Assembly (NCBI GenBank): GCA_028712895.1
Contig: JAQTPL010000007.1
Coordinates: 1 to 62,376, forward strand
Direction: 5' to 3'
Source of the DNA: a bacterium
GTDB lineage: Bacteria; CAYTYR01; UBA6262
Length of the DNA: 62,376 bases
Positions 1-62,376 of this stretch are shown piece after piece. Both the position numbers and the translations under genes were made by a program. Position 1 is the stretch's first letter. The number at the start of each line of letters is the position of its first letter. Below the pieces are notes generated by a model. That model had not been told where the DNA came from and searched no databases. It saw only the letters and a program-made list of their open reading frames with translations.

Positions 1-679
1 CCACCATATAGTCATCTTTGCTCACACCGCTGTGATCTTCGGCTACGATCTGCAAATATCCGCTCTTCTCGATTTCATCGACAAAGTTTTGGATCTCTTG
101 CATGCTTTTACCCCCTTCATCGAACATGGTTAACAGAACTCCTTCTACACGCAGTGCCGGATTAAGATTTTTCCTGATCAGCTCAATAGTGTTCAGTAAT
201 TGCCCTAATCCTTCCAAGGCATAATATTCACATTGCATAGGAATAATAACTGAATCAGCGGCAGTCAGGCTATTAACCGTGAGCAGCCCTAATGAAGGCG
301 GGCAGTCGATGATAACGTATTTATAAACACTGGTTAATTTGTCTAAAGCTTTTCTAAGGCGGGTTTCGCGGGCAAATACATTAACGAGTTCTATTTCTGC
401 CCCGATCAGATGGATATTGGAGGGAACTATGTCTAGCCAATCTACATCGGTAGACATTATTGCATCTTCAATATTTGCTTCTTCCATGAGTACATTATAA
501 ATAGTGCTTTTTAACTCGTTTTTGCCTATGCCGACACCAGCAGTTGTATTCCCCTGGGGATCCATATCAATGAGGAGTGTTTCCTGGCCGTGTTGGGCAA
601 GATAAGCAGAAAGGTTTATAGCGGTTGTTGTCTTACCTACCCCACCTTTTTGATTAGCGACTGCAATAATTTTGCTCAT
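1..679 (-). CDS. parA: ParA/Soj chromosome-partitioning ATPase (partial, cut by window edge)
   Basis: About 226 codons are visible from an ATG at 679; the C-terminus lies beyond position 1. The N-terminus has the deviant Walker A motif KGGVGKTT, followed by LLIDMDPQGN and VIIDCPPSLGLLT, the hallmarks of ParA/Soj. ParA proteins move replication origins together with ParB bound at parS, and four parS-like sites lie just upstream. The gene is last in a minus-strand run. After the family motif LLTMFD, encoded near position 120, the protein stops looking like Soj: the usual VIPRNVRLSEAP region is absent and an unrelated sequence follows to the edge. This may be a contig-end join error or real divergence. 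Confidence 0.9.
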   Translation of the reverse strand, partial: MSKIIAVANQKGGVGKTTTAINLSAYLAQHGQETLLIDMDPQGNTTAGVGIGKNELKSTIYNVLMEEANIEDAIMSTDVDWLDIVPSNIHLIGAEIELVNVFARETRLRKALDKLTSVYKYVIIDCPPSLGLLTVNSLTAADSVIIPMQCEYYALEGLGQLLNTIELIRKNLNPALRVEGVLLTMFDEGGKSMQEIQNFVDEIEKSGYLQIVAEDHSGVSKDDYMV

Positions 680-721
680 GAATTTATTGTAACAAAAGCT
701 GAATAATAATGCAAGGGAAAT

Positions 722-1660
722 CTACGTTTTTTGAATATATTCCATCCATTGTTGCTGGAAATCATCAAGCGTTTTAAACCTATTCCCATATGTTTTATTA
801 AGCGCTGCCTCTACATCATTGTATTCCTTTAAATTCAAGCAAAATTCATTGAATTCTGCCTTCCCCAACTGCGTGATCATGAACTCCACCATGCTAAAAG
901 ACTGGGCATACCATAGATTAATTAAATCAGTGTTTCGTGTTTTAAGCACATCTGACGAAATTAAGTCTTGCATACTATACTGCCTGCCTTGCTTTAGTAA
1001 GGCAACCTTGCTGCGCAGGTTATTAATTAACGAACTGCGTACTATCTTGCTTTCTTCGTACGTGGCCAGCCCTTCTGATAGCCAGCGCATACTGACCGGC
1101 TCATATTGCCGCTCCATAAAGTTATACAGCAAGAGGTGAGTTATTTCATGTGGTATAAGCCCGGATAAATTAACTCCTTCATAGGAATAAAAACTATTCT
1201 TGTTATAAATAACCCTGCCTACTGACCACATTGGCTGCCTGATCTTGCTATGATATTCTTCATTATTTTTAAATATGTATATTTTAATTTTTTTCGTTGG
1301 TTTAATTTTATAGCGTAAATCTTCAATAATTCTTTGGTACACTTCTTCTATATCCTCAGCAACTTCGGCGCACACTTCTTCGTTGTGGGCATATATTTTA
1401 AAATTCTCTGTTTCCTTAGAACAATATGAATCTTCGTTGGCCCCCTGATTAAAGCCTGTTTGATTTGAATCTTCACTATAGAATTCAACCTGTTTTTGCA
1501 ATTCATATAACATTCTCATTTGATCCATAACTTCCACATTTTGCGATTGCAGAACCTTAATGCGAGAATACAAGTAAACTATATAGCCTACGTAGCCCAG
1601 CAATATGGCCCCCAAGATAATCAAAGCAAGGATCTTGATGCGTTCTTTTTTAATAACCAT
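722..1660 (-). CDS. Membrane-anchored peptidase MA-like metalloprotease
   Basis: A 312-residue protein. Residues about 9-30 form one transmembrane helix, followed by a short coiled-coil-like stretch and an extracytoplasmic domain. Around residue 170 is HEITH, a gluzincin-type zinc motif (HExxH), and some 25 residues later is LSEGLATYEE, which supplies the third ligand glutamate in this class. This arrangement matches the peptidase MA-like family. The substrate is unknown. It lies between parA and rsmG on the same strand. The start ATG at 1660 gives a normal signal-anchor N-terminus. Family assignment is from motifs only. Confidence 0.75.
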   Translation of the reverse strand: MVIKKERIKILALIILGAILLGYVGYIVYLYSRIKVLQSQNVEVMDQMRMLYELQKQVEFYSEDSNQTGFNQGANEDSYCSKETENFKIYAHNEEVCAEVAEDIEEVYQRIIEDLRYKIKPTKKIKIYIFKNNEEYHSKIRQPMWSVGRVIYNKNSFYSYEGVNLSGLIPHEITHLLLYNFMERQYEPVSMRWLSEGLATYEESKIVRSSLINNLRSKVALLKQGRQYSMQDLISSDVLKTRNTDLINLWYAQSFSMVEFMITQLGKAEFNEFCLNLKEYNDVEAALNKTYGNRFKTLDDFQQQWMEYIQKT

Positions 1661-1688
1661 CTGTTAATAACTCCCTCGGGTATTTGAT

Positions 1689-1772
1689 AGTTCCACGTGA
1701 AACAATCAAATGTTTCACGTGGCACATTACTTTTTACGCCTATTTCTACCTTAAAATGTTTCACGTGGAACA
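1689..1772. promoter_or_regulatory. Cluster of three parS-like ParB-binding sites
   Basis: Three 16-bp near-palindromes sit between the metalloprotease and rsmG: AGTTCCACGTGAAACA (1689-1704), TGTTTCACGTGGCACA (1711-1726) and TGTTTCACGTGGAACA (1757-1772). They match the bacterial parS consensus TGTTTCACGTGAAACA with at most two differences each. Their position close to parA and about 6.5 kb from dnaA is what parS sites usually show. Confidence 0.9.
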
Positions 1773-1791
1773 TTTTTAGCTATTTTTGCTA

Positions 1792-2517
1792 TTAAAGTGG
1801 TCTTTTTTCTGGCATTCCTGACCTTCTGGGATATTTTGCCGGAGTGGCTGCAATCTTTCTAATTATCACAAAAGCTCTTTTAATTCCTGTTGCTTCTGAT
1901 TCTATTATATCCTGGACCTCTCCTCCCAGTGTAAGGATAGCTTTGGCTGCTATGGCCAACTCCTCATTGTATTTTGGTCCTTTATAGGCAACAAAAATTC
2001 CTTGCTTCTTAACAAACGGGAGGGTTAATTCTACCAGAGTCCTGAGCTCAGCAAGCGCTCGCGCCACTACCACATCATATTTTTCCCTATATTCTGCTCG
2101 TCGCCCAAACTCTTCGGCGCGGCCCCAGGCTATATTAACATTATTCAAAGAGAGCTTCTGCACTACTTTCCTTATAAACTCCGCTTTCTTGTTAGTTGCC
2201 TCCATTAAATCTAAACTGAGGCCTGGATAAATAATTTTTAGAGGAATCCCTGGGAATCCACCCCCGGTTCCTATATCTAATAGGCTTAATTGATGTTTTT
2301 CTGCAAAGAAACTCTGCAGTATTGGTGGTATCGCTATAGAATCAATAAAATGCTTCCAAATGATCTCCTGCGCTTCACTATTGGCTACTATATTGGTGAT
2401 CTTGTTCTCATCCTGCAAAACCCTAAGATATAATAGAAAAGCATCTTTTTGCTGATTAGACAAGGCGATTCCTATAGAATTTGCCGCTTCTGCTAGTATT
2501 TTGGCTGTGTTTTCCAC
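1792..2517 (-). CDS. rsmG: 16S rRNA (guanine-N7) methyltransferase RsmG
   Basis: A 241-residue class I SAM-dependent methyltransferase that forms m7G in the 530 loop of 16S rRNA. The SAM-binding motif LDIGTGGGFPGIPL lies near residue 80, and VVVARALAEL and the C-terminal PRRSGMP are typical of RsmG (formerly GidB). The length is normal. It is flanked on both sides by parS-like sites, matching the common gidB-parAB neighbourhood near origins; here a metalloprotease gene is inserted between rsmG and parA. Confidence 0.95.
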   Translation of the reverse strand: MENTAKILAEAANSIGIALSNQQKDAFLLYLRVLQDENKITNIVANSEAQEIIWKHFIDSIAIPPILQSFFAEKHQLSLLDIGTGGGFPGIPLKIIYPGLSLDLMEATNKKAEFIRKVVQKLSLNNVNIAWGRAEEFGRRAEYREKYDVVVARALAELRTLVELTLPFVKKQGIFVAYKGPKYNEELAIAAKAILTLGGEVQDIIESEATGIKRAFVIIRKIAATPAKYPRRSGMPEKRPL

Positions 2518-2533
2518 TTAAATCCCCTTAAAA

Positions 2534-2549
2534 TGTTCCACGTGGAACA
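2534..2549. promoter_or_regulatory. Fourth parS-like site (perfect palindrome)
   Basis: TGTTCCACGTGGAACA is a perfect 16-bp palindrome in the gap between rsmG and the patatin gene. It shares the central CCACGTGG core with the three-site cluster 760 bp away and is a probable ParB-binding site. Confidence 0.85.
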
Positions 2550-2559
2550 TTTTTTGTAC

Positions 2560-3459
2560 TTATTGGAAGATTTGACCGATAAATCTCCTAATTTTCGCTT
2601 TCTTGATAGTTTCCTTAATGTTTTCTAACTTTGCCCATACTGCTCTTTCCCCGCGTTTTAAGCAATGGTCTATCCTTTTAAAGTGTGCCCAATGGATATT
2701 CCCAACTGCAGGATTTATGACAATATCAGCTTTTAGGAGATTAAGCTCGTTTAGCTTGGTCCCTGTTACGTAATTAGCCCTGGAAATTACTTCCAACCCA
2801 TTATCAAGCCGATCCAAGTATCTTTTTCTGCTTTTTACGTTTACTGCTATTACAATATCTGCCCCAATCTGCTTGCAACCATTAATTGGGCACTCACTTA
2901 CCGATCCCCCGTCTGCCAATAAATCGCCATTCCACTCTACCGGAGGCAGGATCCCTGGAATACTCGCACTGGCTAATACTGCTTTGCGCAAGGATCCTTT
3001 AGTAATAACTATTTCTTCTCCTTTAAACAAATTTGTAGCAGTCGCGCAAAAAGGTATTTTCAGGTCTTCTATGTTCATATCTGGCAGTAGTTCTACAATT
3101 ACATCTTCAATCCTTTCCTTGGGAATTACGCTTAGCCTGGTCTTAATAATTGTGCTCAAATAAGCTCTTTTAATAAATCCGCTGAATTTGTAAAGCAGCC
3201 CTTCTCTGTCTTTTTCCCTATTTAAATCATTCATAAGAGCCCTGAAAGCCCCTGTTTCTACACATTTTCTTACTTTTGATAGCAATGCCTTAGTGTCAGG
3301 CTCATATGCGTATAATGCCCCTATTATGGCTCCCATGCTGGTTCCTGATATAACATCTATGGGGATATTTTCTTCTTCTAATATTTGCAGTACCCCTAAG
3401 TGCGCTAATCCTCTAGCTCCGCCGCCGCCCAAAGCTATCCCGATTTTCACTTTAGCCAT
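2560..3459 (-). CDS. Patatin-like phospholipase (RssA family)
   Basis: A 299-residue protein with the three patatin signatures in order: the oxyanion-hole GGGGARG near residue 11, the nucleophile elbow GTSMG near residue 40 (serine of the Ser-Asp dyad), and DGG (the catalytic aspartate) near residue 188. Such proteins hydrolyse acyl chains from phospholipids. No signal peptide is seen, so it is probably cytoplasmic or membrane-peripheral. It lies 24 bases downstream of mnmE on the same strand and is likely co-transcribed with it. The physiological substrate is unknown. Confidence 0.88.
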   Translation of the reverse strand: MAKVKIGIALGGGGARGLAHLGVLQILEEENIPIDVISGTSMGAIIGALYAYEPDTKALLSKVRKCVETGAFRALMNDLNREKDREGLLYKFSGFIKRAYLSTIIKTRLSVIPKERIEDVIVELLPDMNIEDLKIPFCATATNLFKGEEIVITKGSLRKAVLASASIPGILPPVEWNGDLLADGGSVSECPINGCKQIGADIVIAVNVKSRKRYLDRLDNGLEVISRANYVTGTKLNELNLLKADIVINPAVGNIHWAHFKRIDHCLKRGERAVWAKLENIKETIKKAKIRRFIGQIFQ

Positions 3460-3483
3460 GCCCTTCCTCCTGTTTAGTTACCA

Positions 3484-4872
3484 TTACTTACCAACGCAAA
3501 ATTTTGAGAATATTACTTTTAGTATATCGTCGTTAACTGTTTCCCCTATTAATTCTCCTATATACGATAAGCTTTTTCTTAAATCTACGACAATATATTC
3601 CGGCCCTAATTGTTTCTCTGATGAATCCAATGCCTGGGCCAGGCTTCTGCCGGCCTTACTTAAACATTCAAATTGCCGCTGGTTAGTAATAATGAGCAAA
3701 TCAGACTGTCCTGTATTATTATGTAAAGCATTTTGGGCAATAGCGCTTTCCAATTCTTTTAGTCCTTTGCCTGTTTTGGCACTCATCTGCACTATTGGGC
3801 CTCTAATAAAGCCCTCCAGATCTCTCCTGCTAATACGTTGCTGCAAATCAGCTTTATTAATCACTATAATTACTGGTTTGTTTTGTGTTTTTCTCAATAT
3901 TCCCCTGTGCGTGGTATTAAAACACTTGCTCCCGTCGATGATCCATAGTAATATATCTGCTCTTTGTATTGCTTTAGCGGTTTTCCTAAGCCCCATTTTC
4001 TCAATGATTCCTTTTGAATTTCTCACTCCCGCGGTATCCATTAGCCGGACTGGGATTCCCTGTATATTAATGACTTCTTCTATCACATCTCTCGTCGTGC
4101 CGGGGATTGCCGTGACAATAGCCTTTTCTTCTTTTAATAAACGATTTAAGATGCTGGACTTGCCAACATTCGGGCGGCCGATAATAGCTATTGATACTCC
4201 GTTCTTAATTATCTTCCCCTGTTCATATGTTGCAACAAGATTGTCTACGCTCTTTTTAGAATCACGTATGATCTGCCCCATTTGTGCAGCACCGACACGG
4301 GTAATTTCTTCTTCAGCATAGTCTATTTCTGCCTCTAACTGCGCGACACAATTAATAATTTGTCTCTTAATGCTTTTTATTGCTTTGGCTAATGTGCCGT
4401 CAAGCTGATTTAATCCTATTTTAAGAGCTGTCTCGGTTTTCGCTGCTATTACGTCTGCGACTGCTTCCGCCTGGTTTAAATCAATCTTATTGTTTAAAAA
4501 AGCTCTTTTAGTAAATTCTCCGGGTTCCGCCAGCCGGGCTCCCAGGCTAACAATATTTTGCAAGATACTTTTAGCGATCAATATCCCGCCATGGGCAAAT
4601 ATCTCCACCACATTTTCCCCGGTATAAGAATGCGGAGCGCGCATGATCGTGACCATTACGGTTTCCCCGCTAGCCGCACCCTCTGCGACTGTCCCGTAAT
4701 AAAGCCGGTGTGTGGCCATTTTGGCCACATTTATGCCGTGCTGGGAATTGAAAATACTGCTTAATATTTTAGCCGCTTGGCAGCCGCTGATCCTGATCAC
4801 TGCCAGGCCGCCTTCTCCCGGCGGAGTAGCGATGGCTGCAATCGTATCAGGTATTGTTATGGTATCTTTCAT
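3484..4872 (-). CDS. mnmE: tRNA modification GTPase MnmE
   Basis: A 462-residue GTPase that, with MnmG, modifies the wobble uridine of certain tRNAs. The N-terminal tetrahydrofolate-binding domain starts at DTIAAIATPPGEGG. The embedded G domain has GRPNVGKSS (G1), DTAG (G3) and NKAD (G4). The C-terminus ends in CVGK, the conserved CxGK tail. The start ATG at 4872 lies only about 12 bases from a strong -10 box, so the transcript leader may be very short. MnmG is not in the window. Confidence 0.96.
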   Translation of the reverse strand: MKDTITIPDTIAAIATPPGEGGLAVIRISGCQAAKILSSIFNSQHGINVAKMATHRLYYGTVAEGAASGETVMVTIMRAPHSYTGENVVEIFAHGGILIAKSILQNIVSLGARLAEPGEFTKRAFLNNKIDLNQAEAVADVIAAKTETALKIGLNQLDGTLAKAIKSIKRQIINCVAQLEAEIDYAEEEITRVGAAQMGQIIRDSKKSVDNLVATYEQGKIIKNGVSIAIIGRPNVGKSSILNRLLKEEKAIVTAIPGTTRDVIEEVINIQGIPVRLMDTAGVRNSKGIIEKMGLRKTAKAIQRADILLWIIDGSKCFNTTHRGILRKTQNKPVIIVINKADLQQRISRRDLEGFIRGPIVQMSAKTGKGLKELESAIAQNALHNNTGQSDLLIITNQRQFECLSKAGRSLAQALDSSEKQLGPEYIVVDLRKSLSYIGELIGETVNDDILKVIFSKFCVGK

Positions 4873-4883
4873 AATAGCATTAT

Positions 4884-4889
4884 ATTATA
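4884..4889 (-). promoter_or_regulatory. Extended -10 box for mnmE
   Basis: Read on the minus strand, TGGTATAAT is an extended -10 element. It sits 11 bases upstream of the mnmE ATG, which predicts an mRNA with a leader of only about five bases. No good -35 box is at the right distance. The call rests on the -10 and on the terminator just upstream. Confidence 0.55.
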
Positions 4890-4912
4890 CCAAACCATGG
4901 TCAAAAGCAATG

Positions 4913-4939
4913 AAAAACCCCTGCTCATAAGAGCAGGGG
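4913..4939 (-). terminator. Intrinsic terminator after khpB
   Basis: Read on the minus strand, a perfect 9-bp stem (CCCCTGCTC / GAGCAGGGG) with a 4-base loop is followed by TTTTT. It separates the rpmH-to-khpB operon from the mnmE unit. Confidence 0.88.
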
Positions 4940-4969
4940 ATGGGAAAAGGTATATGATTATAGGGATGA

Positions 4970-5641
4970 TTAAGCCTCAGCTGGATAAATTACTATCCGT
5001 CTGAACGATCCTTCACCCTCGCTTTCAGTTTTAATACCAGATATCTCTTGCAAAGCCAGGTGAATTACCCGGCGATCGTGTGCAGACATCGGCTCCAGGG
5101 CTATTTTTGTTCTTGCTTGTTTTACCTTATCTGCCATGTTTTTTGCCATCTTAACCAGTGCTTCTTCCCGACGGATAAGATATCCTTCTGTATCAATTAT
5201 TATTTTGTATTTGTTTTCCAGTGTTATGCCTTTATAAGTACCTGCTTTTATCTCTTTATTAATGATCAGGTTGACAATATATTGAAAAGCTTCCAGGGTT
5301 TGCCCTTTTTTCCCGATCAACAAGGCACTATCAATGCTGTCCACGTCTACTAATATTTTATTATCTTCAACCGTTATCTTGGTTTCGCCATCTACTTGCA
5401 TTTTAGCTAAAATAGTATCGATGATGGTTTTGGCCTGGACGCTAATTTCATTATTTGTCCCGGCATCTTCCTTTAAGCTAACCTTAACCAATGCCGGCGT
5501 TGCACCCATTAAACCAAATAATCCGGCTTTACCTTCATTAATAATCTTAATATCTACTTGTTCTATGGTTGTCTTTAATTCGGCTAAGGCTTGGCTTATT
5601 GCTTCTTCTACAGTTTTTCCTTCTACTTCAATTTCCTTCAT
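4970..5641 (-). CDS. khpB: KhpB/Jag RNA-binding protein
   Basis: A 223-residue protein with a Jag-N domain (EIEVEGKTVEEAI at the N-terminus), a KH domain (LIGKKGQTLEAFQYIVN, about residues 125-145) and a C-terminal R3H domain (SAHDRRVIHLAL). KhpB proteins bind RNA and in several bacteria influence cell-envelope growth. I chose the ATG at 5641, eight bases after AAGGAG; a TTG two codons earlier would sit only two bases from that site. It follows yidC, a widely conserved arrangement. Confidence 0.92.
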   Translation of the reverse strand: MKEIEVEGKTVEEAISQALAELKTTIEQVDIKIINEGKAGLFGLMGATPALVKVSLKEDAGTNNEISVQAKTIIDTILAKMQVDGETKITVEDNKILVDVDSIDSALLIGKKGQTLEAFQYIVNLIINKEIKAGTYKGITLENKYKIIIDTEGYLIRREEALVKMAKNMADKVKQARTKIALEPMSAHDRRVIHLALQEISGIKTESEGEGSFRRIVIYPAEA

Positions 5642-5679
5642 AACCAATACTCCTTGTAATACTATTCTGAGATAATTTC

Positions 5680-7263
5680 TTAGCTTACTACCTCTACCTT
5701 GGGCGGTTTTTTATGCATAATAACATATTGTCCGATCATAGACACCAAACTATTAACGAACCAGTATAATACCAGGCCGCTGGGGAAACCCCAAAACATC
5801 ACGGTAAAGATCACTGGCATAAACATCATCATTTTCGCCTGTTGCGGATCAGTGGCCGTCATTTTTTGCTGAACGAACATGCCTATGCCCATCAATAGGG
5901 GAAGAATATTTATATTGACGCCGGCCAGCGCAAAAACAGTGTCTGGCAAGGACAGATCCTTGATCCAGAAGATAAAAGGGGCATTTCTTAATTCTACCGC
6001 ATTTTTAATCGTATTAAAAAGGGCAAAAAAGATGGGCAGCTGCAGCAGCATGGGGAGACACCCGCCAAAAGGATTAACTTTGTGGGTTTTGTATAAATTC
6101 ATTACCTCTACATTCAACCGTTGCGGTTCAGTTTTATATTTTTCCTGCAGTTGTTTCATTAAGGGTTGTAAATCCTGCATTTCTTTCATTGATTTATAAC
6201 TCTTTAAGGTCAATGGCAGCAGGACCGCCTGCATCATCAGGGTTAAAATTATGATCGCCCAACCATAATTTTGGACTACTTTGTTAATAGCCTCTAAGAT
6301 CACATAGACAAATTTACCGAGATAGCCAAATCCGACCATTTCCTCAAGCTTGGGGCCCAGGGTTTTTAATGTGTGGTATTCTTTGGGCCCGGCATAAACA
6401 TCAAGCTGGTATTGGCTGGTTTCGCCTGGAGATAGCAACCCGGCTTGACTGGTCAAGCCAACAGAAATCTGCTTGGCGCTATTTCTTTCACTAATGACTC
6501 CTGTGAAGGGGGCTTGCTGTGGGAGCAGGGCCACAATAAAATACTGGTTGTCCAGAGCTGCCCAGCGTATTGCTCCGGTTTTGAGCTCTGGCTTCATTTT
6601 CCTGATTATTTTACCATCTATCCAGGCATTTGCCGTATTTTGATTCGCTTTAATATTTAAAGGATTTAGGCCAGGGCCCCACCAAAGATTAAAATCAGGT
6701 ACCGTCAATGGCGCGTTACTGGTATTTTTGAATATACCACTGGTTTTTACCAAATAGCCTTCCCCTGTAAACGAGTAAGTACGTATAATCTCTAATCCTT
6801 CTGGGGTTTTTCCGGTGAGCGTAATGTTTGCTTGCTCAGAATCGTGCAAAACTATATCTTTTTTGTCGGAAGTGAATAGTACGGCGGCTAAATAAGGGGC
6901 CTGCTTTGTATCCAGTGTTAGCAGGTGTTGAGTTTCTGCGGTGGTGGGAGCAATATCAACCCATGTGCCGTTCTTATCTTTGATCTGCCAGGCGGCAATA
7001 CCGCCACCTTTAGTACCGATACTGATCTTAGAAGTATTGGTCTGTATGGATATGCGTTGTCCGGCTTGCCTGGTAGGCTCCGCTACCGCTGGGTTTTCAT
7101 GCGCAGTGTTTGCCAGGGTACTGGAAGCAGGGATTTTGACTGTTTCCATGGGTTTTACACTATTAGGTTGATTATTAGCTGTGGGTGGTTTTTGGAATGC
7201 CTGCCAAAACAAAAAAATGATCATCATTGATAAAAATGTGGCGATTAAAACTCGTTTTTCCAT
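5680..7263 (-). CDS. yidC: Membrane protein insertase YidC
   Basis: A 527-residue insertase. It has one N-terminal transmembrane helix (VLIATFLSMMIIFLFWQ), a large periplasmic domain to about residue 310, then the conserved membrane core starting near YGWAIIILTLMMQ. The large periplasmic domain is typical of Gram-negative YidC and absent from short Gram-positive forms, supporting a diderm cell. It inserts and folds inner-membrane proteins alone or with Sec. It sits in the conserved rpmH-rnpA-yidD-yidC-khpB order. Confidence 0.97.
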   Translation of the reverse strand: MEKRVLIATFLSMMIIFLFWQAFQKPPTANNQPNSVKPMETVKIPASSTLANTAHENPAVAEPTRQAGQRISIQTNTSKISIGTKGGGIAAWQIKDKNGTWVDIAPTTAETQHLLTLDTKQAPYLAAVLFTSDKKDIVLHDSEQANITLTGKTPEGLEIIRTYSFTGEGYLVKTSGIFKNTSNAPLTVPDFNLWWGPGLNPLNIKANQNTANAWIDGKIIRKMKPELKTGAIRWAALDNQYFIVALLPQQAPFTGVISERNSAKQISVGLTSQAGLLSPGETSQYQLDVYAGPKEYHTLKTLGPKLEEMVGFGYLGKFVYVILEAINKVVQNYGWAIIILTLMMQAVLLPLTLKSYKSMKEMQDLQPLMKQLQEKYKTEPQRLNVEVMNLYKTHKVNPFGGCLPMLLQLPIFFALFNTIKNAVELRNAPFIFWIKDLSLPDTVFALAGVNINILPLLMGIGMFVQQKMTATDPQQAKMMMFMPVIFTVMFWGFPSGLVLYWFVNSLVSMIGQYVIMHKKPPKVEVVS

Positions 7264-7324
7264 GTATTTTCTCCTAAAATGACAATCTGTGTAATCAAGA
7301 CATCCTAAGTATTACAGGATATCT

Positions 7325-7537
7325 TTATGGGATAGGATCGTGTCCTCCGGGATGAAACGGATGACACTTTAGTACTCTTTTAAGGCCTAAAAAAAGACCT
7401 CGAGCCAGTCCGTACTTTTCCACTGCCTCCAGGCAATATTGGGAACAGGAGGGAGTGAAACGGCATACTCGAGGAAAGTGCTTAGAACCTATTTGGTAGG
7501 TTTTTATTATGCCAATAACCAGTTTATTTAATATCAT
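7325..7537 (-). CDS. yidD: Membrane protein insertion efficiency factor YidD
   Basis: A 70-residue protein matching YidD: the core [19 protein letters not shown] with conserved cysteines, then [12 protein letters not shown] at the end. YidD is a small membrane-associated protein that assists YidC. It lies between rnpA and yidC, its usual place. Confidence 0.95.
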
Positions 7538-7547
7538 TATCTTCTTA

Positions 7548-7913
7548 TTATAGCAGATGAGCTTTTTTGCATAGTTCCAGGAATCCTGCCTGCATGCTCT
7601 CCCGGGTCGCTTCCCTGGCCGCTGGCTTGAGGATGACCACTATATATACAGGAACCTTAAAATCATGCTGGTGTACCCTGAAGACTTCCCGGATAAATCG
7701 TTTGAGCCGGTTTCTCTGTACGGCATTACCCACTTTACGCGAAGCAATAATGCCCAACCGACGAGCGGGCTGATCTTCTTGGGTTGTTAACTGTTTCGAA
7801 AAAACAAGGTTGATCAAAGAACTGCTATATCGTTTACCTGTATCAAATACTGCCTTAAAATCTTGTTTTCTTTTTATTTTCTCTTGCCGCCCTAGGCCTA
7901 ATCGTTCCGTCAT
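7548..7913 (-). CDS. rnpA: Ribonuclease P protein component
   Basis: A 121-residue basic protein. The motif [13 protein letters not shown] (around residues 72-84) is the RNR signature of the RNase P protein subunit, which assists the catalytic RNA in maturing tRNA 5' ends. The upstream half contains [18 protein letters not shown], also typical. The stop lies 10 bases before yidD. The RNase P RNA gene is not in this window. Confidence 0.95.
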
Positions 7914-7914
7914 T

Positions 7915-8049
7915 TTAAACAGCTATTCTTTTACGCCCTTTGGCTTTGCGCGCCTTTAGCACTTTGCGTCCGCCCCGGGTTTTCATTCTTCTTCTGAACC
8001 CGTGAGTTTTTTTTCTTTTGCGTTTATTGGGCCGAAATGTAGGTAACAT
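7915..8049 (-). CDS. rpmH: 50S ribosomal protein L34
   Basis: A 44-residue, very basic protein starting [18 protein letters not shown] and containing [11 protein letters not shown], the L34 signature. It starts at ATG 8049 with an AGGAGG site six bases upstream. It is the first gene of the minus-strand operon, two bases before the rnpA start, with its own promoter facing away from dnaA. Confidence 0.96.
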
Positions 8050-8088
8050 TGTTCCTCCTCGAAGTATTTTCAATTATATTGAGTCTTG

Positions 8089-8118
8089 ATTATACTATAT
8101 TCTGCCACAGACTGTCAA
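8089..8118 (-). promoter_or_regulatory. Sigma-70-type promoter for rpmH operon
   Basis: Read on the minus strand: TTGACA (8113-8118), an 18-base spacer and TATAAT (8089-8094), both perfect consensus boxes, 40 bases before rpmH. Confidence 0.9.
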
Positions 8119-8153
8119 GATTAAAATAGCGTATTATTTTCTTCATTTTTCAC

Positions 8154-8182
8154 TTGACTTATTTTGGGTTTTTTAGTACAAT
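8154..8182 (+). promoter_or_regulatory. Promoter for dnaA
   Basis: TTGACT (8154-8159), a 17-base spacer and TACAAT (8177-8182) drive the plus strand toward dnaA. The predicted leader of about 140 bases contains DnaA boxes, so DnaA autoregulation is plausible. Confidence 0.8.
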
Positions 8183-8272
8183 ACATCCATCCTAAAAATA
8201 GAACAAAAATACTAGGGCTAAAGGATGCTGATATTACTGTATTTTTGAATATTTAACAATAGGAAATAATAC

Positions 8273-8304
8273 TTATCCACAATTGTGAATAATTATGTGG
8301 ATAA
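8273..8304. other. DnaA-box cluster upstream of dnaA (oriC, part 1)
   Basis: A perfect TTATCCACA box (8273-8281) and its inverted partner TGTGGATAA (8296-8304) face each other, with a one-mismatch box TGTGAATAA (8284-8292) between. They lie just upstream of dnaA where divergent gene blocks meet, the classic place for a chromosomal origin. Confidence 0.85.
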
Positions 8305-8327
8305 CATTTTTTATAGAGACTTAATTT

Positions 8328-9698
8328 ATGCTGAAAAATCCTTTAGAATCTTGGGAATTAACCCTCAACCAAATTAAAACAACCCTCGAAGAAGAAACCT
8401 TTGACCTGTGGGTAAAGCCAGTTAAATTTGTTGGGTTTGGGACCAATACACTAACCTTAGAAGTACCAAACCGGTTTTTCCAAGAGTGGTGGATCGAGCA
8501 TTTATCCCGCTCGGTAATAGATTTCTTTGTTAAACATCATGAAAATGGCGACGCTCAAATTTCTCTTAATTTTTTATTGTCCCCAGCCTATAAAGAGCCT
8601 GCTACGCAGATCACCAAAGAAGAAATCGAGCCAATTCCCGTTACTACTCCAGAATCTACTTTTGCGGATGTGTTTTTTAATCCAAAATATACTTTTGACA
8701 GTTTTGTTATTGGCCCGAGTAACCGCTTTGCCCAGGCAGCAGCCCAGGCTGTGGCCAAGGAACCGGGGAAAGCTTATAATCCTTTCTTTATATATGGCGG
8801 GGTGGGGCTCGGTAAAACTCATTTATTACATGCTATCGGCCACTATATTAAGGCTACTTATCCGCAGTTGCGTTTATTATATGTGACCAGCGAACGTTTT
8901 GTTAACGAGTTTATTGATTCCATCCGCTTTTCCAAGCCAGGTGAGTTCCGGAGCAAATACCGCAACGTAGATGTTCTGCTGGTAGATGATGTTCAGTTTT
9001 TTGGCGGAAAGGGCAGTTCACAAGAGGGTTTTTTCCATACCTTTAACGCTTTATATGATAATCATAAGCAATTAATTTTTTCCAGTGACCGCCCGCCCAA
9101 AGAAATCCCGGCTTTAGAGGAACGCTTAACCACCCGTTTTGAATGGGGGTTGGTGACAGACATTCAGCCACCAGACCTGGAGACCAGGATAGCTATTCTA
9201 CGGCGCAAGGCAGAGCTGGAAAAAATCAATGCCCCGGAAGAAGTTATGCTGTTTATTGCCAATAAGATCAAAGCCAATATCCGGGAACTGGAAGGGGCCT
9301 TGATCCGGGTAGTAGCTTTTTCGTCTTTGACCGGGAAAAGGGTGACCTTGGAGCTGGCAGAAGAGATCCTGAAAGACCTGCTGCCCACCAAAGAAATTGA
9401 GCCTAATATTACCATGCGGCAGATACAAGAAGCTGTAGCTAAGCACTTTCACATAGATTTTAAAGATATGCAAAGCAAAAAAAGAACCGATGCGATCGCC
9501 TTCCCGCGCCAGATTGCTATGTACTTATCGCGTTCTTTGACTGAATACTCTTTGCCGGAGATTGGCGCTGCTTTTGGTGGCCGGGACCACACGACCGTGA
9601 TGTATGCATGTGAAAAAATCAGCAAAAAAATGAATGTGGACCCGTTTTTTGCTGCTTTAATTAACAAAATCATTATGGAATTAAAGAATAAGCTATGA
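8328..9698 (+). CDS. dnaA: Chromosomal replication initiator DnaA
   Basis: A 456-residue protein with all four DnaA domains: the N-terminal interaction domain, a variable linker, the AAA+ domain with Walker A GGVGLGKTH and Walker B LLVDDVQFF, and the C-terminal DNA-binding domain with the signature GRDHTTVMYACEKI. It opens the origin and loads the helicase. DnaA boxes flank the gene on both sides. The start ATG at 8328 gives the normal length. Confidence 0.98.
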   Translation: MLKNPLESWELTLNQIKTTLEEETFDLWVKPVKFVGFGTNTLTLEVPNRFFQEWWIEHLSRSVIDFFVKHHENGDAQISLNFLLSPAYKEPATQITKEEIEPIPVTTPESTFADVFFNPKYTFDSFVIGPSNRFAQAAAQAVAKEPGKAYNPFFIYGGVGLGKTHLLHAIGHYIKATYPQLRLLYVTSERFVNEFIDSIRFSKPGEFRSKYRNVDVLLVDDVQFFGGKGSSQEGFFHTFNALYDNHKQLIFSSDRPPKEIPALEERLTTRFEWGLVTDIQPPDLETRIAILRRKAELEKINAPEEVMLFIANKIKANIRELEGALIRVVAFSSLTGKRVTLELAEEILKDLLPTKEIEPNITMRQIQEAVAKHFHIDFKDMQSKKRTDAIAFPRQIAMYLSRSLTEYSLPEIGAAFGGRDHTTVMYACEKISKKMNVDPFFAALINKIIMELKNKL

Positions 9699-9913
9699 GT
9701 AACTTTGTTTTTCTGTGCATACTTTTTTAATTTTATATTTATTGTTAGTTCTGTTTATAACCTTTCTTTTTATACACACTTTATTAGTTCCTTATTTGCT
9801 TGTGTTGGTAATGTTTTATGCTATTATACACATATTCTTTGCCTTATTATTAGTATTACTGTTATTTTAAATATATAAATTACTACTATTATAATATATA
9901 AAAGGAGGAAAGA
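9699..9913. other. AT-rich dnaA-dnaN gap with DnaA boxes (oriC, part 2)
   Basis: This 215-bp gap is strongly AT-rich. It holds two boxes of the form TTATACACA (9770-9778 and 9824-9832), which fit the TTATNCACA DnaA-box consensus. They are followed by an almost pure A/T stretch (about 9843-9901) that could be the DNA-unwinding element. With the boxes upstream of dnaA this suggests a bipartite origin. The dnaN ribosome-binding site AAAGGAGG is at its right end. Confidence 0.7.
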
Positions 9914-11023
9914 ATGAAGATCGTTTGTTCCCAGGCTGAATTACTCAAAGGGGTACAAAGTGTCCAATCAATTATTTCCAATCGGGTAAGTTTGCCGGTT
10001 CTAGCTAATATCTTATTAGAAACCCAAAAAGACAAACTAAAATTAGCAGCTACAGATCTGGAAGTGGGGATTAAAACAGAAATAGCCACAGAAATACTCA
10101 AAGAAGGCTCGATTACACTGCCCGCTAAGATGCTTTTTGATATTGTCCGCGAATTACCAAACCAGGATGTACAATTAGAGGTAACTCCGGAATATAAGGT
10201 GATTCTAACATGCGGCAAGATTGTTTTTAAAATTATGGGGCTGCCTAAAGACGAATTTCCGATCATTCCTGATTTTAAGGAAGAAAACTCCTTTGAAATT
10301 CCTATGGGTACCCTGAAAAACATGATCCAAAAAACGATATTTGCCATTTCTAATGATGAAACCAGGTATGTTTTAACCGGCGTTTTGCTGCAAACCTCGA
10401 ATAACAACCTGGAAATGATAGCCACTGATGGCCGGAGACTGGCCTATATTAATGGGGGGAAACTCAGTAAAGGAACCAAGAACAAGCTGGATGTGATCAT
10501 TCCTTCTAAGGCTTTGCGGGAAATTAACCGCCTGATCAATGATGAAGATGATAAAAAGATTATAAAAATTGAACTCACCGAGAACCAGATATCATATAAG
10601 GTTGGCGCTACCACCCTTGTTTCGCGATTGATCGAAGGGAAATTTCCCAACTACAAACAAGTGATCCCAAAAGAACATTCTTTAGATTTGGTCCTGGACA
10701 CGGCGAAATTCTTAAGCGCTATTAAAAGAATGTCTTTGGTAGCTCCGGAGAAAGCTGAATCTATTAAATTAGAGCTGGCTAACAACAAAGCAGTCATTTC
10801 AGGTATGGCGCAGGGACTGGGTGAAGCGCAGGAAGAAATAGAAATAGAGTATAAGGGTAATAAATTTGAAGTGGCCTATAATCCGAAATATTTAATTGAA
10901 GTCTTAAAAAATATTTCCACTCCTAATATTATCCTGGAATTGAGTAATCCGATGAGTCCGGGAGTGATTAAGCCACAAAGCGATGAAGAATACTTGTATG
11001 TGATTATGCCTATGCGGCTGTAG
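9914..11023 (+). CDS. dnaN: DNA polymerase III beta sliding clamp
   Basis: A 369-residue clamp subunit, normal length. Recognisable segments are LPVLANILLE near the N-terminus, ATDGRRLAYI in the middle and the C-terminal VIMPMRL, the usual end of the clamp. It forms a ring that tethers the replicase. It sits in the dnaA-dnaN-recF order and ends four bases before recF, so the two are co-transcribed. Confidence 0.97.
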   Translation: MKIVCSQAELLKGVQSVQSIISNRVSLPVLANILLETQKDKLKLAATDLEVGIKTEIATEILKEGSITLPAKMLFDIVRELPNQDVQLEVTPEYKVILTCGKIVFKIMGLPKDEFPIIPDFKEENSFEIPMGTLKNMIQKTIFAISNDETRYVLTGVLLQTSNNNLEMIATDGRRLAYINGGKLSKGTKNKLDVIIPSKALREINRLINDEDDKKIIKIELTENQISYKVGATTLVSRLIEGKFPNYKQVIPKEHSLDLVLDTAKFLSAIKRMSLVAPEKAESIKLELANNKAVISGMAQGLGEAQEEIEIEYKGNKFEVAYNPKYLIEVLKNISTPNIILELSNPMSPGVIKPQSDEEYLYVIMPMRL

Positions 11024-11027
11024 GGCA

Positions 11028-12134
11028 ATGTATCTAAAAACATTAGCGTTACAGGATATTAGGAATTATCCTGATCTAAAGATAGATTTTCAGCCTGGCC
11101 TTAATATAATTCTCGGGGCCAATGCGGCCGGGAAAAGCAATTTACTGGAAGCTATTTTTTTCCTGCATTTGGGCCGGTCTTTGCGCGTGTTTGATGAGCA
11201 GGAAATGCTCCGCTGGGGGCAGCCAGAGGGATATATTACCGCGGAGATAGCTAATGCTATCGGGACACAGCACATCGGCATCAGATTGGCCAAAGACCAG
11301 GAAAAGAAGATACAGATTAATAAGAAAAATATTTCTTCGCCCAGAGGTCTTAGGACCATTGCCCCGGCAGTGATGTTGTCCAGCAAAGACGGGGAATTGA
11401 TCAGCGGCGAACCAGTGTTGAGAAGAGGATTCCTGAACCAACTGCTGATACAAATAGAGGCAGAATACAGCTATCGTCTGCTGAAACTCAAAAGAGTCAT
11501 CCTGTCCCGGAACGAGATCCTGAAGCAAATCAGGGATGAGAGGCAGAACCCAGACAGCCTGGATATTTGGAACCAGCAATTGCAAAAAGAAGCCGACTAT
11601 ATTACCGGCAAGCGGCGTCAGGTCATCACGACATTGCAGGAAACAGCGAATCAAGTAGGGCAGTCTTTAAATCCAGATCCGCGCCGGGAAATAAGCCTGG
11701 AGTATAAAACAAACTGTCCTGAGGATGAAACAAACTGGCCGAAAGTATGGCTGATGATTCAACAGGAAGAGATCAAACAAGCCCGGACCTTGATCGGGCC
11801 GCAACGAGATGATGTTGAAGTGATCATAGATAAAGGTGAGGGTGTTAAAAATTTGCGGCTCTTTGGCTCACAAGGAGAGCAAACGCTCACCGCGTATATT
11901 TTACGGCTAAGCCAGGCTAAGGTCATCGAGCAAGAGCAACAACAGCGGCCGCTTATTTTAGCTGACGACATCTTTGCCGAGATAGACGCCCAGACACAGG
12001 GGCAAATGGTCCAGTATTTACGACAACAGGAGCAGGTGTTTTTAGCCGCTACTGACCGGGAGCGGATCAAAGATATTGCTGATCCTAAAACGTTATATCA
12101 AGCGCAAAACAATACTTGTTCCAGGATAGTATGA
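11028..12134 (+). CDS. recF: DNA replication and repair protein RecF
   Basis: A 368-residue SMC-like ATPase. The N-terminal Walker A is GANAAGKSNLLEAI. The C-terminal part has LRLSQAKVIEQ followed by the Walker B region PLILADDIFAEID. RecF helps load RecA at gaps, with RecO and RecR. recR is in this window at 23669. The stop codon overlaps the next start as ATGA. Confidence 0.95.
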   Translation: MYLKTLALQDIRNYPDLKIDFQPGLNIILGANAAGKSNLLEAIFFLHLGRSLRVFDEQEMLRWGQPEGYITAEIANAIGTQHIGIRLAKDQEKKIQINKKNISSPRGLRTIAPAVMLSSKDGELISGEPVLRRGFLNQLLIQIEAEYSYRLLKLKRVILSRNEILKQIRDERQNPDSLDIWNQQLQKEADYITGKRRQVITTLQETANQVGQSLNPDPRREISLEYKTNCPEDETNWPKVWLMIQQEEIKQARTLIGPQRDDVEVIIDKGEGVKNLRLFGSQGEQTLTAYILRLSQAKVIEQEQQQRPLILADDIFAEIDAQTQGQMVQYLRQQEQVFLAATDRERIKDIADPKTLYQAQNNTCSRIV

Positions 12135-12427
12135 ACAAAAGAAACTTAAAAAATTTTAAACCACTACCAGAGGCTATTAAAGAGATCTTTTTTATCAGTG
12201 GCCTTGAAGAGCGGCAAAAACTGGCAGCGTACTGGGAAAAAAAATTTAGCCAGGCGGCAAAACATGCTTGCCTGGACAAGCTGGTCAACGGCCGGCTGGA
12301 AATAAAGGTGGATTCTTCAGCTTGGTTGCAGCAGGTCAGCCTGCTTAAGCCGGAAATTAAGGAAGAATTGAATAAAAAGATAAAAAAGAACCTGATCAAG
12401 GAGATCATTGTAAAAGCAGGAGCCTGA
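12131..12427 (+). CDS. DciA-like DUF721 protein (candidate helicase loader)
   Basis: A 98-residue basic protein. The stretch LVNGRLEIKVDSSAWLQQV and the following LKPEIKEELNKK match the DUF721/DciA fold. DciA proteins help load the replicative helicase where DnaC is absent, and usually lie near recF and gyrB. The start ATG at 12131 overlaps the recF stop. Domain assignment is by pattern and location. Confidence 0.8.
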   Translation: MNKRNLKNFKPLPEAIKEIFFISGLEERQKLAAYWEKKFSQAAKHACLDKLVNGRLEIKVDSSAWLQQVSLLKPEIKEELNKKIKKNLIKEIIVKAGA

Positions 12428-12436
12428 TTTTATTAA

Positions 12437-14974
<2,538 letters not shown>

Positions 14975-15005
14975 AAATTAATTTTTATCTTAGGAGCTTA
15001 GAATA

Positions 15006-17489
15006 ATGGCAGATGTGATTAAAGAAAACATAGTCCCCCGCAATATTGAAGAGGAAATGAAAGGTTCTTATATAGACTATGCGATGAGCGTGATAGTCGG
15101 CCGCGCTTTGCCTGACGTGCGTGACGGATTAAAGCCGGTGCATCGCCGCATTTTGTATGCCATGAAAGAATTAGGACTGGTCCATACTAAAGCCTATCGC
15201 AAAAGCGCGACTGTAGTCGGTGATGTGCTTGGTAAATATCATCCGCATGGCGACGCGTCAGTATATGACAGCATCGTACGTATGGTGCAGGAATTTTCCT
15301 TGCGGCATCCCTTGATAGACGGGCAAGGTAACTTTGGTTCTATCGATGGCGACCCGGCAGCAGCCTACCGTTACACAGAAGTGCGCATGGCTGCCCTAGC
15401 CGAAGAGCTGTTAAGGGATATTGATAAGGACACCGTTGATTTTACCCCGACCTTTGATAATTATCGGGAAGAGCCGCTGGTTTTGCCAGCCGCTTTCCCT
15501 AACCTCCTGGTTAATGGGTCCAGCGGTATCGCTGTTGGTATGGCGACGAATATCCCGCCGCATAACCTAGGTGAAGTGATCGACGGACTGGTCTATTTAA
15601 TAGACAATCCCGAAGCCGACATTAAAGATTTAATGAAATTTATTAAAGGTCCGGATTTTCCGACCGCAGCTACGATCCGTGGTAAGAGCGGGATCCGGGA
15701 TGCCTATATGACTGGCCGTGGTTCAATTATGCTGCAATCAGTAGTAGAAACCGAAGCCATTGGCAGCGGCAAGGAAGCGATTATTATCCGCGAGCTACCT
15801 TACCAGGTAAATAAAGCCAGCCTCCTGGAAAGCATCGCCGAACTGGTTAAAGAGAAAAGAGTAGAAGGCATCACGGACCTGCGCGATGAGTCTGACCGCG
15901 ATGGTATCCGGGTGGTGATCGAACTCAAACGGGACACGAATACTGAGTTGGTGATTAACCAGCTCATGAAGCATACCCAGATGCAAACCTCATTTGGTAT
16001 CATTATGCTGGCGTTGGTCAACAATCGTCCGCGGGTCCTCAATTTAAGGGAAATGCTAGCGCTCTATTTAAAACACAGGCAGGAAGTCACTATCCGTCGG
16101 ACAAAGTTTGACCTGGCCAAGGCTGAAGCCAGGGCGCATATCCTGGAAGGATTGAAGATCGCTGTTGACAATATTAATAAAGTCGTTAAGACCATTAAAG
16201 AGTCAAAAGACGTAGACACGGCGCGTTTAAACTTAATGGAAAATTTTGGTTTGTCCAAGATTCAGGCCCAGGCAATTTTAGATATGAGATTACAACAATT
16301 GACCGGGCTGGAACTGGAAAAGCTGGAACGGGAATACATGGAATTACTAAAGACGATCGAGCGGCTAAAAGCGATCCTGGCTGACCCGAAGAAAGTATTA
16401 GCCCTGATCAAGGAAGAATTACTGCAGATCAAAGAAAAATATGATGATAAACGCCGCACCAAGATTATCAGCCAGGAAGCAGAAGACCTGTCTATGGAAG
16501 ACTTGATCGAAGAGGAATCCGTAGTGGTGACGATTTCCAATGCTGGCTATGTAAAGAGGATCCCGGCTTCTACATATCATTCCCAGAACCGCGGCGGCAA
16601 AGGCGTGACCGGGGTCACCACCCGGGAAGATGACTTTATTGAAGATGTTTTTGTCACCTCAACCCATGACTATATGCTGCTCTTTAGCAATATAGGGCGG
16701 GTATATTGGATCAAAGTGTATGAAATTCCTGAGGGCGGAAGAGTAGCGAAAGGGAAAGCCATTGTCAATTTGGTGAAATTATATAAACCGGATGAAATGG
16801 TTACCGCGGCTATCACTATCCATGATTTTAATAAAGCAGAGCAGCATCTTATTATGATCACAAAAAGAGGAGTAGTGAAGAAAACACCGCTCAGTGAATA
16901 TAGTAATCCCCGGGCCGGCGGGATCATCGCCATAAACCTGGAAGATGATGATGAATTAATGGGTGTCAAAATGACTGATGGGTCCCAGGAAATCATAATT
17001 GGTACCCGGAACGGCCTGGCTATACATTTCGAGGAAAAAGGGGTACGGCCCATCGGCCGTGTAGGCAAGGGAGTGCGCGGTATTGAATTGCGACCAGAAG
17101 ACCAGGTAATCGGCATGGAAGTCGTTAAGAAAGAAGAGATTATCCTAGTCGCCACTGAAAACGGTTATGGCAAGAAAACCAAGGTCAAGGAATACCGGAC
17201 CCAAAGCCGTGGCGGTAAAGGAGTTATCAATATTAAGGCAAACCAGCGTAACGGTCAGGTAATAGCTATTAAGCGTGTGACTGATAATGATGATATTATG
17301 CTGATCACCCAAAAGGGCGTAGTCAATCGTCAGCCAGTTAAATCTATTGGCACTATGGGCCGGAACACCCAAGGCGTCCGCTTGATCAGGCTACAAGAAG
17401 GTGATAAGCTCGTGTCTATCGCTCGACTTATTCATGAAGATGAACAAATCAAGGATGACCAGGACAACCAGGATGATAAAAAAGTTTGA
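15006..17489 (+). CDS. gyrA: DNA gyrase subunit A
   Basis: An 827-residue subunit. The catalytic tyrosine lies in [32 protein letters not shown] and the quinolone-region [13 protein letters not shown] are clear. The C-terminal pinwheel domain carries SRGGKGV, a GyrA box (QxRGGKG-type) that marks gyrase rather than topoisomerase IV. The tail is acidic. It is 31 bases downstream of gyrB. Its last codons overlap the archease start. Confidence 0.97.
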
Positions 17490-17919
17490 ACCATTTGACG
17501 CTTATAAAGAATTTGGCACTATTGGTCTCAAGGTAAACGCTGACGAACAACAGCAAATATTTGATTATGCTGCCCAAGGTATGCTGAAAATGATGTTCGA
17601 TGTAGCCGAAATTAGGGAGTCTGAAAAGATAAAGATCAGCGTACAGGGTGCTTCCAAGGAAGAGTTGCTGGTTAATTTCCTGAATGAGATACTACAGCAG
17701 ATCAATGCACAAGAGAAAGCGATCGCCTCTGTGCAAATTCTTTCTTTTGATCCGCTGCATCTTAAAGCGGTATTATCCGGAGAGAATTTTAATCGGCACA
17801 AGCACCCCAAAAAAGGAAATATTAAGCGGGTATCCTTTCAAAACGTAGAAATAAAAAAAACAGCAGTGGAAGTGAATGGGCCATTAGTATGGCATGCAGA
17901 ATTAATATTTATCACCTAA
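17473..17919 (+). CDS. Archease-family protein
   Basis: A 148-residue protein if started at ATG 17473, which overlaps the end of gyrA by 17 bases. That start matches the family pattern ([19 protein letters not shown] corresponds to the usual HTAD start). The segment [18 protein letters not shown] matches the archease GEPxxxxRHxxKxEVKAV region. Archease activates the RNA ligase RtcB. No RtcB gene is in this window, so the partner must be elsewhere or absent. A longer upstream start in this frame is unlikely. Confidence 0.78.
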
Positions 17920-17957
17920 AAGCATGACCCGTTCTAAAACAGAAAAAGGTAATAACT

Positions 17958-19232
17958 ATGCTGGATATTAAAAAGATCAGAGAAAACGCGGCATCCATAC
18001 AAAGCGAGCTGTCTAAACGCGGTCCAAGGTACAGCTTGCAGGGATTATTGGACAAGGACAAAAAAAGAAAAGAGCTCTTGCTAAAAGCCGAAGAGCTGAA
18101 AGCTAAACGTAACAAGGCTAGCGAAGAGATTGCCGCACTGAAAAAAATAAAACAAGATGCCAGCCAGTTAATCCAGGAAATGCAGGGGGTCTCGGCTGAA
18201 GTTAAAGCATTAGATCCGGAAATTAATTCGTTAACCGAGGAAATCAACGAGGAACTGCTCAATATCCCGAATTTGCCAGATAGCAGCGTGCCGGCCGGGA
18301 AAGATGAAAAAGACAACCAAGTAATCCGTGAATGGGGCATAAAACCAAGCTTTGATTTCGTAGCCAGGGATCATACCGATGTCGGGGAAACGCTGGACAT
18401 CCTGGATTTTAAAACAGCGGCCAAGCTGAGCGGAACCAGGTTTGCCATTCTTAAAAATAACGGAGCAATGCTGGAACGGGCGATTATTTCTTTCTTTTTG
18501 GATATCCATATTCAAAAACATGGCTACCAGGAAATATGGGTTCCTTTCTTGGTAAATCCGCAGAGTCTGCAGGGCACCGGGCAGCTGCCTAAATTTGAAT
18601 CTGAATTGTTCAAATGCCGGGATGATGAGTTATATCTTATCCCTACCGCCGAAGTACCGGTAACCAATATGCATCGCGATGAGATCTTAGACGCGGCTCT
18701 TTTGCCCAGGAAATATGTTTGTTATACTGCCTGTTTTAGGCGGGAAGCTGGTTCCTACGGGAAAGATACCAGGGGATTAATCCGCAACCATCAATTTAAC
18801 AAGGTGGAGCTGGTAAAGTTTGCTAAGCCGGAAAATTCTTTTCAGGAGCTGGAAGATTTGACCCATGATGCGGAAGAAGTCTTACAGCTGCTAAAAATTC
18901 CTTACCGGGTAGTTGCCTTGTGTTCCGGGGATTTGGGTTTTTCCAGCGCCAAAACATATGACCTGGAAGTATGGATGCCTGGGGAAAGCCGGTACCGGGA
19001 AATTTCTTCATGCAGCAATTTTACTGATTACCAGGCGCGACGGATGAATATAAAATATCGTGATGACAATAAAACCCTGCAGTTTGTCCATACCTTGAAT
19101 GGCTCCGGAGTAGCGATCGGCAGGGCTTTTGCCGCCATTCTAGAAAATTATCAGCAAAAAGACGGTAGCGTACTATTACCTGAAGTACTGCTTAAATATA
19201 CTAACGGGATAAAAATCATCAATAAGGCATAG
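17958..19232 (+). CDS. serS: Seryl-tRNA synthetase
   Basis: A 424-residue class II synthetase. The N-terminal coiled-coil arm (about residues 25-105) is rich in Lys and Glu. Motif 2 is YTACFRREAGSYGKDTRG and motif 3 ends in LNGSGVAIGRAFAAILENYQ. It charges serine onto tRNA-Ser; two tRNA-Ser genes lie only 435 and 637 bases downstream. It follows archease by 38 bases. Confidence 0.97.
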   Translation: MLDIKKIRENAASIQSELSKRGPRYSLQGLLDKDKKRKELLLKAEELKAKRNKASEEIAALKKIKQDASQLIQEMQGVSAEVKALDPEINSLTEEINEELLNIPNLPDSSVPAGKDEKDNQVIREWGIKPSFDFVARDHTDVGETLDILDFKTAAKLSGTRFAILKNNGAMLERAIISFFLDIHIQKHGYQEIWVPFLVNPQSLQGTGQLPKFESELFKCRDDELYLIPTAEVPVTNMHRDEILDAALLPRKYVCYTACFRREAGSYGKDTRGLIRNHQFNKVELVKFAKPENSFQELEDLTHDAEEVLQLLKIPYRVVALCSGDLGFSSAKTYDLEVWMPGESRYREISSCSNFTDYQARRMNIKYRDDNKTLQFVHTLNGSGVAIGRAFAAILENYQQKDGSVLLPEVLLKYTNGIKIINKA

Positions 19233-19242
19233 GAGGTTAGGC

Positions 19243-19548
19243 ATGCCTATAGCCAAAGTCAAAGATTGGGAATTAAATGTTAAAGCCAATGCGGAATTTG
19301 TAAAAAAAGGGATAGACACTCAGCATCTTAAAGTCGGCACAACCAGCGGCCTGGTGCATGTTTCCGGCAAAATAGTATTTAACGGCGCCAAGGTTGATGC
19401 CAGCGTAGATGCCGAAGTAATCGGAGCCTTGAAAAATGTTGACCGCATGATCAGGACCATTAACGGGGTAAAAGACGTAAAATATGCTCTTAGTAATTGG
19501 CAAAAAATTGGCGGTAATTGGAGTCGCAAAACCAAAGAAGCACAATAG
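19243..19548 (+). CDS. BON-domain protein
   Basis: A 101-residue protein without a signal peptide. The pattern GLVHVSGKIVFNGAK, then LKNVDRMIRTINGVKDVKYAL, is that of a BON domain (VxLxG, then a helix and INGVxxV). BON domains often bind membranes or small ligands. The start ATG at 19243 follows an AGGAGG, ten bases after serS, suggesting the same transcript. No function is assigned. Confidence 0.65.
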   Translation: MPIAKVKDWELNVKANAEFVKKGIDTQHLKVGTTSGLVHVSGKIVFNGAKVDASVDAEVIGALKNVDRMIRTINGVKDVKYALSNWQKIGGNWSRKTKEAQ

Positions 19549-19667
19549 AAAGAATTGATGGTTGATAGTCCGGTCGATAAATCGACCTCGTAGTTGATAG
19601 AAAAAACAAAATCTTTTTCTATTGACTATCAACAGCGAACTGTGAACTAGCGAGTGGAATGAGCTTT
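19549..19667. repeat. Palindrome-rich spacer before tRNA-Ser(UGA)
   Basis: The gap contains a hairpin GGTCGATAAATCGACC and an outer interrupted inverted repeat in which GTTGATAG followed by an A-run pairs with a T-run followed by CTATCAAC. No coding potential is seen. It resembles other palindromic spacers around the tRNA genes of this window. Confidence 0.6.
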
Positions 19668-19757
19668 GGAGGCGTCGCATAGTGGTTGAGTGCACCGGTC
19701 TTGAAAACCGGAGTCCGGGCAACTGGACCGAAGGTTCGAATCCTTCCGCCTCCGCCA
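19668..19757 (+). tRNA. tRNA-Ser (anticodon UGA)
   Basis: A 90-base class II tRNA with CCA encoded. The acceptor stem GGAGGCG pairs with CGCCTCC, the anticodon loop CTTGAAA gives UGA, the variable arm is long (GTCCGGGCAACTGGAC), and the T arm has GGTTCGAATCC. The long variable arm and anticodon both point to serine. Confidence 0.95.
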
Positions 19758-19869
19758 AATAGAACAGCTCATAGTTCATAGCTGGTGGCTCATAGTAAAA
19801 AAGCAGCAGGGTTTTTCCTGTAAACTACGAGCTAAGAACTAAGAGCTCGCGTAACGAAGTGAAGCGATT
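19758..19869. repeat. Short inverted-repeat spacer between the two tRNA-Ser genes
   Basis: The 112-bp gap contains AGCTCATAGTTCATAGCT, a second CTCATAG, and on the other side GAGCTAAGAACTAAGAGCTC. Together they form several overlapping imperfect palindromes around AGCT words. It ends with GCGTAACGAAGTGAAGCG just before the next tRNA. No gene is seen. Confidence 0.5.
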
Positions 19870-19960
19870 GGAGAGGTGGCCGAGTGGCTGAAGGCAGCCG
19901 CCTGCTAAGCGGTTGTACGAGTGAAAACTTGTACCCTGGGTTCGAATCCCAGCCTCTCCG
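19870..19960 (+). tRNA. tRNA-Ser (anticodon GCU)
   Basis: A 91-base class II tRNA. GGAGAGG pairs with CCTCTCC, the anticodon loop reads CTGCTAA (GCU), a long variable arm follows, and the T arm has GGGTTCGAATCCC. CCA is not encoded, unlike the tRNA-Ser 200 bases upstream. Its last 17 bases are duplicated downstream. Confidence 0.95.
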
Positions 19961-20156
19961 TTTTTAATCTTGAAGATAAGGATTCGACCCGCCCAGCAAA
20001 CGTTGGCGGGCCGGAAAAAGCCCCGGAGCTAGATGATAAAGAAGTAAGCGCGACCGAAGGGAGTCCGCCAAAGTTCGTTGGCGGAAGGGCGGCCGGCGAC
20101 GAAGGAGGCTGCTGAAATAGCGGCCGGGTGAGGAGGAATCCCAGCCTCTCCGTTTT
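19944..20156. repeat. Direct repeat of the tRNA-Ser(GCU) 3' end enclosing a GC-rich insert
   Basis: The 21-base segment at 19944-19964 (the last 17 bases of the tRNA plus TTTT) recurs exactly at 20136-20156, 192 bp further on. The DNA between holds stem-loops such as CCGCC...GGCGG (two of them) and a GC-rich stretch with GCGGCCGG. This looks like an insertion or tandem duplication that kept the tRNA end intact. No integrase or credible protein is encoded. Confidence 0.75.
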
Positions 20157-20245
20157 AAAAACGATTACCCGCCACTAATGCTTCGGCGGGCGCGGCACAG
20201 ATTTTAGAAGAGATTACACAGATTAAACAAAACAAAGAGGTTATA
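20157..20245. repeat. Stem-loop and GATTACACAGATT repeat upstream of STAS-like gene
   Basis: A CCCGCC...GGCGGG hairpin (about 20168-20191) is followed by a related word CACAGATTTT and by GATTACACAGATT. The 13-mer recurs twice at 24273-24307. AGAGG before the next gene serves as its ribosome-binding site. Confidence 0.55.
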
Positions 20246-20638
20246 ATGCCACTACATTACACCAGAGTAATGTTTATCAGGCACAAACAGAAAGAAATCC
20301 TGAGTATAAATTTTTCTGAAGCTACCTATGAAGAATTTGTGGTGGAAATTAAAAAAGCCCGGGATATTATTGCTCAACAGCCGCCTAATTCTATTAGAAT
20401 CCTGACTAATCTTAAGCAAATAAAAGTTAATAAGGATATGATAAAAACGTTTAAAGAGTATATCGAGCTTAATAAACCATTTGTCTTAGCCTGCGCTTTG
20501 TTCGGAATATCTGATCAAACCAAAGTTTTATTTCAGACAGTAATAGCGCTATCTCATAGGGACATCAGGATATTTGATACAGAACAAGAAGCCAAAGATT
20601 GGTTAGCCGAACAAAAAGACGCTCCTCTGCAACCATAA
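20246..20638 (+). CDS. STAS-like small protein of unknown role
   Basis: A 130-residue soluble protein. It starts with a beta-rich segment (VMFIRHKQKEILSINFS), then has a helix, the line PPNSIRILTNLKQIKVN, and ends DIRIFDTEQEAKDWLAEQ. This resembles the SpoIIAA/STAS-like group of short proteins ending in a FxTxEEAxxWL motif. No phosphoacceptor or partner is evident. It stands alone between palindromic spacers. Function is unknown. Confidence 0.55.
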   Translation: MPLHYTRVMFIRHKQKEILSINFSEATYEEFVVEIKKARDIIAQQPPNSIRILTNLKQIKVNKDMIKTFKEYIELNKPFVLACALFGISDQTKVLFQTVIALSHRDIRIFDTEQEAKDWLAEQKDAPLQP

Positions 20639-20884
20639 TTAAAGCGATGCGAAGGAATAAATAGTCTGGCAAAAAAGTGTTTTTTGCCGGGCCAGCAAGA
20701 GGAAGGGGTTTCCCCCCTAGTTCTGCTAGCGCATAACTGGCAGGGGGACAAGCAGTGAGGGGTGACGCGAAGGTTGCCGGAAACGATTGAAAATACGCTA
20801 AAGGTAACAACCGAGTACAATTAGGGGAAAAGAATGTTTTCCCCTATTGGGAGGCGAAGGTAGTTAATTTTTAGCCGACATAGC
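20639..20884. repeat. Multi-hairpin intergenic region before tRNA-Ala
   Basis: The 246-bp gap holds several strong stem-loops: GGCAAAAAAGTGTTTTTTGCC, a longer one pairing GGGGGG/CCCCC arms, and GGGGAAAAGAATGTTTTCCCC. The word GCGAAGG recurs. No ORF of note is seen. It does not show the conserved cores of tmRNA, RNase P RNA, 6S RNA or the SRP RNA apical loop as far as I can read. It may be repeat debris or an unrecognised structured RNA. Confidence 0.5.
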
Positions 20885-20960
<76 letters not shown>

Positions 20961-21053
20961 ACTCTTCTTCGCAGTGGGAATTGATCCTCCAAAAAGATCG
21001 GCGGACCGGGATAAAACCCCGGAGCTCCCTCCACTTTATACCAGAGGATAATT

Positions 21054-21668
21054 ATGATAGACGACCAGGCTAAAAGAAGATTTATGGTTATGCGCCAGAT
21101 ATATGAATTAACCGAGGGGGAGGAGAGCCACGCGGTTCATTTTAATAAAATAATGGAGTACGTAGGCTTTGGTCCTGGCTTACTTAGAGATATTATTTAT
21201 TATCTGGAAAATGAGAAACTGATCACTTTTCAAGACCCTGGGAATCTAATCAATATCACTCTTGCTGGTACAGAAGAAGTAGAAATAGCGTTAATGGAGC
21301 CGGATAAGGCCACAGCTCATTTCCCGGCTCGCGGCAATACCATAGCTAAACAAAATATGGACCTGCAAATGCAGCAGGAAAGCTATGATCGGGCTCATAC
21401 TATCACGATCGGTGAAAACCGATACAATGACTTGAAAGAATTATTACAGGTTATTATTGCTTCATTAGACCAGCTTAACCTAGCCAGTGAGCAGAAATCT
21501 AAATTGATAACAGAGATAAATACTATTCACTCCCAAATGGCATTTTTAAAACCAAGCACTGGGATTATTCCAGAAAGTGTAGCTCATATAAAAAGGATAT
21601 TGGAAAGTTCTGCCCGGACACCCTTAGAATACGAATTGCTCACCAAAATCACCCGCATCATAGGATAA
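21054..21668 (+). CDS. Hypothetical protein with winged-helix-like N-terminus
   Basis: A 204-residue soluble protein. Residues 1-75 look like a winged helix (helices, then YLENEKLITFQDPGNLINITLAGTEEVE). A linker rich in Gln and Asn follows, then a helical C-terminus. The stop is three bases before dnaX ATG, so it is likely the first gene of the dnaX-ybaB-recR operon. The domain call is from secondary-structure pattern only; DNA binding is possible but not shown. Confidence 0.5.
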   Translation: MIDDQAKRRFMVMRQIYELTEGEESHAVHFNKIMEYVGFGPGLLRDIIYYLENEKLITFQDPGNLINITLAGTEEVEIALMEPDKATAHFPARGNTIAKQNMDLQMQQESYDRAHTITIGENRYNDLKELLQVIIASLDQLNLASEQKSKLITEINTIHSQMAFLKPSTGIIPESVAHIKRILESSARTPLEYELLTKITRIIG

Positions 21669-21670
21669 AT

Positions 21671-23353
21671 ATGAGTTATCTAGTGTTAGCTAGAAAATAC
21701 AGGCCTCAGGTATTCAGCGATGTTATTGGCCAGGAAATAGTTGCCCAAGCCTTGCAGAACGCTATTACCAGCGGCAAGATCGGCCAGGCCTATCTTTTTT
21801 CCGGCCCTCGGGGAGTAGGCAAGACCACAGCCGCCAGGATTTTTGCCAAAGCATTGAACTGCAAAAAAGGCCCGACAGCAGAACCAGATAATACCTGTCA
21901 ATTATGCCAGGAAATCACTGAAGGTAATTCTTTGGATGTACTGGAGATTGACGGTGCCTCTAACCGGGGCATTGACGCGATCAAAGCCTTGCGGGAAAAT
22001 GTTAAATTCTCGCCTTCTTATGCCAGGTATAAGATATATATCATAGATGAAGTACATCAACTTTCCAATGATGGCTTTAATGCTCTCTTAAAAACCCTGG
22101 AAGAACCACCGCCGCATATTATTTTTATTTTCGCTACTACCGAACCCCAGTCAATCCCGGAAACTATTCTCTCCCGCTGCCAGCGTTTTAGTTTTAAGCT
22201 TATCACTGCTGCGGTTATCGAAAAACACCTTAAAACCATTGCGGCTAAAGAAAAAATAACCATCTCTGATGAAGCTTTGAATATTATTAGCCAGTCGGCA
22301 CAAGGCAGTATGCGTGATGCCCAAAGCACCCTTGACCAAGTAATATCATTTGTTGGGGCTGGGCAAAAAATAGAAGGCCAGACAGTGCGCTCTATTCTTG
22401 GTATTACCAGCCAGGAATTATTACTAAAGTTCAGCGGCTCTATTTTTAAACAGGCAACAAAAGACTTATTGGCATTGATTAGTGAAGCCCAGGAACAAGG
22501 ACTGGACCTGTATCAGCTGGCTAAAGATTTACACGGACATTTCCGTAATTTAGTAATGGCTAAGATCAGCGCACAGCCCCAGGAATTAATCACCTTATCA
22601 CTGGAAGCCATTCAGGCTCTTAAGGACCAAGTTGATTCAGTCCCGGAAAGCGCTTTGCTTCATTATATTGAGTTGCTGGAAATCCTGGAGCGGGATATGA
22701 AATATACTGATCAGCCAAAGATCGTGCTGGAGATAGGATTATTACGTATCGCTCGTCCTTATATCGCCATAGATGAGTTGATTGGTCGTCTGGAAGCGCT
22801 CGAGAAAGACAGCAGCGGAAATAATACTGTCGCTAAACCGCTGGTAAAAAAAAGCCCTCTTTTTAAGGAAGACCCAGTCTCAGAACAAAAAGCTGCTCCT
22901 GAGAATACCCCATTACGGCAGCAGTGGAATATAGTGCTTGAAGAAGTTCATAAAAAGAAACCCGGATTAGCCGCATCTATGGGACAGGCCAGGGTAAAAG
23001 ATTTAACCGGCACAATCCTAACCGTAGAATTTGACCAGCAAGATAAATTTCAGAAACAGACTATTGAGCGTGCCGACAACATTAAGATAATTGAGGCGAT
23101 TGCCCGTCAGATTTTCCAAATCCCGATAAAGATTGCCAGTATCACCAGCGCTGGCAGTAGTATCCCGGCAGAGCTGACTGGCGAAGAAGAAATTATTTTA
23201 GCAGACGAACCTGAAGAAACAGTAATAAACGGGGGCAATCTTCAAGCCACGGCAACAGATACTGCTCCGGCCGAAGGGGATCCGGTTGTACGCCGGGTCC
23301 TGGACATATTTGGCGGGGAAATAGTACATAATAATATCAAGAAGGGGGAATAA
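21671..23353 (+). CDS. dnaX: DNA polymerase III subunits gamma/tau
   Basis: A 560-residue clamp-loader ATPase. Walker A is GPRGVGKTT near residue 45, followed by a zinc module (CKK...CQLC) and Walker B IIDEVHQLS with sensor region LLKTLEEPPPHIIFIFATTEP. Domain III ends near residue 370; an acidic variable tail follows. It loads the beta clamp encoded by dnaN in the same window. Confidence 0.96.
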   Translation: MSYLVLARKYRPQVFSDVIGQEIVAQALQNAITSGKIGQAYLFSGPRGVGKTTAARIFAKALNCKKGPTAEPDNTCQLCQEITEGNSLDVLEIDGASNRGIDAIKALRENVKFSPSYARYKIYIIDEVHQLSNDGFNALLKTLEEPPPHIIFIFATTEPQSIPETILSRCQRFSFKLITAAVIEKHLKTIAAKEKITISDEALNIISQSAQGSMRDAQSTLDQVISFVGAGQKIEGQTVRSILGITSQELLLKFSGSIFKQATKDLLALISEAQEQGLDLYQLAKDLHGHFRNLVMAKISAQPQELITLSLEAIQALKDQVDSVPESALLHYIELLEILERDMKYTDQPKIVLEIGLLRIARPYIAIDELIGRLEALEKDSSGNNTVAKPLVKKSPLFKEDPVSEQKAAPENTPLRQQWNIVLEEVHKKKPGLAASMGQARVKDLTGTILTVEFDQQDKFQKQTIERADNIKIIEAIARQIFQIPIKIASITSAGSSIPAELTGEEEIILADEPEETVINGGNLQATATDTAPAEGDPVVRRVLDIFGGEIVHNNIKKGE

Positions 23354-23358
23354 ACAGC

Positions 23359-23661
23359 GTGGATATGTTTAAACTGTTCAAGCAGGCCAAGGAAATGCAG
23401 TCCCAGATGAAGAAAGTACAAGAAGAACTGAAAAATAAGACCATTCAGGTTGATTCCCAAGGCGTGCAGATCATGATGAATGGCAAACAAGAAATACAAT
23501 CGCTAAAAATCAACCCGGAACTGCTTAATGGGACTACAGCGGATAAACTGGAAAAAGTATTTTTACGTGCTTTTAATGAAGCGATCACTAAATCGCAAGA
23601 CTTGATGGCTAGTGAAATGAAGAAAATATCCGGAGGGTTGAACATTCCGGGATTAGGATAG
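23359..23661 (+). CDS. YbaB/EbfC nucleoid-associated protein
   Basis: A 100-residue protein with FKQAKEMQSQMKKVQEEL at the N-terminus and a final ISGGLNIPGLG, the pattern of YbaB/EbfC DNA-binding dimers. It sits between dnaX and recR, the usual arrangement. The start is probably GTG at 23359, ten bases after GGGGG; an ATG two codons later is possible. Confidence 0.93.
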   Translation: MDMFKLFKQAKEMQSQMKKVQEELKNKTIQVDSQGVQIMMNGKQEIQSLKINPELLNGTTADKLEKVFLRAFNEAITKSQDLMASEMKKISGGLNIPGLG

Positions 23662-23668
23662 CACAAAT

Positions 23669-24268
23669 ATGGTCTATCAGATACAAAGTCTCCAAAAATT
23701 AGTTGAAGCTTTGCATCGGCTGCCTGGCATCGGCCCTAAGACAGCTGAAAGGCTAGCTTATTATATCCTGAAAACAAATAAAGAAGAAGTGGTAGATCTC
23801 GCTGAAGCGATCAAATTGGCTAAAGAAAGTATACGTTATTGCTCGATCTGTAATAATGTCACAGATACTGATCCCTGCGCGATCTGCCAGAATCCCGACC
23901 GTGACCACACCAAGATTTGCGTAGTGGAAGAACCCTTTGATGTCATTGCCTTGGAAAAAACCAGGGGACATAAAGGTGTATACCATGTACTATTAGGCGC
24001 GCTTTCTCCTATTGAAGGTATCGGTCCGGAGGACTTAAAAATAAAGGACCTGCTCAGCCGTATCGAAAAAGATAATGTACAGGAAGTTATCATTGCTACT
24101 AATCCTAATGTAGAAGGTGAAGCAACAGCCCTTTACCTGTCTCGCTTGATCAAGCCCTTAGGAGTGAAAGTTATGCGCATTGCTTACGGATTACCTATAG
24201 GTTCCAGCCTGGAATATGCAGATGAAATGACCTTAAGCAAAGCTTTGGAAGGCAGAAAAGAGCTGTAA
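23669..24268 (+). CDS. recR: Recombination protein RecR
   Basis: A 199-residue protein. The helix-hairpin-helix is LHRLPGIGPKTAERLAYYIL, the zinc finger CSICNNVTDTDPCAIC, and the TOPRIM domain has VVEEPFDVIALEKTRGHKGVYHVL and TNPNVEGEATALYL. It works with RecF (also here) and RecO in gap repair. Confidence 0.96.
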   Translation: MVYQIQSLQKLVEALHRLPGIGPKTAERLAYYILKTNKEEVVDLAEAIKLAKESIRYCSICNNVTDTDPCAICQNPDRDHTKICVVEEPFDVIALEKTRGHKGVYHVLLGALSPIEGIGPEDLKIKDLLSRIEKDNVQEVIIATNPNVEGEATALYLSRLIKPLGVKVMRIAYGLPIGSSLEYADEMTLSKALEGRKEL

Positions 24269-24270
24269 AG

Positions 24271-25761
24271 ATGATTACACAGATTTTGAAAAATGATTAC
24301 ACAGATTTTTTAAAGGTAAGATCGCTAGTAGAAATTCTTATTGTGTTTTCTCTGTTGACGGCCGGGCAGATCCGGGCCCAAGAAGCTATATACGCCCGGC
24401 CAGATGAAGAATATATGGATGCCAACCTGAAGGAAAAATATAGTGACATAGAGCAAGACACCCTAAAATTTTTAGATGAACACAGATCTTCTGTAACCGG
24501 CCTGGTAGAAAGCTATCAGAATTCCAGTTTATACTATTATATCCCCGCAGAGGGCACTTTTGAGAAAGGCCATGAACCTCATTTAGCACGCCAGTCCTTC
24601 ACTTACGACATAGCGACTGCGGCCATGATCTATAGTGCGTGCGGGGAACAAAAAAAAGCACGACAGATCCTGGATAACATGCAAAAAGAGTTTTATCGCC
24701 CGAAGAACGGGGCCCCAGGATTATACACTTCTTATTTGAGTGATCAGGTAGACGAAAATGACAATTTAGTGATTGGTATTGATGGTGACAGGGTACACGT
24801 CGGGCCTACTATGTGGGTAGCTTTAGCCACTATACAATATATTAGAATCACCGGAGACGGAAGTTATTTACCCTGGGTAATAGATATGGCTAAGTGGGTT
24901 TCCACGTTACCCCATTTTATCTTTAAAGATAACCAAAAAGGTGCAGTTTCCATGGGCCATGGCTGGGGCCCGGACTGGAGCCAAGTTTATTCCACAGAAA
25001 ATTGCATAGACTATTATTCCATATTGTTTATCCTGAAAAATGTATGTAAACAATGCTCAGACAAGGTAAAACAGGAATTTGTTGACCGGGGGCTTACGGA
25101 TAAAGTAATTTCCCGGGAAATTGCCGGATTGGAACGTTGGTTCAAGGAAGTAGCCTATAATAAGGATACTGGCGGATTTAACGCCGGGTACAATGAGAAC
25201 GGGATTGACCGGACAAAGGCCCTGGACACGGTTTCAAATAGTTTGTCTGTGATCGGCCCGGTGCGCCTAGCCCAATGGGGGATCGACCCATTCCGGTTGA
25301 TCGAGTTTGCCGAGAAGGACTTAATGATAAAAGACACTATTAAAGGGAAATCGGTAGAAGGATTTGATTTTACCATTCCAGAAGAAATTGGCAACCCCCG
25401 GAGACGGCTCATTTGGATAGAAGGAACAGCGCAAATGGTGCTAGCCTACAAGATCATGTCCAAATACAGCAGCGGTATCGGTAATCAAACAAAAGCCGAG
25501 GAATATAAGAAGAAAGCCATTAAGATTGCAAAAGAACTGGATAAGATCGCTGAGTTAGTAAGACTCCCGAAAAACGCTCTACCCTATACCTCTGATAATC
25601 CTGGCGACAAGGAACGGCTTATAACCTATAAATATGAGTGGGAGATACCCCGGGGACCAGACGGGAAATGGGTAGGATCGATAGCCAGTACCGCTTGGCG
25701 GTTTTTTAGCCTGTCTTATTATAATCCAATGATGCTGGGCAAGATCGCTTTTAAATTTTAA
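24271..25761 (+). CDS. Secreted alpha/alpha-toroid protein, possible glycosidase
   Basis: About 496 residues. A hydrophobic stretch (LVEILIVFSLLTAGQIRAQ) near residues 19-37 looks like a signal peptide. The mature part has repeating helical pairs (QSFTYDIATAAMIYSACGEQKKARQIL; IRITGDGSYLPWVIDMAKWV) as in six-hairpin glycosidases or glycan-binding toroids. Specific family and substrate are unknown. The first 14 codons are made of two copies of a GATTACACAGATT repeat, so the true start may lie downstream; no better ribosome-binding site is obvious. Confidence 0.55.
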   Translation: MITQILKNDYTDFLKVRSLVEILIVFSLLTAGQIRAQEAIYARPDEEYMDANLKEKYSDIEQDTLKFLDEHRSSVTGLVESYQNSSLYYYIPAEGTFEKGHEPHLARQSFTYDIATAAMIYSACGEQKKARQILDNMQKEFYRPKNGAPGLYTSYLSDQVDENDNLVIGIDGDRVHVGPTMWVALATIQYIRITGDGSYLPWVIDMAKWVSTLPHFIFKDNQKGAVSMGHGWGPDWSQVYSTENCIDYYSILFILKNVCKQCSDKVKQEFVDRGLTDKVISREIAGLERWFKEVAYNKDTGGFNAGYNENGIDRTKALDTVSNSLSVIGPVRLAQWGIDPFRLIEFAEKDLMIKDTIKGKSVEGFDFTIPEEIGNPRRRLIWIEGTAQMVLAYKIMSKYSSGIGNQTKAEEYKKKAIKIAKELDKIAELVRLPKNALPYTSDNPGDKERLITYKYEWEIPRGPDGKWVGSIASTAWRFFSLSYYNPMMLGKIAFKF

Positions 25762-25783
25762 AGGTATTTTTTAGTGTGATGCC

Positions 25784-25812
25784 TTGACAAAGTATGCAAA
25801 ATCTGATATATT
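25784..25812 (+). promoter_or_regulatory. Promoter for porCDAB
   Basis: TTGACA (25784-25789), a 17-base spacer and TATATT (25807-25812), 75 bases before porC. Confidence 0.85.
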
Positions 25813-25827
25813 TAAGTAGTTTCTTCA

Positions 25828-25852
25828 GGGTCTCTGAATATATCAGAGGCCT
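25828..25852 (+). promoter_or_regulatory. Leader hairpin of porCDAB
   Basis: The por leader contains a stem GGTCTCTGA / TCAGAGGCC with a 5-base loop, followed by ATTTCATT. A similar GC-rich hairpin followed by a T-rich stretch lies in the leader of the Ehr operon (31073). It may be an attenuator or a stabilising element. Confidence 0.5.
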
Positions 25853-25887
25853 ATTTCATTATATTAAAATACCAAAGGAGCAGAAGC

Positions 25888-26469
25888 ATGGGCAAATTAA
25901 CAGAAATCCGCTGGCATGGCCGCGGTGGCCAGGGCGCAAAAACAGCTGCCCTGTTGTTTGCGGACGCAGCATTAGGGGAAGGTCTGTATATCCAGGCTTT
26001 CCCGGAATATGGACCTGAACGTATGGGCGCGCCGGTACAGTCTTTTGACCGGCTTAGTGATGAGCCGATCACCATTCATTGCGGAGTCACTAATCCGAGC
26101 GTAGTTGTAGTGCTGGACCCTACCTTGATCGGTAAGGTAGATGTTATCCAAGGTTTGCCGGATAATGGCGCTATTATCATTAATACCAGTGAAACGCCAA
26201 AAGATATCAAAGCTAAGCTTGGATTGAGCAAAGGGAAAGTGTATACTGTGGATGCTTCGGCTATTTCCCGTGAGACTATCGGGAAGGATATCCCGAATAC
26301 ACCAATGTTAGGGGCTTTGGCCAAAGTCACCGGGTTGATCAATTTTGAGCGTATGGTGGAGGATAACCGGAAAAAATTGACTGCTAAATTCAAAAACCGT
26401 CCGGAGATAGTCGAAGGGAATATTAAATCCATTCAGCGGGCATACCAAGAAGTGAAAGGCGAGGAGTAA
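25888..26469 (+). CDS. porC: 2-oxoacid (probably pyruvate):ferredoxin oxidoreductase, gamma subunit
   Basis: A 193-residue subunit. RWHGRGGQGAKTAALLFADAA at the N-terminus is the gamma-domain signature, and PEYGPERMGAPVQSF is conserved. The complex oxidatively decarboxylates pyruvate or another 2-oxoacid to acyl-CoA, reducing ferredoxin. First gene of porC-D-A-B, the four-subunit order known from Thermotoga and archaea. Pyruvate is the likeliest substrate but 2-oxoisovalerate cannot be excluded. Confidence 0.92.
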   Translation: MGKLTEIRWHGRGGQGAKTAALLFADAALGEGLYIQAFPEYGPERMGAPVQSFDRLSDEPITIHCGVTNPSVVVVLDPTLIGKVDVIQGLPDNGAIIINTSETPKDIKAKLGLSKGKVYTVDASAISRETIGKDIPNTPMLGALAKVTGLINFERMVEDNRKKLTAKFKNRPEIVEGNIKSIQRAYQEVKGEE

Positions 26470-26473
26470 ATAA

Positions 26474-26782
26474 ATGGCAGATATTAAAATAGAAAAGAAA
26501 AAAGGCTGGAAAGACTTACCGGCCTGCGATTATCTGGAGGCCGGCAGCGCGGCAGCATTTGAAACCGGTGATTGGCGCAGTGAAAGGCCTGTTTGGATCC
26601 CGGAAAACTGTATCCAATGTCTGTTTTGCTGGGTTTATTGTCCGGATTCAGCAGTGGTGGTTAAAGACAGCCTGATGGCAGGGTTCAATTATAAACATTG
26701 TAAGGGTTGCGGCATATGCGCGGTAGAGTGCCCGGGCAAAAAAGGCAAGAAAGCAATAGTAATGGAAGCTGAGAAGAAGTAA
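26474..26782 (+). CDS. porD: 2-oxoacid:ferredoxin oxidoreductase, delta (ferredoxin) subunit
   Basis: A 102-residue protein with two 4Fe-4S motifs, CIQCLFCWVYCPD (about residues 48-60) and CKGCGICAVECPG (about 76-88). It wires electrons from the thiamine site to ferredoxin. It begins four bases after porC. Confidence 0.93.
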   Translation: MADIKIEKKKGWKDLPACDYLEAGSAAAFETGDWRSERPVWIPENCIQCLFCWVYCPDSAVVVKDSLMAGFNYKHCKGCGICAVECPGKKGKKAIVMEAEKK

Positions 26783-26799
26783 ATGGAGGATATAATATA

Positions 26800-27978
26800 A
26801 TGTCTGAAAAGAAGAATTTAAAAGCAAAAACAGGTAATGAGGCTATGGCTGAGGCTATGCGCCAGATCAATCCTGACGTAGTAGCAGCTTATCCAATCAC
26901 CCCGGCTACTGAAATAGTGCAGATCTTTTCGCAATTTGTGGCCGATGGAGTGGTCAACACTGAATTTGTCGCTGTAGAAAGCGAACACAGCGCCTTGAGT
27001 GCCTGTATCGGTGCTTCTGCGGCCGGAGCTAGGGCAATGACCGGGACTTCCAGCCAGGGGTTGGCACTTATGTACGAAATGATGTATATTGCCGCCGGGT
27101 TAAGGCTCCCGATCGTTATCGCTGAAGTTAATCGCGCCTTGTCCGCGCCGATCAATATTCATGGCGACCAAAGCGATACTATGGGCGCGCGTGACTCTGG
27201 GTTTTTACAGATATATTGCGAAAATTCCCAGGAAGCATATGACAGCATGATCCAGGCAGTAAGAATATGCGAACATCCGGATGTGCTTTTACCGGCTACC
27301 GTATCTACGGACGGATTCATTATCAGCCATTGCATGGAAGCTATAGAGCTGTTGCCAGACGAAAAGGTAAAGGAATTTGTCGGTACGTATAAACCGAAGA
27401 ATTGGTTGTTGGACGTTGATCATCCTTTCACTCTGGGGGCAATAGATCTCCAGGATTATTATTTTGAACATAAGCGGCAGGAAATTGAAGCAATGCGCAA
27501 AGCCACCAAGGTTATTAAAGAAATAGGCAAAGAGTTCGGGCAAAAATTCGGCCGCAGTTATGATATGATCGAGACCTATAAATTAGAGGACGCTGAGGCT
27601 GCCATTGTTGTTCTTGGTTCGACAGCCGGCACAGCGAAAGTGGTCATAGAGGAAATGAGAAAGCAAGGCAAAAAAGTAGGCATGCTTAAACTTAGGGTTT
27701 TCCGGCCTTTCCCGTTTGATGATATCAGGGAAGCGCTGAAAGATGTAAAAATAGTCGGCGTAATGGATAGGCATGACGGATATAATGGTTACGTGGCGCC
27801 AGTGTGTTCTGAGGTTCGGTCCTGCCTATATGAGTTGGACAAGAAACCGAAGATCGCCAGCTATGTTTATGGTTTAGGCGGCCGGGATATCACTTTAGAA
27901 ATGATCACTGAAATATATGAAGAACTTCTCAGCGGGAAAACAGATAATAACGCGAAATATATTGGCGTCAGGGAGTAA
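26800..27978 (+). CDS. porA: 2-oxoacid:ferredoxin oxidoreductase, alpha subunit
   Basis: A 392-residue subunit. It has GNEAMAEAMRQINPDVVAAYPITPATEI at the N-terminus and FVAVESEHSALSACIGASAAGARAMTGTSSQGL, both typical of domain I of pyruvate:ferredoxin oxidoreductase. Later, INIHGDQSDTMGARDSG is conserved. Seventeen bases separate it from porD, with an AGGAGG-like site. Confidence 0.93.
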   Translation: MSEKKNLKAKTGNEAMAEAMRQINPDVVAAYPITPATEIVQIFSQFVADGVVNTEFVAVESEHSALSACIGASAAGARAMTGTSSQGLALMYEMMYIAAGLRLPIVIAEVNRALSAPINIHGDQSDTMGARDSGFLQIYCENSQEAYDSMIQAVRICEHPDVLLPATVSTDGFIISHCMEAIELLPDEKVKEFVGTYKPKNWLLDVDHPFTLGAIDLQDYYFEHKRQEIEAMRKATKVIKEIGKEFGQKFGRSYDMIETYKLEDAEAAIVVLGSTAGTAKVVIEEMRKQGKKVGMLKLRVFRPFPFDDIREALKDVKIVGVMDRHDGYNGYVAPVCSEVRSCLYELDKKPKIASYVYGLGGRDITLEMITEIYEELLSGKTDNNAKYIGVRE

Positions 27979-28030
27979 AAAGACTGTGCCAAAATGAATT
28001 ATAGCACAATTTTTAGGAGGATTTAATATA

Positions 28031-28963
28031 ATGGTAAATCTAAAAGAATTATCTAAAAGGCCGGAATTACTCAGTGGCGGGCACCGGCTCTGCTCTGGTT
28101 GTGGGGCAGGTATAATTGCCAGGCAGGTGATGATGGCAGCAGCAGACAGGCCAGTGGTCGTAGCCAATGCTACCGGCTGCCTGGAAGTATCTACAACCAT
28201 TTATCCGTTCAGCGCTTGGAAGGCTCCATGGTTCCATAGCGCATTTGAAAACGCGGCAGCTTCCTGCAGTGGCATTGAAGCAGCGTATAAAGCCCTGAAA
28301 AGAACCGGGAAAGTTAATAAGGACATACGTTTTATTACTTTTGGCGGTGATGGCGGCACCTATGATATCGGCTTCCAGTCTTTATCCGGAGCTATGGAAC
28401 GCCGGCACAGGATGCTGTATGTTTGTTATAATAATGAAGCCTATATGAATACCGGCATCCAGAGATCTTCCGCAACTCCTTTGGGAGCATATGCCTCTAC
28501 TTCCCCGGTAGGTAAAGTGAAAAAAGGGAAGGAACAGATCAAGAAAGATTTGACCAAAGTCATGGTTGCGCATAATATTCCTTATGTAGCGCAATCCGCA
28601 GTCGGCTATTGGAATGACCTGATCACCAAAACACAGAAAGCCCTGGACATAGACGGGCCTACCTTTATAAACGTGCTGCAGCCGTGCCGTTTAGGCTGGG
28701 GTTATAATCCGGCAGACACAGCAGTTATCGGGAGGATGGCAGTAGAGACATGTTTTTGGCCGATCTATGAAGTAGTAGATGGTAAATACAAAATTAATGT
28801 TAAACCAAAAGAAAAAAAGCCGATCGAAGAGTATTTAAAACCCCAGTCGAGATTTAAACATCTTTTACGTCCGGAAAATGCCGGCATAGTGGCGGAGATT
28901 CAAAAGAATATTGACGAAAACTGGGCTTGGCTACTAATGATGGAAGAATGCACGAACAGATAG
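28031..28963 (+). CDS. porB: 2-oxoacid:ferredoxin oxidoreductase, beta subunit
   Basis: A 310-residue thiamine-diphosphate subunit. CSGCGAG near residue 24 supplies cluster cysteines, and GDGGTYDIGFQSL with YNNEAYMNTG forms the ThDP/Mg site. The 52-bp gap after porA contains a small imperfect hairpin (ACTGTGC / GCACAAT) before an AGGAGG. Confidence 0.93.
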   Translation: MVNLKELSKRPELLSGGHRLCSGCGAGIIARQVMMAAADRPVVVANATGCLEVSTTIYPFSAWKAPWFHSAFENAAASCSGIEAAYKALKRTGKVNKDIRFITFGGDGGTYDIGFQSLSGAMERRHRMLYVCYNNEAYMNTGIQRSSATPLGAYASTSPVGKVKKGKEQIKKDLTKVMVAHNIPYVAQSAVGYWNDLITKTQKALDIDGPTFINVLQPCRLGWGYNPADTAVIGRMAVETCFWPIYEVVDGKYKINVKPKEKKPIEEYLKPQSRFKHLLRPENAGIVAEIQKNIDENWAWLLMMEECTNR

Positions 28964-29025
28964 ATGGCTGTAAGCGGATGGCGGACGGCAGTAAAAACAA
29001 AAAACATTGAAAATATAGTGTGATG

Positions 29026-29203
29026 ACGAGATTGCCTGGTAGCTCAATGGGTTCGTGTCGCGACGAATAAGGAGCGACAAGCTACGAACGCCGCCGAGAT
29101 GGTGAGGCGGCCGGAGGAGCAGAGCGGCCCGCGAGCGACAATTAGCGTAATAAGCACAAGTGAAAGTGATATAGTATAACGAGATTGCCTGGTAGCTCAA
29201 TGG
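29026..29203. repeat. 153-bp duplication carrying the 5' end of tRNA-Asn
   Basis: A 25-base segment at 29026-29050 (8 bases upstream plus the first 18 bases... of tRNA-Asn, ending CTCAATGG) recurs exactly at 29179-29203, where it continues into the real tRNA. The sequence between is palindrome-rich: GTTCGT...ACGAAC and GCGGCCGG with GAGGAG words, similar in style to the insert after tRNA-Ser(GCU). The left copy is a tRNA fragment of about 18 bases that cannot fold into a tRNA. Confidence 0.75.
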
Positions 29204-29508
29204 TGGAGCGAGCGGCTGTGATTAAAATTGCAGCTTCCACGAGAAATCGTGGTTGAAAAAGTGGGTGAATTCAGGGAACCCTGATTGCCGGAAGGCGTAA
29301 GGTAACCCTGAGCCAAGCTCCGAAGGAAAATCGGAGAAGGTGCAGAGACTATCCCGCAAGGGAGTACTCTAGAAATATTTGGGGGAAGCGCCCACTCTCT
29401 AAATCCGGGATCATTCGGACAAGAGAATGAGATAGTCCAAGCTCTGAAGAAACTCAGAGGATACTTGTAACCGCTAGGTTGTAGGTTCGAGTCCTACCCA
29501 GGCAGCCA
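29186..29508 (+). tRNA. tRNA-Asn (anticodon GUU) interrupted by a group I intron
   Basis: Exons 29186-29219 and 29468-29508 join into a 75-base tRNA with encoded CCA. The acceptor TGCCTGG pairs with CCAGGCA, the D arm GCTC pairs with GAGC, the anticodon stem AGCGG pairs with CCGCT, and the T arm is GTAGG/CCTAC. The spliced loop CTGTTAA gives anticodon GUU, splitting between U35 and U36. Without splicing one would misread the gene as GUG (His), but then the loop does not close properly. Confidence 0.94.
29220..29467 (+). ncRNA. Group I self-splicing intron in tRNA-Asn anticodon loop
   Basis: A 248-base intron with no ORF. P1 pairs exon GCTGT (29215-29219) with the internal guide GCAGC (29230-29234), leaving the expected U-G pair at the 5' splice site. 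P2 is CCACGA-GAAA-TCGTGG (29237-29252). P3 pairs 29261-29265 with 29353-29357. P4 pairs 29270-29276 with 29306-29312. A P6 hairpin is at 29318-29336. P7 pairs GACTAT (29347-29352) with ATAGTC (29432-29437), within the conserved GTGCAGAGACTA and AGATAGTCC regions. P9 is CTCTGA/TCAGAG. The last base is G29467 (omega G). Small size and tRNA location suggest subgroup IC3-like. Confidence 0.93.
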
Positions 29509-29513
29509 ATATT

Positions 29514-29544
29514 AGAAAAACCCCATATTTTATGGGGTTTTTCT
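29514..29544. terminator. Terminator after tRNA-Asn
   Basis: A perfect 14-bp inverted repeat (AGAAAAACCCCATA / TATGGGGTTTTTCT) with a 3-base loop. It can act in both directions. Confidence 0.9.
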
Positions 29545-29608
29545 ATTAATGGGGATATATTAATTTGAAATAATCTGCTGTAATATAACAATAAATATTA
29601 TTTAATGA

Positions 29609-29637
29609 TTGACTTTTAGATACATTAGTGATACATT
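29609..29637 (+). promoter_or_regulatory. Promoter for the small-protein pair
   Basis: TTGACT (29609-29614), a 17-base spacer and TACATT (29632-29637). The spacer and -10 contain a direct repeat of GATACATTA. The surrounding 145-bp gap (29545-29689) is AT-rich and ends in a run of ten G just before the next start codon. Confidence 0.65.
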
Positions 29638-29689
29638 ATTATTGTTATAATGATGTTTTATGTAAATATAAGCATGGGGGGGGGGTATT

Positions 29690-29908
29690 ATGAAAGGGGA
29701 AACAAAAGAAGTTCGTTTTAAGCGAATTGCTGAAAGGCGGGTTCAACGGATTATTGATAGCTTTACCAGCTTATCACAGTGCTCAAACAAAAGAATGTAC
29801 AAATGGAGTGATGAGCAACTTAGAAGAATGTGGGATTCAATTGAAAGTGCCTTTAGATCATGCAAAACCGGTTTTGAAAAATCAGAACCCGAAGAATTTA
29901 GATTATAG
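29690..29908 (+). CDS. Small hypothetical protein (72 aa)
   Basis: A 72-residue charged helical protein. The line CSNKRMYKWSDEQLRRMWDSIESAFRSCKTGF resembles short proteins seen on mobile elements of Firmicutes, in which a conserved CSNKxxY precedes a helix. A G10 tract (29676-29685) lies in the ribosome-binding position four bases before ATG. Its base composition is more AT-rich than that of neighbouring operons, suggesting transfer. Function unknown. Confidence 0.6.
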   Translation: MKGETKEVRFKRIAERRVQRIIDSFTSLSQCSNKRMYKWSDEQLRRMWDSIESAFRSCKTGFEKSEPEEFRL

Positions 29909-29931
29909 ATCGGGAAAATAAGGAAGCTAAT

Positions 29932-30189
29932 GTGATACTATTTAAAAAGATCCCATTTAGTTTTGAAGAGAAGAACTATGAAATACAAATATTCTATGAT
30001 GATACATTAATAAATGTTATAGCTTTTCATAATCATTATCCTGTAAATGGTATTAGGCATCAAATTAAAATCTCTAAAAAGATTTCTATGCAGGGACTAT
30101 TAGAGCAAGAGGTAGTAGGAGAACTCGTTGAGATGTCAAAAAGAGATATAATTGAAAAACGATGGGAACGATTGTTTAATAGAACTTAA
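29932..30189 (+). CDS. Hypothetical protein (85 aa)
   Basis: An 85-residue protein starting at GTG 29932, 23 bases after the preceding gene. It is rich in beta-type residues at the start (FSFEEKNYEIQIFYDD) with a helical, charged C-terminus (MSKRDIIEKRWERLF). I recognise no family. It is AT-rich like its two neighbours. GGAAGC upstream is a weak ribosome-binding site. Confidence 0.5.
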   Translation: MILFKKIPFSFEEKNYEIQIFYDDTLINVIAFHNHYPVNGIRHQIKISKKISMQGLLEQEVVGELVEMSKRDIIEKRWERLFNRT

Positions 30190-30203
30190 TAAGGGAACCC
30201 ATT

Positions 30204-30911
30204 ATGAAGAAAATTACTGCTATTATTGGAAGCCCAATAAAAGAGAGATCAAATACTGGGACATTAGTAAAAGATTTTCTGGAAATGGTAAAAAGCTTTG
30301 ATAATACAATACAATATGAAGTGATTATACTTGGGGAAAAGAATGTTGCTATGTGTAAAGGGTGTTGGTCATGCACTCAAAAAGGTTCGTGTGTCATAAT
30401 CGATGATCTGCAGGAGCTTCAGGAAAAACTATTGACTAGTGACTTAATTATACTAGGTAGTCCTGTATATGTTCAGCACGTTTCCGCACAATTTAAGGCT
30501 TTTACTGATAGATTGTTTATATGGTTTCATACATTAAGATTGATAGGTAAACCTGCTTTGACTGCGATTACAACATCTAGAACCGGCATTAGACCAACTG
30601 AAAAGTATCTAAATATGATTTTATTCCTTTTAGGGACTATTCCAATAGGTCATTTAAGAGGTATCGCCTATAGACCAGGCGAATTCCCCCAAAGAGATCA
30701 AATTAAGAGAAAATATAAAAAACTCGCAAGAAAAACTGCTTTAATTCTTTCAGGACAAGAAAAGGTACGCCCAAAAGTTTTAAATAGATATTATTTCTGG
30801 GGTATGAAGATGAAAGCAAAACATGGTGGTTCACAGCTTCCTTTTGAAAATGAATACTGGAAAAAGAAAGGATGGTTTAATAAATCTTTCTGTCAGGCTG
30901 CTAAAATATAA
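30204..30911 (+). CDS. Flavodoxin-fold NAD(P)H-dependent oxidoreductase
   Basis: A 235-residue protein of the FMN-reductase/flavodoxin type. It starts KKITAIIGSPIKERSNT, the FMN phosphate loop, has the cysteine pair CKGCWSC (residues about 51-57) and IILGSPVYVQHVSAQFKAFTDR, which together mark the iron-sulfur-flavoprotein-like NAD(P)H oxidoreductases. The electron partner is unknown. It is the last gene of the AT-rich island. Confidence 0.78.
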   Translation: MKKITAIIGSPIKERSNTGTLVKDFLEMVKSFDNTIQYEVIILGEKNVAMCKGCWSCTQKGSCVIIDDLQELQEKLLTSDLIILGSPVYVQHVSAQFKAFTDRLFIWFHTLRLIGKPALTAITTSRTGIRPTEKYLNMILFLLGTIPIGHLRGIAYRPGEFPQRDQIKRKYKKLARKTALILSGQEKVRPKVLNRYYFWGMKMKAKHGGSQLPFENEYWKKKGWFNKSFCQAAKI

Positions 30912-30976
30912 GTATTGGTATCGTGCCCCAACAAGTAGTTGAGAAGGTCGTATAGAACGGGCAGCCATTAACTTAA

Positions 30977-31010
30977 ATTCCTGTAGTAAAATGCGGGAGT
31001 TTTTGTTTTG
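30977..31010 (+). terminator. Probable terminator of the AT-rich island
   Basis: A stem of ATTCCTG with CGGGAGT (including G-U pairs) followed by TTTTTGTTTT. Weaker than the others in the window. Confidence 0.5.
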
Positions 31011-31013
31011 CTA

Positions 31014-31043
31014 TTGACTTGTATGAGTAAAAAGAGATAAAAT
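31014..31043 (+). promoter_or_regulatory. Promoter for the Ehr operon
   Basis: TTGACT (31014-31019), an 18-base spacer and TAAAAT (31038-31043), 90 bases before the first gene. Confidence 0.7.
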
Positions 31044-31072
31044 ATATTTAATCTAACTAGGTATTGCCATCA

Positions 31073-31097
31073 GGCCCCTGTGGAACAGGTAGGGGTC
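31073..31097 (+). promoter_or_regulatory. Leader hairpin of the Ehr operon
   Basis: GGCCCCTG pairs with CAGGTAGGGGTC around a short loop, followed by TTATTTAATTT. The position, GC-rich stem and following T-rich stretch parallel the hairpin in the porCDAB leader. It could be a weak terminator used as an attenuator. Confidence 0.5.
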
Positions 31098-31132
31098 TTA
31101 TTTAATTTCCTTCTAAGGTGAAAGAGTAAAAT

Positions 31133-32935
31133 ATGTCAGATCCTTTATCGTTATTTTTTTTGGCTACAATCCTTATTGTTACCATACCTTCGTTCGTCTA
31201 TTCGATTGGCTACCTAAAAAAAGAATATTCTCCTAAGAAAATATTATTAGGGCAGATCCTGACATTTTTGTTTGTCCTGTCTATGCTGGCGGTGGTTACA
31301 GTAAGTAATATGCTGGCTTTTCTTATTGCCTGGGAAATAATGTCCCTGGTTTCATATTTCCTGGTGGTATTTGATTCTGAACATGAAAAGTCAATACAAG
31401 CCGGGACGATTTACGTGGTCATGACCCACGCGGGTACTGCTTTTTTGGTAGCCGCGTTTTTGCTTTTGTACCAACACACGCATTCGTTTGATTTTAACCT
31501 CGTAAAAGTAGCCAGCCAAACGATCCCGGTACATACAAGAAACATTATTTTCATCTTTTTACTGATCGGGTTTGGGACCAAGGCCGGTATTGTCCCTTTG
31601 CATATTTGGCTGCCTTATGCTCATCCCCAGGCCCCCAGCCATATATCCAGCATGATGTCCGGCGTTATGATCAAGACCGCGATCTATGGCCTGATCAGAT
31701 TTATAATTTACCTGTTAGGAGTCAACGACACCTGGTGGGGCACATTAGTACTGATCCTGGCGATTATTTCTTGCCTGGTGGGAATCATATACGCTTTAAT
31801 GGAAAAGGATATTAAGAAGCTCTTAGCTTACAGCAGCGTGGAAAATATCGGGATAATCTTGTTTGGCGTGGGATTATCTATGTATTTTATGAGTAAAAAT
31901 ATGTCTTATTGGGCTGTATTTGCACTGATAGCAGGATTATATCATTTGATAAATCACGCTATTTTTAAAGGGTTGTTATTTTTATGCGCAGGCAGCGTAT
32001 ACAAAGCCGCTGGCACCAGGAATATGGAAAAATTAGGCGGCTTGATCCGTACCATGCCGATAACAGCAGCATGTTTCCTGATCGGCGCTATGGGCATATC
32101 TGCCTTGCCTCCGCTCAACGGGTTTGTCAGTGAATGGTTAACACTGCAGGCGTTTTTTATGGGCGCCTGGCATACTCCGGGGACTGATAAACTGTTTTTA
32201 GGATTTTGCGCCGCCATGTTGGCTTTGACCAGCGGCCTGGCAGCCGCTTGCTTTGTTAAAGCATTCGGTATAACTTTTTTAGCGAAACCCAGAAGCAGTT
32301 ACGCGGAAAAAGCCATTGAATCGCCGGTTTCCATGAGATTTGGCATGTTGTTCCTGGCTGGATTGACCATTATTTTTGGTTTAGGGGCAGCAGTTATCAT
32401 AAATATATTATCCCGGGTTGCAGGGGCTTCATTAGGCATTGATACCAGTGCGATGGTTTTTAGTGTTAATAATATTACTATTCATCCATTGGCAGGCAAT
32501 GCTATGAGCTTATCCCCGCTGACCATGGCCTTGATCCTGGTGCTGTGCGGCTTATTAGGGTGGATTATTTACAAGGTATACCGGAAAAGAGCTATATCTT
32601 ATAATACCTGGGATTGTGGTTATTACCGATTAGACGCGCGTCATGAATATACGGCTACAGGTTTTTCCAAGCCTTTACGGATCGCTTTTAGCTTCTTTTT
32701 GCGGCCATACCGGACCACAAAGAAGAGCGGGGAATCTTTTTATCATATTAAATCCATGACCTACGAAACCCATACTACGCCTGTTTTTAAAAAATATATA
32801 TATAAGCCTGTGCTGGCCATAACCTTCAAATCCGCTAAATTCATGAGAAGGATCCAGCCAGGCAGTATCCATGTCTACCTGGCGTACATCGCAATAACAA
32901 TATTTGTTTTGATCATATTGATAAGGAAGTTTTAG
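31133..32935 (+). CDS. HyfB/NuoL-like antiporter subunit of Ehr complex
   Basis: A 600-residue multi-pass membrane protein of the Mrp/NuoL antiporter family. GTKAGIVPLHIWLPYAHPQAPSHISSMMSGVMIKTAIYGL is the family core (proton-channel lysine and glutamate sites). The C-terminus (WDCGYYRLDARHEYTATGFSKPLRI) is characteristic of HyfB. It would translocate ions in a membrane complex related to group 4 hydrogenases. First of six genes; it ends directly at the next start. Confidence 0.9.
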   Translation: MSDPLSLFFLATILIVTIPSFVYSIGYLKKEYSPKKILLGQILTFLFVLSMLAVVTVSNMLAFLIAWEIMSLVSYFLVVFDSEHEKSIQAGTIYVVMTHAGTAFLVAAFLLLYQHTHSFDFNLVKVASQTIPVHTRNIIFIFLLIGFGTKAGIVPLHIWLPYAHPQAPSHISSMMSGVMIKTAIYGLIRFIIYLLGVNDTWWGTLVLILAIISCLVGIIYALMEKDIKKLLAYSSVENIGIILFGVGLSMYFMSKNMSYWAVFALIAGLYHLINHAIFKGLLFLCAGSVYKAAGTRNMEKLGGLIRTMPITAACFLIGAMGISALPPLNGFVSEWLTLQAFFMGAWHTPGTDKLFLGFCAAMLALTSGLAAACFVKAFGITFLAKPRSSYAEKAIESPVSMRFGMLFLAGLTIIFGLGAAVIINILSRVAGASLGIDTSAMVFSVNNITIHPLAGNAMSLSPLTMALILVLCGLLGWIIYKVYRKRAISYNTWDCGYYRLDARHEYTATGFSKPLRIAFSFFLRPYRTTKKSGESFYHIKSMTYETHTTPVFKKYIYKPVLAITFKSAKFMRRIQPGSIHVYLAYIAITIFVLIILIRKF

Positions 32936-33808
32936 ATGAGGTTCTTACCAGTGCTTTTAATTATAATCCTTGCTCCGCTTCTGGGTGGCTTGATCACCAA
33001 GATCAAGAATAACCTGAGAATGCGCCAGGGGCAAAGTATTTTCCAACCATATTATAACCTGGTAAAATATTTTAATAAGGAAGAAGTCGTCTCGGGGACA
33101 TCTTCCTGGATATTCAAGATGGCTCCTTTCGCGATTTTCGCTTCATCGTTGGCAGCCTTATTTTATATGCGGGAATTCCTGGCTCTTATCTTCATCTTTG
33201 CCCTGGGGCGTTTTTTCTTATCACTGGCCGCGCTGGATACCGGCAGTACTTTTGGGGGAATGGGTTCATCCCGGGAGATGTTCATATCCAGTTTGAGCGA
33301 GCCAGTCGCTTGTTTAGCTTGTTTTGCCGTATCTTTGCAAAACGGCTCCACCGATCTTTTAGCATGGAAAAGTCTTCCCTTGGCGAATACTTCTGCTCTT
33401 ATTGCCGGGGTTGCCCTGTTCCTGGTAATGATCGCAGAGACATCGCGTATCCCGATCGATAACCAGGAAACTCATTTGGAATTAACCATGATCCACGAAG
33501 CTATGATACTGGAGTATTCAGGCCGGTCCCTGGCGCTGATAGAGGCAGCCTCCTATATCAGGCAGATGATCTGGCTTTTAATAATAGCGCAGGTATTATT
33601 ACCGCTAACCGATCCTGTTGGTATATCCGGCAGTCAATGGCTGCTGTGGTCGTGCTGGTATGCGGCTCGGATAGTAATTGTTGCCGCAGTTATTGCCCTG
33701 TTGGAAATAGCAGTCGCTAAAATGCGGTTATTCAGGGCGGTTGACTTTTTTGGTTTTGGTTTTGTTTTAGCTGCGATTGCTGTTTTATGCGCTGTATTGG
33801 GATATTAA
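32936..33808 (+). CDS. HyfC/NuoH-like membrane subunit of Ehr complex
   Basis: A 290-residue membrane protein. It starts with LIIILAPLLGGLITKIKNNLRMRQGQSIFQPYYNLVKYFNKE and has ETSRIPIDNQETHLELTMIHEAMILEYSGRSLA, the conserved loop that in NuoH/HyfC faces the hydrophilic arm. It couples electron transfer to ion pumping. Directly follows HyfB. Confidence 0.92.
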   Translation: MRFLPVLLIIILAPLLGGLITKIKNNLRMRQGQSIFQPYYNLVKYFNKEEVVSGTSSWIFKMAPFAIFASSLAALFYMREFLALIFIFALGRFFLSLAALDTGSTFGGMGSSREMFISSLSEPVACLACFAVSLQNGSTDLLAWKSLPLANTSALIAGVALFLVMIAETSRIPIDNQETHLELTMIHEAMILEYSGRSLALIEAASYIRQMIWLLIIAQVLLPLTDPVGISGSQWLLWSCWYAARIVIVAAVIALLEIAVAKMRLFRAVDFFGFGFVLAAIAVLCAVLGY

Positions 33809-33810
33809 AC

Positions 33811-33976
33811 TGAGACTGTATCACAACACCTTTTTTAGCTGCAATTGTAGCTTTTTGGCTGTAACTGATCTTTTTTCAACTTACATATATTGATTATATA
33901 TGCTCGTTTCAAAAATATCAGTTTCGCTCAAAAATCAGCAATTTCGCTTTAAAAAATATGTTATGACACAATCTCA
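33811..33976. mobile_element. MITE-like 166-bp element with terminal inverted repeats
   Basis: TGAGACTGTATCACAACA (33811-33828) and the complement of 33959-33976 match at 15 of 18 positions, forming terminal inverted repeats. The interior is AT-rich with its own palindrome GCTGCAATTGTAGC. It interrupts the Ehr operon between two genes that normally abut. No ORF or clear target duplication is visible. The right end lies immediately beside the ribosome-binding site of the next gene. Confidence 0.6.
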
Positions 33977-33989
33977 AGGAGTTGGAAAA

Positions 33990-34622
33990 ATGCAGGGATT
34001 AAGTATATTTGGATTATTAGTTGCTACTTTTTTAATGGTTATTGCCAAGAGGACTCCAGCCTTGGTCAGGAGTTTCCGGTACCAGTCATTTTTCCTCTTC
34101 CTGGCTACCCTGGTGATCGCGTTAGAAGAACGGCAACTAAATCTTTATGTGGTTGCAGGCCTGATCTTTGCCTTGAAAGTAATAGGGATACCCTATTTTC
34201 TGCAATATACCATGAAAAAAATAAATGTACGGGAAGACCTGGGATTGATAGCGAATACCCAGATCTCATTGCTTTTATCGTTAGGTTTTGCTTATCTTTC
34301 ATGGATCTTCAGTAAGCAGCTTATGTCATCTTCAGAAACCACTGCCATTCTCCCGGCAGTGGCTTTTTTTATACTTTTGACCGGAATGTTCCTGATGATC
34401 TTCAGGTTGACTGCTATGGCCCAGATCATCGGATTACTGATAATGGAGAATGGGTTGTTCTTATTGGCTTCTGCGGTTTTGGGCGGCATGCCATTTTTTG
34501 TGGAAATAGCCATCTTTTTCGATGTTTTTGTAAGTGTAGTCATTATGGGCTTCTTTGTATACAGGATCAATAAGCTTTTTACGCATATTGATGTGAATAG
34601 ATTATCACGGTTAAGAGGATAG
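33990..34622 (+). CDS. HyfE-like membrane subunit of Ehr complex
   Basis: A 210-residue membrane protein with about six or seven predicted helices, matching HyfE (a NuoK-like subunit with extra helices). I start it at ATG 33990, eight bases after AAGGAG; an in-frame extension upstream runs through the inserted element and is unlikely to be translated. It lies between HyfC and HyfF homologues. Confidence 0.85.
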   Translation: MQGLSIFGLLVATFLMVIAKRTPALVRSFRYQSFFLFLATLVIALEERQLNLYVVAGLIFALKVIGIPYFLQYTMKKINVREDLGLIANTQISLLLSLGFAYLSWIFSKQLMSSSETTAILPAVAFFILLTGMFLMIFRLTAMAQIIGLLIMENGLFLLASAVLGGMPFFVEIAIFFDVFVSVVIMGFFVYRINKLFTHIDVNRLSRLRG

Positions 34623-34629
34623 GATACTA

Positions 34630-36087
34630 ATGCTCTTGATATTTCTTCTGGTGGTACCGCTTATTCTGGCTGCCGGTGTTTTTCTGGCCAGGGATGCCAA
34701 ATCTTTTGGGGTAGTTAATGCTCTGGGGTATTGTGGCATGCTCATTGTCAGCGCCTTGCTGTTACAAGAGGTAGTGGCTGGGCATGGAATGTTGATAGAG
34801 TGGCATTTCCTGGTAGCTGATATTTTAAGCGCGTATTTTATTTTTGTGATAGCGGTAGTGTCATTGGCAACCGCTCTCTATTCCATCGGATATATTAATA
34901 AGGATATCGAACAGGGAATAATTTCCCTGAAAAAAGCCAAGACCTATTACCTTTTCTTCAATATATTTTGTTTTTCCATGTTTTTAGTGCCGTTGGTCAA
35001 TAACCTAGGCTTGATGTGGGTGGCGATAGAAATGACCACGCTGGTTTCCGCTTTTCTTGTCGGTTTCTACAACACCAAAAGATCAGTGGAAGCGGCCTGG
35101 AAATATATTATTATTTGTTCGGCGGGAATAATTTTTGCCTTATTAGGCACGATCTTATTTTTCTATGCTTTTTCCCTCTCCGGCTGCATGAAGAGCCTTA
35201 ATTGGACAGAAGCGGTTTCTACCGCGGGATCGCTGGATCCTAAAGTCATCAGAATAGCTTTTATTTTTATTTTAGTAGGATATGGAACTAAAGCAGGATT
35301 AGCGCCTATGCATAATTGGCTGCCTGACGCGCATAGCCAGGCTGTCGGTCCGGTGAGCGCGCTGCTTTCCGGGGTTTTGTTGAAGACCGCGATTTACGCG
35401 ATCCTCAGGTTCGGGTTCATAGTGATCAAAAGCGCGGGCTTTGCCTATTTCGGTAATTTATTGCTTTTGCTGGGAGTGATTTCACTGGTCATTTCCTGTT
35501 GTTTTATCCTGATCCAAAAGGACCTGAAACGGCTCCTGGCATACAGCAGCATAGAACATATAGGCATTATCGCTATCGGCCTCGGATTGGGAACGCCCTG
35601 GGGATTTTTGGGCGCGTTATTGCATGTTTTTAATCATGCGGTCACTAAATCCCTGATGTTTTTTGGGGCCAGTAATATAGTGAGGGCTTATGACACCCAT
35701 AACCTGCATAGTATCCGGGGAGCAATCAAAACTTTGCCTTATACCGGGACCATGGTCCTACTGGGAATGTTTGCCTTGACCGGCTTCCCGCCATTTTCTA
35801 TCTTTATGAGCGAGTTCCTGATCATTATGGGAGCGTTTAGTAAAGGGGCCTATTTCATAGCCGGGACTCTATTGCTGTTTTTGGTAATTATTTTCGGCGC
35901 TTTTATGTACCGGTTCAGCGAAATGCTTTTTGGCCATCTACCTAAGAATAGAGTCGTGCAAAAAGAACCGCTCAGCGGGAAACTGGCTTTCGCTTTCTTG
36001 TTAGTACTGATCAGTGCCGCCGGACCGGCATTGATCTATTTTAGAAAGGATTTGTTATGCCTGGTGCAGAACTTATTAACATTATAA
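34630..36087 (+). CDS. HyfF/NuoN-like antiporter subunit of Ehr complex
   Basis: A 485-residue multi-pass antiporter homologue. GTKAGLAPMHNWLPDAHSQAVGPVSALLSGVLLKTAIYAILR is the family core; IQKDLKRLLAYSSIEHIGIIAIGLG follows. It is the second antiporter-like subunit of the complex, as in Hyf. It overlaps the next gene by 31 bases. Confidence 0.92.
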   Translation: MLLIFLLVVPLILAAGVFLARDAKSFGVVNALGYCGMLIVSALLLQEVVAGHGMLIEWHFLVADILSAYFIFVIAVVSLATALYSIGYINKDIEQGIISLKKAKTYYLFFNIFCFSMFLVPLVNNLGLMWVAIEMTTLVSAFLVGFYNTKRSVEAAWKYIIICSAGIIFALLGTILFFYAFSLSGCMKSLNWTEAVSTAGSLDPKVIRIAFIFILVGYGTKAGLAPMHNWLPDAHSQAVGPVSALLSGVLLKTAIYAILRFGFIVIKSAGFAYFGNLLLLLGVISLVISCCFILIQKDLKRLLAYSSIEHIGIIAIGLGLGTPWGFLGALLHVFNHAVTKSLMFFGASNIVRAYDTHNLHSIRGAIKTLPYTGTMVLLGMFALTGFPPFSIFMSEFLIIMGAFSKGAYFIAGTLLLFLVIIFGAFMYRFSEMLFGHLPKNRVVQKEPLSGKLAFAFLLVLISAAGPALIYFRKDLLCLVQNLLTL

Positions 36088-37634
36088 ACAAGAAGCTGCC
36101 GGATTTTAAAGTAGTAGCAGTCACTCGGCCTTATCCTGATGAGCTCGTGATCCAGGTCAAAGCAGAGGATTTTAAGAAAGTATGCCTGGCTGTGCATGAA
36201 CATCTGTCTTCCTCGGTAATGTCCTTCTTTGCCGTGGATGACCGGCAACAACAGGGAAAATTTATTCTTTATTGCTATTTTATCAATGTGCCGCTGCATC
36301 AGTGGGTGGCAGTGAGACTGGATATTTCACCGGCTGATCCGTATTTTGAGGCTATATCAAAAGATATTTATTCAGCTCATTTGTTTGAAAGGGAAATTTG
36401 GGAAATGTTCGGCCTGGAGCCAAAAGGCAATCCAGACCTGCGAAGATTACGGCTGCACGATGAGGTCTGGCCGGTTGGCAATTATCCATTACGAAAAGAT
36501 TTCCAGACAGTCACAGAAGGGGAAAAGAAAGATTACAAATTTACCCGGGTGGAAGGCGAGGGGATATTTGAAGTGCCGGTCGGCCCGGTACATGCCGGCA
36601 TCATCGGCCCCGGGCATTTTCGCTTTAGCGTGGCCGGGGAACCGATCATTAACCTGGAAGCCAGGCTGGGCTTTACTCACCGGGGCGTAGAAAAACTATT
36701 TGAAGGTAAAAGCCTGCCTGCCGGTTTGCAATTAGCAGAATGTATATCCGGGGAGTCGGCTTTTGCCCATAGTCTGGCATTTTGTCAGGCAGCTGAAAAG
36801 ATAGCCGGGATAACAGTGGATAAAAAAACTGCCTATTGGAGATCTATTCTCTTAGAAGTAGAAAGAATGTACAATCATGTTAATGATATAGGCGGGATCG
36901 CCCTGGATGTTGGTTTCAGTTTTCCGGCAGCCCTGGCCGCTATAATTAAAGAATCGATCTTGCAGGCCAATGAAAAACTTACCGGCAACAGGTATCTAAA
37001 AGGGGTGAATAAGCTGGGAGGCATATCATTGAAAATGGATCAGTCCCGGCACGAAGAGCTAACAACATCATTAGGTAGGATCAGGGAAGATTTTGCGGTA
37101 TTGGTTAATATCCTGGAAGAAAGTGTTTCCTTTATGGATAGGGTAGACGGCACCGGCACTCTTAAGAAAGAAATAGCTGAGGATCTGGGAGTGCTTGGCC
37201 TGGCTGGCCGCGCTTCCGGGATACCAATTGACCTGAGAAAGATCTTTCCCGGTGTTTACCAGGAAGCCGGGATCAAGATTATCACCGCTCAAACCGGAGA
37301 TGTGCTGGCCAGATTAAAAGTCAGAATAGAAGAATTTGCTGAGTCAGGGCGCTTAACCGCTGAATTCTTAAGCAAGATCAGCACAGCTGAAACAACAGGC
37401 AGCAAGAGTGGCCCTGCAGTCGATGGTGCTTTAGGTTATAGTGAAGGCTGGAGGGGCCCGGTCCTGTATTGGCTTAAAACCGGTACTGAAGGGCTTATTG
37501 AAAGATGCAAGATAGTTGATCCGTCTTTTCATAACTGGCCGGGATTGTCTTATGCGGTATTAGGAGAGATTATTCCTGATTTTCCGCTCTGTAATAAGAG
37601 TTTTGACCTATCTTACTCAGGGAGCGATTTGTAA
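36057..37634 (+). CDS. HyfG-like large subunit (NuoC-NuoD fusion) lacking NiFe ligands
   Basis: A 525-residue fusion of a NuoC-like domain (about 1-150) and a NuoD/hydrogenase large-subunit domain. In group 4 hydrogenases two CxxC motifs hold the NiFe site. Here the first is replaced by ISGES (Ser231 and Ser234 where the cysteines belong, His238 kept), and the second by DPSFHN (Ser490, Asn493). No other CxxC pair exists. It therefore cannot bind NiFe in the known way and matches the energy-converting hydrogenase-related (Ehr) group. Substrate unknown. Confidence 0.9.
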   Translation: MPGAELINIINKKLPDFKVVAVTRPYPDELVIQVKAEDFKKVCLAVHEHLSSSVMSFFAVDDRQQQGKFILYCYFINVPLHQWVAVRLDISPADPYFEAISKDIYSAHLFEREIWEMFGLEPKGNPDLRRLRLHDEVWPVGNYPLRKDFQTVTEGEKKDYKFTRVEGEGIFEVPVGPVHAGIIGPGHFRFSVAGEPIINLEARLGFTHRGVEKLFEGKSLPAGLQLAECISGESAFAHSLAFCQAAEKIAGITVDKKTAYWRSILLEVERMYNHVNDIGGIALDVGFSFPAALAAIIKESILQANEKLTGNRYLKGVNKLGGISLKMDQSRHEELTTSLGRIREDFAVLVNILEESVSFMDRVDGTGTLKKEIAEDLGVLGLAGRASGIPIDLRKIFPGVYQEAGIKIITAQTGDVLARLKVRIEEFAESGRLTAEFLSKISTAETTGSKSGPAVDGALGYSEGWRGPVLYWLKTGTEGLIERCKIVDPSFHNWPGLSYAVLGEIIPDFPLCNKSFDLSYSGSDL

Positions 37635-37639
37635 CCCCA

Positions 37640-38149
37640 ATGTATAAAATATTAAAAACCAGATTATTAAAGAAAGTAATGACCAGGTCTCTAAAACCAG
37701 GGCAAACCTCTGCGCTTGAATCTGCAGGTCTGGAGCTCAAAAAAGAGATCCGCCGGAAGTTTGGCCGATCCTTGCATATACGGGAAGTGGACACCGGATC
37801 CTGCGGGGCGTGTGAATCAGAGATCATTGCCGCGAATAATCCTATTTATGATATACAAAGGTTTGGTATTAATTTCGTAGCTTCGCCAAGGCATGCTGAT
37901 GCCCTGATGGTAACCGGCCCGTTATCTAAAAATATGGAGATCGCCCTGAAGAAAACGTACGAAGCCATGCCTGAGCCAAAATTTGTCATAACTGTCGGCG
38001 ATTGCGCTTTAGATGGCGGGCTATTCAAGGGATCATACTATATTGATAAGAAAATTAATGAAGTGGTCCCGGTAGTATTACATATCCCGGGCTGTCCTCC
38101 CAGCCCGTCAACGATCATACAGGCGCTATTGGATTTTATGAAGAAATAA
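37640..38149 (+). CDS. HyfI/NuoB-like iron-sulfur subunit of Ehr complex
   Basis: A 169-residue protein. The four cysteines of the N2-type 4Fe-4S cluster are present: Cys55 and Cys58 (SCGAC), Cys122 (VGDC) and Cys152 (PGCPP). So the small subunit can still carry the terminal cluster although the large subunit has lost its metal site. No HyfH/NuoI two-cluster subunit and no HypA-F maturation genes are in this operon. It ends seven bases from a convergent gene. Confidence 0.92.
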   Translation: MYKILKTRLLKKVMTRSLKPGQTSALESAGLELKKEIRRKFGRSLHIREVDTGSCGACESEIIAANNPIYDIQRFGINFVASPRHADALMVTGPLSKNMEIALKKTYEAMPEPKFVITVGDCALDGGLFKGSYYIDKKINEVVPVVLHIPGCPPSPSTIIQALLDFMKK

Positions 38150-38156
38150 TTTTATA

Positions 38157-38606
38157 TTAGTGCCGCTTTTTCCCCTGGCCTCTTCCTTGATCATGCCTGC
38201 TTGGGTGGAAATACCAGCCGTCGTAATGGCTGTGATTGTGCGTATACCGCCGGTATTCTTCATCCCGTATAGCAATGATCCGGGTGTACTTATGACGACG
38301 GATCTCCAAGGGCAGTCTTTCATAGCGGATCATGATCCAGGGCCCATCATAACTGGCAGCATAGTACCAGACATTACCCCGGCACAGGTAATAATGAGAG
38401 TCAGAATAAAACAAGTCATAAGTCACCCCGCCAGCTACATAGAAACCCAGCGCTGGAGGGGCAATGAACACAGGAGGCTCAGCGATCACGACTCTTGGTG
38501 AAGCACCTATATTAACATTCAGGTGTACACCAACATCTGCCGCTTGAGCCTTAATAAGCCCGGTTAACAAGAAAAAGGAACAGAGCAGCAAGCTCATTTT
38601 TTTCAT
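38157..38606 (-). CDS. Secreted Tyr/His-rich hypothetical protein
   Basis: A 149-residue protein with a signal peptide (MKKMSLLLCSFFLLTGLIKAQA). The mature part has HYYLCRGNVWYYAASYDGPW, resembling small envelope proteins of the YXWGXW type, and a very basic, His-rich tail (HNHSHYDGWYFHPSRHDQ). The tail might bind metal or nucleic acid; this is a guess. Function unknown. Confidence 0.6.
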   Translation of the reverse strand: MKKMSLLLCSFFLLTGLIKAQAADVGVHLNVNIGASPRVVIAEPPVFIAPPALGFYVAGGVTYDLFYSDSHYYLCRGNVWYYAASYDGPWIMIRYERLPLEIRRHKYTRIIAIRDEEYRRYTHNHSHYDGWYFHPSRHDQGRGQGKKRH

Positions 38607-38709
38607 AAAATCCCTCCGGTAAAATTAAGTTGCGGTCCTAAAGTAGATCCTTCATTAATATAGACAAAATACAAACAATATAGTTCCCCGTTAGGGCGTG
38701 TAATTCTGC

Positions 38710-38751
38710 TTGACAATCCCGCTTAATACGTGTATATTTAGGTATACCTAA
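38710..38751 (+). promoter_or_regulatory. Promoter and palindromic operator of the DtxR-feoB operon
   Basis: TTGACA (38710-38715), a 17-base spacer and TATATT (38733-38738), immediately followed by a perfect 14-bp palindrome TTAGGTATACCTAA (38738-38751). The palindrome resembles DtxR/IdeR/MntR operators (TTAGG...CCTAA). Its overlap with the -10 box predicts metal-dependent repression of the operon by its own first product. Confidence 0.88.
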
Positions 38752-38775
38752 CTATTATTAGAGGGGAACCCTAAT

Positions 38776-39438
38776 ATGCCAACAAAGAACCAGGAAGACT
38801 ATCTGGAAACAATATTCCACCTTGAGTCTGAAGAAAGGACGCCTACGACCCAGGAGATAGCCCGGCATCTTAAGATATCCTCTGCCTCGGTTTCTGAAAA
38901 CCTGAAGAAATTGGCCAAAGATGACCTGGTAAAACATTCCCCCTATAAAGGTGTGACTCTTACCCCTAAAGGAAGGAATATCGCTCTTGATGTAGTAAGG
39001 CGTCATCGGCTGGCTGAGCGGTTCCTGGTTGATAAGCTGGGACTGAAATGGGAAAAAGTGCATGAAGAAGCCCATAAAATAGAACATGGTATATCCAGAG
39101 TAGTCGGTAATAAATTATATGAAGTATTAGGAAAACCAAAAACCTGTCCTCATGGTAATCCTCTTCCTGATGCCAAAGGGCATATTAAAGAGGAACTATC
39201 ATACCCGCTTGACACCCTGCAAAAGAATGATAAAGCCAAAATAGTAAAGATCACAGACGAAGATCCAAAACTCCTTTGCTATCTTGCGACCTTGGGTTTA
39301 TTACCCAAAATGAAAATACGCATTGAAGAAAAAGCGCCCTTTGACGGGCCGATCATGGTGAAAGTTGGTGAAGCGACCTATGCGTTGGGTAAAAAGATCG
39401 CTGAATCTATCTGGGTGAGAAAATATGAACATGAATAA
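38776..39438 (+). CDS. DtxR-family metal-dependent repressor with FeoA-like domain
   Basis: A 220-residue protein. An N-terminal winged helix (EDYLETIFHLESEERTPTTQEIARHLKISSASVSENLKKL) is followed by the dimerisation/metal domain (RRHRLAERFLVDKLGLKWEKVHEEAHKIEHGIS) and a C-terminal FeoA/SH3-like domain (from about residue 145). It probably senses Fe(II) or Mn(II). Its stop overlaps feoB by 14 bases. Confidence 0.92.
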   Translation: MPTKNQEDYLETIFHLESEERTPTTQEIARHLKISSASVSENLKKLAKDDLVKHSPYKGVTLTPKGRNIALDVVRRHRLAERFLVDKLGLKWEKVHEEAHKIEHGISRVVGNKLYEVLGKPKTCPHGNPLPDAKGHIKEELSYPLDTLQKNDKAKIVKITDEDPKLLCYLATLGLLPKMKIRIEEKAPFDGPIMVKVGEATYALGKKIAESIWVRKYEHE

Positions 39439-41455
39439 TTACCAGTCAGAAATACAAAAGATCAGGCGGCAGACCAGCTTTACCATAGCCCTGGTCGGCA
39501 ATCCTAATGTGGGTAAATCAACCATCTTTAATCATTTAACCGGATTAGGCGCGGTCACTGCCAATTACCCCGGTAAAACAGTCGCTCTTAATATCGGTCC
39601 CGCAGAATACCAGGGTTTGTCCATCGGGATAATTGATCTTCCCGGGACATATTCGCTGGGGTCTGTTTCCGAGGACCAGTTTGTGGCCAGGCAGGAAATT
39701 CTCGAAGGCCATGCTAATGTTGTGGTGGTCATAGTAGATGCCACCAACCTGGAACGCAATTTATATATGGTACTCCAGCTTATTGACCTTGGCTTCCCGG
39801 TAGTTGTTGCGTGTAACTTAATGGACCTTGCCGCGAAACATAATATCTGCGTGAATACTGCTAAACTCAGTGAATACTTAGGAGTGCCGGTCATCCCTAT
39901 GACCGCGACCACAGGGGAAGGCATAGACAAACTGATAGAAACCTGTATTGATATAGCGCAGCATACTATGGCCATTAACGCTAAATTACCGGCGTATGGT
40001 AAAGATATCATGGACCATATAAATGAGCTTACACAGATCATCAATAAATATATGATAGACAAACCGTATAATTTATCAGCCAGGGCTGTGGCTGTTCTCA
40101 TTCTTGAGCAAGATGAAGAATTTATTAAGATTTTGGCCGCTGGCCAGCAAGGCCAGTATGTATTGGGTAAGGCCAAAGCTATACTAGAGAATATCGAAAA
40201 AACTCACGGGGAAAAACCAGCCATCAGGATTGCCAGGGAACGGCATGGTTATGAAGGATTTTTAGCTGATAAAGTACAACAGATCGGAATATGCCAAGTA
40301 TCACTTTCTACCAAACTATGGCGTTTTTCTCTTAAGCCGGTCACTGGATTGCCTATTTTATTAGCCGGCCTGATCGTGGTATTTCTGGTAATGTATTATA
40401 TTGGCGGTTTTCTGGCAACTGGATTCGATCTTTTGTGGACAAGCTACATTTCGCCATATATAAAGGCTGCAGTTTTTAACCTCTTTGGCCATAATACTTT
40501 TGCTAAAACAATGCTTTGGGGATTCGATGCAGGCATCCAGGCGGCGCTTTCGGTTGGTATCCCATATATCTTGACTTTTTATATAATGCTGGCTTTTCTT
40601 GAAGATACTGGGTATTTGAATTCGATCGCTTTCCTTACTGATAGTCTGATGCATAAGATAGGCTTGCATGGGAGATCGATCATTCCAATTATTGCGGGTG
40701 CAGGCTGCAATGTCCCGGCCATACTAGGAACCAGGGTATTAACTACTCGCCGGGAAAAGATCATTGCCTGTACTTTAATAACCTTAGTGCCGTGCAGCGC
40801 TAGAACAGCTATAATTATGGGTGCTGTTGCTTTTTTTGCCGGTTGGCAATGGGCTTTAGCTATCTATCTGATCGATTTTCTGCTCGGGATCCTGATCGGT
40901 CGCATGATGGCGGTATTTTTACCGGGGCAGTCATCAGGGTTAGTCATGGAAATGTTCCCTTTCCGGATGCCAAAAGTGGCCACGGTGCTAAAAAAGACCT
41001 GGTATAGGTTTAAAGAGTTCCTAATAGTTGCAATACCCATCATAGCTATTGGAAGTTTGGTCTTGGGAAGCTTGTATGAGACTAAGTACTTGTGGTATAT
41101 CACCCGCCCAATGAGTTTTATAATTGAAAATTGGCTTGGTCTCCCGTCCGTGGCTGGGATATGTTTATTGTTTGGCATTCTCAGAAAAGAGCTGGCGCTC
41201 CAGCTTTTATTGGCTTTAGCGATTGTGCAGTATGGCCCAAATGTCCAGAACTTGTTGCATTTTATGAATAAACAACAGATCTTTATCTTTGGTTTAGTAA
41301 CTACTCTCTATATTCCTTGTATCGCGGCGATCTCGGTGCTGATCAAGGAGCTCAGCTGGAAAACAGCTGTTCTGATCACACTTTTTACTATTACGCTGGC
41401 GGTGGTTGTGGGCGGGTTGGCCAACCAGGCGCTGAATATTTTTCATCTTTTCTAA
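39425..41455 (+). CDS. feoB: Ferrous iron transporter FeoB
   Basis: A 676-residue protein. The N-terminal G domain has GNPNVGKSTIFN (G1), DLPGTYSL (G3) and NLMD (G4), and the C-terminal membrane part carries Gate-like regions including GAGCNVPAILGTR and LVPCSARTAIIMG. It imports Fe(II). There is no separate FeoA gene; the FeoA-like domain is fused to the regulator in front. ATG codons at 39425 and 39431 are both possible starts. Confidence 0.96.
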   Translation: MNMNNYQSEIQKIRRQTSFTIALVGNPNVGKSTIFNHLTGLGAVTANYPGKTVALNIGPAEYQGLSIGIIDLPGTYSLGSVSEDQFVARQEILEGHANVVVVIVDATNLERNLYMVLQLIDLGFPVVVACNLMDLAAKHNICVNTAKLSEYLGVPVIPMTATTGEGIDKLIETCIDIAQHTMAINAKLPAYGKDIMDHINELTQIINKYMIDKPYNLSARAVAVLILEQDEEFIKILAAGQQGQYVLGKAKAILENIEKTHGEKPAIRIARERHGYEGFLADKVQQIGICQVSLSTKLWRFSLKPVTGLPILLAGLIVVFLVMYYIGGFLATGFDLLWTSYISPYIKAAVFNLFGHNTFAKTMLWGFDAGIQAALSVGIPYILTFYIMLAFLEDTGYLNSIAFLTDSLMHKIGLHGRSIIPIIAGAGCNVPAILGTRVLTTRREKIIACTLITLVPCSARTAIIMGAVAFFAGWQWALAIYLIDFLLGILIGRMMAVFLPGQSSGLVMEMFPFRMPKVATVLKKTWYRFKEFLIVAIPIIAIGSLVLGSLYETKYLWYITRPMSFIIENWLGLPSVAGICLLFGILRKELALQLLLALAIVQYGPNVQNLLHFMNKQQIFIFGLVTTLYIPCIAAISVLIKELSWKTAVLITLFTITLAVVVGGLANQALNIFHLF

Positions 41456-41465
41456 GGAGCTGGGC

Positions 41466-42335
41466 ATGAAAGACAAAATTGCTATTAGTTTATTAGCGCT
41501 CCTGCTTCTGGTAAATGTAATTTATTTCATTAATAGCGTTGGTGAGTCTCCGGCAGAGATTAAAAAGGCCCATGATTTTATCAGTACCGGTGATAAATAC
41601 CTGGCGCGGCGCCAGTGGCAAGAAGCTGCTACTGAGTATGCGAAAGCAGAAACAATATTCCGGAAAAGAGGAAAGGACAACGAAGCCGGGGAAATGGCTT
41701 ATCTGGTGAAACAGATCGGGATTATCGAATCCCTGGCCTTAAAAAAAGAAAAAGAACCCGCACCAGTAGCGAAAATAGTCCCCATGAGGCCAATAGAACC
41801 TAAAACCTTATACAAACCAGAACCCAGTCAAAAAGCCGCTGCTTTAAAGAAAGTCATTAACGACAAAATCGTTAATATTGACGCTTATTTTAATCTTGGC
41901 AATACTTATTATTCCCTGGGCCGGTATGCTGAAGCAGAGGAAGCCTATAAGAAGGTTCTGGCAGTACAACCTATGGATTTTCAGGCTTATAACGGGATCG
42001 GCAATTGCTATAATGCCATGGGGAAGTACGCTAATGCTATAGCCGCCTATCAGACTTCAATAAATTTAAAGATTAATAATTTTAATGCTTTTAATAATAT
42101 GGGCAACACTTACCGTAATATGAATAATAATGAGCAAGCTTTGGCTGCCTACCAGAAAGCCCTGGAACTAAAACCCAACAGCGCAGATGTGTATTATAAT
42201 CTCGGAGTAACCCATAATCTTCTGGGGCAAAAGAAACAAGCTCAGAAGATGTTATCCAAAGCTAAAATGTTATATGAAGAACATAATAATGGCGCTGGGG
42301 CACAAAGAGCGGCAAGGGCCCTGCAGAATTTATAG
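41466..42335 (+). CDS. TPR-repeat protein with N-terminal membrane anchor
   Basis: A 289-residue protein. Residues about 6-22 form a transmembrane anchor; a linker with Pro and Lys follows, and residues about 130-270 hold four TPR units (NLGNTYYSLGRYAEAEEAYKKVL; NNMGNTYRNMNNNEQALAAYQKAL and others). It probably acts as a scaffold in the periplasm. It lies ten bases after feoB and may share its transcript. Confidence 0.85.
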   Translation: MKDKIAISLLALLLLVNVIYFINSVGESPAEIKKAHDFISTGDKYLARRQWQEAATEYAKAETIFRKRGKDNEAGEMAYLVKQIGIIESLALKKEKEPAPVAKIVPMRPIEPKTLYKPEPSQKAAALKKVINDKIVNIDAYFNLGNTYYSLGRYAEAEEAYKKVLAVQPMDFQAYNGIGNCYNAMGKYANAIAAYQTSINLKINNFNAFNNMGNTYRNMNNNEQALAAYQKALELKPNSADVYYNLGVTHNLLGQKKQAQKMLSKAKMLYEEHNNGAGAQRAARALQNL

Positions 42336-42344
42336 GCCTTCAAG

Positions 42345-42692
42345 TCATTTCCCCAATATAAATTCTTTGGTTTTATCTCCACCTTTGTTACAATCAGCAT
42401 AGACCTTAAGAACAGCTTTGGGATTTTTAGCCAATTCAGGCAGATTATATACTGCTTTCTGCGCGTCCTTGGTCTGTTGGGTACTGAAAGCCTGCTCAAT
42501 TATTTTTTTCCCATTCAAAGAGACAACAATTTCTTCAATATGATGGGCGTCAGGGTCCCTGGTCCCATGCAGCACGGTTACCTCGATTTGGGTTGCGTCA
42601 AGGTTTTTTACCTGGATCGCCGTTGGCGGGTGAGCTAAAGCTATGCCGGGATAGAATAACAGAGCCAGGGCTATGAGCAAGATTTTTTTCAT
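42345..42692 (-). CDS. Secreted superoxide-reductase-like beta-sandwich protein
   Basis: A 115-residue protein with a signal peptide (MKKILLIALALLFYPGIALA). The mature part begins HPPTAIQVKNLDATQIEVTVLHG, then RDPDAHHIEEIVVSLNGKKI, resembling the immunoglobulin-like fold of desulfoferrodoxin C-terminal domains, but without the full set of iron ligands. One Cys near the end (ADCNKGG). Role unknown. Confidence 0.55.
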   Translation of the reverse strand: MKKILLIALALLFYPGIALAHPPTAIQVKNLDATQIEVTVLHGTRDPDAHHIEEIVVSLNGKKIIEQAFSTQQTKDAQKAVYNLPELAKNPKAVLKVYADCNKGGDKTKEFILGK

Positions 42693-42820
42693 AGAACCTC
42701 CCTTTGACGATTTTATTCATCATAACACAGATATCGGAATAATAAAATATAAAGTTGAGACAGGGGCCAATTTTATGCTATCATTTCCTCAGTAAGCAGG
42801 TATTTATAAAAGGAGGAAAT

Positions 42821-43729
42821 ATGCGGCAAAAGTTTTATTTACCCGTTGTTGTTTTAGTTTGGCTGGTGCTCGCTGTCGGCAATCTATTGGCTGCCGAAGA
42901 AGTAGAATGGTGTCCGACATCCATTGGCCCGGTCACTACCTGGACCGCCCCGGTTTGCGGCGCGAAGACCTGGTATGCCATTCCGCGTTTTTATTTTACC
43001 AATTTCAAGAAATTTTACGATAACAATGGTGACAAACAGAGTGTCGGTGACGATACTAGACTGACTCAGCAGCAACAAATGATCTTTGCGGCATATGGTT
43101 TGAGTGATAAGTTGGAACTGAATGCCCAAGTAGCTTTGGTCCAAAATCATGCTACGATAGGTGACCTAACAGCCAACTCCACAGGTTGGGCTGATTCTTA
43201 TTTGATCCTACGTGACTGCTTCTTGATGGAGCAGGCCCAAGCCCCGTGTATTACCGGAATGCTGCAACTAAAACTGCCTACCGGTAAATATCAACATGCC
43301 GATGCTGATAAATTAGGGACAGATATAACCGGGACTGGCTCAACAGACCTAGGCGTAGGCCTGGTAGCTACTAAAAAATTAAAACCTGTCATATTGCATG
43401 GAGACCTGTCAATATTCCACCCCTTTGAGGTAACTGTGGATGATGTAGAGGTCCAATACGGGAATTGGGTGACCTATGATCTGGGGGCGGAATATTTTAT
43501 AGAAAACGGTGTTAATTTTATGTTGGAAATGAACGGTTTCTGGCAAGGTAAAGAAGAAGATGACGGGACTACGGTGGATGAATCAGACGTCACCTACTTG
43601 CAATTGACCCCTGGAATAGGTTATACCTACAAAAGTTTCACTACTTTGCTGGCTTATCAAATGCCTTTGTCTGGGAAGAACGCTTTTATTAATGAAACCT
43701 GGATCATAAATTTCCTGGTTTCATTCTAA
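42821..43729 (+). CDS. Outer-membrane beta-barrel protein (paralogue 1), possible metal porin
   Basis: A 302-residue protein. Start ATG 42821 follows AAGGAGG and gives a clean signal peptide (QKFYLPVVVLVWLVLAVGNLLA). The mature N-terminus has the motif WCPxSxGPVTTWTAPVCG, shared exactly with the paralogue at 44329. The rest alternates in short amphipathic strands and ends with aromatic F (NFLVSF), typical of outer-membrane barrels. Position beside nikR suggests Ni/Co uptake; this is inference. Confidence 0.75.
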   Translation: MRQKFYLPVVVLVWLVLAVGNLLAAEEVEWCPTSIGPVTTWTAPVCGAKTWYAIPRFYFTNFKKFYDNNGDKQSVGDDTRLTQQQQMIFAAYGLSDKLELNAQVALVQNHATIGDLTANSTGWADSYLILRDCFLMEQAQAPCITGMLQLKLPTGKYQHADADKLGTDITGTGSTDLGVGLVATKKLKPVILHGDLSIFHPFEVTVDDVEVQYGNWVTYDLGAEYFIENGVNFMLEMNGFWQGKEEDDGTTVDESDVTYLQLTPGIGYTYKSFTTLLAYQMPLSGKNAFINETWIINFLVSF

Positions 43730-43754
43730 AGCGCATATATAGTTTTGACAGGGG

Positions 43755-43785
43755 ACTCCCGTGAAAAACACGGGAGTTTCTTTTT
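43755..43785 (+). terminator. Terminator after barrel paralogue 1
   Basis: A perfect 9-bp stem ACTCCCGTG / CACGGGAGT with AAAAA loop, then TTCTTTTT. Confidence 0.92.
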
Positions 43786-43807
43786 AATTGACAAAGAGCA
43801 TTGATTT

Positions 43808-43834
43808 GTGTTACTTAATTTATAATTGTAACAC
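43808..43834 (+). promoter_or_regulatory. NikR operator
   Basis: GTGTTAC (43808-43814), N13, GTAACAC (43828-43834) is a perfect inverted repeat. It matches the NikR signature described for deltaproteobacteria and others (GTGTTAC-N13/14-GTAACAC). A TATAAT (43821-43826) lies inside, so bound NikR would block the nikR promoter. Confidence 0.92.
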
Positions 43835-43845
43835 AAGGGGCGATA

Positions 43846-44259
43846 ATGTCCAAACTAATACGATTCGGTGTTTCTCTGGAAGACGATCTCCTGGAGCGAT
43901 TTGACCATTTGATCAAGGAGAAAAATTATACTAACCGGTCAGAGGCTTTCCGTGATCTCATACGCCAGGAACTGGTACAGAAACAATGGCATAGCAGCGG
44001 TGAAGTGGCCGGAGCTATCACCCTTATCTATGATCATCATAAACGGGAACTTGTCAATAAGCTGACCAATATCCAGCATGATTTTGGCCGCATAATTATA
44101 TCCTCCCAGCATACTCACCTGGACCATGACAATTGCCTGGAGATAATAGCAGTCAAAGGTAATCCTGGAGAGGTACAAAAATTAGCTAACAACTTGAAGT
44201 CAGTAAAGGGGGTGAAACACGGGACGCTGAGTATGTCCAGCACTGGAAAAGATATTTAG
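43846..44259 (+). CDS. nikR: Nickel-responsive regulator NikR
   Basis: A 137-residue ribbon-helix-helix repressor with a C-terminal ACT-like metal domain. The RHH part is IRFGVSLEDDLLERFDHLI...NRSEAFRDLIRQEL. The nickel ligands are all present: His78, His89, His91 and Cys97, corresponding to His76/87/89/Cys95 of E. coli NikR. A cognate operator lies just upstream, so it is autoregulated. Confidence 0.96.
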   Translation: MSKLIRFGVSLEDDLLERFDHLIKEKNYTNRSEAFRDLIRQELVQKQWHSSGEVAGAITLIYDHHKRELVNKLTNIQHDFGRIIISSQHTHLDHDNCLEIIAVKGNPGEVQKLANNLKSVKGVKHGTLSMSSTGKDI

Positions 44260-44275
44260 GTAAGGGTATATTTTT

Positions 44276-44304
44276 TTGCCTAATAGTAGCACGATTAGTA
44301 TAAT
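44276..44304 (+). promoter_or_regulatory. Promoter for barrel paralogue 2 and cbiM
   Basis: TTGCCT (44276-44281), a 17-base spacer and TATAAT (44299-44304). Over the -10 lies GTAGCAC-N13-ATAACAC (44286-44312), which has NikR-site geometry but only the right half fits well. Confidence 0.7.
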
Positions 44305-44328
44305 AATAACACGAATATAGGAGTAAAA

Positions 44329-45225
44329 ATGATACGCAGAATAGTTCTGTTATTATCGGCCATCAGTTGTCTTTCGGTTCCTGTTTTTTCAGCCGAAGAA
44401 GAGTGGTGCCCGCCTTCAGCCGGCCCAGTCACTACCTGGACGGCACCCGTATGTGGTAAAGGAAATTTTGTAACACAGCCCATCATATTTTTTATAAACA
44501 CTCGCGGGACCTATGATAATTCTGGTAATTATAATTCTTTACCTGAAGATGATAAGAATAAATCGAATCAGTTCGTGATCTTTATGCAGTACGGTCTTAC
44601 AGACAGACTGGAAGTGGATGGTCAGGCTGTTTATCAAAAGAGTTTTATCCGGCAGTCCGGAGTGGAAGCGGACAGCGCAGGGTTAGGAGATAGCTATCTT
44701 TTTGCCAGGTACTGCCTGAAGGAAGAAACCCCAGATCTTCCTCAGGTGACTTTAGTAGGCCAATTAAAAGTTCCTACCGGTAAATTCGAAAACTTGAACC
44801 CTGATGTCTTAGGAACAGATGCCAGGGGGAGCGGGTCTTATGATCCTGGATTGGGGATTATCTTGACTAAAAGAACCAAGCCTTTTATTATTCATGCTGA
44901 TGCCAGCGTGAGCCAACCGCTTAAAGCGGATGTTGATAATATTCCCACCAAGTACGGTACTTATTTGAATGGTGATGTCGGGATAGAGTGTTTCATCTAC
45001 CAAGGATTGAATTTACTCTTTGAAGCTAATGGTTTTTATCAGGGCAAAACAGACCTCGCTGGCACGAAAATAGATGATTCAAACAGTGAATACCTTATGC
45101 TCACTCCCGGGATCGGCTGGTCGAATGACCAAGTACAGGCATTGCTGGCTTATCAACGAATAGTCTCAGGGAAAAACACGGATGTCACCGCGGCTCTGGT
45201 GTTGACCCTGGTTTATACATTTTAA
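44329..45225 (+). CDS. Outer-membrane beta-barrel protein (paralogue 2), possible Ni/Co porin
   Basis: A 298-residue protein with a signal peptide (IVLLLSAISCLSVPVFSA), then the same WCPxSxGPVTTWTAPVCG motif as the protein at 42821, and a barrel-like body ending in LVYTF. Overall similarity to the paralogue extends through shared segments such as YGLTDRLE, LKVPTGKF and LLAYQ. It is the first gene of the unit with cbiM and the PDGLE gene, 12 bases apart, linking it to divalent-metal uptake. Confidence 0.78.
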   Translation: MIRRIVLLLSAISCLSVPVFSAEEEWCPPSAGPVTTWTAPVCGKGNFVTQPIIFFINTRGTYDNSGNYNSLPEDDKNKSNQFVIFMQYGLTDRLEVDGQAVYQKSFIRQSGVEADSAGLGDSYLFARYCLKEETPDLPQVTLVGQLKVPTGKFENLNPDVLGTDARGSGSYDPGLGIILTKRTKPFIIHADASVSQPLKADVDNIPTKYGTYLNGDVGIECFIYQGLNLLFEANGFYQGKTDLAGTKIDDSNSEYLMLTPGIGWSNDQVQALLAYQRIVSGKNTDVTAALVLTLVYTF

Positions 45226-45237
45226 AAGGAGAATAAA

Positions 45238-45891
45238 ATGCACATTCCTGATGGGTTTCTAGCCCCGAACGCCTGGGTTCCAACCTGGGCTATAGCGATT
45301 GGCTGGATTAGCTATTGCCTAAAGAAAACCAGATCAATACTAAATGATAAAACTATTCCCCTAATGGGCGTAATGAGCGCCTTTATCTTTGCCGCGCAAA
45401 TGGTGAACTTCCCGATAGCCGGCGGGACATCGGGGCATTTGCTGGGAGGAGTACTGGCCGGAGTGCTGCTTGGGCCATATACTGGCAGCCTGGTAATTGC
45501 CGTGGTATTAAGTGCCCAGTGCCTTATTTTTCAGGATGGCGGGATTACTGCTTTAGGAGCAAATATAGTGAATATGTCTTTGATCGGTACAGGAGGAGGA
45601 TATTTAATATATAAATTGATTAACTCTATATGGTCAGGTCCAGCAGGTAAAAAAATAGGCGTGGTTACGGCAAGTTGGTTTTCCGTGTTGCTGGCAGCTA
45701 CTGCTTGTTCTTTGGAGCTGGCTTTTTCCGGAACAATTCCCTTAAAGGTAGTATTGGCGGCTATGGTTGGGGTGCATGCTGTAATTGGCGTAGGAGAAGC
45801 AATTATCACTTTTTTGGTATGGAGCTACGTTATGAAAGTAAGAGCAGACTTGCTATACAGTTATCAGTTGATGGGGGTGAATCATGAATAG
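45238..45891 (+). CDS. cbiM: CbiM/NikM ECF-type metal-binding membrane component
   Basis: A 217-residue membrane protein. The N-terminus MHIPDGFLAPNAW includes His2, which coordinates Ni or Co in this family; NFPIAGGTSGHLLGGVLAGVLLGP and LGANIVNMSLIGTGGGY are conserved. It is the substrate-specific part of an energy-coupling-factor importer. The upstream nikR favours nickel. No CbiQ or CbiO genes follow in the window. Confidence 0.93.
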   Translation: MHIPDGFLAPNAWVPTWAIAIGWISYCLKKTRSILNDKTIPLMGVMSAFIFAAQMVNFPIAGGTSGHLLGGVLAGVLLGPYTGSLVIAVVLSAQCLIFQDGGITALGANIVNMSLIGTGGGYLIYKLINSIWSGPAGKKIGVVTASWFSVLLAATACSLELAFSGTIPLKVVLAAMVGVHAVIGVGEAIITFLVWSYVMKVRADLLYSYQLMGVNHE

Positions 45892-46165
45892 AAGAGATAT
45901 TTTGATCGGCTTAGGGATAGCCCTCCTCGTAGCTATAATCCTCTCTCCTTTCGCTTCTCCTCATCCTGACGGCTTGGAGCGGGTGGCTGAAGATAAGGGT
46001 TTTCTGGAAAAGGGAGAAGGTAAACCGCTAGTGGTTTCTCCGATACCTGATTATACCTTTCCCGGGATACAGAATGAAAAAGCAGCCACTGCTATGGCTG
46101 GAATTGCGGGGACACTGGTAGTTTTTGGCCTGGGTTATGGACTAGCAAAATTATTAAAAAAATAA
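45884..46165 (+). CDS. PDGLE-domain protein (CbiN/NikN-like)
   Basis: A 93-residue protein with helices at both ends and the motif PHPDGLERVAED, the PDGLE domain that partners CbiM/NikM. It overlaps cbiM by 8 bases, so translation is coupled. Confidence 0.9.
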   Translation: MNRRDILIGLGIALLVAIILSPFASPHPDGLERVAEDKGFLEKGEGKPLVVSPIPDYTFPGIQNEKAATAMAGIAGTLVVFGLGYGLAKLLKK

Positions 46166-46177
46166 TAATATTATTAT

Positions 46178-46195
46178 TTGGTAGAAAATAGTCAA
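46178..46195. repeat. Recurring 18-mer, copy 1
   Basis: TTGGTAGAAAATAGTCAA here is the inverted, nearly identical counterpart of 46555-46572, and a related copy is at 49961-49978. On the minus strand it starts with TTGACT and could be a -35 box. Confidence 0.55.
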
Positions 46196-46297
46196 GAGAA
46201 AGCGGAAAGCGCCAATGTACTTACCCCGGAGAATAAGGTAAAAGATCATCAGTCAGGATAAAAAACATCTTGGCAATAAGAAAGCGGGGTGAGCCAA

Positions 46298-46486
46298 ATG
46301 AAAAAATACCAACAGGGGTCTTTAGATCCGCAGGTCTTGACTAATGCTATTTGGCGGGCGGCGTACAAGGATTACCGGAAAAAATGCCATAATCCAGGCT
46401 GTAAGATCGCCGAGAAACTAAACAGTTGGCTGGATGAGTGGCTGGAAGTAGAAAAGCAGATTAAAGCCAGTTTTAGCCAGAGATAA
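46298..46486 (+). CDS. Small hypothetical protein (62 aa)
   Basis: A 62-residue charged helical protein from ATG 46298 (a GTG nine bases earlier is possible), with GGGGTGA upstream. Two Cys lie in CHNPGCK. The gene is framed by the inverted 18-mers at 46178 and 46555. I recognise no family. Confidence 0.5.
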   Translation: MKKYQQGSLDPQVLTNAIWRAAYKDYRKKCHNPGCKIAEKLNSWLDEWLEVEKQIKASFSQR

Positions 46487-46554
46487 ACAGTATAAAGAAT
46501 ATACAGGCTAAAAAACCAGGTGGATAAAAGTCAATTATTTGTGGAAATAGTAGA

Positions 46555-46583
46555 TTGACTATTTTCTACTAAAGTAATATTAT
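46555..46583 (+). promoter_or_regulatory. Promoter for the response-regulator operon (contains the 18-mer, copy 2)
   Basis: TTGACT (46555-46560), a 17-base spacer and TATTAT (46578-46583). The -35 and half of the spacer are the recurring 18-mer TTGACTATTTTCTACTAA. Confidence 0.75.
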
Positions 46584-46586
46584 TAG

Positions 46587-46612
46587 AGCCGGGAATTAAT
46601 TCCCGGCTTTTA
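46587..46612 (+). terminator. Palindrome/terminator-like hairpin at the start of the response-regulator mRNA
   Basis: AGCCGGGAATTAATTCCCGGCT is a perfect 22-bp palindrome followed by TTTATT. It lies within about ten bases after the -10 of the promoter in front, so it would be at the 5' end of the mRNA. It could also be a terminator for transcripts from upstream, or an operator. Confidence 0.65.
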
Positions 46613-46629
46613 TTGTTTAAGGAGGAAAT

Positions 46630-47358
46630 ATGCCAAGTAAAATATTACTGGTTGACGATGACCCGGAATTCAGGGAAGAATTCAGAGAGTACTTTGACGA
46701 TTTTGAATTTATAGAAGCGGGTAACGGCAAAGAAGCGCTGGAAACCTTAAGGAAACCAAACGAGATCGACCTGGTGATCCTGGATGTCAGAATGCCGGGC
46801 ATGGATGGACTGGAAGTATTGAGCAGGATCAGGGAAATAGCGCCGGACGTAGGGATCATTATTTCTACCGGGTACAGCACAAAAGACACGGCTATAGAAG
46901 CTTTTCGGAACAAAGCGGATAATTACCTGGAAAAGCCTTTGGATATTGAAGCTACCAGGGAAATAATCGATAAGGTCCTGGACAGCAAGAAGGGCTTGCC
47001 TGATTTCGCGGCTAGTGATATTACGGATAAAATAGTGCGGGTTAAATATTTCATCGAGAAGAACTGCTTCAAGAAGGTGACCTTGGAAGACGCGGCCGCG
47101 GCCGTGTGCCTAAGTCCAAAATACCTAAGCCGTGTTTTTAAAGAGCAAACCAGGCGGGGATTTAATGATTATAAGTTAGCTATAAAGATGGACAAAGCAA
47201 AAGACCTCTTGCTGGAGACAGGTTATAACGTAAACCAGGTTTCAGACCGGCTGGGTTATGAAAATGTGGAGTCTTTTATCAGACAATTCAAGAAAATGGC
47301 TAAAACCACTCCCAGCGCTTACCGTCGGAAAACTAAGAATAAACGTAAAGGTAAATAA
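46630..47358 (+). CDS. Response regulator with AraC-type DNA-binding domain
   Basis: A 242-residue protein. The receiver (1-120) has DDD at the acidic pocket, VILDVRMPG (phosphoacceptor Asp) and the conserved Lys in LEKPL. An AraC-type double helix-turn-helix follows (FIEKNCFKKVTLEDAAAAVCLSPKYLSRVFKEQTRRGF...VSDRLGYENVESFIRQFKK). The kinase gene follows by two bases. Targets unknown. Confidence 0.92.
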   Translation: MPSKILLVDDDPEFREEFREYFDDFEFIEAGNGKEALETLRKPNEIDLVILDVRMPGMDGLEVLSRIREIAPDVGIIISTGYSTKDTAIEAFRNKADNYLEKPLDIEATREIIDKVLDSKKGLPDFAASDITDKIVRVKYFIEKNCFKKVTLEDAAAAVCLSPKYLSRVFKEQTRRGFNDYKLAIKMDKAKDLLLETGYNVNQVSDRLGYENVESFIRQFKKMAKTTPSAYRRKTKNKRKGK

Positions 47359-47359
47359 T

Positions 47360-49537
47360 ATGAATCAAAGGGTAGCTATAGGACAATGGCTCCGCGCAAA
47401 TTGGGGACGGGCAGCATCTATGAGCGCGGTTATCATTTCCCTGGCTTGGATCAGCAGGTATAATTATCTATTATTTCACAGCTTGGTGGAAATATTTGCC
47501 GTGATCGTGGCCGGGAGTGTTTTTATTATAGTCTGGAATTCGCGCCGTTTTCTGCAGAATAGTTATTTTATTTTTCTGGGAGTGACGGCTCTTTTTATCG
47601 GCTTTATACTGCTCCTACATGCTCTGGCCTATAAAGGAATGAATATTTTCAGTGAGCAGGGGGCTAATGTGGCTACCCAGCTATGGGTTTTATCCAGATA
47701 TATTTTGGGGTTTTCTTTTATCCTGGCGCCTTTAGCTATCAAACGCCACATAAATATGGACCGGCTTTTGGCTGGATACGCATTAATAGTGGGGTTGTTA
47801 TTAGGGACGATCTTTTACTGGAAAGTATTTCCTGTTTGTTATATTGAGGGCTCAGGGCTGACGACATTCAAAAAGAGCAGTGAATATATCAGTGTTTTTA
47901 CTTTTTTAGCAGCCTTGGTAATGATCGCCAAGAGCCGTCTATCTTTTGACCTTGAAGTCCGGAACTGGTTGATGGCTTGTTTGGCGGCTTTTGCCATTTC
48001 CGAATTGTTCTTTTTCTCTTACATTAATGTATATGGGATCTCTAACACCCTTGGACATTTTTTTGAATTAGCCGGATTTTATCTGCTTTATAAGGCTACG
48101 GTGGAGATCGGCTTGGCCAAGCCATACCAATTAATATTCCGGGAATTGAAACATAGCGAAGAACTGTTACAACATAATCGGGAAGAACTGGCACAGCTGG
48201 TAATCCAGAGAACCGCAGAACTGGCTACGGCCAACGCCCAATTACAAGCGGACATGACAGAATTACAGGACAAAGAAATCCGGATCAAAACCAATAATGA
48301 ATTGTTGAAATTACGGACGCAGGCTTTTTCCCGTAAAGAATATCTCGATCATGTGGTAAGACTGGTGCGGGACCTGGCAGGCTGCCACTGCGTCGGGATC
48401 AGGGTAGTCAATGATGAAGGGAAAATACCGTATGAATCTTATACCGGATTCAGCCAACAATTTTGGGAATCAGAGAATTGGTTGGAATTAGCCAAAGATC
48501 AGTGTGCTTGCATCCGGGTGATCGCTGGTACGCCGGAACCACAAGATCTCCCAGCCTTGACCAAGGGCGGGTCTTTCTGCTGCGGTAATATTCTGTCTTT
48601 TGTCGCTAACCTTTCTGCGCAAGAGCAAAGCAGGTTCAGGGGAGTATGCGTAAAGCAAGGTTATGCCACGGTAATAATTATACCGATCAAGTATAATGAA
48701 AAGAACTATGGCGCCATCCATTTAGCTGATAAAAGAGCCGTGGCGGTCAGTGCCCAGAAGTTAGAGTTCCTGGAAGCATTGACCCCTATTATAGGAGAGG
48801 GCATATATAAATTTATCATGGCGGATAAAATGGAAGAAGCCAAGAAAGAATTGGCCGATGCTAAACGTCTCTCAGATATCGGGGTGTTGGCCGCTACTGT
48901 AGCCCATGAACTCCGAAATCCCCTTGCTGCTATGCGCATGGCTTCCTATAATATCCGGAAAAAAGCCCAGAATCCGCTATTGGATAAACACCTGGATAAT
49001 ATAGAAAAGAAAATAACCGAGAGTAACCAGATCATTAATAATTTGCTTTTCTATTCCCGCTTAAAGACACCGCATTATGAAGTCGCTGATCTGGCCGATA
49101 TTCTTGAAGAATGCATTAACTTGGCAAAAGAACGTTTCCAAGGCAAGCCGATAACGGTCAGTAAAAATACCGGGACTCAGTATGATTCGATCATAGAAGC
49201 CGATCCTCTGCTGATGAAAGAATTATTCAGTAATATATTGAATAACGCTTATGATGCTATAAACCAGGCTGAAGGAAAGATAGAAATAGGGTTTAAAATA
49301 GATCCGGAAAAAGACGGGGTAATTAGTATCTATATTAAGGATAATGGCGTAGGAATGGACCCGGAGATACTTAAAAAAGCGCATGAGCCTTTCTTTACCA
49401 CTAAATCAAAGGGTACCGGCCTAGGACTGAGCGTCTGTAATCAGATCGTGCATGTTCATAAAGGGGCTATTTCCATAGAAAGTAAAAAAGGCACAGGGAC
49501 GACTATAACTATAGGTGTACCAAGGAAGGTCAAATGA
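47360..49537 (+). CDS. MASE3-type sensor histidine kinase
   Basis: A 725-residue protein from ATG 47360 (longer in-frame extension overlaps the previous gene and is unlikely). Residues about 20-250 are a seven-helix MASE3-like sensor (LLLHALAYKGMNIF; ATQLWVLSRYILG). A coiled coil follows, then a GAF-like region with many Cys (CHCVG, CACI, FCCG), the HisKA motif VAHELRNPLAAMR and an ATPase domain (NNAYDAI, DNGVGM, GTGLGLSV). The GAF cysteines might bind a redox cofactor; this is inference. Confidence 0.9.
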   Translation: MNQRVAIGQWLRANWGRAASMSAVIISLAWISRYNYLLFHSLVEIFAVIVAGSVFIIVWNSRRFLQNSYFIFLGVTALFIGFILLLHALAYKGMNIFSEQGANVATQLWVLSRYILGFSFILAPLAIKRHINMDRLLAGYALIVGLLLGTIFYWKVFPVCYIEGSGLTTFKKSSEYISVFTFLAALVMIAKSRLSFDLEVRNWLMACLAAFAISELFFFSYINVYGISNTLGHFFELAGFYLLYKATVEIGLAKPYQLIFRELKHSEELLQHNREELAQLVIQRTAELATANAQLQADMTELQDKEIRIKTNNELLKLRTQAFSRKEYLDHVVRLVRDLAGCHCVGIRVVNDEGKIPYESYTGFSQQFWESENWLELAKDQCACIRVIAGTPEPQDLPALTKGGSFCCGNILSFVANLSAQEQSRFRGVCVKQGYATVIIIPIKYNEKNYGAIHLADKRAVAVSAQKLEFLEALTPIIGEGIYKFIMADKMEEAKKELADAKRLSDIGVLAATVAHELRNPLAAMRMASYNIRKKAQNPLLDKHLDNIEKKITESNQIINNLLFYSRLKTPHYEVADLADILEECINLAKERFQGKPITVSKNTGTQYDSIIEADPLLMKELFSNILNNAYDAINQAEGKIEIGFKIDPEKDGVISIYIKDNGVGMDPEILKKAHEPFFTTKSKGTGLGLSVCNQIVHVHKGAISIESKKGTGTTITIGVPRKVK

Positions 49538-49893
49538 CAAGAAAAATATTAATTATTGACGATGATACGGAATTATGCGAAGAATTGTCCCAGATCCTGC
49601 AGGACCAGGGATATCTGGTGGATCTGGCCTATGACGGCAGGAGCGGCGAAAAAAAGATTGACCATAACCAGTATGATATTGTGATCCTTGATTATAAATT
49701 GCCCGGGGAAAACGGCGGGGAAGTACTTAAGCGGATTAAAGCTAAGAAACCGGGACTGGCGGTTTTTATAGTTTCCGGCCGCCCCCAGTTGGAGAAATAT
49801 TTAGAAGAAGAAAAATTATCCCGCCTGGTCGCCGGGGTTATGAACAAACCATTTGATGTTGAAGTACTATTGGCAAAAATAAAAACGCCATAA
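49534..49893 (+). CDS. Single-domain response regulator
   Basis: A 119-residue receiver with DDD near the start, VILDYKLPGENGG (phosphoacceptor Asp) and the conserved Lys in NKPF. It overlaps the kinase by 4 bases. Having no output domain, it may act as a phosphate shuttle or sink. Confidence 0.9.
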   Translation: MTRKILIIDDDTELCEELSQILQDQGYLVDLAYDGRSGEKKIDHNQYDIVILDYKLPGENGGEVLKRIKAKKPGLAVFIVSGRPQLEKYLEEEKLSRLVAGVMNKPFDVEVLLAKIKTP

Positions 49894-49918
49894 ACGAAAG
49901 TATAAACTAGATATAATA

Positions 49919-49959
49919 CCTGCTGTTTTGGCTGCCCAAGCGAAACAGCAGGATTTTTT
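49919..49959 (+). terminator. Terminator after the kinase operon
   Basis: A 12-bp stem CCTGCTGTTTTG / CGAAACAGCAGG (one G-U) then ATTTTTT. A third copy of the 18-mer repeat follows at 49961-49978. Confidence 0.9.
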
Positions 49960-49998
49960 ATTAGTAGAAATAAGTCAATAAAAAGCAGAACCAGCCAA

Positions 49999-50027
49999 TT
50001 AACATTTTGCCAGGGAAGAAGTATACT
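49999..50027 (+). promoter_or_regulatory. Promoter for the second receiver gene
   Basis: TTAACA (49999-50004), a 17-base spacer and TATACT (50022-50027), 35 bases before the gene. Confidence 0.65.
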
Positions 50028-50062
50028 TACAACTGTAATTAAGATCAGCATTAGAGGACCGT

Positions 50063-50440
50063 ATGAAAAAAAAGATATTAATAATTGACGATGATGTGAT
50101 CTTCCTGGAAGAACTGAAAGAAATTATTGAGGCTAATGGTTTTAATGCCATAAGCCTAAAAGACCCCCTGCTGGTCAAAGAGGTGGTCAAGGCAGAAAAA
50201 CCGGATTTGATCTTATTGGACCTGAAGATGCCGGGTAAAAGCGGTTTCCAGGTAGCCGATGAACTCAAACACGCTACTGAATTTTCCCGCCTGCCGGTTA
50301 TTGCCATGTCCGGCTTTTTTACTCAAACCGAGCATTATTTATTGATGCAGCTTTGCGGTATCCAAAAATGTATTAAAAAACCTTTCCCTCCTGCGGAAAT
50401 GCTGAATCTGATCAACCTAGCCTTAGAAAATCGCGCCTAG
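50063..50440 (+). CDS. Single-domain response regulator
   Basis: A 125-residue receiver domain: IDDDVIFLEEL acidic pocket, LILLDLKMPGKSG phosphoacceptor, and KKPFPP with the conserved Lys. No output domain. It is encoded after its own promoter, next to the kinase operon, and may be another target of the same kinase. Confidence 0.88.
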   Translation: MKKKILIIDDDVIFLEELKEIIEANGFNAISLKDPLLVKEVVKAEKPDLILLDLKMPGKSGFQVADELKHATEFSRLPVIAMSGFFTQTEHYLLMQLCGIQKCIKKPFPPAEMLNLINLALENRA

Positions 50441-50488
50441 TTTCGGCCCGAAGAGACGGGCAATAAAATTAATAAAAAGGGGGTATTT

Positions 50489-50626
50489 ATGGAAATAACC
50501 GCGCAAGATGAGAAAGAAGTAGTACAGGTTTACCGCAAGGCCAAAGCTTTAAGATTTGCCGATATTGAAATGGCTATTCAGGAAGGTGCACGGGTCAAAT
50601 TATGGTTGACTGAGAAAATGAAGTAA
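50489..50626 (+). CDS. Small hypothetical protein (45 aa)
   Basis: A 45-residue ORF with a strong GGGGGT ribosome-binding site six bases before ATG 50489 and a normal codon pattern. The sequence is helical and charged (DEKEVVQVYRKAKALRFADIEMAIQ). No family recognised. Its conserved-looking spacing (25 bases to the next gene) supports a real gene. Confidence 0.5.
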   Translation: MEITAQDEKEVVQVYRKAKALRFADIEMAIQEGARVKLWLTEKMK

Positions 50627-50650
50627 AACTAAAAAGAGGAGGAAACAGAA

Positions 50651-51115
50651 ATGAAAAGTACAATTTATTTGGTAAGTATTTTGTTTTTGCTGTTTAGCGG
50701 TGCAAGTTATGCCGCCAATGTCGGGGATATAGTAGGAGGTTATCCTGCTGGCTACAACCCCAATAATCCAGGTGAATTCACTGAACATATTGGCGAGCCG
50801 ATAGCAGTGACTTTCACGCCAACCACAACCGCCCAGTCGCCGGATATAGGTACAATGCAAGGTCCTTTCCCTGCCGGATTCGGTTATAAGCCGGGAACGA
50901 CGACTCCAAGTGATGAATTTTTGGATGCTATAGATGAACGGGAGAAGGTTGACCGGGAACATAGAAGTATATCCATGAAAAGATCAGTACTGGTAAAAGA
51001 AAGCAGCCTTGATTTTACTAATAATGTGACCGTGGTAGTTACCGGGAATGATCCCGGCAGCTCTGACAGTATCCAATATTATGTAGGTTATAAGTTAGTT
51101 ACCATAGCCTGGTAA
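50651..51115 (+). CDS. Secreted hypothetical protein
   Basis: A 154-residue protein with a signal peptide (STIYLVSILFLLFSGASYA) and a mature part rich in Gly, Pro and Thr, including two similar segments GGYPAGYNPNNPG and GPFPAGFGYKPG. No family recognised. It precedes the oxidative-stress genes. Confidence 0.5.
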   Translation: MKSTIYLVSILFLLFSGASYAANVGDIVGGYPAGYNPNNPGEFTEHIGEPIAVTFTPTTTAQSPDIGTMQGPFPAGFGYKPGTTTPSDEFLDAIDEREKVDREHRSISMKRSVLVKESSLDFTNNVTVVVTGNDPGSSDSIQYYVGYKLVTIAW

Positions 51116-51144
51116 ACAAAACCCTAATGAAGGAGATGCAAATA

Positions 51145-51588
51145 ATGGCCAAAATCAAGGAAGAACTGGTAGTCATGATGAATAAGGCCCTGGAATTGGA
51201 ACATGCCGCGCGGATACAGTATCTGGCGCACGCGGAATTAGTCAAGGGCTTGAACGCGGAAAAGATCATCGAGCGGCTTAAAGAAATAGCCGGTGATGAG
51301 GGAAAACATGAAGAGAAATTCCGTAATTTAATAGGCAGCTTTTTAGGCGGGGAGCCAGTGATGAGTATAGCCTCGACCCATCGGGCCGGAGAAATACAAG
51401 CTATCCTGGAAATTAACCTGAAAGGGGAAAAAGAAGCGATTGATTTCTATAAACAGATCTACCAGAAAGCTTTTGATAATAAAGCAGCGCTGCCATATGA
51501 ATTTGAAACCCTGGAACATGAACTCAGGCATATTATTATCGATGAACAGGAGCATGTGACGGAATTGTCCCTGCTGCTGGGGAAATAA
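51145..51588 (+). CDS. Ferritin-like/bacterioferritin-type diiron protein
   Basis: A 147-residue four-helix protein from ATG 51145 (nine bases after AAGGAG). Glu and His pairs appear in helix order: ALELEHAARIQYLAH, DEGKHEEKF, GEKEAIDFYK, DEQEHVTEL, the pattern of ferritin-like diiron proteins. It may store iron or reduce peroxide. It heads a group of anaerobic oxygen-defence genes. Confidence 0.78.
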   Translation: MAKIKEELVVMMNKALELEHAARIQYLAHAELVKGLNAEKIIERLKEIAGDEGKHEEKFRNLIGSFLGGEPVMSIASTHRAGEIQAILEINLKGEKEAIDFYKQIYQKAFDNKAALPYEFETLEHELRHIIIDEQEHVTELSLLLGK

Positions 51589-51627
51589 ACCTGGCAGTAA
51601 AAATTATTAGCAAAGGAGGAGACTATT

Positions 51628-51798
51628 ATGATTAAGTACAGGAGCGGGCAGAAACTGAAATGTTCACCTTGCGGAAGAGAAGTAATAATCGATGATTGCG
51701 GTACTTCAGCCACTACTATCTGGTGCTGCGGTAAACCAATGAGATCAGGCCGCAACAGCAAAGCGACAAAGAAAGAAGCGAAAAAAAGCCGGAATTAA
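51628..51798 (+). CDS. Stand-alone desulforedoxin-like domain with basic tail
   Basis: A 56-residue protein. KCSPCGREV and WCCGKPM supply the Cys4 iron site of desulforedoxin, the N-terminal domain of desulfoferrodoxin. The last 20 residues are strongly basic (Lys/Arg/Ser). Start ATG 51628 follows AAGGAGG. It precedes a superoxide reductase that lacks this domain, so the two appear to be a split 2Fe superoxide reductase. Confidence 0.8.
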   Translation: MIKYRSGQKLKCSPCGREVIIDDCGTSATTIWCCGKPMRSGRNSKATKKEAKKSRN

Positions 51799-51860
51799 TA
51801 TATTAAGAAGAAAAAATGATGAGCGAATGCCAGATGAAATAGTGACTAAGGAGGAAGGCC

Positions 51861-52256
51861 ATGAGCCAGATAAAAGACTTATTCCAGAGCGCAGACTGGA
51901 AAACCGAGAAACATGTCCCGGTGATCGAGGTCCCGAAAACCGTAAAAAAAGGGGAATTTTTCAAAGTCCTCGTAACAGTCGGCAAGGAAATACCTCATCC
52001 GAATAAAACAGAACATCATATCCGCTGGATAGAGGTTTATTTCCAGCCGGAAAACGAAAAATTTCCTTACCAGATAGGGCAATTTGTTTTTACCAGCCAT
52101 GGGGAATCGGTTCAAGGGCCGGATACCAGCTCAGTTTATACCCATTCAGAAGGCAGTTTGAGCTTCAAAACGGATAAATCCGGGACAATACTGGCGAGCG
52201 CTTACTGCAATATTCATGGCCTCTGGCAAAGCGCTGTTGAGATAGAAGTAAAATAG
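51861..52256 (+). CDS. Superoxide reductase (neelaredoxin type)
   Basis: A 131-residue protein. The iron ligands fall in EKHVPVIE, HPNKTEHHIRWIEVYF and YCNIHGLW (His, Cys and His of the His4Cys site), as in class II superoxide reductase. It reduces superoxide to peroxide without making oxygen, using rubredoxin-type donors. The desulforedoxin-like gene 62 bases upstream is a plausible partner. Confidence 0.92.
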   Translation: MSQIKDLFQSADWKTEKHVPVIEVPKTVKKGEFFKVLVTVGKEIPHPNKTEHHIRWIEVYFQPENEKFPYQIGQFVFTSHGESVQGPDTSSVYTHSEGSLSFKTDKSGTILASAYCNIHGLWQSAVEIEVK

Positions 52257-52270
52257 TAAAGGGGGAAAGA

Positions 52271-52813
52271 ATGCAGCCAATAGGTCCATTAATGAAGGAA
52301 CACAGGCTGATAGAGCAGTTGATCAAGTATATGTCCAAAGAACTGGAAAAGATCAGGCAGGAACGCCAGGCGGATATAGGCAATATAGACATGATCCTTG
52401 ATTTTATCAAGACCTATGCTGATAAATGCCATCATGGAAAAGAAGAAGATATCCTGTTCCAAGGCCTGGATAAAAAACCTCTTATCCCAGAGCACCGTAA
52501 AATACTACAGGAACTGCTGGCAGAACACAAGTATGCCCGGGGGGTAGTAAATAACTTGCAGCAGGCCAAGATCCGTTATAGTGAAGGGAATGTTGATTCT
52601 ATTCCCGCAATCATGGAGTCAATGGATGAATTGACCATTTTTTATCCGCGCCATATTGAAAAGGAAGATAAACACTTTTTCCTGCCGGTAATGAAATACT
52701 TTTCTCCTGCTGAACAGGAAAAGATGGTGGCTGATTTTGCAGTTTTTGACCAGGCTTTGATCCATGACAAATACCAGCAGTTGATTAAGGAGTTGGAGCA
52801 GAACCGTAGCTGA
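52271..52813 (+). CDS. Hemerythrin-like cation-binding protein
   Basis: A 180-residue protein. PLMKEHRLIEQ, CHHGKEEDILF, LAEHKYARG and YPRHIEKEDKHFF form the hemerythrin HxxxE/HxxxH diiron pattern. It probably binds oxygen or handles iron in the oxygen-defence group. Starts 14 bases after superoxide reductase. Confidence 0.9.
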   Translation: MQPIGPLMKEHRLIEQLIKYMSKELEKIRQERQADIGNIDMILDFIKTYADKCHHGKEEDILFQGLDKKPLIPEHRKILQELLAEHKYARGVVNNLQQAKIRYSEGNVDSIPAIMESMDELTIFYPRHIEKEDKHFFLPVMKYFSPAEQEKMVADFAVFDQALIHDKYQQLIKELEQNRS

Positions 52814-52826
52814 AAAAGAGAGTATT

Positions 52827-52861
52827 GCGCTGCCAGGGGAATTTCTCTTGACAGCGCTTTT
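52827..52861 (+). terminator. Terminator of the oxidative-stress group
   Basis: A 14-bp stem GCGCTGCCAGGGGA / TCTCTTGACAGCGC, one mismatch and two G-U pairs, then TTTT. Its right arm contains the TTGACA used by the next promoter. Confidence 0.75.
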
Positions 52862-52896
52862 ATTATTTGCTACTATATAGCCATATTGCTATATAG
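52848..52896 (+). promoter_or_regulatory. arsR promoter and operator
   Basis: TTGACA (52848-52853), a 17-base spacer and TACTAT (52871-52876). Overlapping the -10 is a perfect inverted repeat CTATATAGC-N6-GCTATATAG (52873-52896), typical of ArsR-family operators. Repression would be relieved by arsenite. Confidence 0.85.
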
Positions 52897-52911
52897 AAAT
52901 ATGGAGGCGGT

Positions 52912-53268
52912 ATGCTAAAAGCGGCAGAGAAGGTCTTTAAAGCCCTGGCTGATAAAAATCGTCTGCGGATATTAAAAATGCTGCAGCGTAAGCCTATGTG
53001 TGTATGTGAGATCAGGGAGGTCCTTGGATTAGCACAGCCTACGGTGTCCAAGCACCTGAAGATCCTGAAAGATGCCGGAATAATTGAAGATTGGCAGGAT
53101 GGCTTATGGACCAATTACCAGTTAAAACCGCAGAACATATATGCCAAGAAAATAGCTGCCAGTATGGAGGGTTGGTTAAATGAGGACGGCTGTATTACCC
53201 AGGATTTAACCGCGGCGAAAAAAGCCAGCCGCTTGAAATTATATTGCTGTAGAAAGAGGGAGAAATAA
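52912..53268 (+). CDS. arsR: ArsR-family metalloregulator
   Basis: A 118-residue winged-helix repressor. The recognition helix is LAQPTVSKHLKILKDAG. The As(III)-type Cys pair CVC lies just before it in MCVCEIREVL. A Cys pair also occurs near the C-terminus. It heads the arsenic operon and has its own operator. Confidence 0.93.
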   Translation: MLKAAEKVFKALADKNRLRILKMLQRKPMCVCEIREVLGLAQPTVSKHLKILKDAGIIEDWQDGLWTNYQLKPQNIYAKKIAASMEGWLNEDGCITQDLTAAKKASRLKLYCCRKREK

Positions 53269-53381
53269 ATGAACCCCGTTAGATCTTAGAAGCCAGTGAG
53301 CGGGATAAATTATCGGGGGAGTATTATAATTATTACAGATATTCAGAAATTCATTTTAGTAATAGGAGGTCTAACGGGGTG
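53269..53381 (+). promoter_or_regulatory. Leader mini-ORF and long inverted repeat over the permease ribosome-binding site
   Basis: A six-codon ORF (ATG 53269 to TAG 53289) with GGGAG six bases upstream begins just after the arsR stop. Its codons contain CCCCGTTAGATCT (53274-53286). The complementary AGGTCTAACGGGG (53367-53379; one G-U) holds part of the AGGAGG site and the first base of the permease start codon. If the mRNA folds this way, the permease would be poorly translated until the leader is translated or bound. Confidence 0.6.
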
Positions 53382-54551
53382 AAAAACAGGACCAAACTGC
53401 TGCTCATGGTAGCTGCATTTTTGTTGATCTACTATTTACCGGTAGAAAACAGCCGATTTGCCAATGCTGTGTTTGAAGCTTTAGCCTTGGTTAAATGGTA
53501 TGCGCGCGAACATGTACTGCTTTGCCTGATACCGGCCTTTTTTATAGCTGGAGCGATATCGGTTTTTGTCAGCCAGGCGTCGGTTATGAAGTATCTCGGA
53601 GCCAAAGCTAATAAATGTCTTTCTTATGGGGTAGCTTCTGTTTCAGGGACCATTTTGGCGGTATGTTCCTGTACAGTATTACCACTTTTTGGGGGTATAT
53701 ATAAAAGGGGAGCCGGATTGGGGCCGGCCTGTGCCTTCCTCTATTCCGGGCCAGCTATAAATGTTTTGGCAATAATCCTGACTGCGCGTATCCTTGGCTG
53801 GCAGTTGGGGTTAGCTAGGGCTATCGGCGCAATAGCATTCAGCATTATTATTGGAGTATTGATGCATTTAATATTTATAAAAGAGGAAAAAGCACGCCAG
53901 GAAAATGGTGATTTTAATATGAGCGAGGTGAAAGAGACTCGTTCTTTAGGGCAGACCATTCTTTATTTTGCTGCAATGGTGGTTTTTCTTGTTTTTGCCA
54001 ACTGGGGAAAACCTTTAGCTGGGGATCAAAGTATCTGGGCCTTAATCTATAATTATAAGTGGTGGATAGCTGGAACTTCCCTGGTTGTCTTGGCAGTTAT
54101 TCTGGTTAAGTGGTTTAAAAAAGACGAATTAAAAGATTGGACCTCCGCTTCTTGGGGTTTTGCCTTGCAGATCCTTCCTTTATTATTAGGAGGTGTACTG
54201 GTTTCTGGTTTCCTTTTGGGTCGGGTCGGCCATGAAGGTATAATACCTTCACGTATTGTAGAGACGCTGGTAGGAGGAAACTCTCTCGGGGCTAATTTCT
54301 TTGCCTCGATCGTGGCAGCATTCATGTATTTTGCCACGCTTACTGAAGTTCCTATCTTACAAGGCCTTATTGGCTCAGGCATGGGACAGGGGCCTGCGTT
54401 AGCGTTGCTTTTAGCTGGCCCAGCCTTGAGCCTGCCGAGTATGCTGGTATTAAAAAGCTTAATGGGGGCCAAAAAGACAGTTATCTATGTAACTTTAGTG
54501 GTAATTATGGCTACGTTTAGCGGCATGGTTTTCGGCTGGCTGGTTAAATAA
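53379..54551 (+). CDS. arsP: ArsP-type permease (PF03773 family)
   Basis: A 390-residue permease with about eight helices. CSCTVLPLFGGIYKRGAGLGPACAFLYSGPAINV is the family signature. In an arsenic operon with ArsM, ArsP-like efflux of methylarsenite is the most likely role; other members of the family export other metals. Start is GTG 53379, with AGGAGG nine bases upstream inside the leader hairpin. Confidence 0.8.
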   Translation: MKNRTKLLLMVAAFLLIYYLPVENSRFANAVFEALALVKWYAREHVLLCLIPAFFIAGAISVFVSQASVMKYLGAKANKCLSYGVASVSGTILAVCSCTVLPLFGGIYKRGAGLGPACAFLYSGPAINVLAIILTARILGWQLGLARAIGAIAFSIIIGVLMHLIFIKEEKARQENGDFNMSEVKETRSLGQTILYFAAMVVFLVFANWGKPLAGDQSIWALIYNYKWWIAGTSLVVLAVILVKWFKKDELKDWTSASWGFALQILPLLLGGVLVSGFLLGRVGHEGIIPSRIVETLVGGNSLGANFFASIVAAFMYFATLTEVPILQGLIGSGMGQGPALALLLAGPALSLPSMLVLKSLMGAKKTVIYVTLVVIMATFSGMVFGWLVK

Positions 54552-54560
54552 AAGGACGAT

Positions 54561-55031
54561 ATGACAATTTTCTTGATCATTGCAACAATAACTATAATTG
54601 CCTCTTTCTTTGCCGACCGTCAAAAGACCTTGGTCGGTATTAAAAAAGGGCTAAAGATGTTTATAAACCTGTTGCCAGCCCTGCTCAATATACTGGTCCT
54701 GGTGAGTATTGTTCTTTATCTTTTGCCAAAAGAAACCCTGGTCAAGTGGCTTGGCCATGATGTTGGGGGGATAGGTATAAGTGTCGCCGCTATTCTCGGA
54801 TCAATTTCCCTAATACCTGGATTCATTGCTTTTCCTTTAGGAGGGATCTTGCTTAAAAGTGGGGTAAGTTACCAGGTCATCGCGGTTTTTATCACTACTT
54901 TAATGATGGTGGGAGTATTAACTTTACCCCTAGAAGCAAAATACTTCGGTATGCGGGTGGCTCTGCTGAGAAATGCCCTCAGCTTTATTGGGGCAGTGCT
55001 CATTGGTATAGTTATGGGGATCTTGATATGA
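54561..55031 (+). CDS. Half-size permease, first half
   Basis: A 156-residue membrane protein with about five helices and PGFIAFPLGGILLKSG, similar to half of the PF03773 permease. It overlaps the next gene by 4 bases, which looks like the other half. The two probably form a heterodimer. Confidence 0.75.
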   Translation: MTIFLIIATITIIASFFADRQKTLVGIKKGLKMFINLLPALLNILVLVSIVLYLLPKETLVKWLGHDVGGIGISVAAILGSISLIPGFIAFPLGGILLKSGVSYQVIAVFITTLMMVGVLTLPLEAKYFGMRVALLRNALSFIGAVLIGIVMGILI

Positions 55032-55534
55032 AAAAATACATATTTTTTATATGTTTTATTGTTTTGATTATATTTTCGTATTTTTATCAGCTGTCCGCTG
55101 GCCAGGAAATAGGCCATAATTTCACGGTGTTCTTCACTGAAATGATCACCTTCTTGCCAGTAATGTTTATCCTGATCGGGCTTTTTGATGTCTGGTTCCC
55201 GAAAGAAAAAGTGGAGAAGCATATCGGCAAAGACACAGGCCTGAAAGGTACCTTATGGGTCATTCTGCTGGCTATGCTGCAGGCCGGACCGCTGTACGGA
55301 GCTTTCCCGGTGGCTTATCTGCTGTGGAAAAAAGGCAGCAGTATTAAAAATATCTTTATTTACCTGGGGGCTTTTTCTACTATCAAGATACCGCTGCTGG
55401 CTTTTGAGATCGGGTTCCTGGGGCTTAAATTCTCTTTGTTCCGGTCATTAATAACTTTGCCGGTCTTTATCTTGATAGCCTCACTGATGGAAACGCATCT
55501 TAAGAATAAGCAATTTGAAGTAAAACAACCATAA
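55028..55534 (+). CDS. Half-size permease, second half
   Basis: A 168-residue membrane protein. QAGPLYGAFPVAYLLWKKGSS resembles the other half of a PF03773-type permease. It starts within the stop of the previous gene (ATGA). Together they match the length of one full permease. Confidence 0.75.
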   Translation: MKKYIFFICFIVLIIFSYFYQLSAGQEIGHNFTVFFTEMITFLPVMFILIGLFDVWFPKEKVEKHIGKDTGLKGTLWVILLAMLQAGPLYGAFPVAYLLWKKGSSIKNIFIYLGAFSTIKIPLLAFEIGFLGLKFSLFRSLITLPVFILIASLMETHLKNKQFEVKQP

Positions 55535-55550
55535 AGGAGATGAGCATAAA

Positions 55551-55796
55551 ATGAAACTGGAAGTACTGGGCACAGGATGTCCGAAGTGCAAAAAATTAAC
55601 CGAGCTTACGCAAGAAGCGGCAACAGAGTTAGGATTGTCATTTGAGATTGTGAAGGTGGACCAGATCAATGATATTATGAATTATGGCGTAATGATCACC
55701 CCGGCTTTGGCTATTGATGGCAGGGTGGTGGTGGCAGGCAAGATCCCATCTAAAGAAGAGATAAAAAAGTGGCTTTTAGAAAATAAGGCAAAATAG
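55551..55796 (+). CDS. Small thioredoxin-like protein (redox-active disulfide)
   Basis: An 81-residue protein with GTGCPKCKKLTE (CxxC) after the first strand and ITPALAIDGRVVVAG (cis-Pro). Such glutaredoxin/thioredoxin-like proteins occur beside metal permeases. It may supply or accept thiols in arsenic handling. Confidence 0.88.
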   Translation: MKLEVLGTGCPKCKKLTELTQEAATELGLSFEIVKVDQINDIMNYGVMITPALAIDGRVVVAGKIPSKEEIKKWLLENKAK

Positions 55797-55805
55797 GAGC
55801 TGAAA

Positions 55806-56588
55806 ATGAAGGATCAAAAAGATATTAAAAAGATAGTGCGGGACAGCTATGGTAGAATTGCAATAACTAATGGTTCATGCGGCTGTAGTTCTTCAGGGTC
55901 ATGCTGCGGTAGTACGCTTTCCGCGGCTGAGGCCAGCCAGAAGCTAGGTTATTGTGCCGAAGACCTGGCAAGTATTCCTCAAGACGCTAATCTTGGTCTC
56001 GGTTGTGGCAATCCGACAGCATTTGCTTCTTTGCAGGAAGGAGAGATTGTTCTTGACCTTGGCTCTGGCGCGGGAATAGATTGTTTTATGGCAGCGCGCA
56101 AAGTAGGAGAAAAAGGCCAAGTCATAGGTATCGATATGACTCTGGAAATGATCAAAAAAGCGCGGAAGAATGCTGAAAAAGGGAATTATCGCAATGTAGA
56201 ATTCAGATTAGGCGAGATCGAACAGTTGCCGGTCGAGGATAATTCAGTTGATGTGGTCATATCTAATTGTGTCATTAACCTTTCTCCGGATAAAAAGAAA
56301 GTATTCCAGGAAGTTTTTCGGGTATTGAAACCAGGCGGCCGGATCATGGTGTCGGACATGGTATTGCTTAAAGAACTGTCCGCTGACCTTAGAAGCTCCT
56401 TTGAAGCATATGTCGCCTGTATTGCCGGTGCAATATTTCAAGAGGAATATTTAAACTTGATCAAGGCCGCCGGGTTCACTGAAGTTAAAACAGTTGATGA
56501 ACCTGCTTCGGCAGTAGAAAATGTAGTTGGCGCAGCCAGTGATTTGACTGATATAATTACCAGTATTCGCGTGTCGGCTAAAAAATGA
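55806..56588 (+). CDS. arsM: Arsenite S-adenosylmethionine methyltransferase ArsM
   Basis: A 260-residue methyltransferase. An N-terminal Cys-rich segment ([10 protein letters not shown]) is followed by SAM motif [12 protein letters not shown], and VISNCVINL and VACIAGA supply the Cys residues that bind As(III). It methylates arsenite to methylarsenicals, which ArsP-type permeases export. Confidence 0.93.
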
Positions 56589-56606
56589 TGATAGGGAGAA
56601 TAGCTT

Positions 56607-57017
56607 ATGTCAGAATGTTGTAATGGAGGGAATAAAAGCCTGCTATATGCATGTTCAGGTTGTTCAGATGTTGGTGCGTGTTCCGATAAAACAGTCCGCA
56701 AACTCAGTAAAGACGGTTTTGGTAAAATGACCTGCTTGGCCGGAGTTGGTGCAAGAATTTCCGGTTTTGTTGAATCAGCCAAAGGAGCAGACGAAAATAT
56801 TACTATTGATGGTTGTCTTGTTGCCTGCGCCAGGAAAACGCTTGAATGTATAGGAGTGAAACCGAAATCCTTTATTTTAACAGAGATGGGACTGATCAAG
56901 GGAAAAACAGCGGCAACAGAAGAAGTGGTCAAAAATATGAGCAATAAGATTATGGCTGAAAATAAGAACACTAGCTCCGGCAATTGCGCTCCCGGATCAG
57001 ACTGTTGTTGTGGATAA
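56607..57017 (+). CDS. Cys-rich putative zinc-binding protein (DGC domain)
   Basis: A 136-residue protein. CSGCSDVGACSDKTVRKL and IDGCLVACARKTLE match the DGC family (DGC after the cysteines). The C-terminus adds NCAPGSDCCCG, an extra Cys cluster. Possibly an arsenic or zinc chaperone; inference from context. Confidence 0.85.
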   Translation: MSECCNGGNKSLLYACSGCSDVGACSDKTVRKLSKDGFGKMTCLAGVGARISGFVESAKGADENITIDGCLVACARKTLECIGVKPKSFILTEMGLIKGKTAATEEVVKNMSNKIMAENKNTSSGNCAPGSDCCCG

Positions 57018-57042
57018 ATTCAAGGGAAAAGGAGAAACTGCT

Positions 57043-57489
57043 ATGAAATTATTGAAATTACCAATAGTAATTATTGCCGTATTGATTATTGTGAGCATCT
57101 TTAGTATTAAAATAATGAAGCAGGCAGGAGCGGTTGATGCAAATAAAAATCCTGTGTCAACAAAAGAGGAAGTTAAAAAAGAACCGCTTACACAGCAAAA
57201 AAATACTATTAAAGTGACCTTTATTGAATTAGGATCAGTTAAATGTGTCCCTTGCAAGATGATGCAGCCGATCATGGATGACATTAAGAAAGAATACCAG
57301 GGACAGGTGGAAGTGGTATTCTATGATGTGTGGACTGCGGCAGGAAGGCCATATGGTGAAAAATACCAAATACGGGCTATCCCCACGCAGGTTTTCCTGG
57401 ACAAGGATGGTAAGGAATATTCCCGGCATGTCGGCTTTTTCCCTAAAGAGGAATTGGTGAAAATACTGAAACAGCAAGGAGTGAAATAA
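57043..57489 (+). CDS. Membrane-anchored thioredoxin-like protein
   Basis: A 148-residue protein. I choose ATG 57043, eight bases after AAAGGAG; an earlier GTG in frame is less likely. Residues about 3-22 form a membrane anchor, then a thioredoxin domain with SVKCVPCKMMQPI (CVPC) faces outwards. It overlaps the CcdA-like gene by one base and likely takes electrons from it. Confidence 0.9.
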   Translation: MKLLKLPIVIIAVLIIVSIFSIKIMKQAGAVDANKNPVSTKEEVKKEPLTQQKNTIKVTFIELGSVKCVPCKMMQPIMDDIKKEYQGQVEVVFYDVWTAAGRPYGEKYQIRAIPTQVFLDKDGKEYSRHVGFFPKEELVKILKQQGVK

Positions 57490-58199
57490 TGCTAGTTAGC
57501 CTTTTTTCCTGGCTCAGTAGTGCTCTTTATGCTAATCCGTTCATCGCCATAACTGCTTCTTTTATTTGGGGGGTACTAAGCATTATTTTGAGCCCATGTC
57601 ATCTGGCCAGTATTCCCTTAATCATTGGCTTTATTGATGAACAGGGATGCATTTCGACGAAAAGGGCTTTCCTGCTCTCTACTTTGTTTTCATTTGGTAT
57701 CCTTATTACGATTGCCCTTATTGGCATCATTACCGGAATGCTTGGCAGGATTATGGGTGATATTGGGGCTTGGGGTAATTATTTTGTAGCGATAATATTC
57801 TTGGTGGTCGGCTTGCACCTGCTGGGCGTTATCCCCTTGCCTTTTTTAGGGAAATCTGGCCAGCCGGCCTTCCAAAAAAAAGGATTATGGGCCGCATTCA
57901 TACTTGGATTGATCTTTGGTATCGCTCTTGGCCCGTGTACCTTCGCTTATATGGCTCCAATGCTGGGAGTAGCATTTACCGTAGGAGCTAGTAACCTGCT
58001 ATTAGCAACGATCCTGGTCCTGGCTTACGCGCTCGGGCATATCTCGGTGATCGTACTGGCTGGCACCTTCACTGAGGTAGTACAGGGATATCTTAATTGG
58101 ACTGAAAGATCAAAGGGTGCCGTCATAGTTAAGAAAGTCTGCGGTATTTTGGTCCTATTAGGGGGCGTTTACCTGATATATACGGCTAAGCAGGGATAA
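57489..58199 (+). CDS. CcdA-like thiol electron carrier
   Basis: A 236-residue, six-helix membrane protein. LSPCHLASIPLIIGF and LGPCTFAYMAPMLG contain the paired redox Cys of CcdA/DsbD. It would pass cytoplasmic thiol electrons to the preceding thioredoxin. Its presence inside an arsenic operon is unusual. Confidence 0.88.
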   Translation: MLVSLFSWLSSALYANPFIAITASFIWGVLSIILSPCHLASIPLIIGFIDEQGCISTKRAFLLSTLFSFGILITIALIGIITGMLGRIMGDIGAWGNYFVAIIFLVVGLHLLGVIPLPFLGKSGQPAFQKKGLWAAFILGLIFGIALGPCTFAYMAPMLGVAFTVGASNLLLATILVLAYALGHISVIVLAGTFTEVVQGYLNWTERSKGAVIVKKVCGILVLLGGVYLIYTAKQG

Positions 58200-58234
58200 A
58201 GTGAACTGTAAGAAATTATTAAAGGAGGCATAAC

Positions 58235-58537
58235 ATGGCTAATGAGACACCCTGGTATTTGAAACAATCACCACTGGGAGCAGCGTATCAGCATTTTTCG
58301 AATGCGGCAAAAGAGGGGACAGTTTTAGACGCGAAAACTAAAGAACTGATCAGGTTGGCAGTCGCTTCAGTATTCAGGTGCCCGCATTGCACGGAACACC
58401 ATGTCAAGGATGCCTTGGCGGCAGGCGCTACCAAACAAGAGGTGGCGGAAGCTATCCTCCTTTCATCTTTACAGGCTGCCGGGACCCAGCTTAATTGGAA
58501 TAAAGAATTGTTTGAGAAATACTTAGTAGAAAAATAA
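58235..58537 (+). CDS. Carboxymuconolactone decarboxylase-family (AhpD-like) protein
   Basis: A 100-residue protein. FRCPHCTEHHVKDALAAGATKQEVAEAI has the CxxC-x2-H motif of AhpD-type redox proteins. It may reduce peroxide or disulfides or act as a thiol oxidoreductase in arsenic operons. Confidence 0.87.
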   Translation: MANETPWYLKQSPLGAAYQHFSNAAKEGTVLDAKTKELIRLAVASVFRCPHCTEHHVKDALAAGATKQEVAEAILLSSLQAAGTQLNWNKELFEKYLVEK

Positions 58538-58575
58538 GCTTGATTAAATATTTTGGAATATCCAGGAGGAAAAAA

Positions 58576-59013
58576 ATGGCTAAGATACCGATATTATTTG
58601 TTTGCGTCCATAATTCGGCCAGGAGCCAGATGGCCGAAGCTTTTATGAATAAACTGGCCAATGATAAATTTATCGCTGAAAGCGCGGGCTTGGAACCAGG
58701 AGTATTAAATCCTCTGGTTATTGAAGTGATGAAAGAGATCGGGATTGATATCTCCCAAAACCAGACTAAAAGTGTGATGGATTTTTTTAAACAAGGGAAA
58801 TTGTATCGTTATGTCATTACCGTGTGTGATGAAGGGGCTGCTCAAAAATGCCCTCTTTTCCCTGGAGTAAACAAGACTATTCATTGGAGTTTTGCCGATC
58901 CAGCCGGTTTTACCGGATCCTGGGAGGAAAAACTGCAAAAAACCAGGGAAGTACGCGACCAGATCAAGGCTAAAATAGAAACTTTTATTAAGGAGATATC
59001 TGCTCATGACTGA
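58576..59013 (+). CDS. arsC: Arsenate reductase (thioredoxin-coupled ArsC)
   Basis: A 145-residue low-molecular-weight phosphatase-type ArsC. FVCVHNSARSQMAEAF is the CX5R P-loop; VITVCDEGAAQKCPLFPG provides the second and third Cys of the redox cascade. Start ATG 58576 follows CAGGAGG. It reduces As(V) to As(III). It overlaps the ACR3 gene by 8 bases. Confidence 0.94.
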   Translation: MAKIPILFVCVHNSARSQMAEAFMNKLANDKFIAESAGLEPGVLNPLVIEVMKEIGIDISQNQTKSVMDFFKQGKLYRYVITVCDEGAAQKCPLFPGVNKTIHWSFADPAGFTGSWEEKLQKTREVRDQIKAKIETFIKEISAHD

Positions 59014-60067
59014 TACTAGCGGTGTAGCAAAGCTCCCGTATTTTGAGAGATATCTTTCACTCTGGGTTATATTTTGTATCATCGTTGGCGTAATCATCGG
59101 GAAAATATTTCCAGCCGGTGTGGATTTATTAAGCAGGATGGAAATAGCCCGGGTGAATATCCCGGTGGCGATACTGATCTGGCTGATGATCTATCCCATG
59201 ATGGTGCAGATCGATTTTTCCAGTATTGTCAGGGTTGGAAAAAAGCCAAAAGGATTAGCCGTGACTTTATTGGTGAACTGGCTGATCAAGCCATTTACCA
59301 TGGCTATCTTTGCCGTGATCTTTTTAAAGTATGTATTTGCTGCTTTCATTGAGCCGGCTTTGGCTAAAGAGTATATTGCTGGCGCGATCCTCTTAGGAGC
59401 TGCGCCATGTACAGCTATGGTATTTGTCTGGAGTTATTTAACCAAGGGGGACCCGGCCCATACTCTGGTGCAAGTAGCGGTCAACGACTTGGTGATCTTA
59501 GTGGCTTTTGTCCCGATTGTTAAGTTCCTGCTGGGTGTGAATCAGATAACCGTGCCGTATGATACCCTGATATATTCGACGGTTCTTTTTGTCGTTGTTC
59601 CTCTAACCGGGGGGTATCTTTCCAGGATATATTTGCTGCAGAGAAAAGGAAAAGCCTGGTTTGAAAATGCATTCTTGAAAGCTCTTAAACCGGTTACGAT
59701 CATGGGTTTATTATTGACATTAATCATTCTTTTTGCTTTCCAAGGCAACATTATACTCGGGAATCCTTTTCATATCCTTCTGATAGCTGTACCCCTAACT
59801 ATACAAACCTATTTCATTTTTTTTATAGGTTACTGGTGGGCAAGAAAATGGAATTTGACCCATTATATAGCTTCGCCGGCTGCGTTGATCGGAGCGAGTA
59901 ATTTTTTTGAATTATCAGTAGCTGTGGCAATTTCACTTTTTGGTTTAAAGAGCGGAGCTGCACTGGCGACTGTAGTAGGCGTGCTCACTGAAGTGCCGAT
60001 CATGTTAAGTTTGGTTAAATTTTCCAATAAAACCCGCCATTGGTTTGACCAGGCGGAAAAGCAGTAA
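59006..60067 (+). CDS. ACR3-family arsenite efflux permease
   Basis: A 353-residue, ten-helix transporter. ILLGAAPCTAMVFVWSYLTKGDP, with the essential Cys in the fourth helix, and PAALIGASNFFELSVAVAISLFG are ACR3 signatures. It expels As(III) produced by ArsC. Last gene of the operon, followed by a terminator. Confidence 0.94.
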   Translation: MTDTSGVAKLPYFERYLSLWVIFCIIVGVIIGKIFPAGVDLLSRMEIARVNIPVAILIWLMIYPMMVQIDFSSIVRVGKKPKGLAVTLLVNWLIKPFTMAIFAVIFLKYVFAAFIEPALAKEYIAGAILLGAAPCTAMVFVWSYLTKGDPAHTLVQVAVNDLVILVAFVPIVKFLLGVNQITVPYDTLIYSTVLFVVVPLTGGYLSRIYLLQRKGKAWFENAFLKALKPVTIMGLLLTLIILFAFQGNIILGNPFHILLIAVPLTIQTYFIFFIGYWWARKWNLTHYIASPAALIGASNFFELSVAVAISLFGLKSGAALATVVGVLTEVPIMLSLVKFSNKTRHWFDQAEKQ

Positions 60068-60114
60068 AAAGTGTTTTTTACTTGAAATTTGCCTGTTTTT
60101 GAGCTATATATAAT

Positions 60115-60140
60115 AGGACTCTCGGGGGGAGTCCTTTTTT
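60115..60140 (+). terminator. Terminator of the ars operon
   Basis: GGACTC / GAGTCC stem followed by TTTTTT. Confidence 0.88.
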
Positions 60141-60187
60141 ATCTGCCCAAAGCTAAAGATGCATTGCGTTCCCCTTAAGGTGAACTT

Positions 60188-60240
60188 TGGCGGATAATCC
60201 GCCAGCTTGCGACGGGTAGTTGACACAGAATTTATCTGTG
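60188..60240. repeat. Two small palindromes before the GH94 gene
   Basis: TGGCGGATAATCCGCCA (60188-60204) and CACAGAATTTATCTGTG (60224-60240). They share the GGCGG and CACAGAT words with spacers near 20080-20240. No gene lies in 60141-60277. Confidence 0.55.
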
Positions 60241-60277
60241 CCCGCTCCATTTTATATTAGATATAGGAGAAATATGT

Positions 60278-62376
60278 ATGGCCAGTGCCTATGTGAAAGA
60301 AAACGATGAAGTAAGATACCATCTGCATGATGATGGAACCTTTGAAATAAATAATTACAATCTGGCTCGTCCTTTTGCCAGCTTTTTCCCGGGCATTGCC
60401 GGCCTTAAAGGAATCCCCATGTGGTTATTTTACGTCAACCGGGGGCAAAGCATTGCTTCCTTTGGCCTGAAGGGGAAGAACTACTCTATCATGGAGTTCC
60501 AGCCAGCTAACCGCGCCTACGGCTTAACCCCAAACATCGGATTCCGCACTTTTATTAAAGTGAAACAGCAGGACCAGATCCTTTTTTATGAACCTTTCCA
60601 GAATAATAATGCTAATAATGCTTTTAAAACCAGTCAAAAAATGCTGGTTCGCCAGGCTGAGCTGGAATTAGAAGAAACTAATGAAACCCTGGGCTTGAAG
60701 ATCATTGTCAGGTATTTTACCCTGCCGCAGGAACCTATCGCTGCTCTGGTGCGTATCGTCGAGGTAGTAAATGTAGGCAATAATGAGCAAGAGCTGGAAA
60801 TAATTGATGGCTTGCCAAAAATAATTCCTTATTGGACGAGTAATGATGTGCTGAAATATATGAGCCATACTGCCCAGGCCTGGGCCAAAGTGACGAATTT
60901 TGAAAAGACCGGACTGCCGTTTTACCAGCTAAAAGTTGAGATCAGCGATAAACCGGAAGTGCAGGCGCTGAAAGAAGGTAATTTCTATTTCGCCTTGGAG
61001 AATATTAACGGGGAGTTGCACCAGGCACAGATGATCATTGACCCGGAATTGATCTTTGGCGAGGTCACTGACTATAATTATCCGGCAGCATTTATCAAGC
61101 AGCATGATTTTATCCTGCCGGTGAAGCAGTTCGGGGATAATAAATATCCCTCGGCGATGAGCCTGATCAAATGGACGCTCCCCGGCGGGCAAAGCCGTGC
61201 CCTGTATTCCCTGGTCGGGCATGTGGATAGCGAAGAACAACTGAATAGTCATTTTGAAAAAGCGAAGAATGTTGACTATTTTAAAAATAAACGCACAGAG
61301 AATCAGCAGATCATCCAAAACATATCCGACCCGATCCAGACCCAATCCAGCCGCCGGGAATTTAACTTATATTGCCGGCAAACCTACCTGGACAATGTTT
61401 TGCGCGGGGGCATGCCTATTAACCTGCCGGTCGGCGAAGGTACTATCCCGTTTTTTGTTTATGCCCGCAAGCACGGCGATCTGGAGCGCGACTATAATAA
61501 TTACTTGATCTCGCCGACTTATTACTCCCAGGGTGACGGTAATTTCCGCGATATTAACCAGAACAAACGCAGTGATATTTTCTTTGATCCTAAAACCGGC
61601 GATACGAATATCCTGACCTTCTATAACCTGGTCCAGCTAGATGGCTATAATCCGCTGCTGGTCAAAGGGACTTATTTTATCTTCAAAGCAGGGGCAGCGG
61701 AGAATAAAAAAGTGTTGGCCAGGATTACTGATAAGAAAGGCCAGGAGCTGTTGACCAGGTTTTTTGAAAAGCAATTCGAACCTGGCAGTTTGCTCCTGTT
61801 CATCGAACGCAACAAAATCAGCTTAAAGGTAGCAGAAGAGCAGTTGCTGCGGGAGATCTTTGGCCGGTCCCAGCGTATCAAGGAAGCAGAACACGGCGAA
61901 GGTTTTTGGACTGACCATTGGACCTATAATTTGGATTTATTGGAAACATATCTGGCTGTTTATCCTGAAAAGGAACGGGAAATACTGCTGGAGAAAAAAG
62001 AGTTTACTTTTTATGATAATGCCCATATAGTTTTACCGCGGCATGAAAAATATGTAGATGCCAATGGTTTAATACGCCAATTTGGCTCGGTCATAATCAG
62101 TCCGGAGAAAGTGGCGGTGCTTAAGGAACGGGCCGGCAATGCGCACCTGGTCAGGGACAAGAAAGGTTGGGGCAAGATTTATCAGACCACCCTGCTGGTA
62201 AAAATGACCTGCCTGCTTTTAAATAAATTAGCCACCCTGGATCCAGATGGCATTGGTATTGAAATGGAAGCTGATAAACCTAGCTGGTATGATGCCCTGA
62301 ACGGACTGCCGGGAGTATTTGGCTCTGCTGTGCCGGAAACCTTTGAATTAAAAAGAATGGTGCAGTTCTTGCGCGA
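60278..62376 (+). CDS. GH94-like (cellobiose-phosphorylase-type) protein, partial
   Basis: 699 codons are visible from ATG 60278 (GGAG eight bases upstream); the gene continues past the window. The N-terminal beta-sandwich region (YHLHDDGTFEINNYNLARPFASF; GLKGKNYSIMEF) and the later GEGFWTDHWTYNLDLLETYL at the start of the catalytic alpha/alpha barrel match large GH94-type phosphorylases of the COG3459 group. The protein probably acts on beta-glucans in the cytoplasm. The catalytic acid lies outside or near the window edge, so activity is not checked. Confidence 0.82.
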   Translation, partial: MASAYVKENDEVRYHLHDDGTFEINNYNLARPFASFFPGIAGLKGIPMWLFYVNRGQSIASFGLKGKNYSIMEFQPANRAYGLTPNIGFRTFIKVKQQDQILFYEPFQNNNANNAFKTSQKMLVRQAELELEETNETLGLKIIVRYFTLPQEPIAALVRIVEVVNVGNNEQELEIIDGLPKIIPYWTSNDVLKYMSHTAQAWAKVTNFEKTGLPFYQLKVEISDKPEVQALKEGNFYFALENINGELHQAQMIIDPELIFGEVTDYNYPAAFIKQHDFILPVKQFGDNKYPSAMSLIKWTLPGGQSRALYSLVGHVDSEEQLNSHFEKAKNVDYFKNKRTENQQIIQNISDPIQTQSSRREFNLYCRQTYLDNVLRGGMPINLPVGEGTIPFFVYARKHGDLERDYNNYLISPTYYSQGDGNFRDINQNKRSDIFFDPKTGDTNILTFYNLVQLDGYNPLLVKGTYFIFKAGAAENKKVLARITDKKGQELLTRFFEKQFEPGSLLLFIERNKISLKVAEEQLLREIFGRSQRIKEAEHGEGFWTDHWTYNLDLLETYLAVYPEKEREILLEKKEFTFYDNAHIVLPRHEKYVDANGLIRQFGSVIISPEKVAVLKERAGNAHLVRDKKGWGKIYQTTLLVKMTCLLLNKLATLDPDGIGIEMEADKPSWYDALNGLPGVFGSAVPETFELKRMVQFLR

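Follow-up and report, generated by a model that had tools for sequence, protein, structure and literature searches.

A group I intron in the anticodon loop of a bacterial tRNA-Asn gene, with same-site relatives in bacteria and viral contigs

The split tRNA-Asn gene and its surroundings

The window, as the whole 62,376-nucleotide stretch analysed is called here, carries a tRNA-Asn(GUU) gene split by a group I intron (Table 1). As proposed in the initial annotation, the interruption falls between U35 and U36. Exons joined at 29219/29468 fold into a cloverleaf that ARAGORN calls tRNA-Asn(gtt), with anticodon GUU, and exon 2 closes with G73 (29505) and an encoded CCA (29506-29508). The split gene is invisible to ARAGORN run without introns. 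Intron-split tRNA-Asn genes are missed by tRNA finders, and the "missing tRNA-Asn" of many genome bins is therefore explicable. A consensus scan gave no report of the terminator-like hairpin read downstream of the tRNA.

The tRNA-Asn genes are unsplit in two genomes, G001 and G002, of the same genus as the window genome (G000). In G002 the same oxidoreductase beta-subunit gene (83% identity) lies just upstream of the tRNA, and this locus, the single full-length tRNA-Asn match of G002, is therefore the orthologous site without intron. Because two congeners have the unsplit tRNA, one of them beside the same upstream gene, the intron ends are exact, and the length, splice sites and lack of ORF first assigned to the intron all stand. 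Compared with the joined exons, the body of the G001 tRNA has two differences only, at positions 31 and 39; the 31-39 pair is A-U in both congeners, and G-C in the window. Being the only body differences from G001, and next to the intron, these residues were counted in favor of intron acquisition. Co-conversion or adaptation to P1 would produce such a pattern, though a compensatory change of this pair could also arise without co-conversion. CCA is encoded in the window, and in neither congener. The intron is the sole group I match in its own genome, and no match was found in four relatives of the same class. Used as a DNA query, it found no relative in 58 other genomes; pattern and covariance searches were therefore used.

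Small GIY-YIG ORFs adjoin tRNA genes (Cys, Asn, Arg, His, Pro) in the window genome and its congeners (L025:40-455, L098:1385-1816, L097, L100, L096, L105, L101). A partial tRNA copy is often present on the far side of the ORF, as would result if a cassette entered the tRNA gene and restored it. The insertion upstream of the split tRNA-Asn gene looks like one of these cassettes, minus the gene. Its 28-nt repeats of the leader and tRNA 5' end are 153 bp apart, and the 125 bp in between are a GC-rich insert with no ORF, single-copy in the genome, and folding no better than shuffles (z -1.0). A mirror image of this repeat is found at tRNA-Ser(GCU), the 3' end of which (19944-19967) recurs 192 bp downstream (20136-20159), again with a GC-rich insert between the copies.

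Table 1. Coordinates of the features described, in the window and, for the last entries, in other genomes
Feature	Position	Strand	Evidence
Upstream insertion; tRNA 5' end and leader repeated (29023-29050 and 29176-29203)	29023..29203	+	absent from G002
tRNA-Asn exon 1 (positions 1-35, end ...CUGU)	29186..29219	+	unsplit orthologues in G001, G002
Group I intron, 248 nt, ORF-less, terminal G at 29467	29220..29467	+	RF00028, 81.7 bits; covariation
P1: GCUGU 29215-29219 with guide GCAGC 29230-29234	29215..29234	+	U-G at 5' splice site, kept in 28 of 28
P2, 6 pairs, GAAA loop	29237..29252	+	two-sided changes in 6 of 6 pairs
P3, 5' strand (partner 29389-29396)	29260..29267	+	structure drawing, covariation
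P4 (29271-29276 with 29306-29311) and P5	29271..29311	+	100% of cells paired; P4 5' strand fixed by pattern
P6 and P6a	29312..29341	+	structure drawing, covariation
P7, 5' strand, guanosine-binding helix (partner 29432-29437)	29347..29352	+	92.9% of cells paired; A-U to U-A change
P7.1 and P7.2 hairpins, provisional	29353..29384	+	63-67% of cells paired
P3, 3' strand	29389..29396	+	structure drawing, covariation
P8 with distal hairpin	29397..29425	+	P8 90.2% of cells paired; distal part 51.9%
P7, 3' strand	29432..29437	+	structure drawing, covariation
P9.0 (29438-29441 with 29464-29467) and P9 with GAAA loop	29438..29467	+	P9.0 90.2% of cells paired; two-sided changes
tRNA-Asn exon 2 (U36 to CCA)	29468..29508	+	unsplit orthologues; ARAGORN on joined exons
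Terminator-like hairpin 3' of tRNA, T-run within stem	29513..29545	+	read from sequence
Permuted tRNA-Asn unit	L053:5775-6090		
Permuted tRNA-Asn unit	L075:3865-4150		
Permuted tRNA-Asn unit	L044:6760-7070		

Anatomy of the ribozyme

In a permissive run on the stretch 29186-29508, the whole Rfam Intron_gpI model RF00028 (model 1-253) matched 29210-29459 with 81.7 bits (E 3.5e-21; cut-off 50 bits), bearing out the group I identity assigned from the letters. The gathering run over the whole window missed the intron, presumably as a result of speed filters. All the elements drawn in the initial annotation (P1, P2, P3, P4, P6, P7, P9 and the terminal G) are present, and P5, P8 and P9.0 can be added to them, as can P7.1 and P7.2 with less certainty. 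U29219-G29230 is the pair at the 5' splice site, and G29467 the 3' end of the intron. Inspection by eye revealed no contiguous pairing of UAACC beside GCAGC as P10, a helix absent from some group I introns. The free-energy z-score of the intron is -3.64.

Covariation was analysed in an alignment of 28 related introns. In this set 84.5% of cells pair, a measure in which the structure is favored over versions with slid partners, being drawn on the window row; two-sided changes, which are stronger evidence for structure, were found in 41 of the 66 pairs. The covariation score (0.331) exceeds that of shuffled alignments (0.119) and is reached by none of 500 shuffles, which do not preserve the relatedness of the introns; it drops to 0.06-0.11 when partners are slid. 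A pseudoknotted P3/P7 core with P4-P6 is thus supported by covariation. Residues C32-U35, the GCAG of P1 and the 5' strand of P4 were set by the search pattern, and the invariance of those P1 and P4 columns is therefore built in.

Like the classic tRNA introns of bacteria, the intron is a small group I ribozyme that sits in an anticodon loop and lacks an ORF; it also has their U-G pair in P1, terminal G and GAAA loops at L2 and L9, and like them is devoid of P5abc. It differs from them in the host tRNA, tRNA-Asn(GUU), in the U35/U36 site, and in the P7.1/P7.2-like hairpins found in many members of the family. The classic introns are of the IC3 subgroup, which has GAAA at L2 and L9, and neither P5abc nor P7.1/P7.2. 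The GAAA loops and the lack of P5abc fit IC3, while the provisional P7.1 and P7.2 between P7 and P3 recall IA.

Distribution, mobility and origin of the intron family

A single pattern, made of P1 (CUGU with GCAG) and P4, was scanned over ~85,000 species, each represented by one genome. Among the 52 matches, 36 are tRNA-Asn introns at the same site and two lie in tRNA-Asp(GUC), all with exact ends. Two more introns, L052 and L080, the ends of which were set by hand, bring the further tRNA-Asn introns to 38, a lower bound for the family, as one pattern with fixed P1 and P4 parts was used. L048 was left out of the count, L058 and L081 are truncated where their contigs end, and L045, L067, L069, L072, L074 and L077 are chance matches without tRNA context. 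No tRNA exons surround the group I matches L002, L004, L005 and L007 of distant genomes. Rfam scores exceeded the cut-off in all eight family loci scanned.

The same-site tRNA-Asn introns span about a dozen phyla, hosts including, among others, Betaproteobacteria, Elusimicrobia, several Patescibacteria, WOR-3, Stahlbacteria, PVC, Aminicenantes, Acidobacteriota, Neomarinimicrobiota, Actinomycetota, Myxococcota and Melainabacteria. Because metagenome bins make up most of the hosts, some of the labels may be wrong. The tRNA-Asp(GUC) introns (L049:2669-2864 and L071:2782-3017) reside at the same position. The CUGU of the anticodon loop is common to tRNA-Asn and tRNA-Asp and fits the guide sequence, which suggests that the intron may jump between the two isotypes. 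In a tree of the introns, which has long branches, the window intron is grouped with introns from Stahlbacteria, WOR-3 and Buchananbacteria (support 98/94); the nearest identity is 79%. Very short tRNA-Asn introns occur in Yanofskybacteria (L042:5285-5463, 179 nt; L062:1861-2042, 182 nt), and are possibly minimal ribozymes. The Azoarcus intron is longer than either.

The open-access literature searched yielded no description of a group I intron in a bacterial tRNA-Asn, in agreement with the early remark that no well-studied case was known. Novelty is provisional, but the family behind the window intron is apparently wide and undescribed, and would extend self-splicing introns to tRNA-Asn.

Nine viral contigs match the pattern, and seven of them give tRNA-Asn introns, two of which are identical. 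Introns of 844 nt in L120 (4701-5544) and 586 nt in L117 (134-719) encode a LAGLIDADG_2 and a PDDEXK_5 endonuclease, respectively. Assignment of these contigs to phages comes mainly from the classification of the collection; family searches on a few proteins agree, and are not decisive. On a viral contig (L115:3211-3894), the 3' end of the tRNA-Asn that carries the intron coincides with the start of an HNH endonuclease ORF. According to a 2014 review, phage group I introns were known in protein-coding genes only (PMC3984707), a statement against which the L120 and L117 introns run. The latter resembles the I-Ssp6803I-type (PDDEXK_5) tRNA-fMet intron, as both combine an anticodon-loop intron with a PD-(D/E)XK endonuclease; yet the I-Ssp6803I-type intron sits in a different tRNA, and no ORF is present in the window intron, through loss or from the outset. 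Phage tRNA introns carrying endonucleases are plausible vectors.

All this is very probably best explained by a horizontally acquired group I ribozyme, which has to excise itself from the tRNA-Asn(GUU) precursor and belongs to a family spread most likely by DNA homing. The explanation draws on the Rfam match, the unsplit orthologues, the covariation, and the 38 tRNA-Asn and two tRNA-Asp introns at the same site. From the structure we infer that a guanosine bound at P7 would attack after U35, with the U-G pair of P1 setting the position. Once released, U35 would in turn attack after the terminal G29467, aligned by P9.0, and ligation would restore the anticodon loop CUGUUAA. Horizontal acquisition and homing are argued for by the nesting of the window intron among those of other phyla, and by the endonucleases of phage introns. 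Two hallmarks of mobile introns diverge here: at 248 nt and without ORF, the window intron has no homing endonuclease of its own, but intronless alleles are present at the orthologous site in close kin (G002 and G001). Lacking an ORF, it is probably immobile by itself now; phage-borne homing, with ORFs lost later, would best account for how the family spread.

Whether the spread was driven instead by the small GIY-YIG nucleases near tRNA genes, rather than by phage-encoded endonucleases, has to be considered, as at its tRNA-Asn, which has no intron, G001 has such an ORF inserted between copies of the tRNA 5' end, and the permuted tRNA-Asn genes described below have GIY-YIG and HNH ORFs on their flanks. 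Yet ORFs of the same kind lie at intron-free tRNA-Cys, Pro, Arg and His genes, and for this reason look like separate elements, making this an unlikely route. Less probable still is that the intron is old, vertically inherited in the lineage, and lost in G001 and G002. Occurrence at the same position in about a dozen phyla would fit, and losses of group I introns are common; but both congeners lack the intron, four class relatives have no group I match, and the window intron falls inside a set from other phyla.

No other tRNA-Asn was found among the 36 other tRNA genes of the 94%-complete assembly. The tRNA for Tyr, and some of those for Thr and Ile, are missing from the same set too, hence the assembly has gaps, and the suggestion that this is the only tRNA-Asn gene agrees with the genes found but is unproven. 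In a related complete WOR-3 chromosome (CP070802.1) the tRNA-Asn exons found are the split ones only. Growth is likely dependent on splicing, and translation depends on a ribozyme if no second tRNA-Asn gene exists. That the locus is dying or silent, the intron no longer splicing and an unsequenced intact tRNA-Asn serving the cell, might be read from the missing isotypes and the insertion directly upstream, but is very improbable, since neither the exons nor the catalytic core show damage, the single full-length match of G002 is the orthologue of this locus, and the insertion repeats the tRNA leader, a copy of which is therefore kept; neither a failed group I match nor an unsplit tRNA-Asn accompanying a silent locus, either of which would speak against the initial annotation, was seen.

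Permuted tRNA-Asn genes in the Margulisbacteria group

The order of the tRNA-Asn gene is normal in the window, but permuted at one locus in each of three other genomes, L044, L053 and L075 (Margulisbacteria, WOR-1, Saganbacteria). These loci were at first taken as introns with an inserted ORF, a reading rejected once the order proved permuted. Each unit, a natural permuted intron-exon gene, starts with the 3' half of the intron (P8 3' strand, P7 3' strand, P9 and terminal G), followed by exon 2, a 5-nt linker, exon 1, and the 5' half of the intron (P1 to P8 5' strand). The exon block measures 77 nt in all three. P8 links the intron halves across the tRNA by 13 pairs in each locus, with compensating differences; P3, P9 and P9.0 pair too, and P7 pairs with one mismatch in two of the three. 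Rfam group I matches flank the tRNA block on both sides in every case, most of them below the gathering score, as expected for halves. No intact tRNA-Asn was found in the three genomes, and among 74 genomes of the phylum these three alone match the permuted pattern. An HNH ORF lies upstream of the unit in L044 and L075, and a GIY-YIG ORF downstream in L053 and L075; the L044 copy, read by eye, runs off the contig.

The permuted order predicts a 77-nt circular pre-tRNA made by back-splicing. Most simply, a tRNA whose intron bore an ORF would have been duplicated in tandem, after which the outer parts were lost. It seems probable that a phage-spread family specific for CUGU anticodon loops (Asn, Asp), the window intron included, turned tRNA-Asn of Margulisbacteria into a permuted gene, 3' half first, which would mature via a ribozyme-made circle opened by tRNA end-processing enzymes.

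Engineered permuted group I precursors are known, and the permuted relatives may be a natural version of the permuted constructs used for making circular RNA. A natural permuted group I precursor is ND5-717 of mushroom coral mitochondria (PMC6545197), which shares with the three loci the permuted order and the predicted back-splicing to a circular RNA; those loci, in contrast, belong to bacteria and involve a tRNA. In algae and archaea, permuted tRNA genes use protein splicing, by tRNA-splicing endonuclease and ligase (PMC3978253), whereas joining by a ribozyme is predicted here. No bacterial precedent for a permuted tRNA gene was found in the open-access papers searched; if the reading is true, these would be, within those papers, the first bacterial tRNA genes of such order, and joined by RNA catalysis. 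The Rfam YrlA (Y RNA-like) model also matches the permuted tRNA block (L075:3907-4017, and in L044 and L053) with 38-45 bits (cut-off 69); a tRNA-like part arranged in similar order within YrlA is the probable reason.
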